From: Amycolatopsis sp. WQ 127309
GTDB lineage: Bacteria > Actinomycetota > Actinomycetes > Mycobacteriales > Pseudonocardiaceae
Length of the DNA stretch: 64,000 nt
Assembly (NCBI RefSeq): GCF_023023025.1
Contig: NZ_CP095481.1
Location: 1,550,001 to 1,614,000 of the forward strand
Reading direction: 5' to 3'
The notes under the pieces: generated by a model
Told to the model about the DNA's origin: nothing
The model's database searches: none
The model's input: the letters and a program-made list of their open reading frames with translations, nothing else
Part shown: piece by piece, positions 1 to 64,000 of the stretch
Numbering within the stretch: position 1 is the first letter of the stretch
Layout of the letters: every line of letters starts with the position of its first letter
Position numbers and translations under genes: made by a program

Positions 1-1462
1 AGACCTGTCCGTCGATCATCCAGACGCCGTTCTCCTGGACCATGGTGAAGGTGTCGTTCTCAGCCTGGCCGCCGTCGTAGACGACGTGCGCGGTGACCCG
101 GTTGGGCCCGACCTCCTTCACGCCGCTGGCGTTCACCGACTTGAACCGGCCCCAGAAGCGCGTGTAGGTCTCGTACGTCTGGCCGCGCGACGCCTTGAAG
201 TGGGCGGTCAGGAGCTTCCACGCCTCCGCCGGGTTGCCCGGGAGCAACTGGTAGTAGGAGTTGAGCGCGTCGGCGGCGTTCTTCGCGGACGCCACCGTCG
301 AAATCGTCGGTGACGTCGGCGGCGCCGAGGTCGACGGCGCCGACGTGGACGGGGGTGTCGGGGACGGCGAGGCCGAGGTGGGGGCCGAAGCCGACGTGGA
401 CGGCGCCGGCGAGGCCGGTGGGGCGGCGTTGTCCTGCGGCGGCTTCTGGCGCACGACCAGCAGGATCGCCACGACGACCGCGACGCACAGCAGCGCCGCG
501 CCCGCACCGACGGCGATCATGCCCTTGCGCGCGCCCGGCGACACCGCGGCGACCTCACCCGGCGGGGGCGGGATGACGGCCGAGGCCGGCATGGCGGCCG
601 GCGCCTCCGGGATCGTCGCCGCGAGCACGGCCTCCCCCGGCTCGTCGTCCGTCAGCAGCGCCCGCAGCTCCCGCTCGACCTCGTCCATCGACGGCCGCTC
701 GTCGGGTTCGGGGGCGAGCATCCGCAGCAGCAGCGGGGTCAGCCGCTCGGCCTTGACCGGCGGCTCGATCTCCCCGCTCGACGCCTTGTAGAGCAAGGCG
801 ATCGGGTTGTCCGAGGTGCCGTACGGCGTCGAGCCCTCGACGGCGGCGTACAGCGTGGCGCCGAGGGAGAAGACGTCGGCGGCGAAGCTCGCGTCCTCGC
901 CGCGGGCGATCTCGGGCGCGAGGTACGCGGGCGTTCCGGCGATCTCGCCGGTGGCGGTGAGCTTGACGTCACCGATCGCGCGGGAGATGCCGAAGTCGGT
1001 GATCTTCGCCGTGCCGTCGTCGGAGACCAGGATGTTGGCCGGCTTGACGTCGCGGTGGACGATCCCGACGCGGTGCGCGCCCGCCAGCGCGGAGCTGATC
1101 TGGGCGCCGACGCGGATGGCGTCGTCGACCGGAACCGGTTCCTCCTGGATCAGGACGGCGAAGCTCTTCGACGGCAGGTACTCCATCACCAGCCACGGCC
1201 GGTCCTCTTCCTCGAGGACGGCGAACACCGTGATCGCGTGGGAATGCTGCAACCGGGCCGCGATCCGCGCCTCGCGCATCGCGCGGTTCTTCGCTTCTTC
1301 GGTGCGGTCCTCGTCGTGGTCGTGCGGCAGCAGGAGTTCCTTGATCGCCACCGTGCGGTCGAGCCGCTCGTCCTGCGCGCGCCACACCGTGCCCATCGCG
1401 CCGCCGCCGATCGGCTCGATCAGCCGGTACCGATCGCGGATCCGGCGACTTTCCACGAGCAT
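1..1462 (-). CDS. Membrane Ser/Thr protein kinase (PknB type), 3' end cut by window edge
   Basis: An open frame runs from ATG 1462 to base 1 without a stop. The kinase domain covers about residues 10-270: glycine loop IGGGAMG near 18-24, Lys41 in the AIK motif, HRD at 136-138 (HRDVKPAN) and DFG at 156-158. A proline-rich juxtamembrane stretch is followed by one membrane helix near residues 312-334. After a Pro/Ala/Thr/Ser-rich linker comes an outside domain that looks NTF2-like (AWKLLTAHF, YTRFWGRF). This order is typical of actinobacterial sensor kinases that phosphorylate cytoplasmic targets. The ligand cannot be told. A GTG 24 bases upstream (1486) is an alternative start. The last residues and the stop lie outside the window. 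Confidence 0.93.
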   Translation of the reverse strand, partial: MLVESRRIRDRYRLIEPIGGGAMGTVWRAQDERLDRTVAIKELLLPHDHDEDRTEEAKNRAMREARIAARLQHSHAITVFAVLEEEDRPWLVMEYLPSKSFAVLIQEEPVPVDDAIRVGAQISSALAGAHRVGIVHRDVKPANILVSDDGTAKITDFGISRAIGDVKLTATGEIAGTPAYLAPEIARGEDASFAADVFSLGATLYAAVEGSTPYGTSDNPIALLYKASSGEIEPPVKAERLTPLLLRMLAPEPDERPSMDEVERELRALLTDDEPGEAVLAATIPEAPAAMPASAVIPPPPGEVAAVSPGARKGMIAVGAGAALLCVAVVVAILLVVRQKPPQDNAAPPASPAPSTSASAPTSASPSPTPPSTSAPSTSAPPTSPTISTVASAKNAADALNSYYQLLPGNPAEAWKLLTAHFKASRGQTYETYTRFWGRFKSVNASGVKEVGPNRVTAHVVYDGGQAENDTFTMVQENGVWMIDGQV

Positions 1463-1598
1463 CCACCATTCTCCGAAGCGGCCCACGAGATCCGGCCAGC
1501 ATGCCAGGCTCATCCGCCGACCGGTACCAACGTAACCGAAAACCTTGCGCGGACAGTGCAATCACGCACGTGGCGCTGCCCACCGTGTACCCGGAATC

Positions 1599-2399
1599 TT
1601 AACGAACAACCCCATGGGCACGATCAAGCGCGTCCACGATCTCCTTGCGCAGCCCGGCACCGACGGCGATCGTGGCCGTGGAATCGACCGAATGCTCGCT
1701 GCCGTCGCGGTCGACGACGGCGCCGCCGGCCTCGCGCACCAGCAGCACGCCGGCCATCGTGTCCCACGGTTTGTTGGCCAGAATCAGTGCTGCGTCGAGC
1801 TTTCCGTCCGCCACCCACGCCAGGTCGATCGCCGCGCTGCCGTACATCCTGATCTTCTGCGCCCGCGCGCCGAGGTCCGAAAGGAGCAACAGCCGGGCGC
1901 GGTTCTTCTCGTCCGCGAGTTCACCGATCGCGAAGTCACCCACGGCGATCATCGCGTCCGACATCTCGGTCGCGGCGGACGCGCGGACGCGCTCCCCGTT
2001 CGCGAACGCACCTTCACCTTCCGCGGCCGTGTAGGTGACGCCCAGATAGGGCAGCGTGATCGCCGCGACCGTGCTCTGCGTGCCGTCCACCAGCGCCAGG
2101 GAAATCCCGCACAGTGGAATCCCGCGGGCGAAGTTCGCGGTCCCGTCGATCGGGTCGAGCGCCCACCAGCGATCACCGCCGTCGCCGCTGTGCCCGCGCT
2201 CCTCGCCGAGGACGCCGATCTCCGGCGTCTCGGCGGCGAGGAACTCGCGCAGCGCGTCCTCGACCGCGGTGTCGACGTCGGTCACCAGGTCGCGATCACC
2301 TTTCGCGGAAACGGAAAAACTCGGGCGCGACCGGATGATCGCGGTCGCTTTCGCCACGGCTTCGCGCGCGACGTCCAGCAGTGCGGCATGCTCGCTCAT
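1599..2399 (-). CDS. Inositol monophosphatase family phosphatase
   Basis: This 266-residue protein has the usual IMPase length. It carries the metal-binding signatures GEE (LGEERGHSG), the WALDPIDGTANF motif and the C-terminal WDTMAGVLLVREAGG motif. Family members remove phosphate from inositol-1-phosphate, histidinol phosphate, fructose-1,6-bisphosphate or PAP, using Mg2+ in the cytoplasm; the substrate cannot be chosen from sequence. ATG 2399 was taken because the conserved family N-terminus (LLDVAREAV) starts just after it. The frame stays open far upstream, but that part is antisense to the creatininase-family gene. It diverges from that gene across only 27 bases, so the two promoters must overlap. 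A link to the neighbouring pteridine cluster is possible but unproved. Confidence 0.9.
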   Translation of the reverse strand: MSEHAALLDVAREAVAKATAIIRSRPSFSVSAKGDRDLVTDVDTAVEDALREFLAAETPEIGVLGEERGHSGDGGDRWWALDPIDGTANFARGIPLCGISLALVDGTQSTVAAITLPYLGVTYTAAEGEGAFANGERVRASAATEMSDAMIAVGDFAIGELADEKNRARLLLLSDLGARAQKIRMYGSAAIDLAWVADGKLDAALILANKPWDTMAGVLLVREAGGAVVDRDGSEHSVDSTATIAVGAGLRKEIVDALDRAHGVVR

Positions 2400-2426
2400 G
2401 CCACCAACATAGAGAAGGGGTGCGTC

Positions 2427-3125
2427 ATGACCGACCTGTTCCCGCTCGCGACCACGGCCGACGAGCAGCGGCGGCGGGCGGCGGTCGCGGTGCTGCCGGT
2501 CGGCAGCTTCGAGCAGCACGGCGCGCACCTGCCGCTGGTGACGGACACCGTCATCGCCGCGACGCTGGCCAAGGCCGTCGCCGACGCCTACCCCGTGCTG
2601 CACCTGCCGCCGCTCCCGATCTCCTGCTCGCACGAGCACGCCGCGTGGCCCGGCACGGTCAGCGTCTCGGCGCGCACGCTGCACGCCGTCGTCACCGACG
2701 TCGCGGACTCGCTCGAAGCGTCCGGCGTGGACCGGCTCGTGCTGGTCAACGGGCACGGCGGCAACTACGTACTGTCCAATGTGGTCCAGGAGTCGAAAGG
2801 GTCGATGGCGCTGTTCCCCGGCGTCGCGGACTGGCAGGCCGCGCACACCGCGGCCGGCCTGCGGACGTCGCTGGACGACGACATGCACGCGGGCGAGCTG
2901 GAGACGTCGATCCTGCTGCACGCGCACCCGCACCTGGTCCGGCCCGGCTACGAGACGGCCGACCACGTCACCGACCGCGAACACCTGCTGACGCTGGGCC
3001 TGCGGGCGTACACGGAGTCGGGCGTCGTCGGCCGGCCGTCGCTGGCGACCGCGGCGAAGGGGCACGTCGTGCTGGACACGCTGGTCCAGCGCTTCGCCGC
3101 GGTGCTGGAGGTGTTAAGCGCCTGA
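2427..3125 (+). CDS. Creatininase-family amidohydrolase, candidate FAPy deformylase (ArfB-like)
   Basis: This 232-residue protein has the creatininase fold signature: Glu29 and His31 in GSFEQHGAH, Asp40 in VTDT, then VNGHGGN and the HAGELETS motif, which supply the two-metal site. The family includes creatininase, the mycofactocin protein MftE and archaeal ArfB. ArfB removes the formyl group from FAPy, the first GTP product in archaeal flavin and F420 synthesis. The convergent neighbour is a GTP cyclohydrolase II of the type expected to stop at FAPy, so deformylation is an attractive role; this is inference. The 3' end overlaps that gene by 12 bases. Codon 230 is TTA (3114-3116), a rare codon that is also the complement of the neighbour's TAA stop. 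Confidence 0.85.
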
Positions 3126-3752
3126 CAGGTGCGGGAGCAGGTGGTCCATCCGCTCGGCCTTCGTCCGGAGGTAGCGGAGGCTCTCCGGATTCGGCGGAAC
3201 CAGCAGTGGAACCAGCTCGCTGATGCGGATTCCGTAGCGGGTGAGCTGGTTGGCCTTTTCCGGGTTGTTCGACAGCAGCCGCACCGAGCGGACACCGAGG
3301 TCCTGCAGGATGCCCGCCGCCGAGTGGTAGTCGCGGGCGTCGATCGGCAGGCCGAGGGCCACGTTCGCGTCGACCGTGTCGAGGCCTTCGTCCTGCAGGC
3401 GCATCGCCTTGAGCTTGGCCAGCAGGCCGATCCCGCGGCCCTCGTGGCCCTGGACGTAGATCAGCACGCCGGCGCCCTCTTCGACGATCCGGTCCAGGGC
3501 CGCCGCCAGCTGGTCGCCGCATTCGCAGTGCGTCGAGGCGAAGACGTCCCCGGTCAGGCACTCGCTGTGGACGCGGGTGAGCGTCCCGAGCTCGGTGATC
3601 TCGCCGTGGACCAGCGCGACCTGCTCGGTGCCGGTCCGGTCGAGGTAGCCGACCGCGCGGAAGGTCCCGTGCCGCGTCGGCAGCCGGGTGTCGACCACCC
3701 GCTCGACCACGGCCCGGTGCGGCAGGTTTTCGACGGCTTCGCTTGCGGTCAT
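3114..3752 (-). CDS. GTP cyclohydrolase II homologue with Met at the catalytic Tyr position
   Basis: This 212-residue, single-domain protein has no DHBP synthase half. The zinc ligands are Cys65, Cys76 and Cys78 ([15 protein letters not shown]). GTP-binding motifs follow: GHEGRGIGL (102-110), [12 protein letters not shown] and LLSNNPEK. In normal RibA a Tyr lies in the motif RAYxLQD; here it reads KAMRLQD with Met117. From memory of published work on Streptomyces coelicolor, the paralogue SCO6655 has Met at this position and releases FAPy, the formyl-retaining intermediate, while Tyr-bearing paralogues complete the reaction. This gene is therefore probably not the housekeeping ribA. Its ATG overlaps the stop of the upstream UPF0104 gene by 4 bases, so the two are translationally coupled. 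Confidence 0.93.
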
Positions 3753-4768
3753 GACTTCAATCCCATCTCCGATTCGACAGGAACGTCGGCCGCCGTGCGC
3801 GGGGCGGGGACGGTTCCGGCGTGCGGAGCGCGGGCCAGGCGGAACCCGGCGATGCTCCGGACGAGCAGGACACCGGCGCCGGGCAGGCTCGCGACCAGCG
3901 AGAGCACGCCGTAGACGACGGCGACGGTGACACCTTGGGCGGCGCCGAGGCCGGCCGCGCCGAAGAGCAGGGCGCAGACGCCTTCGCGCGGGCCGAAGCC
4001 ACCGACGTTGAGCGGGAGACCCATCGCGAGCAGCGCGAGGATCATCAGGGGCAGCAGCTGCCCGACCGGCGCATCCACCCCGGCGACGCGGGCGGCGACG
4101 ACGAACAGGGCCAGGTGCCCGGCCAGCGTCGCGACCGACAGGAAGCCGACGGCGGGCCACGTCTCGCGGGTCAGCAGGCCCAGGCGGACGTCGGCGAGCG
4201 TGGCGGCGAAGCCGCGGCGCACCTTCGACGGGCTGTGGATCCAGCGGCCGCCGAGCGTCCGGCCGATCACCGCGGCGGCGACCGCGAGCAGCACCACGAC
4301 GACCCCGCAGAGCGTCACGACCTGGCGGAACGCGCCCGGCACGACCCCCGGCCAGGCCAGCACGACGGTGACGGCGGAGCCGATCAGGACGACCTGCCCG
4401 GCGGTGCGTTCGAGGACGACGGCGCGCACGCCGCGCGGCACGTCGCCGGACTCGCGGCCGTGCTGGACCGCGCGGTGGACGTCGCCGAGGACGCCCGCGG
4501 GCAGCACGCCGTTGAGGAACAGCGCGCGGTAGTAGTCGCCGACCGCGGTCCGCAGCGAAAGCCGCAGGCCGAGCCGGGTGGCGACGATCTGCCAGCGGCC
4601 CGCGCTGAACAGCGTCGTCGCGAAGCCGATGCCGAGCGCGGCCACCACGCCGACGGTGTCGATCCGGCCGAGGCCGTCGAGGAAGGCACCGCTGCCGAGC
4701 TGCCAGACGAGCACGGCGAGGATGCCGACGGCGCCGAGGATGCGCAGCCAGGCCAGCGCGCGCTTCAC
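3749..4768 (-). CDS. Lysylphosphatidylglycerol synthase/UPF0104-type integral membrane protein
   Basis: This 339-residue protein starts at GTG 4768 and has about eight hydrophobic helices. It carries family hallmarks [15 protein letters not shown] and [14 protein letters not shown]. It lacks the soluble C-terminal aminoacyl-transfer domain of MprF, so it corresponds only to the membrane flippase-like half. Such proteins often stand next to glycosyltransferases and are thought to move or modify lipid-linked products; the substrate here is unknown. It overlaps both neighbours by 4 bases (methyltransferase upstream, cyclohydrolase downstream). The last 35 or so residues are a hydrophilic tail. 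Membership in this operon suggests that the pathway product is membrane-bound or exported. Confidence 0.85.
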
Positions 4769-5595
4769 GCCGCCACCTCCAGGCTCGGCGGCAGGACCAG
4801 CAGGTCGCCGTGGTGGATCACCGCGTGCAGCTCGCCGGCCTGCGCCATCTCCAGCCGGCGCTGCAGGTAGACGTCGGCGGCCGGGAGCAGGTCCGGGACC
4901 TGTTCGACAGCGGCGCCGACCCAGCCGCGCAGCCACTCGGCCTGCAGTTCGGCCTGGCCGGGGCCGAGGCGCCAGGCGCTGGCCGCGCGGACCACGGTCG
5001 CGCCGAGCCGGCCGAACGCGGTCGCGGCGACGTCCAGCGCGGCCGGGCCGAGCAGGCGGCGGCCGGCGGTGATCCGGCGCTGGTGGGCGTTGAACGCGGC
5101 GGCGATCTCGTCGTCGAGCGGGTCGGCGGGCGACAGCTCGACGCGGCCGTCCACCGAGAGCATCAGCAGCGCCGCGCAGCCGGCCCCGACGATCGCGCCG
5201 GCCAGCGCCGTGACCTCGTCCTTGGTCAGCAGGTCGAGCAGCGCGGACGCGGTGACCAGCGACGTCCCGGCGAGGTCCGGCGCGCGCAACGCCGTGACGT
5301 CGCGCTGCTCGGTGACGACGTCGACGGGGCTGCCGTCGAGCGCGGTCCGCGGCAGGCCCGCCTGGGCGTGGGCGAGCAGGGCGGTGTCGCGGTCGTGCAG
5401 GATCCAGTGCTGGGTGCCGGGCAGGCGCGCGGCCAGCCAGCGGCCGAGCGAGCCGGTGCCGCAGCCGAGGTCGCGGATGACGACGTCTTCGTCTTCCGGC
5501 AGGTAGTCCCGCAGCGGTTCGAGCAGCTGGGGTGCGCGGGCCGCCGCGTCAGCGGGCTCCCGCAGGCTCAGCCACTCGGGCGAATAGGTACTCAT
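4765..5595 (-). CDS. Class I SAM-dependent methyltransferase
   Basis: This 276-residue protein has a Rossmann methyltransferase core. Motif I is [14 protein letters not shown] near residues 43-56, a likely motif II acid lies in WILHDRD, and later segments fit strands 4 and 5 ([22 protein letters not shown]). The acceptor cannot be predicted. The start ATG 5595 overlaps the glycosyltransferase stop, and its stop overlaps the GTG of the UPF0104 gene, both by 4 bases. It is thus the third gene of a tightly coupled set running from the PTPS homologue to the cyclohydrolase. Small-molecule methylation of a pteridine or sugar product fits this context, but that is inference. Confidence 0.85.
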
Positions 5596-6659
5596 GCGGC
5601 GGCCTCCTGCCGCTGCAGCACCTCGGCGATCCGGCGCGCGGTGGCGTCCCAGCCGGTCAGCGTCTCGCGGCGCAGCTGCGCCGACGTGCGCAAACGCTTG
5701 CGCAGGTCGGCTTCGGTCAGCCAGCGGCGCAGCGCGGCCCCGAGCGCTTCGACGTCGTCGCCCGGCACGAGCATCCCGGGCACCGAGCCGTCCGGCGCGA
5801 CGCCGACGGTGTCGGGCAGCGCGTCGACGTCGGTGGTCAGCACCGGCACGCCGCGGGAGAGGGCCTCGGTGACGACCATGCCGAACGTCTCGGCGCGCGA
5901 AGGCAGCACGAGCAGGTCGGCGGAGTGGTAGGTCGCGGCGAGCGCCGGGCCGGTCCGCGGGCCGGTGAGGGTGAACCGGGCGCCGAGGCGGTGCTCGCGC
6001 AGCCGCTCGACGTACTTCGTCTCCCGGCGGATCCCACCGACGCATTCGCAGGTCCAGCGCAGGTCGGCGACGGTTTCGAGGGCCTGGGCGAGCACGCCCT
6101 GGCCCTTGCGCGGGGTCACGTTGGCCACGCAGACCAGGCGCGACATGCCGTCGGTGCCGATCGACAGCGGCGCCGGGTCGACCCCGGGCGTCACGGCGTG
6201 GACGCGGTGCGGGGCCAGGCCGTGGTGGCGGATCAGCCGCCGCGCCGCCCACTCGCTGGTCGCGACGACCGAGCTCGCGGCGTGCAGCGTCTCGCGCTCC
6301 AGCGCGTCCAGCTCGGCGGCGAGCGCGGGCGGCAGGCCGGTCTCGTCGGCCAGCGGCAGGTGCACCAGGACCGACAGCGACAGGCGACGCGCCTGCGGGA
6401 CGATCACCTCGGGCACACCGCACGCGACCAGGCCGTCGAGCAGCACGGCGGACCCGGTGGGCAGCGCCGCGAGCAGGTGGCCGAGGACCGCGCGCGCCTC
6501 GGTGTCCGGCCGCGGCCAGCTGCCGCTGACGGCGATCTCGTGGACGTCGAGGCCGGCCGCGGTGAGGCCGTCGCACATCCGGCGGTCGTAGGTGTTGCCG
6601 CCGCTCGGGACGGCCGGGTCGTCGACGTCGCCGGGCAGGATGACGTAGAGGGCGTTCAC
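5592..6659 (-). CDS. GT4-family glycosyltransferase
   Basis: This 355-residue GT-B enzyme has an N-terminal acceptor domain opening with a [10 protein letters not shown] loop. The C-terminal nucleotide-sugar domain contains [29 protein letters not shown] (the E-x7-E type motif) and [14 protein letters not shown]. There is no membrane helix. It should transfer a sugar from an NDP- or GDP-sugar with retention, on the cytoplasmic side. ATG 6659 overlaps the stop of the PTPS homologue, and its own stop overlaps the methyltransferase start. Its position among pterin-type genes suggests that the cluster product is glycosylated. Confidence 0.88.
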
Positions 6660-7054
6660 AGCGCACGCTCGTAACTCGCCCAGGCGACGTGCGATTCCTT
6701 CAGCGAGACGGTGATGCCTTCGAGCCCGCGCGCGCCTTCGCCGAGGCGGCCGGCGTGGATCGCGTCGGCGAGGCGGTCGGCGACGACCTTCGCGAGGAAC
6801 TCGGTCGAGGTGTTGATGCCCTTGAACACCGGCTCGTCGTCGAGGTTGCGGTAGTTCAGGTCGCTCAGCACCGCCCCGAGCTCTTCCGTGGCCTTGCCGA
6901 TGTCGACGACGATGTTGTCCTCGTCGAGGTCGGTCCGGCGGAAGGTGGCATCCACCACGAAGGTCGCGCCGTGCAGGCGTTGCGCGGGTCCGAAGACTTC
7001 TCCGCGGAAGCTGTGGGCGACCATCACGTGGTCACGGACGGTGATGCTGAACAC
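6656..7054 (-). CDS. 6-pyruvoyl-tetrahydropterin synthase/QueD homologue with altered active site
   Basis: This 132-residue protein has the tunnelling (T-fold) pattern of PTPS/QueD. GTG 7054 was chosen because a GGAGG lies five bases upstream; TTG 7057 is possible. Compared with the family, one zinc His is kept (His14, AHSF), and so are the first His of the HGH motif (His28) and the substrate Glu (Glu120 in KESH). The second HGH histidine is Ala30, the catalytic Asp-His pair before NLD reads Asn67-Tyr68, and no active-site Cys is seen near the N-terminus. It may bind a pteridine or catalyse a different step. It is the first gene of the four coupled genes leading to the GCH II homologue. Confidence 0.82.
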
Positions 7055-7086
7055 CAAGACCTCCGATGCGTTCGGGGTGGACGTGG

Positions 7087-8043
7087 TTACTGCGGCTGAT
7101 ACATGACACGGAGGCAGCGGGCGGAAAGTTCATTCGTGGCCAACCGGGGTAACACCGACGGCAGGTCGTCAAACGCGCATTCGCCGTTGACCAGCGCCTC
7201 GAACGCCGGATCGGCCAGAAGATCGAGAGCGACGCCGAGCCGCTGCGCGTAGTCGCGGTCCGGGCGCGCGACCGTGCCGACCTGGCTGCTGCGGATCGTC
7301 AGCCGTCGCGAGTGGAAGTTCTCGCCGAGCGGCACGCTGACCTTCCGGTCGCCGTACCAGGACAGCTCGACGACCTCGCCCTCCGGCGCGAGCAGCTCCA
7401 GCGCCTTAGCGAGGCCGGCTTCGGACGCGCTCGCGTGGACGATGAGGTCGCAGTCGCCCAGCGCCGCTTCCGGTGTCGCGAAGCCGACGCCGAGTGCGTC
7501 GGCGATCTCTTTCTGCCGCGGGTCGACGTCGATGAGCTGCACGCGCGTCGCGGGGAAGCCGTTGAGCAGTTTCGCGACGCTGGCGCCGACCATCCCGGCG
7601 CCGATCACGGCGATCCGGTCACCGAGCCGCGGCCGCGCGTCCCACACGGCGTTGACCGCGGTCTCGACGGTGCCGGCGAGGATCGCGCGGCCGGGCGGGA
7701 CGTTGTCGGGCACGAGGGTCACCGCGCTCACCGGGACGACGTACGCGGTCTGGTGCGGGTAGAGGCAGAAGACGGTCTTGCCCCGGAGCTCGCCGGTTTC
7801 GACGACGCCGACGTTGAGGTAGCCGTACTTCACCGGGCCGGGGAACTCGCCGTCCTGGAACGGCGCGCGCATGACGTCGTACTGGCTCGCCGGGACGCCG
7901 CCGCGGAACACGAGGGTCTCGGTGCCGCGCGAGACGCCCGAACACAGCGTGCGCACAAGGACTTCGCCCGGTCCGGGGTCGCGCAGCGTCACGGGCCGGA
8001 TCTCGCCTTCGCCCGGCTTTTGAACCCAGAAAGCGCGTTCCAC
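7087..8043 (-). CDS. Zinc-binding dehydrogenase-like (BchC/threonine dehydrogenase-type MDR) oxidoreductase
   Basis: This 318-residue medium-chain dehydrogenase-like protein starts at GTG 8043 with AGGAG six bases upstream. The N-terminal GroES-like part has the SGVSRGTE loop known from BchC-like members. The Rossmann part has [15 protein letters not shown], with an acidic NAD-type end of strand two (LIDVDPRQ). The classical structural-zinc Cys cluster is absent. It probably oxidises or reduces an alcohol of the pathway product. It lies 32 bases upstream of the PTPS homologue on the same strand and is likely the first gene of the operon. Codon 298 is TTA (7150-7152), so bldA-type control is possible. 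Confidence 0.82.
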
Positions 8044-8089
8044 GTGTTTCTCCTAGCAGGCGACCGGAGGCTGGTGTCGCCGCCACCCT

Positions 8090-8872
8090 ATGAGCAAATT
8101 CGCGGAGCGGACGATGATCAAGCACGGACTTCTCCTACGCGCGGCGGTGCCGGCGTGGGTGCTCACCGCCGGGGCCGTCGCCGGTGGCCTCGCGCCGATC
8201 GCCTGGGCGACCGGGCTCGTGTTCGGCCTCGCGCTGGTGCTGCTGACGGGCTGGGGCCTGCGACGAACCGGCCGCGGGGGCTTCGGTCCGGCGGACTGGA
8301 TCACCTTCGCCCGGGCGACGCTCGTCGGCTCCGCCGCGGAACTGATCGCGGACGCCCACCAGCCGATCGCGTGGCTGGTCGCGCTGATCGCCGTCGCCCT
8401 GGCCCTGGACGGCGTCGACGGCCAGGTCGCCCGCCGCACCGGGACGACGTCGGAGTTCGGCGCGCGCTTCGACATGGAGGTCGACGCGTTCCTGATCCTG
8501 CTGCTGTGCGTCCAGGTGTCGGAGAAGCTCGGCCTGTGGGTGCTGGCGATCGGCCTGATGCGCTACGCGTTCGTCGCGGCGTCGTGGGCGATGCCGTGGC
8601 TGACGGCGCCGCTGTACCCGAGCATGGCCCGCAAGACGGTGGCCGCGGTCCAGGGCGTGGTCTTGGTGGTCGCGGTGTCGGAGATCCTGCCGGTGGCGTG
8701 GACGTTCGCGGCGGTGGTCTTCGCGCTGACGTCGCTGGTCTGGTCGTTCGGCCGCGACGTCGTCTGGCTGGCCCGGACGCGCGTCCAGGCGGCGAGCCCG
8801 GCCCCGATCGTGGTCCTCACCCGCCGCCTCGGCCACGGCACCGCGCTGCCGGGCCACAACCAGGCCGCTTAG
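8090..8872 (+). CDS. CDP-alcohol phosphatidyltransferase family membrane enzyme
   Basis: This 260-residue membrane protein has about six helices and a perfect family motif D-x2-DG-x2-AR-x8-G-x3-D-x3-D, with Asp107, Asp110, Asp128 and Asp132 (LDGVDGQVAR then FGARFDMEVD). Such enzymes replace CMP of a CDP-alcohol, usually CDP-diacylglycerol, with another alcohol. An ATG 24 bases downstream (8114) is an alternative start. It diverges from the dehydrogenase across 46 bases and belongs by position to the pteridine cluster. Together with the UPF0104 protein and the glycosyltransferase it suggests a lipid-attached or phospho-alcohol-linked product; that is inference. Confidence 0.85.
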   Translation: MSKFAERTMIKHGLLLRAAVPAWVLTAGAVAGGLAPIAWATGLVFGLALVLLTGWGLRRTGRGGFGPADWITFARATLVGSAAELIADAHQPIAWLVALIAVALALDGVDGQVARRTGTTSEFGARFDMEVDAFLILLLCVQVSEKLGLWVLAIGLMRYAFVAASWAMPWLTAPLYPSMARKTVAAVQGVVLVVAVSEILPVAWTFAAVVFALTSLVWSFGRDVVWLARTRVQAASPAPIVVLTRRLGHGTALPGHNQAA

Positions 8873-8881
8873 CCGCTGGTT

Positions 8882-8944
8882 CCAAGTCCGTGAATGCCAC
8901 ATTGAGGGACATAGCGTCCCTCAATGTGGCATTCACGGACTTGG
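8882..8944. repeat. Perfect palindrome, REP-like family (copy 1)
   Basis: Two 29-base arms match perfectly around a 5-base loop (ATAGC). The outer core reads CCGTGAATGCCAC and the inner arm ends in GAGGGAC. It lies between two convergent genes and can fold on either strand, so it may terminate both. It lacks a T-tract. Near copies are at 40366 and 63393, and a cousin with the same outer core is at 23849. Confidence 0.9.
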
Positions 8945-8955
8945 GCGAACCCGGG

Positions 8956-9912
8956 TCAGCCCGACTCGCGGGCGGCCTTGGCGCGGCGCTTGCCTTCGTG
9001 CATCGCGGCCACCCGGGCGACCGGGATCGTGTGGCCCTCCTCGACCAGGTCCGCCGGCAGCACGAACGGCTCCGGCATCTCCGCCGTCCACGGGTCGCCG
9101 TCGGCGAGCAGGCCCGGCGCGGTGTGGACCGTGAAGTCCGACGGCTTCACGCCGTCCAGGTCGGCCCAGCGGACCGGGAACGACACCGGCGCGCCCGGGC
9201 GGTTGCGGGGGCTGTAGACGCAGACGACCGTGCCGCCGCCGGAGCGGGTCGAGTCCAGGAAGACCTTGCCGTCACGGCGGTCCTTGACGAACTCCGTCGT
9301 GCCGCGCGCGGGGTCGATGCGCTCAGCGCGGGCCGCCACCGCCCGCGTGGCCGCCGCGATGTCTTCGGTCGACTGGCCCGGGGCGAGCGGGACGAAGACG
9401 TGCAGCCCCTTCGAACCACTGGTCTTGACGGCGCCGTCGAGGCCGTCGGCCTGCAGCGCCTCGCGCACCAGCTTCGCGGCGTCGATCGCCAGCGTGAACG
9501 GGCCTTCCTCCGGCGGGTCGAGGTCGAGGACGAGGTGCGTCGGCCCGGTCGTGGGCTCGCCGCGGAAGAGCGTCACGTGGTACTCGATCGCCCGCTGGTT
9601 GCCGAACCAGATCAGCGTGCGCAGGTCGTTGCCGAGCGCGTAGATGACTTCGCGGCGCGAGCGGTCGGCCCACAGCGGCATCCGCTCGACCCAGTCCGGC
9701 GTGTACTTCGGCAGGTTCTTCTGCATGAACGGCCCCTGGCCGCGCAGCACCCGCACCACCGACAACGGCCGGTCGCGCAGCTCCGGCACCATCCGGTCGG
9801 CGACCGCTTCGAGGTAGTCGAGCATCTCGCGCTTGGTGGCCCCCGCACCGGGGAAGACCTCCTGGTCGAGACTGCTCAGCTTCACGCCGTGACGGAGCTC
9901 ATCGCTGCTCAT
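8956..9912 (-). CDS. LigD-type polymerase/primase domain protein (NHEJ-associated)
   Basis: This 318-residue stand-alone PolDom of the archaeo-eukaryotic primase superfamily has the catalytic acid pair Asp130/Asp132 in LVLDLDP, then KTSGSKGLHVFVPL and the C-terminal GVKPSDFTV region. No ATP ligase or phosphoesterase domain is attached, so this is the separate polymerase form that works with Ku and a ligase in non-homologous end joining. In such systems the protein adds NTPs or dNTPs and fills gaps at broken ends. No Ku or ligase gene is in the window. Convergent to the phosphatidyltransferase gene, with a palindrome between them. Confidence 0.92.
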   Translation of the reverse strand: MSSDELRHGVKLSSLDQEVFPGAGATKREMLDYLEAVADRMVPELRDRPLSVVRVLRGQGPFMQKNLPKYTPDWVERMPLWADRSRREVIYALGNDLRTLIWFGNQRAIEYHVTLFRGEPTTGPTHLVLDLDPPEEGPFTLAIDAAKLVREALQADGLDGAVKTSGSKGLHVFVPLAPGQSTEDIAAATRAVAARAERIDPARGTTEFVKDRRDGKVFLDSTRSGGGTVVCVYSPRNRPGAPVSFPVRWADLDGVKPSDFTVHTAPGLLADGDPWTAEMPEPFVLPADLVEEGHTIPVARVAAMHEGKRRAKAARESG

Positions 9913-9964
9913 CGGCCCACCTTCGCCCGCGCGCGCGAAGCGGTCAACTCGTTGCGAGCCTTCC

Positions 9965-11530
9965 TCAGAACGGCAGCTGCGAGCGGAGCCGGTCCAGCCA
10001 GCGGTCGACGGTGTCCTCCGGCCGCCCCGGGTCGTTGGCCCGTCCGGCGGCGTCGGCCTCCTGCCGGACGTGCTGCCCGATCGTGTCCGCGTACCGCGGC
10101 AGCGCGAAGACGTCCTGCCAGTAACCGGCGCGCATCTCGACGGCTGCGACCTGCTGGTAGCCCGCGGTCCCCTGCGCGAAGTCGAAGCCGTAGCGGATGC
10201 CGGACGGCTCCGGGCCGTTCGCGGTCACCACGATCACCGTCGGCCGCGCCTGCGTGACGACCTGGGTCGGGTTGGCGCCGTGGGAGATCGCCGCGTCGTT
10301 GAGGCCGATGTAGTCGATCGACTGCCAGCCGCTGTAGTACGGGATCGCGCCGGCGTCGGTGACGGCGAGGCTGCGGGCCGGCGCCGGGACGTCGGCTTCG
10401 GCCAGCCCCTTGCCGATCGCGATGTGCGCGCGCTGCAGGTCGGGACCGTAGTTCGCGATCACGCCCAGGTCGGGCGCGCTCGCTCCGGCGACGGCGGACC
10501 AGCCGACGGCCACCAGCCCGAGCAGGGCACCCACGAGACGCGGCGCCAGCGTCCCGGCGGCGATCCCGGCGCCCAGGCACAGCACGGGGATCGCGTGGTC
10601 GGCGAAGCGGTCGAGGTAGTCCATGGTCGGCCCGGACACCGCGTACGTCAGATACGTGACCGCCACCGTCACCACGAGCAGCGCGCCGATCGCGCGTGTT
10701 GCCCGGCGCAGCAGCAGCGAGAGCGTCAGCAGCAGGAGCGGGAGCAGCAGCAGTGTCGTGTGCTTGGTCCACACCCAGCCGGAGTCGAGGTTGCCGAACT
10801 TGACGTAGAAGGTGTTCGGCAGCAGCTGGCCGTAGAACCGCCAGCGCCACACGAAGTACACCGCGCCGACGACCGCCGCGCCGCCGGTCCACCACCAGCG
10901 GGCCGCACCGCGTTCGCGCCAGAACCACAGGGCCACCACGGGCAGCGCGGCGAGCACGCCTTCGGGCCGGAGCATGCCGAGCAGGAGCAGCAGGACCGGC
11001 GGCTCCCACACGCGCACGCGTTCGTTCGCCGGCACCCGCAGGCCGAGCACGACGACGCGCAGCAGCACCGCGGCGAACGCGGCCGTCTCCAGCCCGGCGG
11101 TGATGTGGAAGTAGGTCGGCAGGAACACGACGTACGCACCCGCGCCGACCAGCACACCGGTGAGCCCCGCGCGGCGGTGGCCTTCGCGGATGAGCAGGTA
11201 CAGCGTCCCCAGGCCGAGCAGCAGCGAAGTCACCTTGGTGAACAGCGGCAGCGCCAGCCCGAGCCACGCGCCGAGCCCGGACCAGACGACCCAGGCGAAG
11301 TTCGTGAAGCCCTCGACGCGCGGGCCGTCGACGTTCCACACCGGGCCGTGCCCGGCCGCGAAGTTCGCCGAGTAGCGGAAGCTGATGAACGCGTCGTCGA
11401 TCGTCAGGAACCACGCGGCCCAGGCACCGACGAGGAACACGGCCAGCAGGAGCACCGAGACGACGACCGGGGGCCGGCGGCGGGCGGGCGCGGTCACCGG
11501 TGGCTCGACGTCCGCCTCGATCGCCGTCAT
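9965..11530 (-). CDS. Polytopic GT-C-like glycosyltransferase
   Basis: This 521-residue protein has about ten membrane helices and a C-terminal soluble outside domain of about 130 residues. The first outside loop carries TIDDAFISFRYSANFA, the Asp-Asp motif typical of GT-C enzymes that use polyprenyl-phosphate sugars, followed by VEGFTNFAWV. This pattern resembles the arabinofuranosyltransferase (AftB) and related mycolata families, but that comes from memory and no close assignment is claimed. ATG 11530 was chosen because the frame upstream of it is low-complexity and the first helix follows soon after. It probably glycosylates a cell-envelope polymer from the outer face of the membrane. Confidence 0.75.
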   Translation of the reverse strand: MTAIEADVEPPVTAPARRRPPVVVSVLLLAVFLVGAWAAWFLTIDDAFISFRYSANFAAGHGPVWNVDGPRVEGFTNFAWVVWSGLGAWLGLALPLFTKVTSLLLGLGTLYLLIREGHRRAGLTGVLVGAGAYVVFLPTYFHITAGLETAAFAAVLLRVVVLGLRVPANERVRVWEPPVLLLLLGMLRPEGVLAALPVVALWFWRERGAARWWWTGGAAVVGAVYFVWRWRFYGQLLPNTFYVKFGNLDSGWVWTKHTTLLLLPLLLLTLSLLLRRATRAIGALLVVTVAVTYLTYAVSGPTMDYLDRFADHAIPVLCLGAGIAAGTLAPRLVGALLGLVAVGWSAVAGASAPDLGVIANYGPDLQRAHIAIGKGLAEADVPAPARSLAVTDAGAIPYYSGWQSIDYIGLNDAAISHGANPTQVVTQARPTVIVVTANGPEPSGIRYGFDFAQGTAGYQQVAAVEMRAGYWQDVFALPRYADTIGQHVRQEADAAGRANDPGRPEDTVDRWLDRLRSQLPF

Positions 11531-11586
11531 GGAATCCCCTCGGATGGCTGGTGCCGACCCGGCACTGTAACCGGGCGCTTCCGACA

Positions 11587-12894
11587 TCAAGCACCGAAGG
11601 TGGCCTTCGGGTCGTACTCGCGCTTCAGCTCGCGCAACCGCCGCAGGTCGCCCGCCGGGTAGACGCTCTCGGCGACCTCCGCCGGGTCGTGCTCGCCGTA
11701 CACGAACGGCAGCAGCCGCCCGCTCGACCACGGCGTCAGCGCGTCGAACAGCTTCGCGTGTGCCCGCCGGACCGGCTCGATCCCGGCCTCGACCACGGAA
11801 AGCGCCCGGACGACGAACTCCGCCGCGCTGTCCCAGCCGACGCCTGGCACCGCGGGCGGCCGGGTGAGCGCGCCGCCCAGCCGGTCGACGATCAGCACGG
11901 TGCCGACGTCCGCGCCCGGGCCCGCGTGCTCGACGATCGCGTCGAGCATGGCGTCGTTGAGCTGGGTGACCGTCGCGTTGGTGCCGTGGTAGCCGTGCGG
12001 GTGCGGCGGCTCGGCCGCGATCGAGCCGGACTCGCGGAACGGCATCGGCTTCAGCGTGTCCAGCAACGCGGGCGCCGCGGCCCGCAGCGGCGCGACGAGG
12101 TCGTCACCGCCGTCGCCGAGGTAGGCGACCCGGACGTGCGCGATGTGCTTGCCGCGCAACGGTTCCGGCACCATCGGCAGGTCGGGGTACGGGATCATCG
12201 CGAGTGACGTCGTCAGCGTGTCGGGCGCGCTCGACGCCCACGTGCGCCAGGCCCGCAGCACCGCGGGGATGTCCTCGGTGCCGAAGTAGAGGCCGCCGCC
12301 GTACAGCTCGGTGACCGGGACCAGGCCGATCTCCAGCGCGGTCACGATGCCGAAGTCCGCCCGGCCGCCGCGCAACGCCCAGAACAGGTCCGAACCCGCC
12401 TCGACGTGCCGCACCGAGCCGTCGGCGGTCACGACGTCGATCGCGCGCACGTGGTCGGCGGCGCGGCCGTACTTCCGCGCCATCAGGCCGAAGCCGCCGC
12501 TGAGGGTGTAACCGACGACGCCGACGTCCGGCGACGAGCCGCTGAGCGGGGCGAGCCCGTGCTTCGCGGCGGCTTCGAGCACCGCGCCCCAGCGGACCCC
12601 GGCCTCGACGCGGGCGGTGCCGGCCTCGGCGTCGACTTCCACGCCGGTCAGCCGGCGGGTGCTGATCAGCAGCCCGTCGGTGCCCGCGGTCAGGCCGTGC
12701 CCGGTGGCCTGCACGGTGACGCGCAGGCCGTGGGCCGCGGCGAACCGGACGGCGGTGACGACGTCGGCGGCGGTCTCGGCGCCGACGACCACGGCGGGCC
12801 GGCTGGTGACGGCGAGCTGGAAGCCGGCGACCTCGTCGGCGTAGCCGTCTTGGCCCGGCTCGAAGACCTGGCCGGTGAGCGGGGTGACGTCCAT
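11587..12894 (-). CDS. FAD-linked oxidoreductase, berberine-bridge (BBE)/PCMH type
   Basis: This 435-residue protein has an FAD-binding PCMH domain (VVVGAETAADVVTAVRFA, TVQATGHGL, SGSSPDVGVVGYTLSGGFG) and a C-terminal BBE-like domain. The His of ATGHG fits single histidyl-FAD attachment. The usual Cys of the GxCxxVG segment is replaced (SPDVGVVG), so bicovalent flavin binding is unlikely. Such enzymes oxidise alcohols, sugars or secondary metabolites with oxygen. ATG 12894 was chosen for the GGAGGAG 7-8 bases upstream; a longer frame starts at 12924. The gene diverges from a LysR-type gene across 92 bases and is its probable target. Confidence 0.88.
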   Translation of the reverse strand: MDVTPLTGQVFEPGQDGYADEVAGFQLAVTSRPAVVVGAETAADVVTAVRFAAAHGLRVTVQATGHGLTAGTDGLLISTRRLTGVEVDAEAGTARVEAGVRWGAVLEAAAKHGLAPLSGSSPDVGVVGYTLSGGFGLMARKYGRAADHVRAIDVVTADGSVRHVEAGSDLFWALRGGRADFGIVTALEIGLVPVTELYGGGLYFGTEDIPAVLRAWRTWASSAPDTLTTSLAMIPYPDLPMVPEPLRGKHIAHVRVAYLGDGGDDLVAPLRAAAPALLDTLKPMPFRESGSIAAEPPHPHGYHGTNATVTQLNDAMLDAIVEHAGPGADVGTVLIVDRLGGALTRPPAVPGVGWDSAAEFVVRALSVVEAGIEPVRRAHAKLFDALTPWSSGRLLPFVYGEHDPAEVAESVYPAGDLRRLRELKREYDPKATFGA

Positions 12895-12986
12895 CGTGAA
12901 CTCCTCCTTCGGTGCTCCGTCCACCTTCGATCCGCGACGATCAGAAGTCCAAGATCTGGTTGGTATCCCAGCTAGAATCAGTGCTT

Positions 12987-13892
12987 ATGGAACTGCACCA
13001 GCTCGCGTACTTCGTCGCCGTCGCGGAGGAGGGCAGCTTCACGCGCGCGGCGGAGCGGATGCACGTCGCCCAGCCCGGGGTGAGTGCGCAGATCCGGCGG
13101 CTCGAGCGCGAGCTGGGCCAGGAGCTGCTGGAGCGCTCCGGCCGCACCGTCCGGCTCACCGACGTCGGCGCGGCCGCGCTGCCGCACGCCCGGGCCGCGC
13201 TCGCGGCGGTGCAGGGCGTGCGCGAAGCCGTCGACGAGCTGGCCGGGCTGGTCCGCGGCCAGGTCGCGCTCGGCGCCGTGACGTCGGCGGGCCCGGTCGG
13301 GCTGCCGGACCTGCTTGCCGGGTTCCACGAGCGCTACCCGGCGGTGGAGATCACGCTGGCCGAGGCCAACTCCGACACGATGCTGACGGCGTTGCGGGAG
13401 GGCCGGCTCGACCTGGCGATCGTCGGCCTCGCGGCCGAGCCGCCGCCGGGCATCGCGACGCAGGTGCTGATCGACGAGCCGTTCCTGGCCGTCACGGCGC
13501 CGTCGGGTCCGCTGGCCGGCCGCGCGGAGGTCGCGCCGGCCGACCTGGCCGGACCGCCGCTGATGGCCCTGCCGAAGGGCACCGGCCTGCGCACGGCGCT
13601 GGACCGGGCCTTCGCGGCCGAAGGGCTGACGCCGCGGATCGCGTTCGAGGCGGCGGACCCGAACGTGCTGGTGCAGCTGGCGGTGCGCGGCCTCGGCGTG
13701 GCGGTGGTGCCGGAGTCACTGGCCCGCTACCACGAGGGTGACGTGCGGGTGCTCGGCATCGTCCGGCCGCGGCTGCGCGGGGTGCTGGCCCTGGCGTGGC
13801 GCGCGGAGGGCCCGATCGGCCCGGCGGCCCGCGCCCTGATCGCGTTCGCCCGGACGCACCTGCCCCGCCCCACTCGGCCGGGGCGTCCGTAG
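12987..13892 (+). CDS. LysR-family transcriptional regulator
   Basis: This 301-residue protein has the N-terminal LysR helix-turn-helix (MELHQLAYFVAVAEEGSFTR, VAQPGVSAQIRRLE) and a periplasmic-binding-like effector domain from about residue 90. ATG 12987 gives the exact family start. A TAGAAT hexamer at 12973-12978 lies eight bases before it, so the transcript leader must be very short. It should autoregulate and control the divergent FAD oxidoreductase gene from the 92-base shared region. That region has a GATC-containing dyad (GATCAGAAGTCCAAGATC), but I cannot prove binding. The effector is unknown. Confidence 0.93.
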   Translation: MELHQLAYFVAVAEEGSFTRAAERMHVAQPGVSAQIRRLERELGQELLERSGRTVRLTDVGAAALPHARAALAAVQGVREAVDELAGLVRGQVALGAVTSAGPVGLPDLLAGFHERYPAVEITLAEANSDTMLTALREGRLDLAIVGLAAEPPPGIATQVLIDEPFLAVTAPSGPLAGRAEVAPADLAGPPLMALPKGTGLRTALDRAFAAEGLTPRIAFEAADPNVLVQLAVRGLGVAVVPESLARYHEGDVRVLGIVRPRLRGVLALAWRAEGPIGPAARALIAFARTHLPRPTRPGRP

Positions 13893-13900
13893 CCACGCCC

Positions 13901-13906
13901 TATACT
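13901..13906 (+). promoter_or_regulatory. -10 element TATACT before acyltransferase gene
   Basis: TATACT matches the vegetative -10 consensus in five of six bases, inside very GC-rich DNA. It would start transcription near 13913, giving a leader of about 27 bases with GGGGGA before TTG 13940. No clear -35 is visible. Confidence 0.5.
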
Positions 13907-13939
13907 CGCCCCCGACTGTGACACTGATGGGGGAACGTC

Positions 13940-15124
13940 TTGCGCACGATGAGCCATGAGGACTACCTCGGCAGCCGGCGCTTCCCCGGGCTCGACGGCC
14001 TGCGCGCGCTGGCCGCGACGATGGTCATCTTCTTCCACTTCGGCGGCCCGAAGTGGGGCTGGCTGTCGGGCTGGGTCGGCGTCTACATCTTCTTCGTGCT
14101 GTCCGGCTTCCTGATCACGACGCTGCTGCTGCGCGAGCAGGACCGCACCGGCCGGATCTCGCTGTCGAACTTCTACATCCGGCGTGTCTTCCGGATCCTG
14201 CCGCCGTACCTGGTGATCCTCGGCGGGATCGTCGCGTTCGTCGTGCTGCGCGGCGAGTTCCACGCCCGCGACTTCCCGAACGCGCTGAAGTTCTACCTGA
14301 CGTTCCTCAACGAGTTCCTGCCGTCGTTCACCAACGGCACGGACAACTTCTTCAGCGGTTCGTGGACGCTGGGCATCGAGGAGAAGTTCTACCTGGTCTG
14401 GCCATTCCTGCTGGTCGCGATCGGGATCGGCGCGGCCAAGCGCAAGTTCGTGCTGGTCGGCGTGGCGATGGTCACGCTGCTGGCCTTGGTCCCGCTGACC
14501 ACCGGCGGCTGGATCCTCGGCGATTCGAAGGTCGCGATCTACCGCTCGACCATCCACTACTTCATCCTGGCCAGCGGCTGCCTGCTGGCGATCCTGCTGC
14601 ACTACCGCCGCGGGTACGCGCTGCTGAAGCCGCTGACGCACCCGCTGGCCGCGATCCCGATCGTCGCCGCGTTCGGCCTGCTGCACACGAACCTCGACAC
14701 CCTGTGGAACGAGACGCGGCAGAACCTGCTGCTGCTCGTGGGGTACACGGTGCTGACGATGCTGCTGCTGATCGTCCTGGTCAGCCCGGGCCCGCTGCGC
14801 TGGCTGCTCGGCACGGCGCCGATGCGCTTCGTCGGCGAGCGGTCGTACTCGCTCTACCTGCTGCAGGGCCCGGTGCACTTCGCCGTCGTCCAGGCGGTGC
14901 CGGGGCTCGTGGTGAACCGCACGGTCACGGCGTTGACGGTGTTCCTGGTCGGCCTGGCGATCGCGGACCTGATCCACCGCTGGGTGGAGAAGCCGCTGAT
15001 CGACGTCGGCAAGCGGCTCATCACGCGCAAGGAGGCCCGGCGCGAGGAGCGGGAGGCCGTCGAGCAGCCTGCCGAGCCTCGCGTCGAGCCGTCCCCGGCG
15101 TCGGCGAAGACGCCGGTTTCCTAG
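13940..15124 (+). CDS. Acyltransferase 3 (OafA/NolL-type) membrane protein
   Basis: This 394-residue protein has about ten membrane helices. It opens with the family motif FPGLDGLRALAATMVIFFHF, where the His is catalytic, followed by FFVLSGFLIT and FYIRRVFRILP, and ends with ERSYSLYLLQGP. These enzymes move acetyl or other acyl groups onto exported sugars, lipids or macrolides. There is no attached SGNH domain. TTG 13940 is preferred because GGGGGA lies 6 bases upstream; ATG 13949 is the alternative. Its TAG stop sits in a CTAG shared with the convergent gene. Confidence 0.9.
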   Translation: MRTMSHEDYLGSRRFPGLDGLRALAATMVIFFHFGGPKWGWLSGWVGVYIFFVLSGFLITTLLLREQDRTGRISLSNFYIRRVFRILPPYLVILGGIVAFVVLRGEFHARDFPNALKFYLTFLNEFLPSFTNGTDNFFSGSWTLGIEEKFYLVWPFLLVAIGIGAAKRKFVLVGVAMVTLLALVPLTTGGWILGDSKVAIYRSTIHYFILASGCLLAILLHYRRGYALLKPLTHPLAAIPIVAAFGLLHTNLDTLWNETRQNLLLLVGYTVLTMLLLIVLVSPGPLRWLLGTAPMRFVGERSYSLYLLQGPVHFAVVQAVPGLVVNRTVTALTVFLVGLAIADLIHRWVEKPLIDVGKRLITRKEARREEREAVEQPAEPRVEPSPASAKTPVS

Positions 15125-15555
15125 CGCTCCAGGACGATGATCGGGATGATCCGGTCGGTCTTCTTCTCGTAGTCGGCGAAGCCCTCGGCGTGGGCGACCA
15201 TGCCCGCGTACAGGCGGTCGCGCTCGGCGCGGTCGGCGATCACGGTGGCCGTCGCCTCGAACTTCTCGGTGCCGACCTCGAGCGTCACCTTCGGGTTCGC
15301 GACCAGGTTGTGGAACCACGCCGGGTTCTTCGGCGCGCCACCCATGGACGCGGCGATCACCAGGCGGTCGCCGTCGCGGGTGTAGACCAGCGGGGACAGG
15401 CGCTCTTCGCCGCTCTTCGCCCCGATCGTCGTGAGAAGCAGCACGTTCTTGCCCTCGAACATGCCGCCGACGACACCCTCGTTCGCGCGGAACTCCTCGG
15501 CGACCCCCTTGTTCATCGCGCGAACTTCGGTCAAACCCGGAACCTCGGACGTCAT
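15121..15555 (-). CDS. DDN-family deazaflavin (F420)-dependent oxidoreductase
   Basis: This 144-residue split-barrel protein of the nitroreductase/DDN family has the segments LLLTTIGAKSGEERLSPLVY, GDRLVIAASMGGAPKNPAWFHNL and NPKVTLEVG. Relatives in mycobacteria use reduced F420 to reduce quinones or nitro compounds at the membrane. ATG 15555 gives the usual family length; longer in-frame starts exist. It is divergent from a marR gene with an inverted repeat between them, so MarR control is likely. Its stop is the same CTAG used by the convergent acyltransferase gene. Confidence 0.88.
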   Translation of the reverse strand: MTSEVPGLTEVRAMNKGVAEEFRANEGVVGGMFEGKNVLLLTTIGAKSGEERLSPLVYTRDGDRLVIAASMGGAPKNPAWFHNLVANPKVTLEVGTEKFEATATVIADRAERDRLYAGMVAHAEGFADYEKKTDRIIPIIVLER

Positions 15556-15623
15556 CTCAACCCCTGTTTCTTGCCGGTACGCTCGATCGGTGCCCCGAGG
15601 TAGGCTCGGGAGCGGTCGAAGCG

Positions 15624-15640
15624 TTTGTTTTGCAAACAAA
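15624..15640. promoter_or_regulatory. Candidate MarR operator TTTGTTT-TGC-AAACAAA
   Basis: A perfect 7-base inverted repeat with a 3-base centre lies 22 bases before the marR start and 69 bases before the divergent DDN-like gene. It is strikingly A/T-rich for this genome. Position and form suit autoregulation by a MarR dimer; binding is inferred. Confidence 0.6.
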
Positions 15641-15661
15641 GCTACCGACGGGAGGAGTGCG

Positions 15662-16126
15662 ATGTCAACGGAAGCCGGGCCGAGTGTCGAGGACGGCGTG
15701 CGGCAGCTCCTCTTGCTCATGCCGCGCCTGGTCGGCCGGGCGAAGCGCACTCCGGTCCCCGACGAGCTCAACGGCTGCACGCTGGCGCCGCGGCACCTCT
15801 CGCTGCTGTCCTACCTGCTCTTCGACGGCCCGATGACGGTCACCGAGCTGGCCGGCCGCCTGGAGGTGGCGCCGACGACGGCGAGCCTGATGGTCGGCGA
15901 CCTCAGCCGCCAGGGCGTGCTGAACCGCGCCGAAGACCCCGCCGACCGCCGCCGCACGATCGTCAGCATCCAGCCGGACAAGCGCCCGGCCGTCGACGCC
16001 TGGCTGGCCCGCGGCGCGCAAGCGTGGAGCAACGCGCTCACGCCGTTGACGCCGGCCGAGCGCAAGCTGGTGATCTCGACGCTGGAGGCCTACGAACGCG
16101 GCTCCTGCGAAGGCCCCGCCTGCTAG
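15662..16126 (+). CDS. MarR-family transcriptional regulator
   Basis: This 154-residue winged-helix protein has the recognition helix region MTVTELAGRLEVAPTTASLMVGDL and the wing RAEDPADRRRTIVS, with the family Asp-Arg-Arg signature. ATG 15662 is preceded by GGGAGGAG. It probably represses itself and the divergent DDN-like gene through the repeat at 15624. C-terminal Cys residues (SCEGPAC) could be redox-sensitive, though this is speculation. Confidence 0.92.
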   Translation: MSTEAGPSVEDGVRQLLLLMPRLVGRAKRTPVPDELNGCTLAPRHLSLLSYLLFDGPMTVTELAGRLEVAPTTASLMVGDLSRQGVLNRAEDPADRRRTIVSIQPDKRPAVDAWLARGAQAWSNALTPLTPAERKLVISTLEAYERGSCEGPAC

Positions 16127-16127
16127 C

Positions 16128-16478
16128 TCAGGCGTCGCTGCCCTTCTCGCGCGCCAGCTTCCGCTGCGCTTCGGCGCGCTCGCGGCACTTGCGGAGGAAC
16201 TCCTCGTCGTCGTCCGCGCTGGTCGCCGCGAACCGGCCCGGCCGGTCGTACTCCGGGAACGCGGGCGCGGTGCGCTCGTAGCGGCCGGTGGCGCGCGACA
16301 CCTGCTGCGGCCGCCCCGCGACCAGCCAGACGATCGACCCGACCAGCGGCACCAGCAGCACGAGCAGCAGCCACAACGTCTTCGGCAGGTTGCGGCACGA
16401 CGACTCGTCCGTGGTGATCACGTCGACCAGGCAGAAGATCCACAGCCCGAGCGTGACGAAGCCGAGCAGCCCATCCAT
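16128..16478 (-). CDS. PLDc_N domain small membrane protein
   Basis: This 116-residue protein has two predicted membrane helices (GLLGFVTLGLWIFCLVDVI and LWLLLVLLVPLVGSIVWLVAG), which form the phospholipase D-nuclease N-terminal type domain. A charged cytoplasmic tail rich in Arg/Glu follows (FLRKCRERAEAQRKLARE). The domain is a membrane anchor; no catalytic motif is present and the role is unknown. ATG 16478 starts directly before the first helix; a longer frame begins at 16538. It converges on the marR gene with a one-base gap. Confidence 0.8.
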   Translation of the reverse strand: MDGLLGFVTLGLWIFCLVDVITTDESSCRNLPKTLWLLLVLLVPLVGSIVWLVAGRPQQVSRATGRYERTAPAFPEYDRPGRFAATSADDDEEFLRKCRERAEAQRKLAREKGSDA

Positions 16479-16524
16479 GTACAGCAAATTCCGGCCTTCC
16501 CCCAGAGAAATGAACGCGGTAGTT

Positions 16525-17295
16525 CTAGCAGAGGCCACCGGCGGAACTTCCGCGGGTCACCCGCAGTACTCGGGGCATCCGGAGATTCGGCGACGACACC
16601 CACGCCGTTTCCGCTTCTGTCAGGCGGAAACCCCGCAACGCCCGGAGAACCCCGGTCGCGAGGGCGATCGCGTGCGCCGGCCCCGGGCACTCGCGCGGTC
16701 CGGCACCGAACGGCGTCCCGGTGAGTTCGACGGAGACGTCCTCGCCGTCGACGCGGCGGCGCGTGCGCAGCACCGGCGGGTCGGCCAGCAGCTCGCCCGG
16801 TTTTCCGGCCAGCCGCGCGGAAAGCGCGTTGCCGATCAGGCCGGCGGTGGCGTCGCAGGCCTGGACGAGCAGCCCGATCCGGGCGGCCGTCTCTTCGCCG
16901 GCTCCCCCGCACACCTCGACCAGCCGTCCCATCGCCGCTTCCGCCGCATCGGACGGCGTGACGTGCGGGTGGTACGCGGCCGCGACTTCCGTCACCTCCG
17001 CCGAGACGTCCGGCAGCCCGAGCGCCTCCGCGAGCACGCCGACCGGCACCGGCCGGGCGATCACGGCCATCACGTCGACGTCTTCAACTGACTCCACGAT
17101 CCGCTGGGTCCACGCAAAAGCCTTGTCCCGCAACGCTTTCTCGTCGATCCCAGCGAGCAGCGACACGGCGAGGGCGCGCCGCCGGACGTGGTCGGCGCCG
17201 TTGCTGAAACGGGCGACGGACGCGCGCAGCCAGGCGACGCCACCGGGCGGGACGTCGGCGGGAACGGGTGGCACCGGGGCGGTCAGCTGGGTCAT
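16525..17295 (-). CDS. Short cytochrome P450-like protein
   Basis: This 256-residue protein ends with a P450 heme-loop pattern (TPFGAGPRECPGPAHAIAL) containing the thiolate Cys, and an I-helix-like segment (LLVQACDATAGLIGNAL) precedes it. Normal P450s have about 400 residues. Here the stretch between I helix and heme loop is only about 40 residues, so the K-helix ExxR motif and meander are missing, and the N-terminal beta region is also short. It may be a reduced, possibly inactive P450 or a peroxygenase-like heme protein. The reading frame is intact and codon use is normal, which argues against a recent pseudogene. Confidence 0.72.
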   Translation of the reverse strand: MTQLTAPVPPVPADVPPGGVAWLRASVARFSNGADHVRRRALAVSLLAGIDEKALRDKAFAWTQRIVESVEDVDVMAVIARPVPVGVLAEALGLPDVSAEVTEVAAAYHPHVTPSDAAEAAMGRLVEVCGGAGEETAARIGLLVQACDATAGLIGNALSARLAGKPGELLADPPVLRTRRRVDGEDVSVELTGTPFGAGPRECPGPAHAIALATGVLRALRGFRLTEAETAWVSSPNLRMPRVLRVTRGSSAGGLC

Positions 17296-17338
17296 GCGGT
17301 GACCGTAGGCGCGGGAAACGTCGGCGCCCGCCGAAGTT

Positions 17339-18016
17339 TCAGAGCGCCGACGTCGCCGGGAACCAGGTCGCCTGCGGGCCGGCGCAGCGCGTCACCCGCG
17401 GGACGGCGTGCTCGAACCACCAGGCCTCGGTGACGCGGCCGTCGGGCAGCCGGTAGGTCGGCGGGCCGGCGACGCGGGCGAGCCCCGCGGCCTGCAGCGA
17501 CCGCGCGCTCGCGACGTTGCCGACCTCCGCGCCGGCACGCACCCGCGGCAGGCCGAGGTGGTCGTGCGCCAGGACGAGCCCGGTGGCGAAGAGCGTCCGG
17601 CCGATCCCGCGGCCGCGGTAGTCGGGGGCGAGGTAGCCGCCGGTCTCCGGCCCGCCGTCCTCGCCGGTGTGCACGCTGACCAGCCCGACGCACCGGCCGG
17701 CCTCGAGGTCGATCATCACCAGGTCGATCGACTGCGGATCGGGCGACACCCAGTCCGGCCCGGTACCGGGCACGACGCGCAACGCGTCCGCCCGGGCCCC
17801 CCGCGCGACGATGGAGTCGCGCTGCCAGCCGAGCCACCGCTGCGCGGCCGGATCACTCCCACAGGCGACGGCGGCGGCGTACTCCCAGGCGGTGGGCGTC
17901 CGGAACAGGAAGCGCCCGGAGCGCACCACATGGCCGGACCGGTCGCAGGCCCGCTTGGACATCAGGCGCCCGCGCCGGCTGAGCCGGTCGAAGATCCCCT
18001 TGGTGGCTGGCAGCAT
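17339..18016 (-). CDS. GNAT-family N-acetyltransferase
   Basis: This 225-residue protein has a GNAT core: the acetyl-CoA pyrophosphate loop reads GGYLAPDYRGRGIGRTLFATGL, followed by NVASARSLQAAGL. The N-terminal part WEYAAAVACGSDPAAQRWLGW resembles the RimJ/RimL and ribosomal-protein acetyltransferase type. The substrate is unknown. The start ATG 18016 falls inside a 27-base element that is repeated at 18236. A Trp/Cys-rich tail of about 30 residues follows the fold. Confidence 0.85.
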   Translation of the reverse strand: MLPATKGIFDRLSRRGRLMSKRACDRSGHVVRSGRFLFRTPTAWEYAAAVACGSDPAAQRWLGWQRDSIVARGARADALRVVPGTGPDWVSPDPQSIDLVMIDLEAGRCVGLVSVHTGEDGGPETGGYLAPDYRGRGIGRTLFATGLVLAHDHLGLPRVRAGAEVGNVASARSLQAAGLARVAGPPTYRLPDGRVTEAWWFEHAVPRVTRCAGPQATWFPATSAL

Positions 18017-18037
18017 CGCGGCAAAATCGTAGCGGAG
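18011..18037. repeat. 27-base direct repeat, copy 1 (leader of GNAT gene)
   Basis: This copy and the one at 18236-18262 differ in one base. Read on the minus strand, it includes TACGAT, a possible -10 element, and ends with the GNAT start codon. The second copy has the same orientation 225 bases away with no gene attached. The 276-base gap 18017-18292 also has two related GGCTCCGGCCGCC segments, as if a promoter-leader block had been duplicated. No gene is supported in the gap. Confidence 0.75.
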
Positions 18038-18235
18038 TGGTCCGCGCGGCAGTGGTCATCACGGCCAGGACGCGGCTCCGGCCGCCGGCACCTACGCCTG
18101 GAGTGCTCCCGTTCTTCCGGCGCGGCTCGCGAATCGCGGCGGCCGTCCGCCCGAGTGGTCGTCGCGGCTCCGGCCGCCGCCGGCACCTCGCGCCGAACCT
18201 GGCCGCCGGGGCCGCGTCATCGCCCCAGGCTCCCG

Positions 18236-18262
18236 CAGCATCGCGGCGAAATCGTAGCGGAG
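18236..18262. repeat. 27-base direct repeat, copy 2
   Basis: Second copy of the GNAT leader element, with one A-to-G change. It lies 30 bases before the PaaX-type gene, which runs in the opposite direction to the leader copy. Confidence 0.75.
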
Positions 18263-18292
18263 CCGTCGGCGGCCGGTTGTTATTGTGACCCG

Positions 18293-19147
18293 ATGACGGC
18301 CGTACCCGAGGCGACCGACCTGGACGGCTCCGGCCGTGCGGCCCAGCCTCGTCAGCTCATCGTGACGGTGTACGGCCTCTATTCGCGCACCGAAGGCGGC
18401 TGGCTCTCCGTCGCGTCGCTGATCGATCTGCTGGCCGCCGTCGGGGTCGACGAGCCCGCCGTGCGCTCGTCGATCTCCCGGCTGAAGCGGCGCGGGATCC
18501 TCGAGGCCGTGCGTCGCAACGCCACCGCGGGCTACGAGCTGTCCGACGACGCCCGCGGGATCCTGCGCGAGGGCGACGAGCGGATCTTCCGCCGGGAGCG
18601 CGCGACCCCGGCCGACGGCTGGTTGCTCGCGGTGTTCTCGGTGCCCGAGACCGAGCGGCACAAGCGTCACCTGCTGCGCACCCAGCTCGCCCGGATGGGC
18701 TTCGGCACCGCCGCCTCGGGCGTCTGGATCGCGCCCGCGCACCTGCACGACGTCACGGCCGAGGCGCTGACCCGCCTCGGCCTCGCCGGGTACGCCGACC
18801 TCTTCCGGGCCGACCACCTGGCCTTCGGCGACGTCGCGGCGAAGGTCCGCGACTGGTGGGACCTCGACCGGCTCGACGAGCTGTACACGACGTTCCTCGA
18901 CGAGCACGGCCCGGCGCTGCGGCGCTGGCAGCGGCGCAAGTCCGTCGCCGACGAAGAGGCCTTCGGCGACTACGTCCGCGTGCTCACCGGCTGGCGGCGG
19001 ATGCCCTACCTCGACCCCGGCCTGCCCGCGGAGTTCCTGCCGCGCGACTGGTCGGGCATCCGCGCGGCCGAGCTGTTCTTCGAGCTGCACGCCCGGCTGG
19101 AGGACCCGGCCCGTGCGTACGTCTCGAAGGCGATCAACCTCGGCTGA
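18293..19147 (+). CDS. PaaX-family transcriptional repressor
   Basis: This 284-residue protein has the PaaX N-terminal winged helix (QLIVTVYGLYSRTEGGWLSV, VRSSISRLKRRGIL), a central domain (WLLAVFSVPETERHKRHLLR) and the C-terminal PaaX domain (WRRMPYLDPGLPAEFLPRDW). Family members sense aryl-CoA esters such as phenylacetyl-CoA and repress aromatic-CoA genes. The aryl-CoA oxygenase gene starts 450 bases downstream, so regulation of that operon is likely. The 3' end overlaps the convergent ridA gene by 14 bases. ATG 18293 follows a GTGACC stretch without a strong RBS. Confidence 0.93.
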   Translation: MTAVPEATDLDGSGRAAQPRQLIVTVYGLYSRTEGGWLSVASLIDLLAAVGVDEPAVRSSISRLKRRGILEAVRRNATAGYELSDDARGILREGDERIFRRERATPADGWLLAVFSVPETERHKRHLLRTQLARMGFGTAASGVWIAPAHLHDVTAEALTRLGLAGYADLFRADHLAFGDVAAKVRDWWDLDRLDELYTTFLDEHGPALRRWQRRKSVADEEAFGDYVRVLTGWRRMPYLDPGLPAEFLPRDWSGIRAAELFFELHARLEDPARAYVSKAINLG

Positions 19148-19529
19148 CGACCGCGAAGCCCTGGACCTCGACCAGGGCCTCTTCGTCCCACAGCCGGTCG
19201 ACGCCGATGCCGGCCATCGCCGGGTACTCGGTGCCCGCCAGGCGCCGCCAGACCGCGCCGATCTCGCGTGCGTGCGCCCGGTAGCCGGCCATGTCGACGA
19301 TGTAGATCGTCACGCTGCAGAGGTCCGCGGGTGCGCCGCCGGCCGCGCGCAGCGACGTCAGCAGGTTGCCCAGCGCGCGTTCGAACTGCTCGACGACGCC
19401 GTCGCCGACGATCCGGTTCGACGCGTCCAGCGCGGTCTGGCCGGCGAGGAAGACGACGCGCCCCTCGGCGACCACCGCGTGCGAGAACCCGGACGGCTTG
19501 CCCAGCTCCGGCGGGTTGATGCGTTCCAT
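19134..19529 (-). CDS. RidA-family (YjgF/UK114) enamine/imine deaminase
   Basis: This 131-residue single-domain protein has the family motifs GFSHAVVAEGRVVFLAGQTA and DLCSVTIYIVDMAGYRAHA. RidA proteins hydrolyse reactive enamines and imines to ketones and ammonia. In pathways that hydroxylate and dearomatise 2-aminobenzoyl-CoA, an imine arises, so a RidA beside the oxygenase gene has an obvious role; this is inference. The usual active-site Arg in the (C)xxR region is not obvious, so activity is uncertain. ATG 19529 is preferred; an upstream in-frame ATG at 19547 is possible. It is divergent from the oxygenase gene across 66 bases. Confidence 0.9.
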   Translation of the reverse strand: MERINPPELGKPSGFSHAVVAEGRVVFLAGQTALDASNRIVGDGVVEQFERALGNLLTSLRAAGGAPADLCSVTIYIVDMAGYRAHAREIGAVWRRLAGTEYPAMAGIGVDRLWDEEALVEVQGFAVVSRG

Positions 19530-19558
19530 GCGGACACGGTAGCCCATCTTTCGCCTCA

Positions 19559-19588
19559 TTGACGGTCGTACGCATAACGACATACCCT
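19559..19588 (+). promoter_or_regulatory. Promoter with operator-like repeat in the spacer, leaderless start predicted
   Basis: TTGACG (19559-19564) and TACCCT (19583-19588) are separated by 18 bases. The spacer holds GTCGT-N7-ACGAC (19565-19581), a perfect short inverted repeat in repressor position. Transcription would begin about 19595, at the GTG start itself. The nearby PaaX-type protein is the obvious candidate binder. Confidence 0.55.
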
Positions 19589-19595
19589 GGACGGC

Positions 19596-21938
19596 GTGCG
19601 TATCGCGGTCATCGGCGGCGGCCCGGCGGGCCTGTACTTCGCCGCGCTGACGAAACAGCTCGGCCCGGGTCACGACATCACCGTCTGGGAGCGCAACGCG
19701 CCCGACGACACCTTCGGCTTCGGCGTGGTGTTCTCGGACGAGACGCTCGGCGGGATCGAGCACGCCGACGCGGCCGTGCACCAGGCCATGCGCGCCGAGT
19801 TCGCCCGCTGGGACGACATCGACGTCCACTACCGCGGCACCGTCACGACCTCGGGCGGCCACGGCTTCGCCGCGATGAGCCGCAAGCGCCTGCTCGGCAT
19901 CCTGCAGAACCGCTGCGCCGAGCTCGGCGTCGAGCTGCGTTTCCGCGAAGAGGCGCCGGTCGACTTGTCGGCCTACGACCTGGTCATCGCCGCCGACGGC
20001 GTCAACTCCGCGGTCCGCGCGAAGCACGCCGAGCGCTTCCGGCCGAGCGTCGAGACGCGCCGGTGCCGCTACATCTGGCTCGGCACGGACCTGGTGTTCG
20101 ACGCCTTCAAGTTCTACGTCCTCGAGACGCCGGCCGGCATCATGCAGATCCACGGCTACCCGTACGGCCGCGAGGGCAGCACGTTCATCCTCGAGGTGCA
20201 GGAGGACGTCTGGCAGCGGACGTTCGCCCCCGTCGCGGCAACCTCGCTCAAGCCCGGCGAGAGCGACGAGAACTCGATCTCGCTGATCCGCGAACTCTGC
20301 GCCGACGTCCTGCAGGGTCACGGCGTCCTTGCGAACAACTCGAAGTGGGTCACGTTCGGCACCGTGCGCTGCGAGACCTGGGTGCACGGCAACGTCGTCC
20401 TCCTCGGCGACGCCGCGCACACCGCGCACTTCTCGATCGGCTCCGGCACGAAGCTGGCGATGGAGGACGCGCTCGCGCTGGCCGCGTGCCTGCACGAAAA
20501 CGCGGGGGTCGCGGAGGCGCTCAAGGCGTACGAGCTGGAACGGCGGCCGGTCGTGACGTCGACCCAGCGCGCCGCGCAGGCCAGCCTGGAGTGGTTCGAG
20601 AACATCGCGCAGTACGCCCACCAGGACCCGCCGCAGTTCGCGTTCAACATCCTGACGCGCAGCCGCCGCGTCACCTACGACAACCTCCGCCTGCGCGACC
20701 CGGAGTTCGCCGCCGAGCTGGACCACTGGTTCGCGCGCTCGCTCGGCACGACGTCGCGGCCGCCGATGTTCCAGCCGTTCAGGCTCGGCGAGCTGGAGCT
20801 GCCCAACCGGATCATCGTGTCGCCGATGGACATGTACTCCGCGGTGGACGGTGTCCCGGGCGACTTCCACCTGGTGCACCTGGGCAGCAAGGCCCTCGGC
20901 GGCGCCGGGCTGGTGATGACGGAGATGGTCTGCGTCTCGCCCGAAGGCCGGATCACGCCCGGCTGCGGCGGCCTCTACACGGCCGAGCAGGAAGCCGGGT
21001 GGAAGCGGGTCGTCGACTTCGTGCACACCCAGTCGTCCGCTCGCATCGGCGTCCAGTTAGGACATTCGGGCCGCAAAGGTTCGACAAAGCTCATGTGGGA
21101 CGGCATCGACGAGCCGCTGCCGTCGGACAACTGGGAAGTCTGCGGACCTTCAGCGCTGCCGTACTCCGAGCGAAACCAGGTCCCCCGTGAACTGTCCACA
21201 GCGGACATGACGGCGATCCGGGACGAGTTCGTCGCGTGCGCCGAAGCCGCCGCCCGCGCCGGGTTCGACGTCCTCGAACTGCACTGCGCGCACGGCTACC
21301 TGCTGTCCTCGTTCCTTTCACCCCTGACGAACCAGCGGACCGACGGCTACGGCGGCTCGCTGGAGAACCGGCTGCGCTTCCCGCTCGAAGTCTTCGACGC
21401 GGTCCGTGCGGTGTGGCCCGCCGAGCGGCCGATGACCGTCCGGATCTCGGCGACCGACTGGGCGGACGGCGGCATCGACGCCGACGAAGCCGTCGAGATC
21501 GCGCGCGCCTTCGCTTCCCACGGGGCCAACGGCATCGACGTCTCGACCGGCCAGGTCGTGTGCGACGAGAAGCCGCAGTACGGCCGCAGCTACCAGACGC
21601 CGTACGCCGACCGGATCCGCAACGAGATCGGGCAGGAGTACGGCGTCGCGGTGATCGCCGTCGGCGCGATCTCGTCGTACGACGACGTGAACTCGCTGAT
21701 CCTGGCCGGCCGCGCGGACCTGTGCGCGCTGGGCCGCACACACCTCTACGATCCACAGTGGACGTTGCACGCGGCGGCCGAGCAGGGTTATCCGATCGCC
21801 TGGCCGAAGCAGTTCGCCGCGGGCAACCGCAAGCCGCAGACCGGCCGCAGTGACGGCCCGGAACCGCGGCTGGACCTCGTCCGGTCGGGCCCGGCCGGTA
21901 CCGCCCACGCCCGCTGGCGACCGGAAGGCGACCGATGA
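19596..21938 (+). CDS. Bifunctional aryl-CoA 5-hydroxylase (salicylyl-/2-aminobenzoyl-CoA monooxygenase) fused to an old-yellow-enzyme reductase
   Basis: This 780-residue fusion begins with a class A flavin monooxygenase (residues 1-390: VIGGGPAGLYFA dinucleotide fold, VIAADGVNS, VVLLGDAAHTAHFSIGSGTK). An FMN-type old-yellow-enzyme domain follows (about 395-760: PFRLGELELPNRI, ELHCAHGYLLSSFLSP, GRADLCALGR). Two characterised types share this layout: 2-aminobenzoyl-CoA monooxygenase/reductase and salicylyl-CoA 5-hydroxylase. They act on CoA esters, need NAD(P)H and oxygen, and dearomatise or hydroxylate the ring. Neighbours (PaaX, RidA, acyl-CoA dehydrogenase) support aryl-CoA breakdown. Codon 488 is TTA (21057-21059). 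The 3' end overlaps the dehydrogenase start by 4 bases. Confidence 0.93.
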   Translation: MRIAVIGGGPAGLYFAALTKQLGPGHDITVWERNAPDDTFGFGVVFSDETLGGIEHADAAVHQAMRAEFARWDDIDVHYRGTVTTSGGHGFAAMSRKRLLGILQNRCAELGVELRFREEAPVDLSAYDLVIAADGVNSAVRAKHAERFRPSVETRRCRYIWLGTDLVFDAFKFYVLETPAGIMQIHGYPYGREGSTFILEVQEDVWQRTFAPVAATSLKPGESDENSISLIRELCADVLQGHGVLANNSKWVTFGTVRCETWVHGNVVLLGDAAHTAHFSIGSGTKLAMEDALALAACLHENAGVAEALKAYELERRPVVTSTQRAAQASLEWFENIAQYAHQDPPQFAFNILTRSRRVTYDNLRLRDPEFAAELDHWFARSLGTTSRPPMFQPFRLGELELPNRIIVSPMDMYSAVDGVPGDFHLVHLGSKALGGAGLVMTEMVCVSPEGRITPGCGGLYTAEQEAGWKRVVDFVHTQSSARIGVQLGHSGRKGSTKLMWDGIDEPLPSDNWEVCGPSALPYSERNQVPRELSTADMTAIRDEFVACAEAAARAGFDVLELHCAHGYLLSSFLSPLTNQRTDGYGGSLENRLRFPLEVFDAVRAVWPAERPMTVRISATDWADGGIDADEAVEIARAFASHGANGIDVSTGQVVCDEKPQYGRSYQTPYADRIRNEIGQEYGVAVIAVGAISSYDDVNSLILAGRADLCALGRTHLYDPQWTLHAAAEQGYPIAWPKQFAAGNRKPQTGRSDGPEPRLDLVRSGPAGTAHARWRPEGDR

Positions 21939-23089
21939 CTTTCACCCTGGACGCGGACCAGCTCGCCTTCGCGGCGGACGTCCGGAAGCTGGCCGAGGAG
22001 CAGCTGCGCCCGCTCGCCGAGTCCGGTGTGGCGGGTGCGGTCAACCGCCCGCTGCTCAAGGCGATGGGCGCGCTCGGCCTGCTGGCGCGGCTCTTCCCCG
22101 GCGTCGCCGACGGAAAGCCGTCACGCCAGGCCGCCGCGACGGACCTGTGCATCCTGCGCGAGAACCTCGCGACGGTCAGCACCGAGGCCGAGACGGCGCT
22201 GGCGTTGCAGGGCCTGGGAAGTTACCCGATCCTGCAGTCCGGACAGGACGATCAGGTCGCGAAGTGGCTGCCCGCGGTGGCGGCCGGCGACGCCGTGGCG
22301 GCGTTCGCGCTGACCGAGCCGGACGCCGGTTCGGACGCCGCCGCGCTCTCGCTGAAAGCCGAACCCGACGGCGACGGCTGGCGGCTCACCGGCGAGAAGA
22401 TGTGGATCTCCAACGCGCCCCAGGCCGACTTCTACACGGTGTTCGCGCGGACCACCGAAGGCGCGGGCTCTCGCGGCGTCAGCGCGTTCGTCGTCCCCGG
22501 CGACCGCCCGGGCCTGGGTGGCGAGCACCTGGACCTGGTCAGCCCGCACCCGATCGGCACCGTCACGTTCGACGGCGTCGAGGTCCGGCGCGAAGAGCTG
22601 CTCGGCGAACAGAACCGCGGGTTCGCCGTCGCGATGCGGACCCTGGACCTGTTCCGGCCCAGCGTCGGCGCGTTCGCCGTCGGGATGGCGCAGGCCGCGC
22701 TGGACGCCACTGTGGACTACACCGGGCAGCGCGAAGCCTTTGGTGGACCGCTGATCAAGCAGCAGGCGGTCGCGCACGCGCTGGCGGAGATGGCGACGCG
22801 CACCGAAGCCGCCCGGCTGCTGGTCTACGCGGCAGCGGGCGCGTACGACGCGGGCGAGCGGAACCTCGGCGGCCGCGCGGCGATGGCGAAGCTGTTCGCC
22901 ACCGAGGCCGCCCAGTTCGTCGTCGACTCGGCGGTCCAGCTGCACGGCGCCCGGGCCCTGCGGCGCGGGCACCTGCTGGAGCACCTCTACCGCGAGGTCC
23001 GCGCGCCGCGCATCTACGAAGGAGCGTCGGAGATCCAGCGGACGATCATCGCGCGGTGGCTGGCTTCCGCTCGAGCCACCACTGGCTGA
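21935..23089 (+). CDS. Acyl-CoA dehydrogenase
   Basis: This 384-residue flavoenzyme has the family signatures FALTEPDAGSDAAAL and KMWISNAPQADFYTVFART, then AFGGPLIKQQAVAHALAEMAT and the C-terminal catalytic Glu region IYEGASEIQRTIIARW. It oxidises an acyl-CoA to the enoyl-CoA using an electron-transferring flavoprotein. Coupling by ATGA overlap to the aryl-CoA oxygenase gene places it in the same pathway, probably after ring reduction. Its 3' end overlaps the convergent DUF2306 gene by 44 bases. Confidence 0.93.
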   Translation: MTFTLDADQLAFAADVRKLAEEQLRPLAESGVAGAVNRPLLKAMGALGLLARLFPGVADGKPSRQAAATDLCILRENLATVSTEAETALALQGLGSYPILQSGQDDQVAKWLPAVAAGDAVAAFALTEPDAGSDAAALSLKAEPDGDGWRLTGEKMWISNAPQADFYTVFARTTEGAGSRGVSAFVVPGDRPGLGGEHLDLVSPHPIGTVTFDGVEVRREELLGEQNRGFAVAMRTLDLFRPSVGAFAVGMAQAALDATVDYTGQREAFGGPLIKQQAVAHALAEMATRTEAARLLVYAAAGAYDAGERNLGGRAAMAKLFATEAAQFVVDSAVQLHGARALRRGHLLEHLYREVRAPRIYEGASEIQRTIIARWLASARATTG

Positions 23090-23741
23090 AGACGAGCGCG
23101 ATCGCCACACCGCCCCAGGACGAGATCGCCGCGACGCTCTGGGAGTAGGCCAGCTCGCTGCCGCCGAACGTGGTCGGGATCTGCGGCTCCAGCACGACCA
23201 TCGCGATCGGCGTGATCAGCCGGTTGACGATGATGGAGAACGTCAGCGACACACTGCGGATCATCCACTTGCGGTGGTCGCCGAAGCGCCGTTCGCGCAC
23301 CGCGCGCCAGCCGGCGAAGGTGCAGCCCAGCCAGAGCAGCGCCGCGACGATGTCACTGACCCGCGTCGTGGGCCCGAAGGGGCTCTGCGAACCGATGGTC
23401 AGCGCCATCACCCCGGACGGCAGCACGCCGGCGAAGACGTACGCGCGGCCGGCGTAACGGTGGAAAACGGGGTACGTCCGGCGCAGCCACGGCCAGATCT
23501 GCAGCACGGCGCCCACCATGGCGACGGATCCGAAGATCACGTGGGCGACGAGGAACCAGTAGTGCGCCGGGAAACCGCCCGGCTGCGGCACCCGCGACCG
23601 CGCGGGATCGAAGGCGAGGTACGGCGGCAGCGAGAAGGCCAGGAACGCGAGCACGAGCAACGCGAGCGGCCCGATCCACGGCCGTCGCCACCACGGCGGC
23701 CGCTGCGGTGGCGCGGGTCTGATTTCGGTCCGGACACTCAT
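23046..23741 (-). CDS. DUF2306 integral membrane protein
   Basis: This 231-residue protein has about six membrane helices with conserved His residues (HVIFGSVAMVGAVLQIWPWLR, FHRYAGRAYVFAGVLP, FGDHRKWMIRS), the pattern of the DUF2306 family. The His pairs could bind heme, as in cytochrome b561-like proteins, but the function is unknown. ATG 23741 follows a GGGGGAACC stretch. It overlaps the acyl-CoA dehydrogenase gene by 44 bases tail to tail and seems unrelated to it. Confidence 0.82.
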   Translation of the reverse strand: MSVRTEIRPAPPQRPPWWRRPWIGPLALLVLAFLAFSLPPYLAFDPARSRVPQPGGFPAHYWFLVAHVIFGSVAMVGAVLQIWPWLRRTYPVFHRYAGRAYVFAGVLPSGVMALTIGSQSPFGPTTRVSDIVAALLWLGCTFAGWRAVRERRFGDHRKWMIRSVSLTFSIIVNRLITPIAMVVLEPQIPTTFGGSELAYSQSVAAISSWGGVAIALVFSQWWLERKPATAR

Positions 23742-23848
23742 GGTTCCCCCAAGGGTCGGCTACGCGTACGAAACTAGGGAAACCCCCCGAACCGGACCAT
23801 GGGGCCCACCACCGCCACCCTGGTGGGGCCCGCCTTACCGCCGAAAAG

Positions 23849-23899
23849 CCGTGAAGGCCTCCTTACCGGCCATAAGAGCCGGTAAGGAGGCCTTCACGG
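23849..23899. repeat. Palindrome with REP-like outer core, 3' of the GH1 gene
   Basis: Perfect 22-base arms flank a 7-base loop. The outer core CCGTGAAGGCC is close to that of the 8882, 40366 and 63393 elements, but the inner part (TCCTTACCGGC) differs. It begins 8 bases past the GH1 stop and could end the ABC/GH1 transcript. A second GC hairpin (GGGCCCACCA) lies at about 23801-23831. Confidence 0.85.
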
Positions 23900-23906
23900 A
23901 CGTCGC

Positions 23907-25310
23907 TCAGCTGCCGCGGACCCGGCGGACCGTGTCGCGGTAGAAGAGGCCGCTCTGCTTCACCGTGCGCTCCTGCGTCTCGTAGTCCACCCGGATCAGG
24001 CCGAACCGCTTCGCGTAGCCGTAGGCCCACTCGAAGTTGTCCAAAAGGGACCAGGCGAAGTAGCCCCGGACGTCCGCGCCCGCGTTGCGCGCCGCCGCCA
24101 CCGCGGCGATGTGCGAGGCCAGGTACGCCGTGCGCTGCTCGTCGCGGACGAAGCCGCTCGAGTCCGGGTCGTCGTCGAACGCCGAGCCGTTCTCGGTGAT
24201 GTACATCGGGACGCCCGGGTAGTCGCGGCCCAGCCGGGTCAGCAGCTCGGTGAACTTGTCCGGCAGGATCTCCCAGCCCATCGCCGTCGTCGGCTCGCCG
24301 AACGGCACCGTGCGGGACGTCGGGACGCCGTCCGAGTCGACCGCGCTGCCCTGCTCGTCGACGCCGGAGAACTGCTGGCCGAAGTAGTAGTTGACGCCCA
24401 GGAAGTCCAGCGGTGTCGAAATCACCGAAAGGTCGCCGTCCTGCACCGGCAGCTTGACACCGCGCGCGGCCAGGTCCTCGACCACGTCCTCCGGGTACTC
24501 CCCGCGCACCAGCGGGTCCAGGTAGATCCGGACGCCCAGGCCGTCCGCCTGCCGCGCCGCGCGAACGTCTTCCGGTGCGTCGGTCGCCGGGTCGGCGGTG
24601 CACATGTTCAGCGTGATGCCGAACTCCGTGTCCGCCGGCGCGGCCTCACGCATCCGCTGCGTCGCCAGGCCGTGGCCCAGCAGCAGGTGGTGCACCGCGT
24701 GCAGCCCGGCCGCGTAGTCCCGGCGGCCCGGCGCCATCACGCCGTGCACGTACCCGTGCATCGCCGAGCACCACGGCTCGTTCAACGTCGTCCAGTGCCG
24801 CACGCGGTCCTTGAGCCGGTCGAACACCAGCATCGCGTAGTCCGCGAAGCGGTACGCCGTGTCGCGCGCCGGCCAGCCGCCCGCGTCTTCGAGCTCCTGC
24901 GGCAGGTCCCAGTGGTAGAGCGTCAGCCACGGCGTGATGCCCTTGCCGAGCGTCTCGTCGACCAGCCGGTCGTAGAACCCGATGCCCGCCTCGTTGACCG
25001 GGCCGCGGCCGCGCGGCTGGATCCGGGGCCACGCCACGGAGAACCGGTAGGTGTCCGCGCCCAGCTCACTGACCAGCCCGATGTCCTCGGGCATCCGGTG
25101 GTAGTGGTCGCAGGCGATGTCACCGTTGTCATTGTTGTCGATCGCCCACGGGACCTGGCAGAAAGTGTCCCAAATGGACGGTGTGCGCCCGTCTTCGGAG
25201 ACCGCTCCTTCGATCTGGTACGCGGCGGTGGCCACGCCCCAGCGGAAGTCCGGCGGCAGGCTGTCGATCAACGCCTGCTGCTGCGCGGTCGCGGCTGTGG
25301 TCTCGGTCAA
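23907..25310 (-). CDS. GH1 beta-glucosidase (cytoplasmic)
   Basis: This 467-residue TIM barrel has the acid/base Glu in TLNEPW and the nucleophile Glu in YITENGS; the N-terminal FRWGVATAAYQIEGA and the aglycone segment SLLDNFEWAYGYAKRFGL are classic GH1. No signal peptide is present, so it acts inside the cell on imported beta-linked oligosaccharides. TTG 25310 was chosen because GGAGGAG lies 7 bases upstream. It is the last gene of the Opp-type transporter operon, 41 bases after the OppD-like ATPase. The context suggests glucosides or gluco-oligomers released by the secreted hydrolases further right. Confidence 0.95.
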   Translation of the reverse strand: MTETTAATAQQQALIDSLPPDFRWGVATAAYQIEGAVSEDGRTPSIWDTFCQVPWAIDNNDNGDIACDHYHRMPEDIGLVSELGADTYRFSVAWPRIQPRGRGPVNEAGIGFYDRLVDETLGKGITPWLTLYHWDLPQELEDAGGWPARDTAYRFADYAMLVFDRLKDRVRHWTTLNEPWCSAMHGYVHGVMAPGRRDYAAGLHAVHHLLLGHGLATQRMREAAPADTEFGITLNMCTADPATDAPEDVRAARQADGLGVRIYLDPLVRGEYPEDVVEDLAARGVKLPVQDGDLSVISTPLDFLGVNYYFGQQFSGVDEQGSAVDSDGVPTSRTVPFGEPTTAMGWEILPDKFTELLTRLGRDYPGVPMYITENGSAFDDDPDSSGFVRDEQRTAYLASHIAAVAAARNAGADVRGYFAWSLLDNFEWAYGYAKRFGLIRVDYETQERTVKQSGLFYRDTVRRVRGS

Positions 25311-25351
25311 GGCGGCTCTCCTCCAGTGGTACCGGACAGGACGGGCGACGT

Positions 25352-26340
<989 letters not shown>

Positions 26341-26344
<4 letters not shown>

Positions 26345-27336
26345 GATGCCTGTTCCTCCCGCCCGAGCACGGGCGTGAAGCCCACTCGCATGTGCTGCGT
26401 GCGTCCGTGGATGTCCTTCACCTTCGCTTTGCCGCTGCCGCGCAGCCGCGGGCTGACGAACTCGTCGATGCCGAAGTTCAGCAGGGACAGCGCGGTGCCG
26501 AGGACGGCGATCGCCAACCCGGCCGGCACGAACCACCACCAGGCGCCCTGGGCCAGCGCCTGCTGGCTCTGCGCCCAGAACAGGATCGTGCCCCAGTTCC
26601 AGTTCGAAAAGCTCGAGACGCCGACGAACGCCAGCGTGATCTCCGACATCACGCCGAAGATCACCGTGCCGACGAAGCTGGACGCGATCACCGCCGTCAG
26701 GTTCGGCAGGATCTCGAAGAAGATGATCCGCCACGTCGACTCGCCGGTGGCGCGCGCCGCTTCGACGTACTCCCGGCCTCTCAGCGAAAGGGTCTGCGCA
26801 CGAAGGACTCGCGCCCCCCACGCCCACGACGTGAACCCGATGACCACCGCCACCAGGTAGTCACCACCGCTCGGCAGCGCGCTGCCGATGATGATGATCA
26901 GCGGCAGCGCCGGGATCACGAGGAACACATTGGACAGTGCGGAGAGTCCTTCGCCCGGTGTCCCGCCGAGGTAACCGGACGTGACGCCGACGATGACCGC
27001 GAGGATCGTCGCCACGACGCCGGCGGTCAGCCCGACGAGCATGACGCTGCGGGTGCCGACCAGGACCTGGCTGAAGATGTCCTGGCCGAGGTGCGTGGTG
27101 CCGAACCAGTGCCGCCCCGACGGCCCTTCGAGCAGGTCGTTGCTGCGGGCCGACGGGTCGAACGGCGCGATCCACTCACCGATCACCGCGATGATCAGGA
27201 AGAACACGATGACGCTGAGCCCGGTGATCGTCTTGCCGCCGGTGAGGAACCGGAACCGGCGCCGCTTGGCGCGTCCGGCGATGGCGTCGACCGGGAGGGC
27301 CTGGGCGGCCTTGACGTCCGCTGCTGGTACCGCCAT
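26341..27336 (-). CDS. OppC-like ABC transporter permease
   Basis: This 331-residue permease has an N-terminal OppC_N segment (TGLSVIVFFLIIAVIGEWIA then FGTTHLGQDIFSQVL) and about six helices. The EAA loop is REYVEAARATGESTWRIIFFEILPN. It forms the channel with the adjacent OppB-like protein. There is a single base between the upstream stop and this start. The C-terminal tail of about 40 residues after the last helix is longer than usual. Confidence 0.94.
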
Positions 27337-27337
27337 G

Positions 27338-28314
27338 TCAGCCCGCCTTCCGGGTCCGCGGGTCGAGCGCGAGGTAGGCGACGTCCGCGAGGAGGTTCGC
27401 CACCAGCACCGACAGCGTGATGATCAGGAAGATGCCCTGCATCAGCGGGTAGTCCTGCGAGCCGACCGCCTGGAACAGCTCGAAGCCGACCCCGGGGTAG
27501 GAGAAGACGATCTCCACGAGCAGCGTGCCGCCGACGATGAACCCGAGCGCCAGCGCGAACCCGGAGACGCTCGGCAGCAGCGCGTTGCGCGCCGCGTAAC
27601 CGACCGCGACCCGGCGTTCGGACAGGCCCTTGGCGTGCGCGACGGTGACGTAGTCCTCCGACGCGACGGTCACCATCATGTTGCGCATGCCCAGGATCCA
27701 GCTGCCCATCGAGCTGATCAGGATGGTGATCGCGGGCAGCAGGCTGTGCTGGATCGCGCTGCCGATGAAGTCGGGGTCCCAGCCGGGGATCAGGCCGGGG
27801 TCGTACCCGCCGGACGACGGGAAGAAGCTCCCCGGCCCGGCCAGCAGCGTCAGGGCGATCAGGCCGAGCCAGAAGTACGGCACCGACGAGAGGAACGTCG
27901 TCACCGGGAGCAGGCCGTCGACCCACGAACCGCGCTTCCAGCCGGCGACCACGCCGAGGCCGGTGCCGATCAGAAAGCCGATGATCGTGGTGATGCCGAC
28001 GAGGATGATCGTCCACGGCAGACTGTCGCCGAGCACCTCGGTGACCGGCGTCGGGAAGAACGTGAACGACAGCCCGAGGTCACCGCGGAAGAGCTGGGCC
28101 CAGTAGTGGAAGTACTGGGTCACCATGCTTTCGTTCTTGTCCAGCCCGAAGAGGACGTACAGGGACTGGATCGCGTCGGCGCTGAGCGTGCCCTGGTTCT
28201 TCGTGATCAGCGACTGCACCGGGTCACCCGGGATCAGCCGCGGGATGAAGAAGTTGATGGTGACGGCGGCCCACGCCGTGAAGAGGTAGAAGGCCAGCCG
28301 TTGCAGCAGGTACC

Positions 28315-28318
<4 letters not shown>
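27338..28318 (-). CDS. OppB-like ABC transporter permease
   Basis: This 326-residue permease starts [19 protein letters not shown], as expected for OppB. The EAA loop reads [22 protein letters not shown], followed by [24 protein letters not shown]. It pairs with the OppC-like protein. ATG 28318 overlaps the OppF-like gene stop by 4 bases and was preferred to an in-frame start 27 bases upstream, which would add an untypical N-terminus. Confidence 0.94.
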
Positions 28319-29451
<1,133 letters not shown>

Positions 29452-29454
29452 CGA

Positions 29455-31122
29455 TCAGGCCGCGGGCTTCAGGTGCAGGATGATGTCCAGCGCGTTGCGC
29501 AGGGTGGGCTGCGCGGGGGCGTACGGGTTCGCCTCCTCGGGCCAGCCCGTCCAGTTCTTCGTGCTGTATTCGCCACCCGAGTTCGCGGCCGAGGTCGGGA
29601 TCATCGGCTGCTGGTCGATCATGATCTTCTGCAGCGTCGCCATGGCGGCGGTGCGGGAGGCGTCGTCCTCGGCGTTGGCGTAGGTCTCGAGCGCCTTGGT
29701 CGCCTCGTCGTTCTTGAAGCGGCCGTAGTTGCCGTTGATGTTGCCCTGGCCGGTCGGCTTGTAGCGGTTGCCGTCCATGACGTCGCGGTACATGTCGTAC
29801 GGCGTCGCACCGTCGTTGGTCCAGTGCATCAGGCCCTCGAAGTCACCGGTGTCGACCGACTTCGTCCACGCGTCCTGGTTCATCTTGTCGACCGTCGCGG
29901 TGATGCCGATCTGCGACAGGTTGTCCTTGATGATCTCCAGGTCGGTGATGTAGTCCGACCAGCCCGACGGGACCGTGAGCTTGAGGGTGACCGGCTTGCC
30001 GGACGGGTCCTGCAGCTTGTCGCCGTTGAACGTGAAGCCGGCGCCGGTGAGCTGCGCCTTGGCCGCCGCGACGTCGACCTTGACGGTCTGGCCCTGGTAC
30101 TGCGGCGCGATGAACGGGTCGCCCGCCGGCGTCGGGATGCCGGTGACCTGGTCGTTCTTCGGGTAGAAGTAACCCGCCTCACCCTGGTTGAAGATGTCGT
30201 CGCGGTTGATCACCTTGCTGATCGCCTGGCGCAGCGGCGCGCTGTTCCAGGGGGCCTTCTCGGTGTTGAACCACAGGCCGTGGACGGCCAGCTGCGCGGG
30301 GAACCAGAGCTTGTAGTGCTCGGGGTCCTTGTTCGTGTAGACGGCCTTGTAGTTCGGGATGAAGACGAAGCTCCACTCGGCCGCACCGCTGGCCAGCGCC
30401 GAGACCTGCGCGTTGTTGTCCGTGTAGGACGTGTAGCGGATCTCCTTGACCTTCGGCGCTTCCTGCCAGTAGCCCTCGCGCTGGCTGACGATCACCGTCT
30501 GCGGGGTGAACGACTTGAGCGTGTACGGGCCGGTGCCGACCGGGTTCTTGATCGTGTCGAGCGCCGGGTCCTTGATGCCCTGCCAGATGTGCTTCGGCAC
30601 CACGATCGTCTGCAGGATCTTGACCTGGTTGACGAACTGGGAGCTGTCGAAGCCCAGCGTGACCTGGTTGCCGGCCGCGGTGATGTCCTTGTACGGGACG
30701 GCGTCGATGTTCAGCGCCTTGTTGTCCTTCAGCAGGCCGAACGTGTACGCCACGTCGTCGCCGGTCATCGGCTGGCCGTCGGAGAACTTCACGTTGTCCC
30801 GGACGGTCAGGACCAGCTTCTTGTAGTTGTCCGACCAGTCCCACTTGGTGGCCAGCCACGGCTTGCCGGGTTCCTGCGGCTTGACGCGGTTGAGCATCAC
30901 CAGGGGTTCGTAGATCGTCCACCGGTACCCGAGGTTGGCCGCGGCCGACGTCTCGAGGAACGGGTTGTTGTTCTCCGACTGCGGGCCGTTCGGCATCCCC
31001 ACGTTGAGCACGGCGTTGGGGTTGCCCTGACCTGCGCTCGAGCTACCTCCCCCGCACGCGGTCAGGCCCCCCAGGGCCATTAGTGCCACTAGCGCTGCGA
31101 CGATGGAGCGCTTGACTCGCAT
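29455..31122 (-). CDS. Family 5 ABC transporter substrate-binding lipoprotein
   Basis: This 555-residue protein has a lipoprotein signal ending [13 protein letters not shown], with Cys near residue 23. The body is a family 5 (oligopeptide/beta-glucoside type) binding fold: [24 protein letters not shown] and [22 protein letters not shown]. It captures substrate outside and delivers it to the permease pair. ATG 31122 has GGAGGA six bases upstream. Family 5 proteins in actinobacteria and Thermotogae can bind cello- and other gluco-oligosaccharides. The GH1 gene and ROK regulator in this operon make a sugar ligand more likely than a peptide; this is inference. Confidence 0.93.
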
Positions 31123-31326
31123 CGGTTCCTCCTGGTCATCGACGACTACTCCGTGTCGACTGGTAGCGAGCCCCGACCGCCGGCGACCGAACGACGTCAC
31201 GAGTCAACCCGGGTGACTCGGGTCACGTCAATAACACGGCGGTAACGTTTTGTACCTAAGTTTAAGTCCTGAAAGAACTCGCAGGCTTGGGCCGACCGGC
31301 GGTTTACCCCTTGCGACGCAAAGGTT
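31123..31326 (-). promoter_or_regulatory. Control region of the solute-binding protein operon
   Basis: This 204-base gap contains an A/T-rich island at about 31228-31275, unlike the flanking GC-rich DNA. Read toward the transporter it includes ACTTAAACTTAGGTAC and then CAAAACGTTACCGCCG. The ACTTAG word recurs in the region between the two ROK genes, so both may hold ROK operators. A promoter here would let the transporter be made apart from the ROK gene just upstream. Confidence 0.5.
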
Positions 31327-32550
31327 TCAGCCGGTCCGGCCGCCCGCGGCGAGCAGCTGCGCGACCGGCAGGGTGGCCGCGCCGAGCGCGACGGCCTCCG
31401 GCCCGAGCCGGCCGAGGACGACTTCGGTGCGCCCGGCGAGGTAGCCGAGCGCGTGCCGGCCGACCGCGTCACGCACGGCGGGCAGGATCGCCGGACCCAT
31501 GATCGCCCCTGCGGAGCCGGAAAGCACCACCCGGTCGGGACTGAGCAGGTTGATGAGGTTCGCGATGCCGATCCCGAGGTACTCGCCGGTCTCGGCCAGC
31601 ACCTCCGCGGCCGGCCCGGCGACCTGCGCTTCCGCCACGATGTGGGCCAGTTCGGCGTCGCTTTCGTCCCCGATGACGGGATCTTTCCCCACCCGATCGG
31701 CGTAGTGCCGGACGACCGCCTCGGTACCGACGTAGGCCTCCAGGCAGCCGTGCGATCCGCAACGGCAGGCCGCGCCGCCCGCCTTGACGACCGTGTGCCC
31801 CCACTCGCTGGTCGTGATGCCCGGGTGCGACGGCCCGGCCGTGGCGACCGCGGCCCCGACCCCCACGCCGAGCAGGGCGACGATGGCGCGGCCGGCGCCG
31901 CGGCCGGCCCCCAGCCAGCTCTCGGCCTGGCCCAGGGTGCGGGCGCGGTTGTCCAAGTGCAGCGGCGCGACGACGTGCGGGCGGATGAGGTCGGCGAAGG
32001 CCACGCCGCGCCAGCCCAGGGTGGGCGCGTGGACGATCCCGCCGTCGCGGACCGCCCCGGGCACGCCGATGCCGACGCCGAACACCGCGGCGGCGTCCCC
32101 GCCCTCGAGCACCTCGGCGATGCCGGCGCGCACCAGCGCGGCGACCTCACCCGGGTCGAGCCGGGTGCCGACGAGGGGGTGGCGCACGGTGCCCAGCGTC
32201 CCGAGCGCGCAGTCGAACAGGCCGACCTCGACGTGCGTCTCGCCGACGTCGACGCCGACGACGTGGCCGAAATCCGGCCGCACGGCCAGCAGCGTCCGCG
32301 GCCGTCCGCCGTCCGATTCGACCGATCCGGCTTCGGCGACGACGCCGTCCGCGATCAGCTCGGCCACGACGTTCGTAACGGTGGCGGCCGAAAGTCCCGA
32401 TTCAGCTACCAGTTCCAGTCTGCTGACGGGGCCGTGGAGGTAGAGGGTGGAGAGGAGCGCCGCACGGTTGTGCCGCCGGAGGTCTCTGGTCGTCTGCCGC
32501 ACCACCTGGGTCACGGTGGGGATTGTGCCAGACACATGCGGTGCGACCAT
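31327..32550 (-). CDS. ROK-family transcriptional regulator (transporter side)
   Basis: This 407-residue protein has an N-terminal winged helix (RRHNRAALLSTLYLHGPVSR, GLSAATVTNVVAEL) and a sugar-kinase-like ROK domain with VVGVDVGETHVEVGLFD and the zinc motif CRCGSHGCLE. ROK regulators such as NagC, Mlc and XylR release DNA upon sugar binding. It stands directly upstream of the solute-binding protein operon on the same strand. It is a paralogue of the divergent ROK gene (same motif order, many shared segments). The first ATG was kept; GTG codons shortly downstream could also serve. Confidence 0.93.
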   Translation of the reverse strand: MVAPHVSGTIPTVTQVVRQTTRDLRRHNRAALLSTLYLHGPVSRLELVAESGLSAATVTNVVAELIADGVVAEAGSVESDGGRPRTLLAVRPDFGHVVGVDVGETHVEVGLFDCALGTLGTVRHPLVGTRLDPGEVAALVRAGIAEVLEGGDAAAVFGVGIGVPGAVRDGGIVHAPTLGWRGVAFADLIRPHVVAPLHLDNRARTLGQAESWLGAGRGAGRAIVALLGVGVGAAVATAGPSHPGITTSEWGHTVVKAGGAACRCGSHGCLEAYVGTEAVVRHYADRVGKDPVIGDESDAELAHIVAEAQVAGPAAEVLAETGEYLGIGIANLINLLSPDRVVLSGSAGAIMGPAILPAVRDAVGRHALGYLAGRTEVVLGRLGPEAVALGAATLPVAQLLAAGGRTG

Positions 32551-32645
32551 CAGTTCGGGACTTAGTTCACCAGTTAATACATGGCCACAACTTAGGGTGA
32601 TCAGGCATCCTGTCAGTAGCCGGTAAGAGTTCAGATGGGTTGCCC
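32551..32645. promoter_or_regulatory. Shared control region between two divergent ROK genes
   Basis: This 95-base region is A/T-rich. It contains GGACTTAGTTCACC followed by AGTTAATAC, and CAACTTAGGGTG, so the word ACTTAG occurs twice. These are plausible ROK operators or -10/-35 parts, and the two paralogues may cross-regulate. Confidence 0.5.
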
Positions 32646-33881
32646 ATGGCGAGCAAGCGCACCACCGTCCGCGATCTGCGGCGGCACAACCGTTCCCTGC
32701 TGCTGTCGAAACTCTACTTCGACGGCCCGCTGTCGCGGCACGAGCTCAGCCAGCTGACCGGACTGAGTGCCGCCACGGTCAGCAACGTCACCGCCGAACT
32801 GGGCGAGGAACGGCTCATCACCGAAGCGGGCCAGGTGGAATCGGACGGCGGCCGGCCGCGCGTGCTGCTGCGCGTCGACCCGGCGTACGGCCACGTCGTC
32901 GGCGTCGACATCGGCGAGACCGGCGTCAAGATCGAGTTGTTCGACCTGGCGATGAACCGCCTCGCGACGGTCGACCACCCGCTCCCGGCGGCGCCGGACC
33001 CGGCGACCGCGGTCGAGCAGGTGACGTCCGGGCTGCGCGAGGTGTTCGCCAGCGCGGGCATCGGGGACTCCGCCGTGCTCGGCGTCGGCATCGGCGTCCC
33101 GGGCACGGTCGAGCAGGGCGAGCGGGTGCTGGTGCACGCGCCGACGGTCGGCTGGGACGCCGTCCCGCTCACGGACCTGCTGCGCGACGCCGGGGTGACG
33201 CTGCCGCTGTTCGTCGACAACGGCGCGAAGACCCAGGGCCAGGCGGAGATGTGGTTCGGCGCGGGCCGCGGCGCGAAGCACGCGGTGATAGCGCTGATCG
33301 GCTCGGGAGTGGGCGCGGCGGTGGTGGCGGACGGCTCGACGTACCGCGGCTCGACGAGCAGCGCGGGCGAGTGGGGCCACACGACGATCGCGTACGGCGG
33401 CGCACAGTGCCGCTGCGGCGCACACGGCTGCCTGGAGGCGTACATCGGCGCGGAGGGCGTGCTGACGCGGTACCGGAGGGCGCGCGGCAAGGACATCCCG
33501 GGAGCGGACGAGCAGGCGCAGTTCTCGGCCCTGCTGGAGGCGGCCCCGAAGTCGAAAACGGCGGCGAGAGTCCTGGACGACACGGCGGGCTACCTGGGCG
33601 CGGGCATCGCGAACTTGATCAACTTGTTCAACCCGGAACGCATAGTGATCGGCGGCTGGGCGGGCTTGGCCCTGGGCGAGCAGCTCTTGCCCAGGATCCG
33701 CGAGGCCGCGGGCGAGCACGCACTACGGCACCCGTTCAGCCAGACGTCGATCCAGCTGGGGTCCCTGGGCCTGGACGCAGTGGCGACGGGCGCGGCGACG
33801 CTGCCGGTGGCGGACCTGCTGGAGCAGGGAGCGACGTCTCGGCTGGCCAAGCCAGGAGCATCAAACTCCGACGCGGCCTGA
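32646..33881 (+). CDS. ROK-family transcriptional regulator (hydrolase side)
   Basis: This 411-residue protein has the same layout as its divergent neighbour: helix-turn-helix (RRHNRSLLLSKLYFDGPLSR, GLSAATVSNVTAEL), ROK domain (VVGVDIGETGVKIELFD) and zinc motif CRCGAHGCLE. ATG 32646 was preferred to TTG 32640. It precedes the four secreted hydrolase genes by about 870 bases on the same strand, so it may control them. Its 3' third uses more A/T-ending and rare codons (for example ATA) than the 5' part. Confidence 0.92.
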   Translation: MASKRTTVRDLRRHNRSLLLSKLYFDGPLSRHELSQLTGLSAATVSNVTAELGEERLITEAGQVESDGGRPRVLLRVDPAYGHVVGVDIGETGVKIELFDLAMNRLATVDHPLPAAPDPATAVEQVTSGLREVFASAGIGDSAVLGVGIGVPGTVEQGERVLVHAPTVGWDAVPLTDLLRDAGVTLPLFVDNGAKTQGQAEMWFGAGRGAKHAVIALIGSGVGAAVVADGSTYRGSTSSAGEWGHTTIAYGGAQCRCGAHGCLEAYIGAEGVLTRYRRARGKDIPGADEQAQFSALLEAAPKSKTAARVLDDTAGYLGAGIANLINLFNPERIVIGGWAGLALGEQLLPRIREAAGEHALRHPFSQTSIQLGSLGLDAVATGAATLPVADLLEQGATSRLAKPGASNSDAA

Positions 33882-34011
33882 CCGGGCTCTCACCCTCGCC
33901 CTCACTCTCACCGGAGCGGCCAACACGGCGCCCGCAGCGGCGAACACACTCACCGGAGCGGCCAACACGCCGGGTATCCCCGACACCCCCGGCGTGCCGG
34001 GCACGCCGACC

Positions 34012-34284
34012 GCCGTGTCGGCCACACCCGTCGCCGTGTTGGCCACGCCCGTCGCCGTGTTGACCACTCCCGTCGCCGTGTTGGCCACGCCGGCCGGCAT
34101 GTTGGCCACTCCCGTCACCGTGTTGGCCACGCCCGTCGCCGTGTCGGCCACACCCGCCACCGTGTCGGCCACACCCGTCGCCGTATCGGCCACACCCGCC
34201 ACCGTGTCGGCCACACCCGTCGCCGTATCGGCCACGCCGGCCGCCGTGTCGGCCACTCCCGCCACCGTGTCGGCCGCGCCGGGA
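34012..34284. repeat. Minisatellite, 13 tandem units of 21 bases
   Basis: Thirteen contiguous 21-base units run without a gap or frame change. The core is GCCGTGTCGGCCACACCCG plus two bases, with G/A and T/C variants at fixed places (GTGTTG versus GTGTCG, CACACC versus CACTCC). The plus strand would encode the heptad A-V-S-A-T-P-V and the minus strand G-V-A-D-T-A-T. Units 7-13 are more alike than 1-6, suggesting recent expansion at the right end. Confidence 0.93.
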
Positions 34285-34529
34285 CCCCAGAGCGGCACCC
34301 ACCCTCCCCGGGGGTCCATCCCCGCTCCAGCGTATCGACCCCACCCGACAACCCCCGGCGAAAGCCCCACCAGAAGCACCCCCCATCCACAACCCGACAA
34401 CCCTGTGGACAACCGCCATGCCCCGCTGAGCGGGAACCCGGCTTCTGCAGCTCAGCGGCACCTCGGGCTGCCCACACCCGTCAGCAACCCACCCTTAATT
34501 CGGGTTGAAAAAAAATGACGGTCCGACTG

Positions 34530-34577
34530 TTGCCCGACTTGTCTGGACCATGCATACTTTGTTGCCAGGCACAACAA
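34530..34577 (+). promoter_or_regulatory. Promoter of the hydrolase genes with DasR-like site
   Basis: TTGCCC (34530-34535) and CATACT (34553-34558) are 17 bases apart. Between them lies ACTTGTCTGGACCATG (34537-34552), which matches 12 of 16 positions of the DasR (GntR family) consensus ACTGGTCTAGACCAGT. Just downstream is TTGTTG-N7-CAACAA (34559-34577), a second inverted repeat. Both positions suit a repressor. DasR controls chitinase genes in Streptomyces; its use here is inferred. Confidence 0.5.
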
Positions 34578-34746
34578 AGCCCTGTAGAACCCCTCGTCGC
34601 CCGCGATCCACCCGCCCCGGACCGCGGACGGCACCGCGATGCCCGGTCACGCCTGCCGCCGCCCCGGCATGCACGGCCACCCTCCCCTCCCCGCGTTCCG
34701 TGCTGCGCGCGGAACGCCGGTCCCCACGGTGAGAGAGGCGACAAAG

Positions 34747-35979
34747 ATGTCCACCTCGAAATTCCGCAAGTTGCGAAGAGCAGCGGCGCTACTGGCCGTC
34801 GGCTCGCTGCTCGTCCTCGGGCAGCAAGCACTGACCGCACCCGCCGCCGAAGCCGCGGCCACCTTCACCGACGACTTCAACGGCCCCGCCGGGTCCGCCG
34901 TCGACGGCTCCAAGTGGCAGCTCGAAACCGGCGACAACGTCAACAACCACGAACGCCAGTACTACACCTCCGGCACGAACAACGCCCAGCTCGACGGCCA
35001 GGGCCACCTCGTGATCACGGCCAAGAAGGAAAACCCCGGCAACTACAACTGCTGGTACGGCCGCTGCGAGTACACCTCCGCGCGGATGAACACCTCCGGC
35101 AAATTCAGCCAGGCTTACGGCCACTTCGAGACGCGCATGAAGCTGCCGCGCGGGCAGGGCATGTGGCCGGCGTTCTGGATGCTCGGCGGCGGCAACTGGC
35201 CGACCGACGGCGAGATCGACGTCATGGAGAACGTCGGCTTCGAGCCGAACACCGTGCACGGCACCATCCACGGCCCCGGTTACTCCGGCGCCGGCGGCAT
35301 CGGCGCGGCCTACAACGGCCCCAACTTCTCCGACGACTTCCACACCTACGCCGTCGACTGGGCGCCCAACCAGATCAAGTGGTACGTCGACGGCAACCTC
35401 TACCAGACGCGCACGCCGTCCGACCTGAACGGCAACCGCTGGGTCTACGACCACAACTTCTTCATCATCCTCAACCTCGCCGTCGGCGGGTACTGGCCCG
35501 GTGACCCCAACAGCAGCACGACGTTCCCGCAGCAGCTGGTCGTCGACTACGTCCACGTCACCAACGACACCGGCGGCGGCACCACCCCGCCGTCCGGGCG
35601 CACCGGGCGGATCACCGGCATCGGCGGCAAGTGCGTCGACGTCGCGGGCGCCAGCACCGCCAACCTCACGCCGATCCAGATCACCGACTGCAACGGCAAC
35701 GCCGCGCAGAACTGGACCATCGGCACCGACGGCACGATCCGCGCCCTCGGCAAGTGCATGGACGTCAACGCGGCCGGCACCGCCGACGGGACAGCGGTCC
35801 AGCTCTACGACTGCAACGGCACCGCCGCCCAGAAGTGGGCGATCAGCGGGGCCAAGGACATCGTGAACCCCCAAGCGAACAAGTGCCTCGACGCCACCGG
35901 CAATTCGAGTGCGAACGGCACCCGCTTGCAGATCTGGACCTGCGGCGGTGGCGCGAACCAGAAGTGGACCACGCCCTGA
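34747..35979 (+). CDS. Secreted GH16 endo-beta-1,3(4)-glucanase with C-terminal CBM13
   Basis: This 410-residue protein has a signal peptide (residues 1-38, RRAAALLAVGSLLVLG, cleavage after AEAA). A GH16 laminarinase domain (about 39-275) has catalytic Glu156 and Glu161 with Asp158 in GEIDVMEN. After a Gly/Thr/Pro linker, a ricin-type beta-trefoil CBM13 (about 288-410) has three QxW-like repeats. It should cut beta-1,3-glucan outside the cell. ATG 34747 has GAGAGGCG upstream. It is the first of four CBM13 hydrolase genes. A hairpin at 35991 separates it from the next gene, so the later genes may depend on read-through or their own promoter. Confidence 0.95.
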   Translation: MSTSKFRKLRRAAALLAVGSLLVLGQQALTAPAAEAAATFTDDFNGPAGSAVDGSKWQLETGDNVNNHERQYYTSGTNNAQLDGQGHLVITAKKENPGNYNCWYGRCEYTSARMNTSGKFSQAYGHFETRMKLPRGQGMWPAFWMLGGGNWPTDGEIDVMENVGFEPNTVHGTIHGPGYSGAGGIGAAYNGPNFSDDFHTYAVDWAPNQIKWYVDGNLYQTRTPSDLNGNRWVYDHNFFIILNLAVGGYWPGDPNSSTTFPQQLVVDYVHVTNDTGGGTTPPSGRTGRITGIGGKCVDVAGASTANLTPIQITDCNGNAAQNWTIGTDGTIRALGKCMDVNAAGTADGTAVQLYDCNGTAAQKWAISGAKDIVNPQANKCLDATGNSSANGTRLQIWTCGGGANQKWTTP

Positions 35980-35990
35980 CCCGGTCCCCC

Positions 35991-36034
35991 TCGTGAGTGG
36001 TAATTCGGGTTAGAACCCGAATTACCACTCACGA
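35991..36034. repeat. Perfect palindrome between the GH16 and GH75 genes
   Basis: Two 21-base arms with a 2-base loop begin 12 bases after the GH16 stop and end 26 bases before the GH75 start. The core is GGTAATTCGGGTT. It may act as an attenuator or mRNA-stability hairpin inside the operon. No T-tract follows. Confidence 0.88.
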
Positions 36035-36059
36035 CCCCTTACCCCACAGGAGAATCCAA

Positions 36060-37127
36060 GTGCGGCGATTTCTCGTCGCGCTAATGGGGTGTGCCCTGTT
36101 AGCGCTTTCTTTCCTGACGTCCACCTCCGCGCAAGCGGCGGTCGAGGCGGGTCCGTCCGCGAGCCAGCTGCTCGCGAAGACGACGTCCTGCCAGCAGATC
36201 TCGAACGGCAAGTACTCCTTCGACGAAGGCGGCGCGGCGACCGTGCCCGTCTGCCAGGCCAACGGTGCGGTGTTCTTCAAGGCCGACATGGACATCGACT
36301 GCGACGGCGTCCGCACTTCCCAGTGCAACGAGCAGACCGACTGCTGCTTCTACCCGGACACCGCGTTCCACACCTCGACCGACCAGCCGCTCAACGCGGC
36401 CCAGCTGCCCTACATCGTCCTGCCGCAGCCGACGTCCACATGGGACTACCGCAACTACGGCATCGACGGCGGTTCGGTCGTGGCGGTGATCTACAACAAC
36501 CAGGTCACCTACGCCGTGGTCGGCGACACCGGGCCGACGAGCATCATCGGTGAGGCCTCCTACGCCACCGCCGTCAACCTCGGCATCAACCCCGACCCGT
36601 CCAACGGCGGCACCGAAGGTCCGGTGACGTACATCGTGTTCCCGAACACGCACGTCAACCCGATCGAAAACCACAACAACGCCACCAGCCTCGGCGAGCA
36701 GGTCGCGACGCAGTTCGCCGGCGGCACCACCACCCCGCCGCCCGCCGGTGGCGGGCAGATCACCGGCGTCGGCGGCAAGTGCGTCGACGTCAACGCGGCG
36801 AGCAGCGCCAACGGCGCCGCCGTCCAGCTCTACGACTGCAACGGCACCACCGCGCAACAGTGGACGGTCGGTTCCGACGGCACGATCCGCGCGCTCGGCA
36901 AGTGCCTCGACGTCACCAGCGCGGGCACGGCCAACGGCACCACCGTCCAGTTGTGGGACTGCAACGGCAGCAACGCCCAGAAGTGGTCGGCGAACGGCTC
37001 GCAGAACCTCGTCAACGCGGGCTCCGGCAAGTGTCTCGACGCCACCGGCAACAGCTCCGCCAACGGCACCCGGCTCCAGATCTGGACCTGCGGGTCCGGC
37101 GCGAACCAGAAGTGGACGCTCCCATGA
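36060..37127 (+). CDS. Secreted GH75 chitosanase with C-terminal CBM13
   Basis: This 355-residue protein starts at GTG 36060, seven bases after AGGAG. The signal peptide is RRFLVALMGCALLALSFLTS with cleavage near AQAA. The catalytic domain (about 40-220) has the GH75 hallmark FKADMDIDCDG, with the Asp residues and a Cys-rich patch (CNEQTDCCFYPD), and later VVGDTGP. CBM13 spans about 231-355. GH75 enzymes cleave chitosan and are best known from fungi. The stop overlaps the next start by 4 bases. Confidence 0.9.
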   Translation: MRRFLVALMGCALLALSFLTSTSAQAAVEAGPSASQLLAKTTSCQQISNGKYSFDEGGAATVPVCQANGAVFFKADMDIDCDGVRTSQCNEQTDCCFYPDTAFHTSTDQPLNAAQLPYIVLPQPTSTWDYRNYGIDGGSVVAVIYNNQVTYAVVGDTGPTSIIGEASYATAVNLGINPDPSNGGTEGPVTYIVFPNTHVNPIENHNNATSLGEQVATQFAGGTTTPPPAGGGQITGVGGKCVDVNAASSANGAAVQLYDCNGTTAQQWTVGSDGTIRALGKCLDVTSAGTANGTTVQLWDCNGSNAQKWSANGSQNLVNAGSGKCLDATGNSSANGTRLQIWTCGSGANQKWTLP

Positions 37128-38989
37128 GAAAACGCTCTCTCCTTTCCCTGCTGGGCGTGACCGCGCTCGCCGCGGCCGCCTTCGCCGTGCCCGCGCAGGC
37201 CGCGGGCGAAGCCGTGAACGTCTGGCTCACCACGACCGACGACGCCAAGGGCGTCAACGTCACCCGTGGCCTGCAGCAGCAGACGCCGATCAGCTTCACC
37301 GCGGGCACCGGCACCGGCGGCCAGACCATCAACGTCAACGAAAACACCACCTACCAGCAGTTCGAGGGCGCCGGCGCGTCGTTCACCGACTCCGCCGCGT
37401 GGCTGCTCAACTCGAGCAACCTGCTCAGCGCCAGCACGCGCAACTCGGTGATGCAGAAGCTCTTCGACCCCAACGCGGGCATCGGCATCAGCTTCCTGCG
37501 CAACCCGATCGGCGCGTCGGACATCGCGCGCAACAGCTACACGTTCGACGACGTGCCCGCCGGGCAGACCGACCCGAACCTGGCGAAGTTCTCCATCGCG
37601 CACGACCAGGCGGACGTGCTGCCGCTGACCAAGCAGGCGCTGCAGCTCAACCCGCAGATCAAGGTCATGGCCTCGCCGTGGAGCGCGCCGCCGTGGATGA
37701 AGGACAACGACAGCTACCTGCTCGGCTGGGTCGAGTCGCAGTTCTACCCGGCCTACGCGCAGTACTTCGTCAAGTACGTCCAGGCCTACCAAGCCGCCGG
37801 TGTGCCGATCAACTACCTGACCGTCCAAAATGAACCGACGTGCTGCGCGAGCTACCCGTCGACCAACTGGAACGGCGCGGGCCTGGCGTACTTCACCAAG
37901 ACCAACCTGCTGCCCGCGCTGCACAGCGCCGGACTGTCCACAAAGGTCCTCGCGCTGGACTGGAACTGGGACCAGTACCAGTCCTTCGCGGCGCCCACGA
38001 TGGACGACGCCGCCATCCGCAACGACCCGAACTTCGGCGGCATGGCGTGGCACGGTTACGGCGGCAACGTCTCGCAGCAGACGACCGTGCACAACCAGTA
38101 CCCGAGCGTCAACGCGTACTCGACCGAGCACTCGGGCGGCACCTGGGTGTCGAACCAGCAGGCCGAGGACATGACGAACATCGTCGACTACACGCGCAAC
38201 TGGAGCCGCACGGTCACCAAGTGGAGCCTGGCGATGGACCAGGCGCACAACCCGCACAACGGCGGCTGTGACACCTGCACCGGCCTCGTGACCGTCCACA
38301 ATGGAGACGGCCGCAACGGCCAGGTCGACTACACCGTCGAGTACTACACGATGGGTCACCTGACGAAGTTCGTGAAGCCCGGCGCGGTCCGGATCGACTC
38401 GAACGACAACGCGACCGTCCGCAACGTCGCCTGGAAGAACCCGGACGGCTCGAAGGCGCTGATCGCGTACAACACCAGCACCGGCAACCAGAGCGTCCGG
38501 GTGAACTGGGGCGGCTCGTCGTTCACCTACAACCTGCCCGGCCACACGTCGGCGACGTTCACCTGGGCGGGCAACCAGGGCACCGGCGGCGGGGGTGGCA
38601 CCGGCAAGACCGGGCCGATCACCGGCCTCGGCGGCAAGTGCCTGGACGTCGCGAGCGGCAGCAGCGCGAACGGCGCGGCCGTGCAGCTCTACGACTGCAA
38701 CGGCTCGGCCGCGCAGCAGTGGACGGTCGGCACCGACGGCACGCTCCGCGCGCTGGGCAAGTGCCTCGACGTGACCGGACAGTCCACAGCGGACGGTGCG
38801 CAGCTGCAGCTGTGGGACTGCGGCGGGACGGCCAACCAGAGATGGGCGGCGACGGCGGCCAAGGACCTCGTCGGGGCGGCGTCGAGCAAGTGCGTTGACG
38901 TGACCGGCAATTCGAGTGCGAACGGCACCCGGCTGCAGATCTGGACCTGCACCGGCGCCGCCAACCAGAAGTGGAACGTGCCCGCATGA
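37124..38989 (+). CDS. Secreted GH30 glucanase with C-terminal CBM13
   Basis: This 621-residue protein has a signal peptide (RKRSLLSLLGVTALAAAAF, cleavage after AQAA). The GH30 barrel with its side beta-domain spans about 30-485; the acid/base is Glu237 in VQNEP and the nucleophile Glu335 in STEHSGG. The segments FEGAGASFTDSAA and MASPWSAPPWMKDN match GH30 beta-glucosidase and beta-1,6-glucanase subfamilies, so beta-1,6-glucan or a related glucan is the likely substrate. CBM13 follows a Gly-rich linker at about 495-621. ATGA overlaps link it to both neighbours. Confidence 0.92.
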   Translation: MRKRSLLSLLGVTALAAAAFAVPAQAAGEAVNVWLTTTDDAKGVNVTRGLQQQTPISFTAGTGTGGQTINVNENTTYQQFEGAGASFTDSAAWLLNSSNLLSASTRNSVMQKLFDPNAGIGISFLRNPIGASDIARNSYTFDDVPAGQTDPNLAKFSIAHDQADVLPLTKQALQLNPQIKVMASPWSAPPWMKDNDSYLLGWVESQFYPAYAQYFVKYVQAYQAAGVPINYLTVQNEPTCCASYPSTNWNGAGLAYFTKTNLLPALHSAGLSTKVLALDWNWDQYQSFAAPTMDDAAIRNDPNFGGMAWHGYGGNVSQQTTVHNQYPSVNAYSTEHSGGTWVSNQQAEDMTNIVDYTRNWSRTVTKWSLAMDQAHNPHNGGCDTCTGLVTVHNGDGRNGQVDYTVEYYTMGHLTKFVKPGAVRIDSNDNATVRNVAWKNPDGSKALIAYNTSTGNQSVRVNWGGSSFTYNLPGHTSATFTWAGNQGTGGGGGTGKTGPITGLGGKCLDVASGSSANGAAVQLYDCNGSAAQQWTVGTDGTLRALGKCLDVTGQSTADGAQLQLWDCGGTANQRWAATAAKDLVGAASSKCVDVTGNSSANGTRLQIWTCTGAANQKWNVPA

Positions 38990-40350
38990 AGAAACTGGCA
39001 GCATTCGGCGCCCTGATAGCAGCGACGTCGGCGTTGGTGCTCGCCCCGGGCGTCGCGCAGGCGGCGACCGGGCCGATCACCGGCATCGCCGGGAAGTGCG
39101 TCGACGTCAACGCGGCGAGCACCGCCAACGGTACGGCGATCCAGCTCTACGACTGCAACGGCTCGAACGCTCAACAATGGACGGTCGGATCCGACGGATC
39201 CCTGCAGGCGCTGGGCAAGTGCCTCGACGTGACCAGCGCGGGCACGGCGAACGGCGCGTTGATCCAGCTCTGGGACTGCAACGGCTCCAACGCCCAGAAG
39301 TGGACGGCCAACGCGGCGAAGAACCTCGTCAACACCGGGTCGGGCAAGTGCCTCGACGCCACCGGCAACAGCTCGGCGAACGGCACCCGCCTGCAGATCT
39401 GGACGTGCGCGAGCAGCGCCAACCAGCAGTGGACGCTCCCGAGCGGCGGCACGACCCCGCCGCCGACCGGGCCGGGCGTGATGGCCGTCGCGCCGTACCT
39501 CTACAACGGCTGGGGCAACCCGCCGAGCCCGGCGACGATCCAGAACGCCACCGGCGTCAAGTGGTTCACGCTGGCGTTCGTGCTGTCCAACGGCTACTGC
39601 AACCCGCAGTGGGACGGCGGCCGCGCGCTGACCGGCGGCGTCGACCAGAACACCATCAACACCGTGCGGGCGGGCGGCGGCGACGTCATCCCGTCGTTCG
39701 GCGGCTACTCCGGCAACAAGCTGGAGTCGTCGTGCGGCAGCGCGGGTGAGCTGGCGGCGGCGTACCAGAAGGTGATCAGCGCCTACGGCCTCAAGGCGAT
39801 CGACATCGACATCGAGGCCGACGCCTACAGCAACCCGACCGTGCAGCAGCGCACGGTCGACGCGCTGAAGACGATCCGGGCGAACAACGCGGGCATCAAG
39901 CTGTACGTCACGTTCGGCACCGGGCAGTCGGGGCCGGACAACAGCCTGGTGAACCGCGCGGCCCAGTCCGGGCTCACGGTCGACGGCTGGGTCATCATGC
40001 CGTTCGACTTCGGCGGCGCCGGCCAGAACATGGGCACGCTCACGCAGCGCGCGGCGGAGGGCCTCAAGAACGTCGTCAAGTCGGCTTACGGCTACGACGA
40101 CGACACGGCCTACCGGCACTCGGGCATCTCGTCGATGAACGGCATCACGGACAACAGCGAGACGGTCACCCTGGCCGACTTCACCACTATCCTGGCCTAC
40201 GCGAACACGCACCACCTGGCCCGGCTGACGTTCTGGTCCGCGAACCGCGACCGCCCCTGCCCCGGGGCGTACCCGAACGACGACACGTGTTCGGGCGTTT
40301 CCCAGCAGGCGTGGGACTTCACGAGGATCTTCGCCCGCTACGCCGGCTGA
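38986..40350 (+). CDS. Secreted GH18 chitinase with N-terminal CBM13
   Basis: This 454-residue protein has a signal peptide (KKLAAFGALIAATSALVLAPG) and then CBM13 at about 27-152. This order is the reverse of the other three genes. After a PPPTGPG linker, the GH18-like barrel (160-454) carries KAIDIDIEAD, with Glu277 in the place of the catalytic DxDxE acid. The GH18 segment resembles bacterial chitinases with short barrels. The start overlaps the GH30 stop by 4 bases. A REP-like palindrome at 40366 follows the stop. Confidence 0.88.
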   Translation: MKKLAAFGALIAATSALVLAPGVAQAATGPITGIAGKCVDVNAASTANGTAIQLYDCNGSNAQQWTVGSDGSLQALGKCLDVTSAGTANGALIQLWDCNGSNAQKWTANAAKNLVNTGSGKCLDATGNSSANGTRLQIWTCASSANQQWTLPSGGTTPPPTGPGVMAVAPYLYNGWGNPPSPATIQNATGVKWFTLAFVLSNGYCNPQWDGGRALTGGVDQNTINTVRAGGGDVIPSFGGYSGNKLESSCGSAGELAAAYQKVISAYGLKAIDIDIEADAYSNPTVQQRTVDALKTIRANNAGIKLYVTFGTGQSGPDNSLVNRAAQSGLTVDGWVIMPFDFGGAGQNMGTLTQRAAEGLKNVVKSAYGYDDDTAYRHSGISSMNGITDNSETVTLADFTTILAYANTHHLARLTFWSANRDRPCPGAYPNDDTCSGVSQQAWDFTRIFARYAG

Positions 40351-40365
40351 CGCACCACCCCTGAG

Positions 40366-40422
40366 AGTCCGTGAATGCCACATTGAGGGACATAGTGTCC
40401 GTCAATGTGGCATTCACGGACT
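40366..40422. repeat. REP-like palindrome (copy 2) with a 16-base tail duplication
   Basis: Arms of 26 bases (one mismatch) flank ATAGT. The core is the same as at 8882. Immediately to the right TTCACGGACTTCGGCG occurs twice in tandem, partly overlapping the right arm. The element separates the convergent GH18 and GntR genes. The rest of the 279-base gap 40351-40629 holds no recognisable gene. Confidence 0.88.
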
Positions 40423-40629
40423 TCGGCGTTCACGGACTTCGGCGTTCAGGGGTGCCGCGTGCCGTTTCGGGACTGCCGGGGGTGACCCTGGGGGTAGTCA
40501 CGCCCCGGCAGCCGGGTTTCGCGGGCCGCTGGGGGTATCCGGCGGCGAAACCGCGCTGAGGTTATCCAGTCCGCGGCCCGGGAACGCCGGGCTCGGCCCG
40601 TCCGGACCGCAAGCGTGCCCGAAGACGCA

Positions 40630-41361
40630 CTACTCGACGGCGATCGCCGCCCGGGCGGCGGCCGCGCGGTCGGCGTACGCCTCGACCAGCTGCTCCTCCG
40701 CGTCCTCCAGGTACTTCATCAGCAGCTGCTCCGCGCCCGGGCCGTCGCCCGCCTCGACGCGGTCCAGGATCTCGTGGTTGCGCGGCAGGTAGCGCTCGTG
40801 GAAGCGGCGCGGCTCGGCCATGATGTGGAACACCAGCCGCAGCTCGGCGGTCAGCCGGCCGACCAGCTCGTTGACGCGCTCGCTGCCCGACAGCGCGGCC
40901 AGCTCCTGGTGGAACCAGACGTTCGCGGTGCCGAGGTCCTTCCAGTTCCCGTTGCGGGCGGCCTCGTCGCCGATGTCGACCTTCTCCTTGATCCGCGGGA
41001 ACGACGCCGGCTTCGCCGTCACGCCCCGGACCGCGGCGCACTCGATGATCTTGCGCACGCGGTAGATGTCGACGACGTCCTCGATGCTCGGGATCCGCAC
41101 GAACACCCCGCGGTTGAGCTCGTGGGCGAGCAGCCGCTCGTGCGTGAGCAGCCGGAACGCCTCCCGCAGCGTGTTGCGCGAGACGCCGAGCGCGTTGCCG
41201 ATGTCCTGCTCCGACAGCCGCCCGCCGGGCAGGAAGAAGCCCTCCGCGATGCGCTTGCGGAGGACGCCCGCCACCCGCTCGGCGGTGCTCTTGCGGCTGA
41301 CCAGGCCGCGATCGGCCTCCAGGCCGGGAAGGTCCGGGACCACGCTGTCTTCGATGACCAC
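40630..41361 (-). CDS. GntR-family regulator, FCD (FadR-type) subfamily
   Basis: This 243-residue protein has a GntR winged helix (TAERVAGVLRKRIAEGFFLPGG, LSEQDIGNALGVSRNTLREAF) and an all-helical FCD domain with metal-ligand His residues (NVWFHQELAAL, FHERYLPRNHEIL). GTG 41361 was chosen; no upstream start extends the family homology. It is divergent from the MFS and 5-oxoprolinase operon, with a fitting operator at 41414, and probably represses it until a carboxylate effector (perhaps 5-oxoproline) binds. Confidence 0.9.
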   Translation of the reverse strand: MVIEDSVVPDLPGLEADRGLVSRKSTAERVAGVLRKRIAEGFFLPGGRLSEQDIGNALGVSRNTLREAFRLLTHERLLAHELNRGVFVRIPSIEDVVDIYRVRKIIECAAVRGVTAKPASFPRIKEKVDIGDEAARNGNWKDLGTANVWFHQELAALSGSERVNELVGRLTAELRLVFHIMAEPRRFHERYLPRNHEILDRVEAGDGPGAEQLLMKYLEDAEEQLVEAYADRAAAARAAIAVE

Positions 41362-41413
41362 GGCGACGATGGTACCCGTCACACAGGGGACGATCGAATT
41401 GCACTCTTGTGGA

Positions 41414-41426
41414 ATTGTTGAACAAT
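41414..41426. promoter_or_regulatory. GntR/FCD operator ATTGTTGAACAAT
   Basis: A perfect 13-base palindrome contains the FCD-type consensus TnGTnnnACnA. It sits 53 bases before the MFS gene and 53 bases before the divergent GntR gene, in the shared promoter region. Confidence 0.65.
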
Positions 41427-41478
41427 CCTTACTGTGTGAGGCACGCCACGATGAGACACTGGCCTGGAGGTGCCCGAC

Positions 41479-42720
41479 ATGACTGCCACAGCAACCGAGG
41501 CCCGGCCGTTCGACTGGTTCCGCACACTGGGGAAACGCGGCCGGCTCGCCTTCGCCGGCGCGTTCGGCGGGTACGGCCTGGACTCGTTCGACTACCAGAC
41601 CCTGCCCCTCGGGCTCGCCGCGATCACCGCGTACTTCGGCATTTCGAGCGGCGAAGCCGGCCTGCTCGGCACGACGACGCTGGTCGTGTCGGCCGTCGGC
41701 GGCATCGGCGCCGGCATGCTGGCCGACCGCATCGGCCGCGTCCGCACGCTCCAGATCACCATCGCGATGTACACGGTGTTCACCGTGCTCTGCGGGTTCG
41801 CACCCAACTTCGAGACGCTGCTGATCTTCCGCGCGCTGCAGGGCCTGGGCTTCGGCGGCGAGTGGGCGGCCGGCGCGGCGCTGGTCGCGGAGTACTCCTC
41901 GGCGCGCTACCGCGGCCGGACCGTGGCGTTCGTGCAGAGCGCGTGGGCGGTCGGCTGGGGCCTGTCGGTGATCGTCTACACCGTCGTGTTCAGCCTCGCG
42001 AGCCCCGACCTGGCCTGGCGCATCATGTTCTGGACCGGCGTCATCCCGGCGCTGCTCGTGCTCTGGGTCCGCAAGAGCGTCAAGGACGCGCCCCGCGCGG
42101 AGGAACGTCTCAAGGGCGAGCGCGTCAAGGGCACGCTGGTCAAGATCTTCCACCGCGACCTCCTGCGCACGACGTTCTTCGCCGCGCTGCTCGCGACCGG
42201 CGTCCAGGGCGGGTACTACACGATCTCGACGTGGCTGCCGTCGTACCTGAAGAAGACGCGCGAACTGACCGTGATCGGCACCGGCGGCTACCTCGCCTTC
42301 CTGATCACCGGCGCCTTCGTCGGGTACGTCTGCGGCGGCTACCTCACGGACCTGATGGGGCGCAAGAAAACCTTCCTGACCTTCGCGATCCTGTCGGCCG
42401 GGCTGATCGTCGCGTACACCCAGATCCCCAAGGGCGCCAACGGGCTCGTGCTGGTGCTCGGCTTCCCGCTCGGCTTCTCGATGTCCGCGATCTTCAGCGG
42501 CTTCGGCGCGTACCTCGCCGAGCTGTACCCGACGACGGTGCGCGGCACCGGCCAGGGCTTCACGTACAACTTCGGCCGCGCGGTCGGCGCGATCTTCCCG
42601 ACCGTCGTGGGCTTCCTCGGCGCGGGCGGCGCGATCGTGTTCGGCGCCATCGGCTACGCCATCGCCGCGCTCGCCCTGCTGGGCTTGCCCGAGACCCGAG
42701 GGATCGAACTCGTTGACTGA
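41479..42720 (+). CDS. MFS transporter (metabolite:H+ symporter type), probably for 5-oxoproline or related acid
   Basis: This 413-residue protein has twelve predicted helices. The MFS loop motif is [13 protein letters not shown] (2-3), with [23 protein letters not shown] as in the aromatic-acid/sialate/shikimate subgroup, and a second loop [17 protein letters not shown] 41479 sits eight bases after GGAGG; GTG 41470 overlaps that RBS and is less likely. The substrate is inferred from the operon only. Confidence 0.88.
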
Positions 42721-42730
42721 GGGGGAACTC

Positions 42731-43525
42731 ATGACGACCTTCGACCAACCCGCCACGTTCACGCCGGAGCAAGCCCGCCAAGCGTTCCGCCGTGGCACGG
42801 CCCGCCCCACCACCGGCTGGGCCGGCGGCTTCACCCAGACCAACCTGATCGCCGTGCCGCAGGACTGGGCCTACGACGTCCTGCTGTTCTGCACCCGCAA
42901 CCCGCAGGCGTGCCCGCTGCTCGACGTCACCGACCCCGGCGACCCGGGCACCAAGCTGGCCGGCGGCGCGGACCTGCGCACCGACCTGCCGCGCTACCGG
43001 ATCTGGCAGAACGGCGTGCTCGCCGGCGAGGTCTCGGACGCGACAGGGCTGTGGCGCAGCGACATGGTCGCCTTCTCGATCGGCTGCAGCTTCACGTTCG
43101 AGACGGCGCTGGCCGCCGAGGGCATCCCGCTGCGGCACGTCGAGCAGGGCCGCAACGTCTCGATGTACCTGACGAACCGGCCGTGCGAACCCGCCGGGCG
43201 GCTCTTCGGCCCGATGGTCGTGTCGATGCGGTACCTCCCCGAGGACCGCGTCGACGACGCCATCCGGATCACCCGCGCGATGCCGGCCGTCCACGGCGCG
43301 CCGGTGCACATCGGCGACCCGCGTACGCTGGGCGTCGAAGATCTTTCGCGGCCGGACTTCGGTGATCCGGTGGACGCGGCCCACGGTGACGTCCCGGTGT
43401 TCTGGGCCTGCGGGGTCACCCCGCAGGCGGCGCTGATGGCGTCGCGGCCGCCGTACGCGATCACCCACGCGCCGGGGTACATGTTCATCACCGACCGCCA
43501 CGACAGCGAATACCGGGTGGGCTGA
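42731..43525 (+). CDS. DUF1445 (YcsI-type) putative hydro-lyase
   Basis: This 264-residue protein matches the YcsI/DUF1445 family: [60 protein letters not shown] and PGYMFITD. A vertebrate relative is known as D-glutamate cyclase, which makes 5-oxo-D-proline. That suits a place before the 5-oxoprolinase genes, although bacterial members are often labelled only as hydro-lyases. ATG 42731 follows GAGGGGG; its upstream frame overlaps the MFS stop. Confidence 0.87.
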
Positions 43526-43526
43526 A

Positions 43527-44279
43527 ATGGACCTGAACAGCGACCTCGGCGAGGGTTTCGGCGCCTGGAAGATGGGCGACGACGAAGCCGTCCTCGACAT
43601 CGTGACCAGCGCGAACGTCGCCTGCGGCTTCCACGCCGGCGACCCGTCGGTGATGCGGCACGTGTGCGAGCTGGCGGCCGATCGCGACGTCGCGATCGGC
43701 GCGCACGTCGGCTACCACGACCTGGCCGGGTTCGGCAGGCGCGCGCTCGACATCGCCCCGGAGGACCTGGCCAACGAGGTGCTCTACCAGATCGGCGCGC
43801 TCGACGCGTTCGCCCGCGCGGCCGGCAGCCGCGTGACGTACGTGAAGCCGCACGGCGCGTTGTACAACACCGCGGCGGCCGACCCGGAGCAGGCCGCGGC
43901 GATCGTCGAGGGCCTGCGCCGGTACGACCCGGCGCTCGCGCTGCTCTGTCTGCCGGACTCGGAAATGCAGCGGGAGGCGGAAAAGGCCGGGGTCGTGGCG
44001 TACGCCGAGGCGTTCGCCGACCGGGCCTACACCGCGGAAGGCCGGCTGGTGTCGCGCAAGCAGCCCGGCGCCGTGCTGCACGAACCCGGCGCCGTCGCCG
44101 AGCGCGCGGTGGCCATGGCGACCGGCGGCGGGGTCGTCACGGCCGACGGCGCCCAGCTCGACCTGCGCCCGGACTCCCTGTGCGTGCACGGGGACACGCC
44201 GGGCGCGGTGGAGCTGGCCCGGCGGATCCGCGACGGACTGACCGACGCGGGTGTGCCGCTCACCGCGTTCACCGGATGA
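43527..44279 (+). CDS. pxpA: 5-oxoprolinase subunit A (LamB/YcsF family)
   Basis: This 250-residue protein begins MDLNSDLGEGFGAWKMGDD, the family start, and contains NVACGFHAGDP, HVGYHDLAGFGRR, VKPHGALYN and the C-terminal LCVHGDTPGAVELA. With PxpB and PxpC it forms an ATP-dependent enzyme opening 5-oxoproline to glutamate. It begins one base after the DUF1445 stop, and its stop overlaps the next start by 4 bases. Confidence 0.95.
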   Translation: MDLNSDLGEGFGAWKMGDDEAVLDIVTSANVACGFHAGDPSVMRHVCELAADRDVAIGAHVGYHDLAGFGRRALDIAPEDLANEVLYQIGALDAFARAAGSRVTYVKPHGALYNTAAADPEQAAAIVEGLRRYDPALALLCLPDSEMQREAEKAGVVAYAEAFADRAYTAEGRLVSRKQPGAVLHEPGAVAERAVAMATGGGVVTADGAQLDLRPDSLCVHGDTPGAVELARRIRDGLTDAGVPLTAFTG

Positions 44280-44884
44280 CCGTCCGGCTGCTGCCGTGCG
44301 GGCGGCGGGCAGTGCTCGTGGAGGTCGACGACGTCCTCGGTTACCAAGCGGCATTGACGCAGGCCCCGCCTCTCGGTGTCGAAGAGCTGGTTCCGGCCGC
44401 GCGCACGCTGCTGGTCCGCTTCGACCCGGCGGTGACCTCCGCTGACCGGCTGGGCGCCCTGCTGCGTCAAGTGTCCCCTGTGGACAGTCAGCCTGCCGAC
44501 GCGCACGAGGTGGTCATCCCGGTGGTGTACGACGGCGAGGACCTGACGGAGGTCGCGGCCGAGACCGGGCTTTCGGTCGCAGAGGTCGTGACCCGGCACA
44601 GCGCGGGGTCGTACGTCTCGGCGTTCTGCGGGTTCGCGCCCGGGTTCGCCTACCTGTCCGGCGCGGACCCGGTGCTGCACGTGGCCCGCCGATCGTCGCC
44701 GCGGACGCGCATCCCGGCCGGTTCGGTGGCGATCGCGGGCGAGTACAGCGCGGTGTACCCGAGCGCGTCGCCGGGCGGCTGGCGGCTGCTCGGACGCACC
44801 GACGCGCCGGTGTGGGACGTCGAGCGCGACCCGCCGAACCTGCTGCCGCCGGGGACGCGCGTGCGCTTCCGGGAGGTTTCGTGA
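44276..44884 (+). CDS. pxpB: 5-oxoprolinase subunit B (KipI family)
   Basis: This 202-residue protein has the family segments VVIPVVYDGEDLTEVAAETGLS and FCGFAPGFAYLSG, then PRTRIPAGSVAIAGEYSAVYP and GGWRLLGRTD. It is a component of the three-part oxoprolinase. ATGA and GTGA overlaps couple it to PxpA and PxpC. Confidence 0.95.
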   Translation: MTVRLLPCGRRAVLVEVDDVLGYQAALTQAPPLGVEELVPAARTLLVRFDPAVTSADRLGALLRQVSPVDSQPADAHEVVIPVVYDGEDLTEVAAETGLSVAEVVTRHSAGSYVSAFCGFAPGFAYLSGADPVLHVARRSSPRTRIPAGSVAIAGEYSAVYPSASPGGWRLLGRTDAPVWDVERDPPNLLPPGTRVRFREVS

Positions 44885-45750
44885 AGCTCGAGATCCGCCG
44901 GCCCGGGTTCGCCACGACCGTGCAGGACCTCGGCCGCCCCGGCCACGCGGCCCTCGGCGTCGGCCGTTCGGGCGCCGCCGACCGCGGCTCGTTCCGGCTG
45001 GCCAACCGGCTCGTCGGCAACCCGTCGGGGGCCGCGGGCCTGGAGGTCACGCTCGGCGGCCTGGTGCTGCGCGCGACGGCGTTGACGACGATCGCCGTAA
45101 CCGGCGCGGACTGCCCGCTGTCGAAGGGCGGCTTGAACGGGCCGATCACACTCTGGCCGGGCGAGGAACTGGCGCTCGGCATGGCGTCGACCGGACTGCG
45201 CTGTTACGTCGCGGTCCGCGGCGGCATCGACGTCCCGCCGGTGCTGGGCTCGCGGTCGACGGACACCCTCGGCAAGCTGGGCCCGCCACCGCTCGCCGCG
45301 GGAATGCTGCTGCCGATCGGGTCTCCGCCGCCCGGGTTCCCCACGGTCGATCTCGCGCCGCGCGCGGCCCTTCTTTCCGACCCCGTTCTGCGCGTAACGC
45401 CGGGCCCGCGTCGCGACTGGTTCACCGACCCGGCGCGGCTTCTGTCCACTGTGTACACGGTCTCGCCGGACTCGGACCGCGTCGGCATCCGCCTGGTCGG
45501 ACCACCCCTTTCCCGCACCCGCCACGACGAGTTGCCGTCGGAGCCGTGCGTGCCCGGGTCACTGCAGGTGCCACCTTCGGGCCAGCCGATCCTGTTCCAC
45601 GCCGACCACCCCACGACGGGCGGCTACCCGGTGATCGCCGTCGTCGACGAGGAGGACCTGGACGTCGCCGCCCAGCTGCGCCCCGGCCAGACGCTGCGCT
45701 TCTCACGACCAGCCGCGGCAGACCAGCAGGGTCGCGGCGACCCCCAGTAG
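44881..45750 (+). CDS. pxpC: 5-oxoprolinase subunit C (KipA family)
   Basis: This 289-residue protein starts at GTG 44881 with LEIRRPGFATTVQDLGRPGHAALGV, the typical family start. CYVAVRGGIDVPPVLGSRSTDT and LFHADHPTTGGYPVIAVV follow. It completes the PxpABC enzyme. The C-terminus (AADQQGRGDPQ) lies in a 48-base overlap with the convergent small membrane protein gene. Confidence 0.95.
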   Translation: MKLEIRRPGFATTVQDLGRPGHAALGVGRSGAADRGSFRLANRLVGNPSGAAGLEVTLGGLVLRATALTTIAVTGADCPLSKGGLNGPITLWPGEELALGMASTGLRCYVAVRGGIDVPPVLGSRSTDTLGKLGPPPLAAGMLLPIGSPPPGFPTVDLAPRAALLSDPVLRVTPGPRRDWFTDPARLLSTVYTVSPDSDRVGIRLVGPPLSRTRHDELPSEPCVPGSLQVPPSGQPILFHADHPTTGGYPVIAVVDEEDLDVAAQLRPGQTLRFSRPAAADQQGRGDPQ

Positions 45751-45897
45751 CGCCGCGACCGCCGGCACCCACCACCGCGCACGGACCGCGGTGCGCAGCG
45801 GACCCGGCTCGGCGAGACGCTCGGCCAGGTAGGCGTCGAAGGCCTCCGCGACCTGGTCGTCGATCTCGTCGCGCAGCCGCGGGCTCAGCTCAGACAT
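45703..45897 (-). CDS. Small single-pass membrane protein, function unknown
   Basis: This 64-residue protein has a charged N-terminal half (SPRLRDEIDDQVAEAFDAYLA) and one helix (WWVPAVAALLGVAATLLVC). It overlaps the upstream membrane protein gene by 8 bases in the same direction, which supports expression as a pair. I recognise no family. Confidence 0.6.
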   Translation of the reverse strand: MSELSPRLRDEIDDQVAEAFDAYLAERLAEPGPLRTAVRARWWVPAVAALLGVAATLLVCRGWS

Positions 45898-46246
45898 GGG
45901 CCGTGACCGCCGGCCGCGGCAGGGCCACCGACAGGCACGCGAAGGCCAGCGGCACCGCCAGCCCGGCCATGAGCAGTGAGAACACGACGTCGTCGCCGGC
46001 CGTGACGACGTCGAACCAGGCGTCGGTCAGCAGCAGCGTGGCCGTGCCGATCGCGGCGAACGGCATCCGCGCGTCGCCGCGGCCGAGCAGCCAGGCCGTC
46101 GCGAGCAGGCCGACCGCCTCCGCTGCGTCGAAGCCCGTCCACGCCAGGCTCCAGTGCTGCGCCGGATAGACGTCCGGCAGTGTCATCCCCAGTACCGCGA
46201 TCCACGGCAGCAGGCACAGTCCCGCCGCCCAGAAGACCTTCCGCAT
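45890..46246 (-). CDS. Four-helix membrane protein, function unknown
   Basis: This 118-residue protein has about four predicted helices (VFWAAGLCLLPWIAVLGMT, AVGLLATAWLLGR, AAIGTATLLLTDAWFDVV, MAGLAVPLAFACLSVAL). ATG 46246 follows GGGGG. It is divergent from an ArsR-like regulator gene with an inverted repeat between them and probably is its target. It forms a pair with the small gene downstream. Confidence 0.68.
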   Translation of the reverse strand: MRKVFWAAGLCLLPWIAVLGMTLPDVYPAQHWSLAWTGFDAAEAVGLLATAWLLGRGDARMPFAAIGTATLLLTDAWFDVVTAGDDVVFSLLMAGLAVPLAFACLSVALPRPAVTAHV

Positions 46247-46294
46247 CGAAACCCCCGAAGTCTCGTACCCCTGAAACCCAAGGTAGCCGAATGC

Positions 46295-46318
46295 AGAGAT
46301 TCTTTGCAAACAGTCTCT
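46295..46318. promoter_or_regulatory. 24-base inverted repeat, candidate operator of the ArsR-like gene
   Basis: Arms AGAGA and TCTCT surround a perfect TTTGCAAA core (46303-46310), with further symmetric matches between. It lies 16 bases before the regulator start and 48 bases before the divergent membrane protein gene, and is A/T-rich. Confidence 0.6.
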
Positions 46319-46334
46319 GTAGTACGCTCCGGGC

Positions 46335-46907
46335 ATGGTCGAACGTCCCGAGCGGCGGGTCCTCACCGGCGCGGATCTCAAGGCCTTCTACAAGGCCCTG
46401 GCCAACCCCGTGCGCCGCGACATCCTGTCCTACCTGGGCGAACACGGCGAAGCGAACTCGACGAGCGTCGCGAAGGCCCTCGGCGAAAGCACCGGGACGA
46501 CCAGCTACCACCTCCGCAAGCTCGCCGACCTGGACCTGATCGCGGAGATCGAGGAGCGCTCCACCGGCCGCGAGCGCTGGTGGAAAGCGCTGTCGAAGGA
46601 CATCTTCACGCCACCCGGCCTGGAGATGTCGCCGGACGAGCGCGAAGCCGCACTGAAGCTGGGCGCGCTCAAGATGAGCCACGACATCGGCCTGGTCACG
46701 CGGGCGTACGCGGGGTACGACAGTGCCGAGGGCTGGAACCAGATCCACCGCTCCGGGCTGCGCCTGACGAAGGACCAGATCGCGTCGTTCGTCGAGGAGT
46801 ACCAGAACCTGATCTGGAAGTACGTCACCGCACCGGGCGAGCACCCCGAAGGGTCCCGCGCACTGGCCGTCCGGCTCGTCATGGTCCCGGAGACCGAGAC
46901 CGCCTAG
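46335..46907 (+). CDS. ArsR-like winged-helix regulator
   Basis: This 190-residue protein has an N-terminal HTH (FYKALANPVRRDILSYLGEHG, NSTSVAKALGESTGTTSYHLRKL) and wing, and then a helical C-terminal domain with aromatic residues (WNQIHRSGLRL, FVEEYQNLIWKY). The length and domain pattern resemble HTH_20/ArsR-type regulators with a C-terminal ligand domain. It has no metal-binding Cys pair. Its stop shares a CTAG with the convergent AlkB gene. Confidence 0.85.
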   Translation: MVERPERRVLTGADLKAFYKALANPVRRDILSYLGEHGEANSTSVAKALGESTGTTSYHLRKLADLDLIAEIEERSTGRERWWKALSKDIFTPPGLEMSPDEREAALKLGALKMSHDIGLVTRAYAGYDSAEGWNQIHRSGLRLTKDQIASFVEEYQNLIWKYVTAPGEHPEGSRALAVRLVMVPETETA

Positions 46908-47530
46908 AACCCGGACACCCGCAGCGTGATGTTCAGCCGGCCGGTCAGGCCGAGCGCCGGGTCCGCCGTGCCCGGCAACGTCCGCGGGACGCCGTGGTAG
47001 GCGAACCGGGACGCCCCGCCGAAGACGAACAAGTCGCCCGAGTGCAGCTCGACGTCGGTGTACGGCCTGTTGCGCGACTCCGTGTTGCCGAAGCGGAAGA
47101 CGCACGTGTCGCCGAGGCTGAGTGAGACCACCGGGGCCGCGCTCTGCTCGTCCTTGTCCTGGTGCTGCCCCATCTTCGTCTTCGCGGCGTAGAAGTTGAC
47201 CAAGGCGGTGTCGGGCTCGTAGTCCTCGGCCGGTTCGCCGTACGCGTCCGCCAGCGCGCGGCGGCCGAGGTCGCCGAGCCAGTCCGGGAACGGCAGCACC
47301 GGCCGGCCGTCGTCGGTCGTGCGCGAGTAGCCGTACGGGTACCAGTGCCAGCCGAGGCAGACGGTCTTGACCGACATCACGCCGCCGTTGGGGTAGGTCG
47401 TGTTGCGGTAGCCGGGCCAGCCGCGGCAGGCGGCGACGAGGTCGCGCTGCGCGTCGAAATCGAGCCAGTCGGGCAGGTGCACCGCGCCCGGCGCCAGTTC
47501 GGCGCGGGGTCTCGGCAGAAGAGCGTCCAC
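46904..47530 (-). CDS. AlkB-family Fe(II)/2-oxoglutarate dioxygenase
   Basis: This 208-residue protein has the HxD iron motif (MGQHQDKDE), a distal His (FAYHGVPR) and the 2-oxoglutarate Arg motif RLNITLR. LVNFYAAKTKMG is a standard AlkB element. It should repair N-alkylated bases in DNA or RNA by oxidative dealkylation. GTG 47530 is the predicted start. There is no nearby ada or alkA gene. Confidence 0.92.
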   Translation of the reverse strand: MDALLPRPRAELAPGAVHLPDWLDFDAQRDLVAACRGWPGYRNTTYPNGGVMSVKTVCLGWHWYPYGYSRTTDDGRPVLPFPDWLGDLGRRALADAYGEPAEDYEPDTALVNFYAAKTKMGQHQDKDEQSAAPVVSLSLGDTCVFRFGNTESRNRPYTDVELHSGDLFVFGGASRFAYHGVPRTLPGTADPALGLTGRLNITLRVSGF

Positions 47531-47584
47531 TACTTCGATTGTGCCAGCGACGCCCGCCGCCGACGTCCGGCAACGTGCCGTGGA

Positions 47585-48643
47585 TCACGCACCGAACGTC
47601 ACCACGGTGACGCCCGCTCGCGCCGGCACCGGGTCGTTCATCTCGGCCAGCGCGGCCGGGACGTCGTCGAGCCCGATCCGGCGGCCGATCAGCGCGGCCA
47701 GGTCGATGCCCGACGTCTCGACGACGCGCAGCAGCTCCGGGTACTCGTGGGCCTGCAGGCCGTGGATCCCGACCAGCTCCAGCTCGCCGCCGATGACCCG
47801 GTGCATCGGGATCGGCGCGACGCCCTGCGCCGGCGGCATCAGCCCGGCCTGGACGTGCCGCCCGCGCTTGCGAAGGCTGCCCACCGACGCCGCGCAGGTC
47901 GACGGCGAGCCGAGGCAGTCGAGCGAGACGTGCGTGCCGCCGCCGGTCAGCTCGCGCACGTGCGCGGCGACGGCTTCGTGGCCGTCGAACGCCGACGCGT
48001 CGACCGTCAGCGCCGCCCCCGACTTCGCCGCCAGCTCGAGCGCGGCCGGCGAGACGTCGACCGCGACCACCTTCGCCCCGGCCGCGACGGCGAGCAGCAC
48101 GGCGGAGATCCCGACGCCGCCGCAGCCGTACACCGACACCCACTGCCCGGCGGTGACCCGGCCCTGCCGCAGCACCCCGCGGAACGCCGTGCCGAACCGG
48201 CAGCCCAGCGCCGCCGCCTCGGCCGCGCCGAGCGAGTCCGGCAGCGCCACCAGGTTGACCTCGGCGTGCCCGATCGCGACGCGCTCGGCGAACGACCCCC
48301 AGTGCGTCGCGCCCGGCTGGAACTCGCGGTCGCAGATCTGCTGGTCGCCGCGGGCGCACTGGGCGCACGTGCCGCAGGCGCAGACGAACGGCACGGTGAC
48401 GCGCGCGCCGAGCGCCCAGCCGCGCACGCCGTCGCCGAGCGCGACGACGCGGCCGGCGAGCTCGTGGCCGGCGACGTGCGGCAGTGTCACCGCGCTGTCA
48501 TGTCCCTGCCACGTGTGCCAGTCGCTGCGGCACACGCCGGTGGCGTCGACCTCGATGACGGCCCCGCCGGGCGGCGCGACCGGTTCCGGCACGTCCCGGA
48601 CCAGGGGCAGGACGCCGAAATCTTCCATCACCACAGCTCGCAT
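47585..48643 (-). CDS. Zinc-dependent alcohol dehydrogenase
   Basis: This 352-residue MDR enzyme has catalytic zinc ligands in GVCRSDWH and GHELAGRV, and the structural zinc Cys set in CACGTCAQCARGDQQIC. The NAD domain has VYGCGGVGISAVLLA. The segment LPHVAGHELAG and the missing substrate clues leave an unspecific zinc alcohol dehydrogenase label. It is a single gene with no operon partner. Confidence 0.92.
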   Translation of the reverse strand: MRAVVMEDFGVLPLVRDVPEPVAPPGGAVIEVDATGVCRSDWHTWQGHDSAVTLPHVAGHELAGRVVALGDGVRGWALGARVTVPFVCACGTCAQCARGDQQICDREFQPGATHWGSFAERVAIGHAEVNLVALPDSLGAAEAAALGCRFGTAFRGVLRQGRVTAGQWVSVYGCGGVGISAVLLAVAAGAKVVAVDVSPAALELAAKSGAALTVDASAFDGHEAVAAHVRELTGGGTHVSLDCLGSPSTCAASVGSLRKRGRHVQAGLMPPAQGVAPIPMHRVIGGELELVGIHGLQAHEYPELLRVVETSGIDLAALIGRRIGLDDVPAALAEMNDPVPARAGVTVVTFGA

Positions 48644-48694
48644 ATCGCGAGCCTAACCGAGCCGCTCAGGTGAGCGGGTTTCCGTTGCCGTCGC

Positions 48695-49039
48695 TCAGTT
48701 GAGCGGCGGCGGCTGCGGCTGGAAGCGGGTCCGCGGCCGCGGTGGCCCGAGCAGTTTGCTGAGCGAACCATCGGGCACGTTGAGAATGTCCTCGAGGTTT
48801 CTCAGCGCCTCCAACGATTCCGCCCGTTCGGGCCGGCACCGCCCGGACTGCCAGTGGCTGAGGGTGGCCAGGCTGACCGTGGTTCCCCTGCCGCGCAAGC
48901 GATAGCGGATCCGGTCGAGGCCGAGGCCGCGATGCCGGATCGCCGTCCGCAGTGCCACGGCGAAGGGCCCAACGGCCAGCAGCCGGTCGAGTTCCGCCTG
49001 TTCCCCCCGGTCGATCGTGTGTGTTCGCTGACCGGTCAT
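48695..49039 (-). CDS. XRE-like helix-turn-helix DNA-binding protein
   Basis: This 114-residue protein has a lambda-repressor-type HTH (RYRLRGRGTTVSLATLSHWQS) in its middle and a C-terminal helix LEALRNLEDILNVPDGSLSKLLG. A Pro-rich tail (PPRPRTRFQPQPPPLN) follows. ATG 49039 follows GGAGCGATGTG. In Pseudonocardiaceae similar short HTH proteins are common near secreted or secondary-metabolite genes; the target is unknown. Confidence 0.78.
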   Translation of the reverse strand: MTGQRTHTIDRGEQAELDRLLAVGPFAVALRTAIRHRGLGLDRIRYRLRGRGTTVSLATLSHWQSGRCRPERAESLEALRNLEDILNVPDGSLSKLLGPPRPRTRFQPQPPPLN

Positions 49040-49111
49040 CACATCGCTCCGAAGCACTCCCGAAACCGAAAATTGGAGCGTAGGCCTGCTTCGGCGAGAT
49101 CGGAAGACCAC

Positions 49112-49945
49112 TCACCCACCTGCGAACGCCCCGGAAGTCCTGACGTGGTCCGCGATCGCGGCGAAGGGTGCCATGTGGCCGGAGTTGACCGTGACGTAGG
49201 AAATCCCCCACCGGTCCCGCCACCGGCGGAGGTTTTCCGTGGCACGGCCCGGATCCGACGGCAGCACGGTGACCGCACCCATCGCCGCCAGCTCGGGCAG
49301 GTCGACCCCGGCGAAGCGGACCACCTGCTGGGACGGCTCGTCACCGACGGCGATCAGGTTCAGCCCGAGCTCGATCTCCGGCAGCCGCGGCCCGGCGAGC
49401 GTTCGGAATCGATCCACAATGGACTGGGCCTGGTCTTCCGTGGTTGTGGGCGCCCACGAGAAGGTGACGATGTCGGCTTCTTGCGCGGCGAGCGCCAGCA
49501 TTTTCGGCCCGCTTGCGGCGAGCAGCAGCCGCGGCCGGTCGATCGATCGCTTGAGGAGCGCGATCGTTTCGGCCATCCGTGTGACGCGCTCACCCGGCGA
49601 GCCGAACGCCCGCCCGAGCACCGCGGCGTGCGCGTCGGCACCAGGCCGCCCGGCGCCCAGCCCGAGCTCGAACCGGCCGCCGGTCTGCTGGTGGAGGGTG
49701 TGCGCCTGCCAGTCGAGCGCCCGCGCGCCCCGGAAGGGATCGGCAAGCACGAAGGTACCGAGGGTGATCCGCTCGGTGACCGCGGCGGCGGCCCCGAGCA
49801 GCACGAACGGGTCACCTCCGGAGACGGGATCGGTGGCGAGCAGGGTGTCGAAGCCGAGTGCCTCGGCCCGCCGCGCCTGAGCGGTCCAGGCACCGAGGTC
49901 AGGGGCATAACCGGCGACGATGCCGAAGCGGAACGGAGTGGTCAT
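49112..49945 (-). CDS. LLM-class (F420/FMN) flavin-dependent oxidoreductase
   Basis: This 277-residue TIM-barrel protein has the luciferase-like pattern FRFGIVAGYAP, FDTLLATDPVSGGDPF, GRFELGLGAGRPGADAH and IDRPRLLLAASGPKMLALAAQEADIVTF. It is likely of the actinobacterial F420 subgroup rather than a luciferase. The substrate is unknown. Confidence 0.88.
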   Translation of the reverse strand: MTTPFRFGIVAGYAPDLGAWTAQARRAEALGFDTLLATDPVSGGDPFVLLGAAAAVTERITLGTFVLADPFRGARALDWQAHTLHQQTGGRFELGLGAGRPGADAHAAVLGRAFGSPGERVTRMAETIALLKRSIDRPRLLLAASGPKMLALAAQEADIVTFSWAPTTTEDQAQSIVDRFRTLAGPRLPEIELGLNLIAVGDEPSQQVVRFAGVDLPELAAMGAVTVLPSDPGRATENLRRWRDRWGISYVTVNSGHMAPFAAIADHVRTSGAFAGG

Positions 49946-50067
49946 GCGGCCATGATCGGCGGCGCGGCGGTGTCACCGCATCCGCTCCAGGACGTCACCC
50001 GGACGTACGCGCCCCGACGTCACCACAGCTCGATCACCGTCCGTAACACCCGCGGTGATCACTACGT

Positions 50068-50090
50068 CTCTCTGCACAAGTCACAGAGAG
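50068..50090 (+). promoter_or_regulatory. Hairpin CTCTCTG/CAGAGAG before a membrane protein gene
   Basis: Seven-base perfect arms surround a 9-base loop in the leader, 12 bases before ATG 50103 and covering the RBS position. It may limit translation. Confidence 0.4.
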
Positions 50091-50102
50091 CGAGACAGAC
50101 AA

Positions 50103-50624
50103 ATGACCGCCGACCCGAACACCTGTCAACCGCCGCCGTCAGAGCCCGTCTCGCAAGCCGAAACGGTTTCGCCGCCCGCGCGCCGCAGCCACAAACCCCT
50201 CTTCATCGTCGCGGGTGCTGCGGTCGTCGCCGTGATCGCCACCATCCTGATCATCGTCTTCACGACCTCCGGCCCCTCGTCCGTCAACGGCACACTCTCT
50301 CTGCTGTGCGACATGAAATGCACCAAAGCCGCAGCTGACGGTTACGACGGTTACGACGGTTACGGGGACCTGAGCAACGGCTCGCAAGTCACGCTCGTGG
50401 ACGAGACCGGGCAGGTCGTGGCCACCACCGAGCTGCGCCGCACCCCCGGCGAAGAAACGAAGATCGTCGAAGGCATGTGGGTACGCACGTTCACCTTCAC
50501 GTTCACCGACGTGCCGAGCGCCGACCGCTACGGCGTGCACCTCGGCAACAACAACCGCGGCACCCTGTGGAAGAGCGCTGAGGAGACCGAGCGCGACGGC
50601 TTCAGCCTCACCATCGGTGGCTAG
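50103..50624 (+). CDS. Single-pass membrane-anchored protein with outside domain, function unknown
   Basis: This 173-residue protein has a Pro-rich cytoplasmic N-terminus, one helix (LFIVAGAAVVAVIATILIIVF) and an outside domain of about 110 residues with a possible disulfide pair (LLCDMKC). A DGYDGYDGYGD stretch, coded by GTTACGACG tandem copies, is followed by a beta-rich part. ATG 50103 was chosen over an upstream in-frame ATG at 50055 because that upstream part would be encoded within the hairpin leader. I recognise no family. Confidence 0.7.
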   Translation: MTADPNTCQPPPSEPVSQAETVSPPARRSHKPLFIVAGAAVVAVIATILIIVFTTSGPSSVNGTLSLLCDMKCTKAAADGYDGYDGYGDLSNGSQVTLVDETGQVVATTELRRTPGEETKIVEGMWVRTFTFTFTDVPSADRYGVHLGNNNRGTLWKSAEETERDGFSLTIGG

Positions 50625-51304
50625 CGCAGCGTGACCGACAGGGCCTGCGCGATCTCCTTGCCGATCGCGTGGGTGGCCACCTCCGGCGGTGACCCCACCT
50701 TGACCACCATCGGCCCGCCGAACGGCTGGCGTTCCACCACCTCGATGCGTTCGCCCAGGTTGATCGCGTGTTCGGTCAGGTAGCGCAGCAGCTCCGGGTC
50801 GGTGTCCCAGACCCGGACGATCTCGCCGACCGCGCCCGGCTCCAGGTCGTCCAGGATGCGGACCGACAGCTCCTCGACGCTGCCGTCCGCGGCCGGGATC
50901 GGGTCGCCGTGGGGGTCGCGGACCGGGTTGCCGAGCTTGGCCGCGATGCGCTCGACCAGCCGGTCCGACACCGCGTGCTCCAGCGCGTCGGCCTCCGCGT
51001 GGACCTCGTCCCAGGTGTAGCCGAGCTCGGAGACCAGGTACGTCTCGATCAGCCGGTGCCGGCGCAGCACCGACCGCGCGAGCAGCCGGCCGTCGGCCGT
51101 GAGCTCGATGCCGCGGTAGGGCACGTGGGTGACCAGGCCGAGCTGGGACAGCTTCGTGACCATCCCCGACGCCGAGGACGGGCTGACCTCCAGCCGGCCG
51201 GCGAGCGAGGTGTTGGTGACGGGCTCACCGCGCTCGACCAGGCCGTAGATCACCCGGACGTAGTCCTCGACCGACGAGGATCTCCGGACCGAACCATCTC
51301 CCAT
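50621..51304 (-). CDS. DtxR/MntR-family metal-dependent regulator
   Basis: This 227-residue protein has an N-terminal HTH (VEDYVRVIYGLVERGEP, VSPSSASGMVTKLSQLGLV), the dimerisation domain with metal ligands (HAEADALEHAVSDRLVERI) and a C-terminal FeoA/SH3-like domain. The start of the metal domain RHRLIETYLVSELGYTWDEVH is typical. Mn2+ or Fe2+ is the likely corepressor. Its stop shares a CTAG with the convergent membrane protein gene. Confidence 0.92.
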   Translation of the reverse strand: MGDGSVRRSSSVEDYVRVIYGLVERGEPVTNTSLAGRLEVSPSSASGMVTKLSQLGLVTHVPYRGIELTADGRLLARSVLRRHRLIETYLVSELGYTWDEVHAEADALEHAVSDRLVERIAAKLGNPVRDPHGDPIPAADGSVEELSVRILDDLEPGAVGEIVRVWDTDPELLRYLTEHAINLGERIEVVERQPFGGPMVVKVGSPPEVATHAIGKEIAQALSVTLR

Positions 51305-51343
51305 GCCGCATACGATACGGGCCGCGTACTTTCGCCGTGCGCC

Positions 51344-51784
51344 TCACGGCCGCCAGCGGTAGCGGATCCAGCCGGGGACCGGTTCCGCGCCGAGCTGGGC
51401 GTAGAACGCCTCGCCTTTCTCGTTGCCCGCCTGCATGTCCCACTCGACGCGCCCGTCGGTGCGGGCGGCCAGCTCGGCGAGCAGCGCGCCGCCGAGGCCG
51501 TGGCGCCGCTGCGCGGGGCGCACGAACAGGTCGTCCAGCCAGATCCCCGGCCTGGCTTCCCAGGTGGAGAAGTTCCAGCTGCAGAAGGCGAAGCCGGCAA
51601 CCGTGCCGGGCTCGCCGGGCGGGGTCGCGATCAGCACCCAGGCCTTCGGCGCCGGCCCGAACAGGTGACCGCCCATCTCGGCGCGGTCCAGCTTGAGGTC
51701 GTGCTTGTCCTCGTAGACGGCGTGCTCCTCGATGAGCGCGCAGATCTCCTCGATGTCTTCGACGACGGCGTCGCGGACGGGCAT
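51344..51784 (-). CDS. GNAT-family N-acetyltransferase
   Basis: This 146-residue protein has a compact GNAT fold: PVRDAVVEDIEEICALI start, GIWLDDLFVRPAQRRHGLGGALL acetyl-CoA loop and GEAFYAQLGAEPVPGWIRYR end. The pattern resembles diamine/spermidine-type acetyltransferases (FCSWNFSTWEARPGIWLDDL). The substrate is unknown. Confidence 0.9.
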   Translation of the reverse strand: MPVRDAVVEDIEEICALIEEHAVYEDKHDLKLDRAEMGGHLFGPAPKAWVLIATPPGEPGTVAGFAFCSWNFSTWEARPGIWLDDLFVRPAQRRHGLGGALLAELAARTDGRVEWDMQAGNEKGEAFYAQLGAEPVPGWIRYRWRP

Positions 51785-51842
51785 TTCGCCTCCCGTTTCT
51801 GTCGGTGGTGGTCGTTAGGGTCGAGCGCGGAGGAGGTGGTCG

Positions 51843-52163
51843 ATGGCACCGGAGGAGAAGTACGAGGACCTGGTCGACGAGTTCACCGGACAACCGGGCA
51901 TCACGCCACCCGGAGCGACCGGCGGGTTCGGGCGTGGCGCCCTGCGCGTCGATGGCCGGATCTTCGTGATGTTCGTCCGCGGGCAGCTGGTGCTGAAGCT
52001 GCCGGAAGCGCGGGTGGACGAGCTGGTAGAGGGTGGCCACGGCGTCCGGTTCGACGCGAACAAGGGCACCCCGATGAAGGAATGGCTGGCCCTGGCGTCG
52101 GACTCGCCGCAGCCGTGGCCCGCCCTGGCGAAGGAGGCACTCGAGTTCGTGGGAGGCATGTGA
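51843..52163 (+). CDS. TfoX/YjbR-like small protein
   Basis: This 106-residue protein contains GFGRGALRVDGRIFVMFVRGQLVLKLPEARVDELV, in line with the TfoX N-terminal/MmcQ-YjbR fold. Family members are small and of unclear role; no competence partner is present. Its stop lies 4 bases before the convergent amidohydrolase gene. Confidence 0.75.
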   Translation: MAPEEKYEDLVDEFTGQPGITPPGATGGFGRGALRVDGRIFVMFVRGQLVLKLPEARVDELVEGGHGVRFDANKGTPMKEWLALASDSPQPWPALAKEALEFVGGM

Positions 52164-52167
52164 GACA

Positions 52168-53751
52168 TCAGGCCTGGTAACGCAGTTCGCCGCCGACGGC
52201 GGTGGCCAGCACGCCCAGGTCGTCCAAAGCGGACTCGTCCAGCGGCGAGCCGGAGAGCACGGCGAAGTCGGCGAGCTTCCCGGGCTCCAGCGTGCCCAGG
52301 TCCTGCTCGGCGAAACTCGCGTAGGCCGAGCCGTACGTGTACGCGCGCAGTGCCTGCTCCGGCGTCAGCGCCTCTTCGGGTGCGAAGGGCGCGCCGGACG
52401 CCGTCCGCCGGCGCACCATGTCCGCCAGGGCGAGCAGGGGCGCGCCGTCGACCACCGGGCGGTCCGACGACGCCGGGAGCACGCAGCCCGCGTCGAGGAC
52501 GCTGCGCAGGCGGTAGCACCACGGCACGCGGGCCTCGCCGAGCGCGGCGCGCATCCCGTCGCCGAGCTCGTTGACGAACCGGCCCTGCGGCGAAGCGAGC
52601 AGCCCCAGCGAGGCGAGCCGGGTCAGCTCCGCGGGCTGAAGCACCGCGCAGTGCTCGATGCGGTGCCGGTGGTCCGCGCGCGGTGAAGCGGCCAACGCGG
52701 CTTCGTACGCGTCGAGGACGACGGTGATCGCGCGGTCGCCGATCGCGTGCGTCGCGATCTGCCAACCGGCGTCGTGCGCCTTCCGGATCGTGCGGGCGAT
52801 CTCGTCCTCGGGCACCTGGAAGTAGCCGCGGTTGTCCGGCTCGCCATCGAAGGGTTCGTGCATCGCGCAGGTGCGCCCGACCAGGGAACCGTCGGCGAAC
52901 AGCTTCATCGGGCCGACGCGCAGCCACTCGTCGCCGAGGCCGGTGCGCAGGCCGAGGTCGAGGCCGAACCCGGCGCCGTCGGGCAGGTCGTGCAGCACGC
53001 TCGCGGCGACCATCACCGTGCTGCGCACGCGCAACACTCCGCGGTCGCGCGCGACCTGGTAGGCGGCCAGTTCGGCGGGCGTCTCGCCGACCAGCCCGCC
53101 GCCGATCCCGGCCTCTTGGACGCTCGTGATGCCCTCGGACAGGTACCGCTCCGACGCCCGGTCGAGGCCGCGGACGACCTGCTCCACCGGCGTCGGGTAG
53201 GTCAGCGGCCGCAGCAGCAGCTGGGCCTGCTCGCGCAGCAGCCCGGTCGGTGAGCCCTCGGCGTGCACGACGTCGCCGCCGACCGGCACGTGCGCCAGGT
53301 CCAGCTGGTCCAGCACGGCCGAGTTGACCACCGTCATGTGCCCGGACGTGTGCTTGAGCCGCACGAGCATCCCGGGCGCCGCGCGGTCGAGCCCGTGCCG
53401 GTCCGGGTGCCCGCCGGCGAGCTTGTTCTGGTCGTACCCACTCCCGATCACCCAGCTGCCGGGCGGCAGCGTCGCGGCCCGCGCGGCGACGGCGTCGTAG
53501 ACCTCCTCGACGCTGCGGCAGCCGCCGAGCGGGACGTCGTCGAGGGCCATCCCGAACCAGGCCATGTGGTTGTGCGCGTCGTGGAACCCGGGCACGACGA
53601 ACCCGCCGCCGAGGTCGACGCGGCGGCGCGCGGACACCCCGAGAGCGTCCTCCCCCAGCGCGACGACCCGGCCGTGCAGCACAGCGAGTGCGCTGGTCAA
53701 GCCCGTGCCCGTCCACACCAGGGCGTTTTCGTAGACCACATCGACCCGCAT
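52168..53751 (-). CDS. Amidohydrolase family protein (YtcJ type)
   Basis: This 527-residue metal-dependent hydrolase has the N-terminal HxH motif (GFHDAHNHMAWFG), the later His (ATHAIGDRAI, HRIEHCAVL) and metal Asp (SDRPVVDGAP). The order suits the Amidohydro_3/YtcJ group, which cleaves amides or esters. TTA codons are not seen. The 47 bases upstream contain five linked GATC steps (ATCGATCGATCGATCGA at about 53764) before the divergent enoyl-CoA hydratase gene. Confidence 0.9.
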   Translation of the reverse strand: MRVDVVYENALVWTGTGLTSALAVLHGRVVALGEDALGVSARRRVDLGGGFVVPGFHDAHNHMAWFGMALDDVPLGGCRSVEEVYDAVAARAATLPPGSWVIGSGYDQNKLAGGHPDRHGLDRAAPGMLVRLKHTSGHMTVVNSAVLDQLDLAHVPVGGDVVHAEGSPTGLLREQAQLLLRPLTYPTPVEQVVRGLDRASERYLSEGITSVQEAGIGGGLVGETPAELAAYQVARDRGVLRVRSTVMVAASVLHDLPDGAGFGLDLGLRTGLGDEWLRVGPMKLFADGSLVGRTCAMHEPFDGEPDNRGYFQVPEDEIARTIRKAHDAGWQIATHAIGDRAITVVLDAYEAALAASPRADHRHRIEHCAVLQPAELTRLASLGLLASPQGRFVNELGDGMRAALGEARVPWCYRLRSVLDAGCVLPASSDRPVVDGAPLLALADMVRRRTASGAPFAPEEALTPEQALRAYTYGSAYASFAEQDLGTLEPGKLADFAVLSGSPLDESALDDLGVLATAVGGELRYQA

Positions 53752-53798
53752 CTTTCAGAGGCTATCGATCGATCGATCGAACGTCTAGCATCGGCCTC

Positions 53799-54536
53799 AT
53801 GCCCACCGTGGACTTCGCCGTCGAGGACGGCATCGCGCACATCCGGCTCAACCGGCCCGAGCGGCTGAACGCGGTCGCCGCCGTGCTGGTCGACGACTTC
53901 CTCGCCGCCCTCGACGCCGCCGCCCGCAGTGACGCGCGCGTCGTCGTGCTGTCCGGCAACGGCCGGGCCTTCTGCGCCGGCCACGACCTCAAGGAGCCCA
54001 ACCCCGAGGGGGATTCGCGGGCGCGCCTGGACCGGCTCCAGGACGTGACCCGGCGGCTGCGCTCGCTGCGCCAGCCGGTGATCGCCGCGGTGCACGGCTA
54101 CGCGATCGGCGCGGGCGCCGAGTTCGCGCTCGGCTGCGACCTGATCCTGGCGGCCGAGGACGCGGTGTTCGCGTTCCCCGAGGTCTCGCTGGGCCTGAGC
54201 GTCACCGGCGCGGCGTCGCGGCTGCTGCCGCTGCTCGTCGGCCCGCTCAAGGCGAAGGAGCTGCTGCTGCTCGGCGAGCGCTTCGACGGCCGGAAGGCCG
54301 CGGAGCTGGGCATGGTCAACGCGGCCGTCCCCGCCGAGCAGCTCCAGGCCGAGGCGCGCAGCTGGGCGAAGCGGATCTCCGAGCACCCGCCGGCCGCCGC
54401 CGCGATGGCGAAGCGCGTCCTCGACACCCCGATCGACGTCGAGCCCGCGCTGGAGCTGGAAGTCAGCCACGCGCTGATCACCGAGCACTCGGCCGCGGTC
54501 GCCGCGTCCACGGAGGCCTTCCGGAGCCGGACGTGA
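53799..54536 (+). CDS. Enoyl-CoA hydratase/isomerase family protein
   Basis: This 245-residue crotonase-fold protein has the oxyanion-hole segments GRAFCAGHDLKE and HGYAIGAGAEFALGCD, and FPEVSLGLSVTGAASRLLP. In hydratases Glu residues lie at the FPE and G-x-GAE positions, both present, so hydratase activity is plausible. Operon with the acyl-CoA ligase by GTGA overlap and with tetR. Confidence 0.92.
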   Translation: MPTVDFAVEDGIAHIRLNRPERLNAVAAVLVDDFLAALDAAARSDARVVVLSGNGRAFCAGHDLKEPNPEGDSRARLDRLQDVTRRLRSLRQPVIAAVHGYAIGAGAEFALGCDLILAAEDAVFAFPEVSLGLSVTGAASRLLPLLVGPLKAKELLLLGERFDGRKAAELGMVNAAVPAEQLQAEARSWAKRISEHPPAAAAMAKRVLDTPIDVEPALELEVSHALITEHSAAVAASTEAFRSRT

Positions 54537-56074
54537 CGCCCCTGGCCGAGATCGGGACCCTCGCCCAGCTCGTCACGCGGGCCGCCGAACTGTGGCCGGA
54601 GCGCACGGCGTGGATCTTCGACCAAGGCGACCAGCGCTTCACCTTCGCCGAGGTCGACGCCGAAACGTCGCGCATCGCCGCCGCGCTGACCGAACGCGGC
54701 GTCGGCCCGGGCGACCGGGTCGCCGTGATGCTGCGCAACGTGCCCGCGTTCCCGCTGATCTGGCTCGGCCTGGCCAAGATCGGCGCGCTGCTGGTGCCGA
54801 TCAACACGAACTACCGCGAGTTCGACGGCGCCCACGTGCTCCGCCACTCCGGCGCCCGGCTCGCGATCGCCGCCGAGGAGTTCGTGGACCTGCTCACGCG
54901 CATCGCCCCGGAAACCAGCCTCGCCGAAGTCGTCACCCCGGACGCTCTCCAAGCGGCACTTTCCCGTGAAAGTGCCGCTTTCACGCCGGTGCCGGAAACG
55001 CCGGTGAACCTCCAGTACACCTCGGGCACGACCGGCGCCCCCAAGGGCTGCGTGCTGCCGAACCGGTACTGGACCACCCTGGCCGTCAGCCTCGCCACGG
55101 ACTTCCCGGCCGTCGGCGCGGACGACGTCATCCTGACCGCGCAACCGTTCCACTACATCGATCCACAGTGGAACGTCGCACTGGGCCTCGCGGGCGGCGC
55201 CACGCTCGTCGTGCTGGACCGGTTCCACCCCAGCACGTTCTGGGCGAAAGTCCGCGAACACGGCGTCACGTGGTTCTACTGCCTGGGCCTGATGCCGGCG
55301 CTGCTGCTGCGTCAGGAACCATCCGACGCCGATCGCGACCACCGGGTCCGCGCGATCTGCGCGTCCGCGATCCCGCTCGACCTGCACGCCGAGCTGGAGC
55401 AGCGGTGGGGTGTGTCGTGGTTCGAGGCGTTCGGGATGACCGAGACGGGCGGCGACATCCGGGTGGGCGCCGCCGACCACGACGAGACCGTCGGCACCGG
55501 CTGCATCGGCCGGCCGAGCCGCGACCGCGAGGTGATGATCGCCGGGCCCGGCGGGGAACCGTTGCCGCGCGGGGAAACCGGGCAGCTGCTGATCCGCGGG
55601 ATCGGCCTGATGCACGGCTACCACGCGGACCCGGTGGCGACGGCGAAGGCGTTCGAGAACGGCTGGTTCCACACCGGCGACCTCGCCCGGATGGACGACG
55701 CGGGCCGCGTCTACTACGTCGGCCGCACGAAGGACATGATCCGCCGCAGCGGCGAGAACGTCTCCGCCGACGAGGTCGAACGCGCGCTGCTGCTGCACCC
55801 GGCCGTGCGTGTGGCGGCCGTCATCGCGGTGCCGGACGAGCTGCGCGGCGAGGAGATCAAGGCGTACGTCGTGTGCGACGGCGAGCGTCCCGGACCGGCC
55901 GCGCTGACGGCGTTCTGCGCGGAAAAGCTGGCCTACTTCAAGGTTCCCCGGTTCTGGGCGTTCGCCGACGAGCTGCCGCTGACGCCGTCGGAGCGCGTCG
56001 CCAAGGGCGAGCTGCGGAAGGTGGCCGACCTGCGCGCCGGCGCCTGGGACACGAAGGTGGAGAGATGGCTGTGA
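54533..56074 (+). CDS. AMP-dependent acyl/aryl-CoA ligase
   Basis: This 513-residue ANL enzyme has A3 YTSGTTGAPKG, A5 FGMTETGGDIR, A7 HTGDLARMDDAGRVYYVGR and A10 SERVAKGELRK. A palindromic 30-base element (54951-54980) is embedded in the coding region at residues encoding QAALSRESAAFT, just before the A3 loop. The ligase probably makes the CoA ester that the hydratase and others use. GTG 54533 overlaps the hydratase stop. Confidence 0.92.
   Translation: MTPLAEIGTLAQLVTRAAELWPERTAWIFDQGDQRFTFAEVDAETSRIAAALTERGVGPGDRVAVMLRNVPAFPLIWLGLAKIGALLVPINTNYREFDGAHVLRHSGARLAIAAEEFVDLLTRIAPETSLAEVVTPDALQAALSRESAAFTPVPETPVNLQYTSGTTGAPKGCVLPNRYWTTLAVSLATDFPAVGADDVILTAQPFHYIDPQWNVALGLAGGATLVVLDRFHPSTFWAKVREHGVTWFYCLGLMPALLLRQEPSDADRDHRVRAICASAIPLDLHAELEQRWGVSWFEAFGMTETGGDIRVGAADHDETVGTGCIGRPSRDREVMIAGPGGEPLPRGETGQLLIRGIGLMHGYHADPVATAKAFENGWFHTGDLARMDDAGRVYYVGRTKDMIRRSGENVSADEVERALLLHPAVRVAAVIAVPDELRGEEIKAYVVCDGERPGPAALTAFCAEKLAYFKVPRFWAFADELPLTPSERVAKGELRKVADLRAGAWDTKVERWL
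54951..54980. repeat. 30-base palindrome inside the acyl-CoA ligase gene
   Basis: Perfect 12-base arms (AAGCGGCACTTT and AAAGTGCCGCTT) with a 6-base loop. The length is a multiple of three, so the frame is kept. The sequence resembles the cell-wide palindromic elements rather than local codon choice, so an in-frame insertion is plausible. Confidence 0.85.
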
Positions 56075-56706
56075 GCAGTCGCGACCGGGTGCGCGCGGCG
56101 GCCGTGAAACTGTTCGCCACCAAGGGTTTCCACGGCACCGGCATCCGGGATCTGGCCCAGGAGGCGGAACTTTCGTCGGCGAGCCTGTACCACTACATGG
56201 GCACCAAGGAGGATCTGCTCGCGGAAATCATGCACACCGCGCTGAACCGCCTCCTCGACGCCGCCCGCGAAGCGACCGCCGGCAGCCCCGACCCGGTGCA
56301 CCGGCTGCGCACGCTGGTGGCCTTGCACGTGCTCGCGCACGCGGTCGGCCCGGCGGAAACCCGGGTGGTGGACAACGAAGTCGACGTCCTGTCCCCGGCG
56401 GCGCGCGAGCCGGTCGTGGCCCTGCGCGACGGTTACGAGCGGCTTTGGGCCGCGGCCATCGACGAAGGCGTCGCCGCCGGGGTGTTCCACACCGAACACC
56501 CGGCGGTGACCCGGCTGGCCCTGCTGGAGATGTGCAGTGGTGTCGCGCGGTGGTATTCGCCGCGTGGCCCGCTCGCGCTGGACCAGCTCGCGGAGCACTA
56601 CGCGGAGCTGGCGTCGCGGGCGCTGGGCTGCACGTCGGCTCCCGGCGTGAGCAACCTGGCCCGGTGCCGCGAAATCATCGCCAAAGAGTGGGGGCTGTCC
56701 GTTTAG
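56065..56706 (+). CDS. TetR-family transcriptional regulator
   Basis: This 213-residue protein has the TetR N-terminal HTH (RDRVRAAAVKLFATKGFHGTG, LAQEAELSSASLYHYMGTKEDLLAEI) and a helical ligand domain. ATG 56065 overlaps the ligase stop by 10 bases, GTG 56071 is the alternative. As the third gene of the operon it probably represses the promoter before the hydratase, where the GATC-rich repeat lies. An acyl-CoA ligand is likely. Confidence 0.92.
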   Translation: MAVSSRDRVRAAAVKLFATKGFHGTGIRDLAQEAELSSASLYHYMGTKEDLLAEIMHTALNRLLDAAREATAGSPDPVHRLRTLVALHVLAHAVGPAETRVVDNEVDVLSPAAREPVVALRDGYERLWAAAIDEGVAAGVFHTEHPAVTRLALLEMCSGVARWYSPRGPLALDQLAEHYAELASRALGCTSAPGVSNLARCREIIAKEWGLSV

Positions 56707-56764
56707 CGCCGGTTTTACCTGAGTACGCCTTGCTCAGACGGCGCGCGTGGGGGACGCTCGAAGG

Positions 56765-57085
56765 GTGACTGAGGAAACGATCCAACTGGAACTGGACGAC
56801 TCGGGTCTCGCGCCGGGCCTCCCGACGCCGGCAAACCCCCGCGATCAGGTGCAGGACGTGCCCTACCGCCCGGTCGAGTTCCGCGATGACGATCTCCCCA
56901 CCGCCCTGGAGCGGTGCTCCAAGTGGCTACGGCAGGCGCAGGAGTGGCTGGGCGAGCCCCTCGACGTCCTGGCCATCCACCTCGACTACGACGACCGCCA
57001 GGGTTCGCCGTACTACGACGTGAAGCTGCTGTGCAACGAAGAGGACCTGGCCGGCGTACCGATCGCCATCCGCAACAAGAAGTAG
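56765..57085 (+). CDS. Conserved actinobacterial hypothetical protein
   Basis: This 106-residue acidic protein has an alpha/beta pattern: a disordered N-terminus (LELDDSGLAPGLPTPANPRDQ), then YRPVEFRDDDLPTALERCSKWLRQAQEWLGE and LAIHLDYDDRQGSPYYDVKLLCNEED. GTG 56765 was taken as start; 56747 is an alternative. I know no function. A palindrome follows at 57097. Confidence 0.65.
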   Translation: MTEETIQLELDDSGLAPGLPTPANPRDQVQDVPYRPVEFRDDDLPTALERCSKWLRQAQEWLGEPLDVLAIHLDYDDRQGSPYYDVKLLCNEEDLAGVPIAIRNKK

Positions 57086-57096
57086 CTCCAACCGCC

Positions 57097-57136
57097 GTCA
57101 AGGCCACTTCCCGGAGGCTCGGGAAGTGGCCTTGAC
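57097..57136. repeat. Palindrome between convergent genes
   Basis: Perfect 17-base arms (GTCAAGGCCACTTCCCG) with a 6-base loop. It lies just after the hypothetical gene stop and just before the convergent acyl-CoA dehydrogenase stop, so it probably terminates both. It is a third palindrome sequence type in the window. Confidence 0.88.
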
Positions 57137-57152
57137 CGCGTTCCGAGAGTCC

Positions 57153-58322
57153 TCAGCCGAGGACGCCGCCGACCTTCACGTGCCCCTTGAGCAGGTTGCG
57201 CGCGATCGTGCGGCGCTGGATCTCGTCCGTGCCCTCGTAGATGCGCAGCAGCCGCAGCTCGCGGTACCAGCGCTCGACGGGCAGTTCCCGCGTGTAACCC
57301 ATGCCGCCGTGGATCTGCATGACGCGGTCGACGATTTCGTTGGCCTTCTGGCCGCCGTACAGCTTCGCCATCGACTGCGCGTGCCGCGAGTCGACGCCCT
57401 GGTCGACCTGCCAGGCGGCGCTGAGCACCAGCCAGCGCAGGGCTTCCAGCTCGACGCCGGAGTCGGCGATCATCCACTGGATGGCCTGCCGCTCGGCGAT
57501 CTTCTGCCCGAACGTCTCCCGGGTGTTGGCGTAATCGATGGCCATCGAGATCAGCCGCTCGCACGAACCGATCGCGCGCGCCGGCAGCAGGTAGCGGCCC
57601 TGGCCGATCCACTGCATGGCGAGCTCGAAGCCGCGGCCTTCCTCACCGAGGATCTGCGTTTCGGGGACGCGGACGTCCTGGAAGATGAGCGACGCCGGGC
57701 CCCACTCGCCCATGGTGTCGATGTACTCGGACTTCCAGCCGGCCTCGCGGTCGACCAGGAAGCACGTGACACCGCCGTTCGCGCCCTTTTCGGGGTCGGT
57801 GATGGCGAAGACCATGGTGAAGTCGGCTTCGTTGCCGCCGGTGATGAAGGTCTTCTCGCCGTTGATGACCCAGTCCGTGCCGTCCTTGCGGGCGGTCGCC
57901 CGGATGGCCTTCGCGTCGGATCCGGCGCCCGGCTCGGTGATCGCGAAGCAGGACTTGCGCTCGCCCGAGATGGTCGGCAGCAGGTAGGCCTGCTTCTGCT
58001 CCTCGTTGGCGTGGAACAGGATGTTGTCCGCGGCGCCACCGAAGCGGAACGGCACGAAGGTGCGGCCGAGCTCGGCTTCGAGCAGCGCGGCCATCACGGC
58101 GGACATGCCCATGCCGCCGTACTCCTCCGGCGTCAGGATGCCCCAGAAGCCGGACTCCTTGGCCTTCAGCTGGAGGTCCTTCAGCTCCTCGCCGGTGAGG
58201 CCGGGCTGGTGCGCGCGCTCGCGCCGCAGGACCTCCTGCTCGAGCGGAACCAGCTCGCGCTGGACGAACGTGCGGACCCAGTCGCGCACTTCCCGTTCTT
58301 CGGTGCTGAGAGAAAAGTCCAT
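57153..58322 (-). CDS. Acyl-CoA dehydrogenase (FadE-like)
   Basis: This 389-residue protein starts MDFSLSTEEREVRDWVRTF and has SCFAITEPGAGSDAKA, INGEKTFITGGNEADFTMVF and the catalytic Glu region LRLLRIYEGTDEIQRRTIARN. ATG 58322 has GGAGGAG upstream, and the alternative ATG upstream (58367) lies within the operator. Regulation by a TetR protein through the 58348 site is likely. Confidence 0.94.
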   Translation of the reverse strand: MDFSLSTEEREVRDWVRTFVQRELVPLEQEVLRRERAHQPGLTGEELKDLQLKAKESGFWGILTPEEYGGMGMSAVMAALLEAELGRTFVPFRFGGAADNILFHANEEQKQAYLLPTISGERKSCFAITEPGAGSDAKAIRATARKDGTDWVINGEKTFITGGNEADFTMVFAITDPEKGANGGVTCFLVDREAGWKSEYIDTMGEWGPASLIFQDVRVPETQILGEEGRGFELAMQWIGQGRYLLPARAIGSCERLISMAIDYANTRETFGQKIAERQAIQWMIADSGVELEALRWLVLSAAWQVDQGVDSRHAQSMAKLYGGQKANEIVDRVMQIHGGMGYTRELPVERWYRELRLLRIYEGTDEIQRRTIARNLLKGHVKVGGVLG

Positions 58323-58347
58323 GGGTGAGCTGCTCCTCCGACACTGG

Positions 58348-58363
58348 CTAAGCGCTTGCTTAG
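58348..58363. promoter_or_regulatory. Inverted repeat CTAAGC-GCTT-GCTTAG, candidate TetR operator
   Basis: A perfect 6-base inverted repeat with a 4-base centre lies 26 bases before the acyl-CoA dehydrogenase start. Similar CTAAGC...GCTTAG sites precede TetR-controlled lipid genes in actinobacteria, from general knowledge. No regulator gene sits next to it. Confidence 0.6.
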
Positions 58364-58452
58364 TCAAGAGTACCCGCTGAGTGTGGCATTACCCCAGTCC
58401 TGCACCCGAATTCGTGACAACCGGCGCGGCACCGGGAAGGATCGGGGGTGTG

Positions 58453-59139
58453 ATGGAGATCGTGGTCCGCTGGTCAGCGCCGTTGCCCGCCGAGCCGCGC
58501 TTCCTGCGCCTGCTGGACGACGTCGAGCAGGACAGGTTCGGGGCGTACCGGCAGGACGCGGACAAACGCCGGTTCCTCACCGGCCGCGTCCTGGCGAAGA
58601 CGGTCACGGCCGAGCGCCTGGGCATCCCGCTGGAGTCGGTGAAGTTCGACGCGACCTGCGACGACTGCGGCAAGCCGCACGGCAGGCCACGCATCCCGGG
58701 CGCGGACCTGACGTTGTCCATCTCACACTCGGGCGACCTGATCGGCCTCGCCGCCACCCCGGCGGTCCCGGTCGGCCTCGACGTCGAGACGGCGACGCGC
58801 AAGGCCGACGAGGGCCTCATCGAGTACGCGCTGAGCCCCGCCGAGGCCCAGCACCTGACCGGACTGTCGGGCGAAGAGAAGGCGCGCGCGTTCTTCGTCT
58901 ACTGGACGCGCAAGGAGGCGGTGATGAAGGCCACGGGCAAGGGCCTGAAGATCCCGCTGCAGAGCATCACGTTCTCTCGCTACGACGAGCCGGCCCGCCT
59001 GCTCGTCTCGGGCGACCCGGCCCTGGACCCGGCCCGCACCAGCCTGTCGGACCTGAAGGCCGCAGACGGCTACCGCGCGGCGATCGCCGTCCTGACCACC
59101 GAAGAGCTGTCGGTGACCGAGGAACACTGGGTCCCCTGA
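58453..59139 (+). CDS. 4'-phosphopantetheinyl transferase (Sfp type)
   Basis: This 228-residue protein has the Sfp-superfamily metal motif GLDVE and FFVYWTRKEAVMKATGKGL (W-x2-KEA-x2-K). LSISHSGDLIGLA is the nearby His motif. It loads phosphopantetheine onto carrier proteins of PKS/NRPS systems or fatty acid synthase. ATG 58453 was chosen; a GTG precedes it at 58450. No PKS or NRPS is in the window. Confidence 0.93.
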   Translation: MEIVVRWSAPLPAEPRFLRLLDDVEQDRFGAYRQDADKRRFLTGRVLAKTVTAERLGIPLESVKFDATCDDCGKPHGRPRIPGADLTLSISHSGDLIGLAATPAVPVGLDVETATRKADEGLIEYALSPAEAQHLTGLSGEEKARAFFVYWTRKEAVMKATGKGLKIPLQSITFSRYDEPARLLVSGDPALDPARTSLSDLKAADGYRAAIAVLTTEELSVTEEHWVP

Positions 59140-59168
59140 GCGGTACGCGGAGTAGCACCGCCCACCGC

Positions 59169-59174
59169 TATAGT
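59169..59174 (+). promoter_or_regulatory. -10 element TATAGT, leaderless start of the DUF6247/RelE pair
   Basis: TATAGT ends 6 bases before ATG 59181, so transcription should start at or near the ATG. No -35 is clear. Confidence 0.5.
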
Positions 59175-59180
59175 GGCCCT

Positions 59181-59504
59181 ATGTCCACGGCAGCCATAGA
59201 ACCGGAACCGGATTTCGGTGCGAGCACGTCGCCGTCCGCCATCCGGTCGGCCCTGTTGCCGGAGGACGTGGCCGAGTTCGATCGCGACTACGAGCACGCG
59301 CTCGACGTCGCTCGCGAGCAGCTGAGCCTGACCGACCTGGTCGAGACCCTCGCTTCGTGGAGCCGGGTGGCTCGCAGCACGCAGGCCGACCCGGCCGCGC
59401 ACCGGCGGATGCTCCAGGCCGCGGACAAGACCCTCCAAACCGGGCAAGCACCGGCCGGCAGCCGGTCGTGGAGCACCTTCAAGACGGAGCTCGGCCTGCA
59501 GTAG
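59181..59504 (+). CDS. DUF6247-family protein, probable antitoxin
   Basis: This 107-residue acidic protein has SAIRSALLPEDVAEFDRDYEHAL and LSLTDLVETLASWSRVAR, as seen in DUF6247 proteins of actinobacteria. It overlaps by one base the start of the RelE-like gene. In this arrangement it is probably a DNA-binding antitoxin. No DNA-binding motif can be assigned from sequence alone. Confidence 0.75.
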   Translation: MSTAAIEPEPDFGASTSPSAIRSALLPEDVAEFDRDYEHALDVAREQLSLTDLVETLASWSRVARSTQADPAAHRRMLQAADKTLQTGQAPAGSRSWSTFKTELGLQ

Positions 59505-59761
59505 TGGCCTACGACATCGAGGTCTACCCCGAAGTCCAGGACCAGATTCGAGCACTGCCACGGCATGCTCTTCCGGCCTTGGCCGAAGCGATCGCCGTGC
59601 TCGAAATCGTGCCGGACAAAGGCGACCCGTACCACCGAGCGAACCCGGACGGCGCCATGCGCAACCTGGTGTTCGGCACGCATGGCGAAGGGCTGTTGAC
59701 CTACCTGGTCCTCGAAGACCAGAACCGGGTCGACCTGCTTCGCGTGCTCTGGACTACGTGA
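59504..59761 (+). CDS. RelE/ParE-like small protein, probable toxin
   Basis: This 85-residue protein, VAYDIEVYPEVQDQIRALP then RVDLLRVLWTT, has the RelE/ParE-type N-terminal YxIEVxPEVxxQIxALP pattern and a C-terminal Leu-rich strand. The GTG overlaps the antitoxin TAG by one base (59504). The toxic residues seen in E. coli RelE (Arg/Lys/Tyr set) cannot be confirmed. It ends 8 bases inside the convergent isochorismate synthase gene. Confidence 0.72.
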   Translation: MAYDIEVYPEVQDQIRALPRHALPALAEAIAVLEIVPDKGDPYHRANPDGAMRNLVFGTHGEGLLTYLVLEDQNRVDLLRVLWTT

Positions 59762-60899
59762 GCGAGTCCTCCAGGCCCATCGCCGTCAGCAGGGTCCGGA
59801 ACTTCGCCGTCGTCTCGTCCAGTTCCGCTCGCGGGTCCGATGCCGGGACGATGCCGCCGCCCGCGTACAGCCGCATCGACGTCGACGCGATCTCGGCGCA
59901 GCGGATCGCCACCGCCCACTCGCCGTCGCCCGTGGCGTCGACCCAGCCGACCGCGCCCGCGTAGTAGTCGCGGTCGAACGGCTCCAGCTCCTGGACCAGG
60001 TCGCGGGCACCCTCGGTCGGGGTGCCGCAGATCGCCGGGGTCGGGTGCAGGGCCGCCGCGAGGTCGAGAGCCGTGACGTCCGGGTCGGCCAGCTCGCCGG
60101 TGATCGGCGTGCGCAGGTGCCAGATGGCCGGCGTCGTCACCAGCTCCGGCTCGGCCGGGACCTCCAGCGTCCGGCAGAACGGCCGCAGCGCCTCGACGAC
60201 GTAGTCGATGACCACGGCGTGCTCGAGCTGGTCCTTGCGGGACGTCCGCAGCGCCTCGCCGTTGGCCCGGTCGGTCGCCGGGTCGGCCGAGCGCGGCATC
60301 GAGCCGGCGTGCGGGCTGGAGAAGACCGTCGACCCGGTGCGGCGCAGCAGCAGCTCGGGCGTCGCGCCGACGAGCGTCCGGCCGCCGGGCAGCTCGGCCG
60401 CGTAGGTGAAGTGCCGGGGGTTGCCGACCGCCAGGTTGCGCACGATGCTCTCGGCGACCAAGGGGGCGGCGAACTCGAGGTCGAGCGCGCGGGCCAGGAC
60501 GGCTTTCCGCAGGTCACGCTCACGAAGTGCGTCGACGGCGGCGCGCACCGAAGCCATGTGCTGCTCGGGTGAGGGCACCGCACGCACGCGCGACGGCGCC
60601 GACAGGACCTCACGGGGCAATGAAGGAGCGCCTTCGGACCGGTGGACGGTCCGCGGCACGACCAGGTGACCCGGCACCTTCGTGTCGGGGCCGGTGTCGA
60701 ACGGCAGGACGCCTACCGCCAGCGGGGCGCCGGTCTCGGCGAGGACGCCGGGAAGCACCGCGGCGAGCCGCCGGGGGTCCGTCTCGGTGACGGTCCGGAG
60801 GGTGCCCTGCGCCAGGAGTGCGCGCCGGGCGGTCGTGAACAGGAAGTCGCCGCGCTGGTAGCGGGCGGCTGTATCAACGGCTGGGAGTTCGTCCACCAC
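59754..60899 (-). CDS. Isochorismate synthase (DhbC/EntC/MenF type)
   Basis: This 381-residue chorismate-utilising enzyme has RDLRKAVLARALDLEF, PELLLRRTGSTVFSSPHAGSMPR, IDYVVEALRPFC and the metal site HPTPAICGTPTEGA with DRDYYAGAVGW. GTG 60899 was taken as start. It makes isochorismate for menaquinone or a catecholate siderophore. No men or siderophore genes lie in the window. Confidence 0.93.
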   Translation of the reverse strand: MVDELPAVDTAARYQRGDFLFTTARRALLAQGTLRTVTETDPRRLAAVLPGVLAETGAPLAVGVLPFDTGPDTKVPGHLVVPRTVHRSEGAPSLPREVLSAPSRVRAVPSPEQHMASVRAAVDALRERDLRKAVLARALDLEFAAPLVAESIVRNLAVGNPRHFTYAAELPGGRTLVGATPELLLRRTGSTVFSSPHAGSMPRSADPATDRANGEALRTSRKDQLEHAVVIDYVVEALRPFCRTLEVPAEPELVTTPAIWHLRTPITGELADPDVTALDLAAALHPTPAICGTPTEGARDLVQELEPFDRDYYAGAVGWVDATGDGEWAVAIRCAEIASTSMRLYAGGGIVPASDPRAELDETTAKFRTLLTAMGLEDSLT

Positions 60900-60979
60900 T
60901 CCAGAGTCCCAGGATCCGAGAGATCCGCGAGGGAAGTGTCACGAGCGACACTCCCCCCGCGGTCAGCTCCTGGTGACGG

Positions 60980-61291
60980 CTACTTGAGCGCGTCGATGAG
61001 CGCCTCGCGCTGGCGCTCGCCCAGGCCGGCGGCGCGCCGGTCCGGGTCGATGCCGGCCTGCTCGAGCAGGGCGGCGACCTTCACCGCGCCGAGGCCGGGA
61101 ACGGCCTTCAGCAGCTGGGTGACCTTCGTCTTCCCGATCGTCTTGTTCTCCTTGGCCTGCTTGAGCACCTTTTCGATGCTCTCCTTGCCGGACTTGATCG
61201 ACGCGAGCAGCTCCGAACGCGCCTTGCGAGCCTCGGCCGCCTTGGCGAGTGCATCGGCGCGCTGCTCCGGAGTCAACGTAGGCAGAGCCAA
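60980..61291 (-). CDS. Actinobacterial integration host factor (mIHF-like) paralogue
   Basis: This 103-residue basic protein has a helix-two-turn-helix fold with LTPEQRADALAKAAEARKARSELLASI and KVTQLLKAVPGLGAVKVAALLEQAGI, ending with GERQREALIDALK. mIHF normally sits near gmk and is essential; here the context differs and the sequence seems more divergent (IGKTKVTQLLKAVPGLGAVKV versus the usual mIHF pattern), so it may be a second copy. RBS AGGAAAGGA precedes ATG 61291. Confidence 0.85.
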   Translation of the reverse strand: MALPTLTPEQRADALAKAAEARKARSELLASIKSGKESIEKVLKQAKENKTIGKTKVTQLLKAVPGLGAVKVAALLEQAGIDPDRRAAGLGERQREALIDALK

Positions 61292-61736
61292 CGTAGTAGT
61301 CCTTTCCTCTCAGGTCTCCGCTTTCGCGGCCGACGGCTTTTTGCTGTGCTTGCTGCTGCAAGCGCTGGCCAGCCGTCCCTTACCACGGCCCCAGTAAACG
61401 CCACCGGGATCGCGGCCGTGCAACCGACACGCACTTATTACCCCTGGAGGTGATGCCGGGCAACCCGCTCCGGCCTGCGGAAACGCTCCCAATCCGCGTT
61501 CCGAGTGGCCTGACTCACCCGGAAGTGAAGCCTCCGCTACGCCCCGAATTCGCGCTTATTTCCTTACATACAAGGAAAAGGGCAAGATCCGATGATCATG
61601 ATCACCGTTCGGTCGTCCCGCGATCGGGCGACGACCGTGACCGAACGGAGCCATTGTTGACCATGCCCGCTTCACCCGATCCGCACTAGAGTCGGCTCAA
61701 CCCCAGTTCACCGGCGAACACCCCCCGGGAGTGACC
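61292..61736. other. 445-base intergenic region before the FadD-type gene
   Basis: No gene is visible. It contains a hairpin at 61605-61648 with a 9-base outer stem CCGTTCGGT/ACCGAACGG and an inner stem, and an imperfect ATGATCATGATCA word just before it. A short CTTTACATACAAGG stem lies near 61562. An unidentified leader or regulatory RNA is possible. Confidence 0.5.
61605..61648 (+). promoter_or_regulatory. Long hairpin before the FadD-type gene
   Basis: CCGTTCGGT and ACCGAACGG form a 9-base outer stem with an inner partial stem. It ends 89 bases before ATG 61737 and lacks a T-tract. It may be part of a leader or attenuator. Confidence 0.45.
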
Positions 61737-63365
<1,629 letters not shown>

Positions 63366-63392
63366 CGGGTAAATCTCCGGCGTGGCTTCAGT

Positions 63393-63445
63393 TCCGTGAA
63401 TGCCACGTTGAGGGACTCTGTGTCCCTCGATGTGGCATTCACGGA
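63393..63445. repeat. REP-like palindrome (copy 3)
   Basis: Arms of 24 bases around TCTGT, with two G-T wobble pairs in the arms. It has the same TCCGTGAATGCCAC outer core as copies at 8882 and 40366. It lies between two genes in the same direction and may end the FadD-type transcript. Confidence 0.88.
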
Positions 63446-63467
63446 CGTACGCGGAGGAGTACTGGGG

Positions 63468-64000
63468 ATGCGGAACAGACGTAGTTTTCTCGCGCTCGCG
63501 GGGGTCGGAGCGCTCGTCGCGGCGTGCGGGTCCAACACCGGGCGGCAGGGCGACCCGCCCGCGTCGACGGCGTACTCGGCGGGACCGCCGCCGTCCGACG
63601 CCCCGAAGGTCGGCCTGCAGCAGTGGTACCACGCGTACGGCGAGGACGGCGTCCAGGAAGCCGTCAAGCGGTACGCCGCGAGCTACCCCGGCGCCGCCGT
63701 CACGGTGCAGTGGAACCCCGGCGACTACGACTCGAAGATCGTCACCGCACTGCAGAACAGCAAGGTGCCGGACGTCTTCGAGGCGCAGGTGAAGATCGAC
63801 TGGGTGCGGCAGAACCAGGTCGTCGCGCTCGACGACGTCATCGGGCCGGTGAAGGGCGACTTCAGCCCGGCCGTGCTGGCCGCGCAGACCGTCGAGGGCA
63901 AGGTCTACGGCATCCCGCAGGCCACCGACACGCAGGTGCTCTTCTACCGCAAGAGCCTCCTGCAGGCCGCCGGCGTGCAGCCGCCGCAGACCGTCGACGA
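63468..64000 (+). CDS. Tat-type ABC sugar-binding lipoprotein, 3' end cut by window edge
   Basis: The frame is open from ATG 63468 to the window end (177 residues). The N-terminus RNRRSFLALAGVGALVAAC combines a twin-arginine motif and a lipobox with Cys near residue 20. A family 1 binding pattern follows: VQWNPGDYDSKIVTALQNSKVPDVFEAQ and TVEGKVYGIPQATDTQVLFYRKSLL. It should bind sugar outside and give it to membrane permeases that lie past the window. Confidence 0.88.
   Translation, partial: MRNRRSFLALAGVGALVAACGSNTGRQGDPPASTAYSAGPPPSDAPKVGLQQWYHAYGEDGVQEAVKRYAASYPGAAVTVQWNPGDYDSKIVTALQNSKVPDVFEAQVKIDWVRQNQVVALDDVIGPVKGDFSPAVLAAQTVEGKVYGIPQATDTQVLFYRKSLLQAAGVQPPQTVD

Follow-up and report, generated by a model that had tools for sequence, protein, structure and literature searches.

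What does a bacterium make with a paralogue of GTP cyclohydrolase II (GCHII), the first enzyme of a GTP-opening route, when the gene lies among genes for a creatininase-family hydrolase, a PTPS homologue and enzymes of glycosyl, methyl and phosphatidyl transfer? Such a locus occurs in Amycolatopsis sp. WQ 127309, near the start of the window, that is, the 64,000-nucleotide stretch of contig NZ_CP095481.1 (positions 1,550,001 to 1,614,000) that was analysed here. A reading of the sequence alone had described it as a pteridine-type cluster. The comparative evidence described below points to a dedicated branch from GTP, the opening steps of which would resemble those of archaeal riboflavin and F420 biosynthesis.

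Gene content and conservation of the cluster

All eight genes named in the sequence-only reading are found where it placed them, and a phosphatase gene lies beside them (Table 1). The 4-base overlaps that it reported among the five leftward genes are exact at all four junctions, from GCHII through UPF0104, the methyltransferase (MT) and GT4 to PTPS; 29 bases separate the end of the dehydrogenase gene from the PTPS start, and the creatininase and CDP-alcohol phosphatidyltransferase genes face the opposite way to the other cluster genes. A second GT4, with 52% identity to the cluster GT4, is located just beyond the window edge (G000:C1:1548819-1549976).

Table 1. Genes of the cluster, with positions in the window
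Product	Position	Strand	Basis or remark
Inositol-monophosphatase-family phosphatase	1599-2399	-	PF00459 E=7e-55
Creatininase-family hydrolase	2427-3125	+	PF02633 E=8e-64
GTP cyclohydrolase II (GCHII) paralogue	3114-3752	-	PF00925 E=2e-63
UPF0104 / LPG_synthase_TM flippase-like membrane protein	3749-4768	-	PF03706 E=3e-30
Class I SAM-dependent methyltransferase (MT), no named family	4765-5595	-	PF13649 E=1.6e-6
GT4 glycosyltransferase	5592-6659	-	PF13692/PF00534
PTPS-IV protein	6656-7057	-	TTG start; PF01242 E=7e-22
BchC-like medium-chain dehydrogenase/reductase	7087-8043	-	TIGR01202 BchC E=1e-12, below cut-off
CDP-alcohol phosphatidyltransferase	8090-8872	+	PF01066 E=3e-14

The cluster is genuine and widely conserved, many soil bacteria having it. 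The sequence-only reading had allowed that the gene set might prove unconserved; elsewhere, dehydrogenase and PTPS genes, mostly with GT4 (not seen in locus L040), co-occur in Actinomycetes, Alpha- and Gammaproteobacteria, so that the grouping is not due to chance. The PTPS cluster is present in 91 of the 199 sampled Streptomyces-like genomes and in 72 of 80 Amycolatopsis-like genomes, and the tailoring genes are frequent members (per-locus presence, n=91: GT4 88, MT 78, CDP-alcohol phosphatidyltransferase 74, UPF0104 73). The proposal of a conserved cluster that starts from GTP and includes genes for glycosyl, methyl and phosphatidyl transfer is thus borne out. No MT, CDP-alcohol phosphatidyltransferase or UPF0104 genes were detected in divergent actinobacterial loci, which implies that lipid attachment is not universal. 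Cytochrome b561 is encoded in 4 of the 8 annotated proteobacterial clusters examined (L035, L037, L041 and L206), suggestive of membrane redox. None of the 18 viral-contig stretches that matched a pattern encodes a relative, and literature searches by cluster, product and SCO gene names yielded no publication that deals with what the cluster does.

The dehydrogenase scores 47.7 bits against the BchC model TIGR01202 (cut-off 291) and, in an alignment of 25, lacks the conserved catalytic zinc ligands, so it could be a reductase; the 120 matches listed, of 8000 in a protein-database search, are close relatives, with no pathway-domain fusion among those listed. The MT has no NCBIfam match. GT4 is most similar to MshA among NCBIfam models, and its first solved relative is 6kih, with MshA and PimA among those that follow. 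The UPF0104 protein has about eight hydrophobic segments by hydropathy. In the CDP-alcohol phosphatidyltransferase, DGx2ARx8Gx3Dx3D, which we take to be the motif of this family, is intact; of 89 cluster homologues, 86 have it and the other three come from short loci. The inositol-monophosphatase gene is part of the conserved neighbourhood: 14 of the 91 loci have one next to the cluster, one is annotated also in the alphaproteobacterial cluster L204, and the Palleronia cluster contains a homologue (37.5% identity to the window protein). Its product is the probable pathway phosphatase.

The PTPS-IV protein and the RibD-type reductase

The window PTPS carries FGPAQ, the PTPS-IV signature (PMC5445326), at residues 22-26 and accordingly falls into this subfamily of COG0720. 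In an alignment of 20, His15, His29 and Glu121 are kept, the third zinc His is replaced by Ala31, and the catalytic Cys is replaced as well. Among 130 PTPS sequences from cluster loci, 93 have FGPAQxLHGA; the remainder are mostly close variants or, in a divergent group, FGPAxxxHGH. Among solved structures, the nearest is 3d7j, "Uncharacterized protein SCO6650" (E=6e-69), so the parallel drawn earlier with SCO6650-SCO6655 of S. coelicolor was right for PTPS. SCO6650 reportedly lacks both zinc and PTPS activity. Literature searches found no function or product for SCO6650-SCO6655; SCO6652 appears in an expression table in PMC3610822. QueD (6-carboxytetrahydropterin synthase) is ruled out by AQRLHGA in place of CxxxHGH and by a model score of 34.8 bits against a cut-off of 89.25; a queuosine or preQ0-type nucleoside (7-deazapurine) is likewise ruled out, there being no GCHI, QueE or QueC homologues among the nine genes.

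A PTPS-IV neighbourhood with PF00925 and PF01872 was described earlier for 561 sequences that cluster together (PMC5041015, PMC5445326), and one of these papers mentions a connection with archaeal F420 that is unpublished. The present locus shares with these accounts the FGPAQ signature and this neighbourhood (GCHII in the window; RibD_C inside the cluster in relatives, unlinked in the window's own genome), whereas the residue pairing and the pathway described below are absent from the excerpts of both papers, and the word "creatininase" from their main texts.

In many relatives a RibD-family reductase is encoded inside the cluster, and the pathway is therefore not independent of flavin chemistry. 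The earlier statement that no flavin genes are near holds for the window's genome, in that a Pfam scan of the nine genes and five further neighbours found no RibB, RibH, lumazine synthase or riboflavin synthase and each of the 23 RibD_C genes lies away from the cluster, but it does not extend to these relatives. Among the 12 RibD_C loci examined, of 23, only one is fused to a deaminase, 1.36 Mb from the cluster (in L200 a separate deaminase-like frame lies nearby, not fused to RibD_C); this unlinked fusion may be the riboflavin enzyme.

Across 199 Streptomyces-like genomes (91 PTPS-positive, 108 PTPS-negative), the unlinked and in-cluster forms complement each other. The RibD_C-deaminase fusion is found in 69/91 PTPS-positive and 7/108 PTPS-negative genomes at E<=1e-85, and in 75/91 and 31/108, respectively, at E<=1e-40. 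Sixteen PTPS-positive genomes lack the fusion at E<=1e-40: 14 of them carry an in-cluster RibD_C of another type, one was unreadable, and one (G418, 780 contigs; L210) has neither, with no RibD between UPF0104 and creatininase; in-cluster RibD is absent in 4/4 fusion-positive controls. Among 80 Amycolatopsis-like genomes, 71 have both PTPS and RibD, one only PTPS, five only RibD and three neither (p=0.0026). Judged by this distribution, the RibD-type reductase is a member of the putative pathway, even though its gene lies apart from the cluster in the genome of the window. The RibD of the Rhizobium cluster (L041) is closest to 6p8c, named APy reductase, and then to 2azn, named putative 5-amino-6-(5-phosphoribosylamino)uracil reductase. 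The deaminase domain is absent from 5/5 cluster-linked RibD proteins scanned, so that the 2-amino group is probably kept.

Pairing of a GCHII residue with the creatininase

By alignment, the window GCHII retains the zinc Cys residues and the catalytic Arg and has Met117 at the position of RibA Tyr105. A residue other than Tyr at this position presumably marks FAPy-forming GCHIIs like SCO6655, which we take to have Met there too and which, according to Spoonamore and Bandarian, is reportedly such an enzyme. We surveyed 114 cluster loci, each reaching 6.5 kb or more to both sides of PTPS, near-identical loci excluded. All 76 loci that combine GCHII with creatininase have a non-Tyr residue (66 Met, 9 His, 1 Gln), and all 11 with GCHII and no creatininase keep Tyr; 26 loci have neither gene, and in one (L087) a creatininase occurs with no GCHII close by. 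In the 199 Streptomyces-like genomes, the GCHII set (E<=1e-75) and the creatininase set (E<=1e-30, minus 14 distant creatininases) are the identical 90 genomes, and in each of the two PTPS-positive genomes that lack one of the genes, both are missing. The creatininase-linked GCHIIs form a single clade (support 98/94), so the pairing represents one evolutionary event and counts once; it is retained through the Met-to-His divergence of GCHII. The pairing fits a GCHII that would halt at FAPy and a creatininase that would deformylate it.

In 14 Streptomyces-like genomes, a creatininase 52-62% identical is accompanied by neither GCHII nor PTPS in the stretch fetched, indicating that the subfamily has another use. 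A second origin of the pair was sought through these unlinked creatininases; none has GCHII in the fetched stretch, and the pair thus still counts as one event. When the frames surrounding these creatininases are clustered, one component, of 28 frames, spans all 14 loci; among the frames listed, it takes in the creatininase frames and an adjacent frame, which in L176 has weak TPR matches.

The creatininase family includes a model for an archaeal FAPy deformylase, ArfB (NCBIfam NF033501), against which the window protein scores 32.5 bits (E=7e-8; cut-off 180); although below this cut-off, it may work like ArfB. The nearest NCBIfam model is MftE (TIGR03964; 137.3 bits, cut-off 172), and a mycofactocin role is ruled out by this cut-off together with the lack of any mft model among the nine genes.

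A proposed pathway and its alternatives

We favour, with a probability of about one half, a dedicated GTP branch with an opening that resembles the archaeal riboflavin/F420 one in its mode of working, followed by tailoring and lipid coupling. The content and conservation of the cluster, the residue pairing and the complementarity of the RibD forms are observed; we infer each chemical step, ring closure, glycosylation and lipid attachment included, with least certainty for the later steps. GCHII without the Tyr105 equivalent would open GTP and halt at the formamidopyrimidine FAPy, which the creatininase-family hydrolase would deformylate to 2,5-diamino-6-ribosylamino-4(3H)-pyrimidinone 5'-phosphate (APy). 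Reduction of the ribosyl to a ribityl chain would fall to a RibD_C reductase, in-cluster in some species and unlinked in the window's genome. The BchC-like dehydrogenase and PTPS-IV, a zinc-less T-fold protein, would then convert the 2-amino-4-oxo pyrimidine to a pterin-type bicycle. This bicycle would be tailored by the phosphatase, GT4 and the methyltransferase; the CDP-alcohol phosphatidyltransferase would attach it, or a glycoside of it, to a lipid, which UPF0104 would carry across the membrane. The 26 loci without GCHII and creatininase are accounted for as well, provided that the riboflavin GCHII can supply APy.

The description of the cluster as pteridine-type is thus partly upheld: it is conserved and GTP-derived, but the opening chemistry looks riboflavin-type, since relatives have a RibD-type reductase and the GCHII-creatininase pair is indicative of the reactions by which (archaeal) riboflavin/F420 biosynthesis passes through FAPy, diaminopyrimidine and ribityl compounds. 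A pteridine is plausible as the end product. A FAPy intermediate, a creatininase-fold deformylase and a stand-alone reductase, proposed here from genes, would work like archaeal ArfA-ArfB-ArfC; the cluster differs in having GCHII rather than the ArfA family, a creatininase far under the ArfB cut-off and other downstream genes. Pterin glycosylation of the GT4 type would be analogous to that of cyanobacterial and green-sulfur pterin glycosides, the synthesis of which begins with GCHI and a zinc PTPS, whereas the cluster has GCHII and a PTPS-IV without one zinc His.

Loss of the Tyr in GCHII could be incidental, with the creatininase acting on another substrate, such as an amide or peptide. The nearest model, MftE, is that of a peptide-processing creatininase, creatininase relatives occur in other contexts, and the pairing is of one origin; the presence of creatininase in 76/76 non-Tyr and 0/11 Tyr loci, the repeated joint absence and the identical genome sets make this improbable. 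We also hold it unlikely that the CDP-alcohol enzyme, GT4, MT and UPF0104 make a glycophospholipid while the GTP-derived compound is a separate cofactor of the same membrane process: the MshA and PimA likeness of GT4 and the cytochrome b561 of the proteobacterial clusters would suit such a division, but in the divergent loci GT4 and the GTP-derived core are retained, and no lipid genes were detected there. A second, differently regulated supply of riboflavin/F420 precursors, with the tailoring genes as unrelated neighbours, would agree with the riboflavin-type GCHII and RibD parts and with the listing of SCO6655 and SCO2687 in one table of genes anticorrelated with predicted flux, mostly up in stationary phase (PMC2853524). 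The lack of lumazine and riboflavin synthases among the 14 genes scanned, the frequency of the four tailoring genes and the excerpts of PMC5041015 and PMC5445326, which give no riboflavin role for PTPS-IV, render it quite improbable.

The ring could also be closed by a split Amadori reaction, in which RibD reduces C1' of the ribosylamine, the dehydrogenase oxidises the C2'-OH to a ketone, and PTPS-IV joins the 5-amino group and the ketone to give a dihydroneopterin-type pterin monophosphate without GCHI, later glycosylated and lipid-linked. This route accounts for the RibD-dehydrogenase-PTPS core and is favoured by the gene order RibD-dehydrogenase-PTPS-GT4 in divergent actinobacteria and by the dihydroneopterin aldolase (FolB) homologue in 14/14 of their loci, which adjoins RibD or, in L131, the GCHII next to RibD. 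However, 18/19 PTPS-matching genomes of this family also have GCHI, so that a second dihydroneopterin route looks redundant, and FolB could be a folate neighbour retained within one family; we regard the route as doubtful. The same GCHI count gives no support to the cluster as a folate substitute replacing GCHI. It is distinctly unlikely that C1' reduction and C2' oxidation replace the GCHI Amadori step in a GCHI-free bacterial pterin route in which the zinc-less T-fold protein closes the ring and the pterin, glycosylated and CDP-alcohol-joined to a membrane phospholipid, forms a new class of pterin lipids that could serve as membrane redox or light-sensing cofactors.

To our knowledge, the FAPy-halting GCHII (SCO6655) has lacked a purpose, and the pairing described here proposes one, namely, that the neighbouring creatininase completes the step. 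Being often unlinked, the RibD-type reductase is easily overlooked as a member of the pathway, and the function of PTPS-IV, to which the favoured pathway would assign a part in ring closure, is left unsettled in the excerpts of PMC5041015 and PMC5445326. A lipid-linked pterin, should that prove to be the product, would represent a new type of bacterial lipid.

Cluster layout and spread

Gene calls and Pfam matches define the gene set of the cluster, in a genome of 11.13 Mb that is a single contig. Among the named matches to its dehydrogenase, the closest come from Amycolatopsis; the genus labels applied below to other genomes (G handles) are inferred from such matches or from the GCHII tree. 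The genes for GTP cyclohydrolase II (GCHII), the UPF0104 protein, the methyltransferase, GT4 and the PTPS homologue overlap by 4 bases at each successive junction, bearing out the overlaps noted in the sequence-only reading. The dehydrogenase gene ends 29 bases upstream of PTPS and is divergent from the CDP-alcohol phosphatidyltransferase gene; the creatininase and GCHII genes are convergent, with a 12-base overlap. A protein-kinase gene sits between the phosphatase gene and a second GT4 gene, which is present in further Amycolatopsis loci.

Coordinates of cluster-associated features (G000, the window's own genome; C1, its contig; L191 and L205-L207, fetched loci)
Feature	Position	Strand	Remark
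Second GT4	G000:C1:1548819-1549976 = L191:12820-13977	-	just beyond the window; 52% identity to window GT4
LigD primase-polymerase domain gene	window:8956-9912		adjoins the cluster; ordinary
RibD_C-deaminase fusion	C1:190481-191596		window's genome
PTPS-IV copy on Streptomyces plasmid	L207:9001-9911		adjoins a MEKHLA-domain gene
Histidine-kinase genes, rhizobial cluster	L205:11537-14543		downstream of cluster
Histidine-kinase genes, rhizobial cluster	L206:16658-18292		downstream of cluster

A genome scan with the window PTPS detects at least 500 relatives in GTDB genomes, the best 80 of which are all actinobacterial, and plasmid records, of which twelve loci were inspected, add Rhizobium, Agrobacterium, Neorhizobium, Peteryoungia, Palleronia, Methylosinus, Thiodictyon, Microbacterium and others. 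Among 91 loci that encode PTPS and the dehydrogenase and are flanked by at least 7 kb of sequence on each side, the gene set proposed to be conserved elsewhere indeed recurs: 88 carry GT4, 78 the methyltransferase, 74 the CDP-alcohol gene, 73 UPF0104 and 14 the phosphatase. In one divergent family of actinobacteria, the detected genes are RibD, dehydrogenase, PTPS and GT4 only, with GCHII additionally in one locus (L131). A homologue of FolB (dihydroneopterin aldolase) adjoins the cluster in all 14 loci of one actinobacterial family (L123-L136). The Streptomyces plasmid PTPS lacks any other cluster gene within the 18 kb fetched.

The window PTPS contains FGPAQ, the PTPS-IV signature according to PMC5445326. 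Of 130 sequences, 93 show FGPAQxLHGA; the divergent group has FGPAxxxHGH and the plasmid copy FGSAQ. Both groups thus lack the catalytic Cys, and the FGPAQxLHGA group lacks the third zinc His as well. All 20 aligned sequences share a Glu close to the C terminus. The closest solved structure is 3d7j (SCO6650), a protein that reportedly lacks both zinc and PTPS activity and has a pocket compatible with a pterin. The cluster is a genuine, widely conserved orphan pathway that has been glimpsed in part before: PMC5445326 notes that PF00925 and PF01872 occur in the neighbourhood of 561 clustered PTPS-IV-type sequences, and PMC5041015 counts PTPS-IV among F420 enzymes on the basis of unpublished evidence.

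Pairing of GCHII with creatininase

In alignment, the window GCHII has Met117 at the position of Escherichia coli RibA Tyr105 and retains the zinc Cys and catalytic Arg; the other two of the three GCHII genes in this genome retain the tyrosine. Across a set of 114 cluster loci without near-identical pairs, each reaching at least 6.5 kb to either side of PTPS, GCHII accompanied by creatininase carries Met (66 loci), His (9) or Gln (1) at this position, and GCHII without creatininase is always Tyr (11 loci, each with a linked RibD match); 26 loci have neither gene and one (L087) has creatininase alone. FAPy-type (non-Tyr) GCHII, taken at E<=1e-75, and the cluster-type creatininase, taken at E<=1e-30 with 14 distant matches set aside, occur in the identical 90 of 199 Streptomyces-like genomes. 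Two genomes (G377, G462) encode PTPS and lack both, and one fragmented assembly (G391) has both with no PTPS match. All creatininase-linked GCHIIs share one clade, so that, on tree evidence, the coupling arose once.

Related creatininases (52-62%) are found elsewhere in 14 Streptomyces-like genomes (L175-L188), where the sequence retrieved around them contains neither GCHII nor PTPS. The frame adjoining them appears recurrent, and its copy in L176 gives weak TPR matches.

Alternating RibD reductases

RibD_C genes are linked to the cluster in relatives, and the reductase half of the unlinked fusion in the window's genome is 55% identical to the RibD inside one such cluster (G204, locus L138). 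The fusion tracks the cluster in Streptomyces-like genomes: at E<=1e-85 it is found in 69 of 91 PTPS-positive vs 7 of 108 PTPS-negative genomes (Fisher p ~1e-25), and at E<=1e-40 in 75 vs 31 (p ~1e-14), both p values being uncorrected for relatedness. The match is only weaker or partial in six PTPS-positive genomes, and sixteen more have none at E<=1e-40. In 14 of these sixteen, a different RibD_C lies between UPF0104 and creatininase (on a second contig in G437), that is, in 14 of the 15 that are readable; the assembly of G296 (79% complete) breaks at this site. UPF0104, creatininase and GCHII are consecutive without RibD in G418 (a draft of 780 contigs), which therefore lacks both reductase types. 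The in-cluster gene is absent from 4 of 4 fusion-positive control genomes.

The Palleronia cluster RibD is a nearer relative of the in-cluster type (38-41%, E 1e-47 to 1e-51) than is the window genome's fusion, which L117 matches at 35% over 201 residues (E ~1e-16), L111 over 101 residues and L101 not at all at 1e-5. Four of 80 Amycolatopsis-like genomes (G487, G497, G556, G565) have their sole RibD match within ~7 kb of PTPS. The nearest structures are 6p8c and 2azn for the Rhizobium cluster reductase and, for the reductase half of the fusion, 5xux, an archaeal Rib7 titled 'Conserved protein'. The fusion may serve riboflavin synthesis as well; the complementarity argument requires only that some RibD_C reductase be available. 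In three Streptomyces-like genomes (L166-L168), an unlinked fusion and an L138-like GCHII lie within the same 20 kb.

Proposed pathway

Because a Tyr-type GCHII, the FAPy-type pair, or neither interchange across loci, gene content supports a putative entry through 2,5-diamino-6-ribosylamino-4(3H)-pyrimidinone 5'-phosphate (APy); its supply by the riboflavin GCHII would account for the loci without either gene. None of the 5 cluster-linked RibDs scanned has a deaminase domain, suggesting a 2-amino-4-oxo, pterin-like product. GCHI is present in 18 of 19 genomes bearing the divergent cluster, which disfavours simple dihydroneopterin. A possible membrane attachment is suggested by the CDP-alcohol motif, intact in 86 of 89 homologues with short loci accounting for the other three, by UPF0104 and by cytochrome b561 (4 of 8 annotated proteobacterial clusters inspected, by Pfam for two). 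Beyond this, how the ring closes, what the dehydrogenase does, in what order the glycosyl and methyl groups are added and how a lipid is coupled are all inferred.

A literature search, with most subscription journals outside its scope, found no earlier report of the GCHII-creatininase pairing or the alternating RibD reductases. These two features are the new content, and they make the early chemistry of the pathway open to direct testing.
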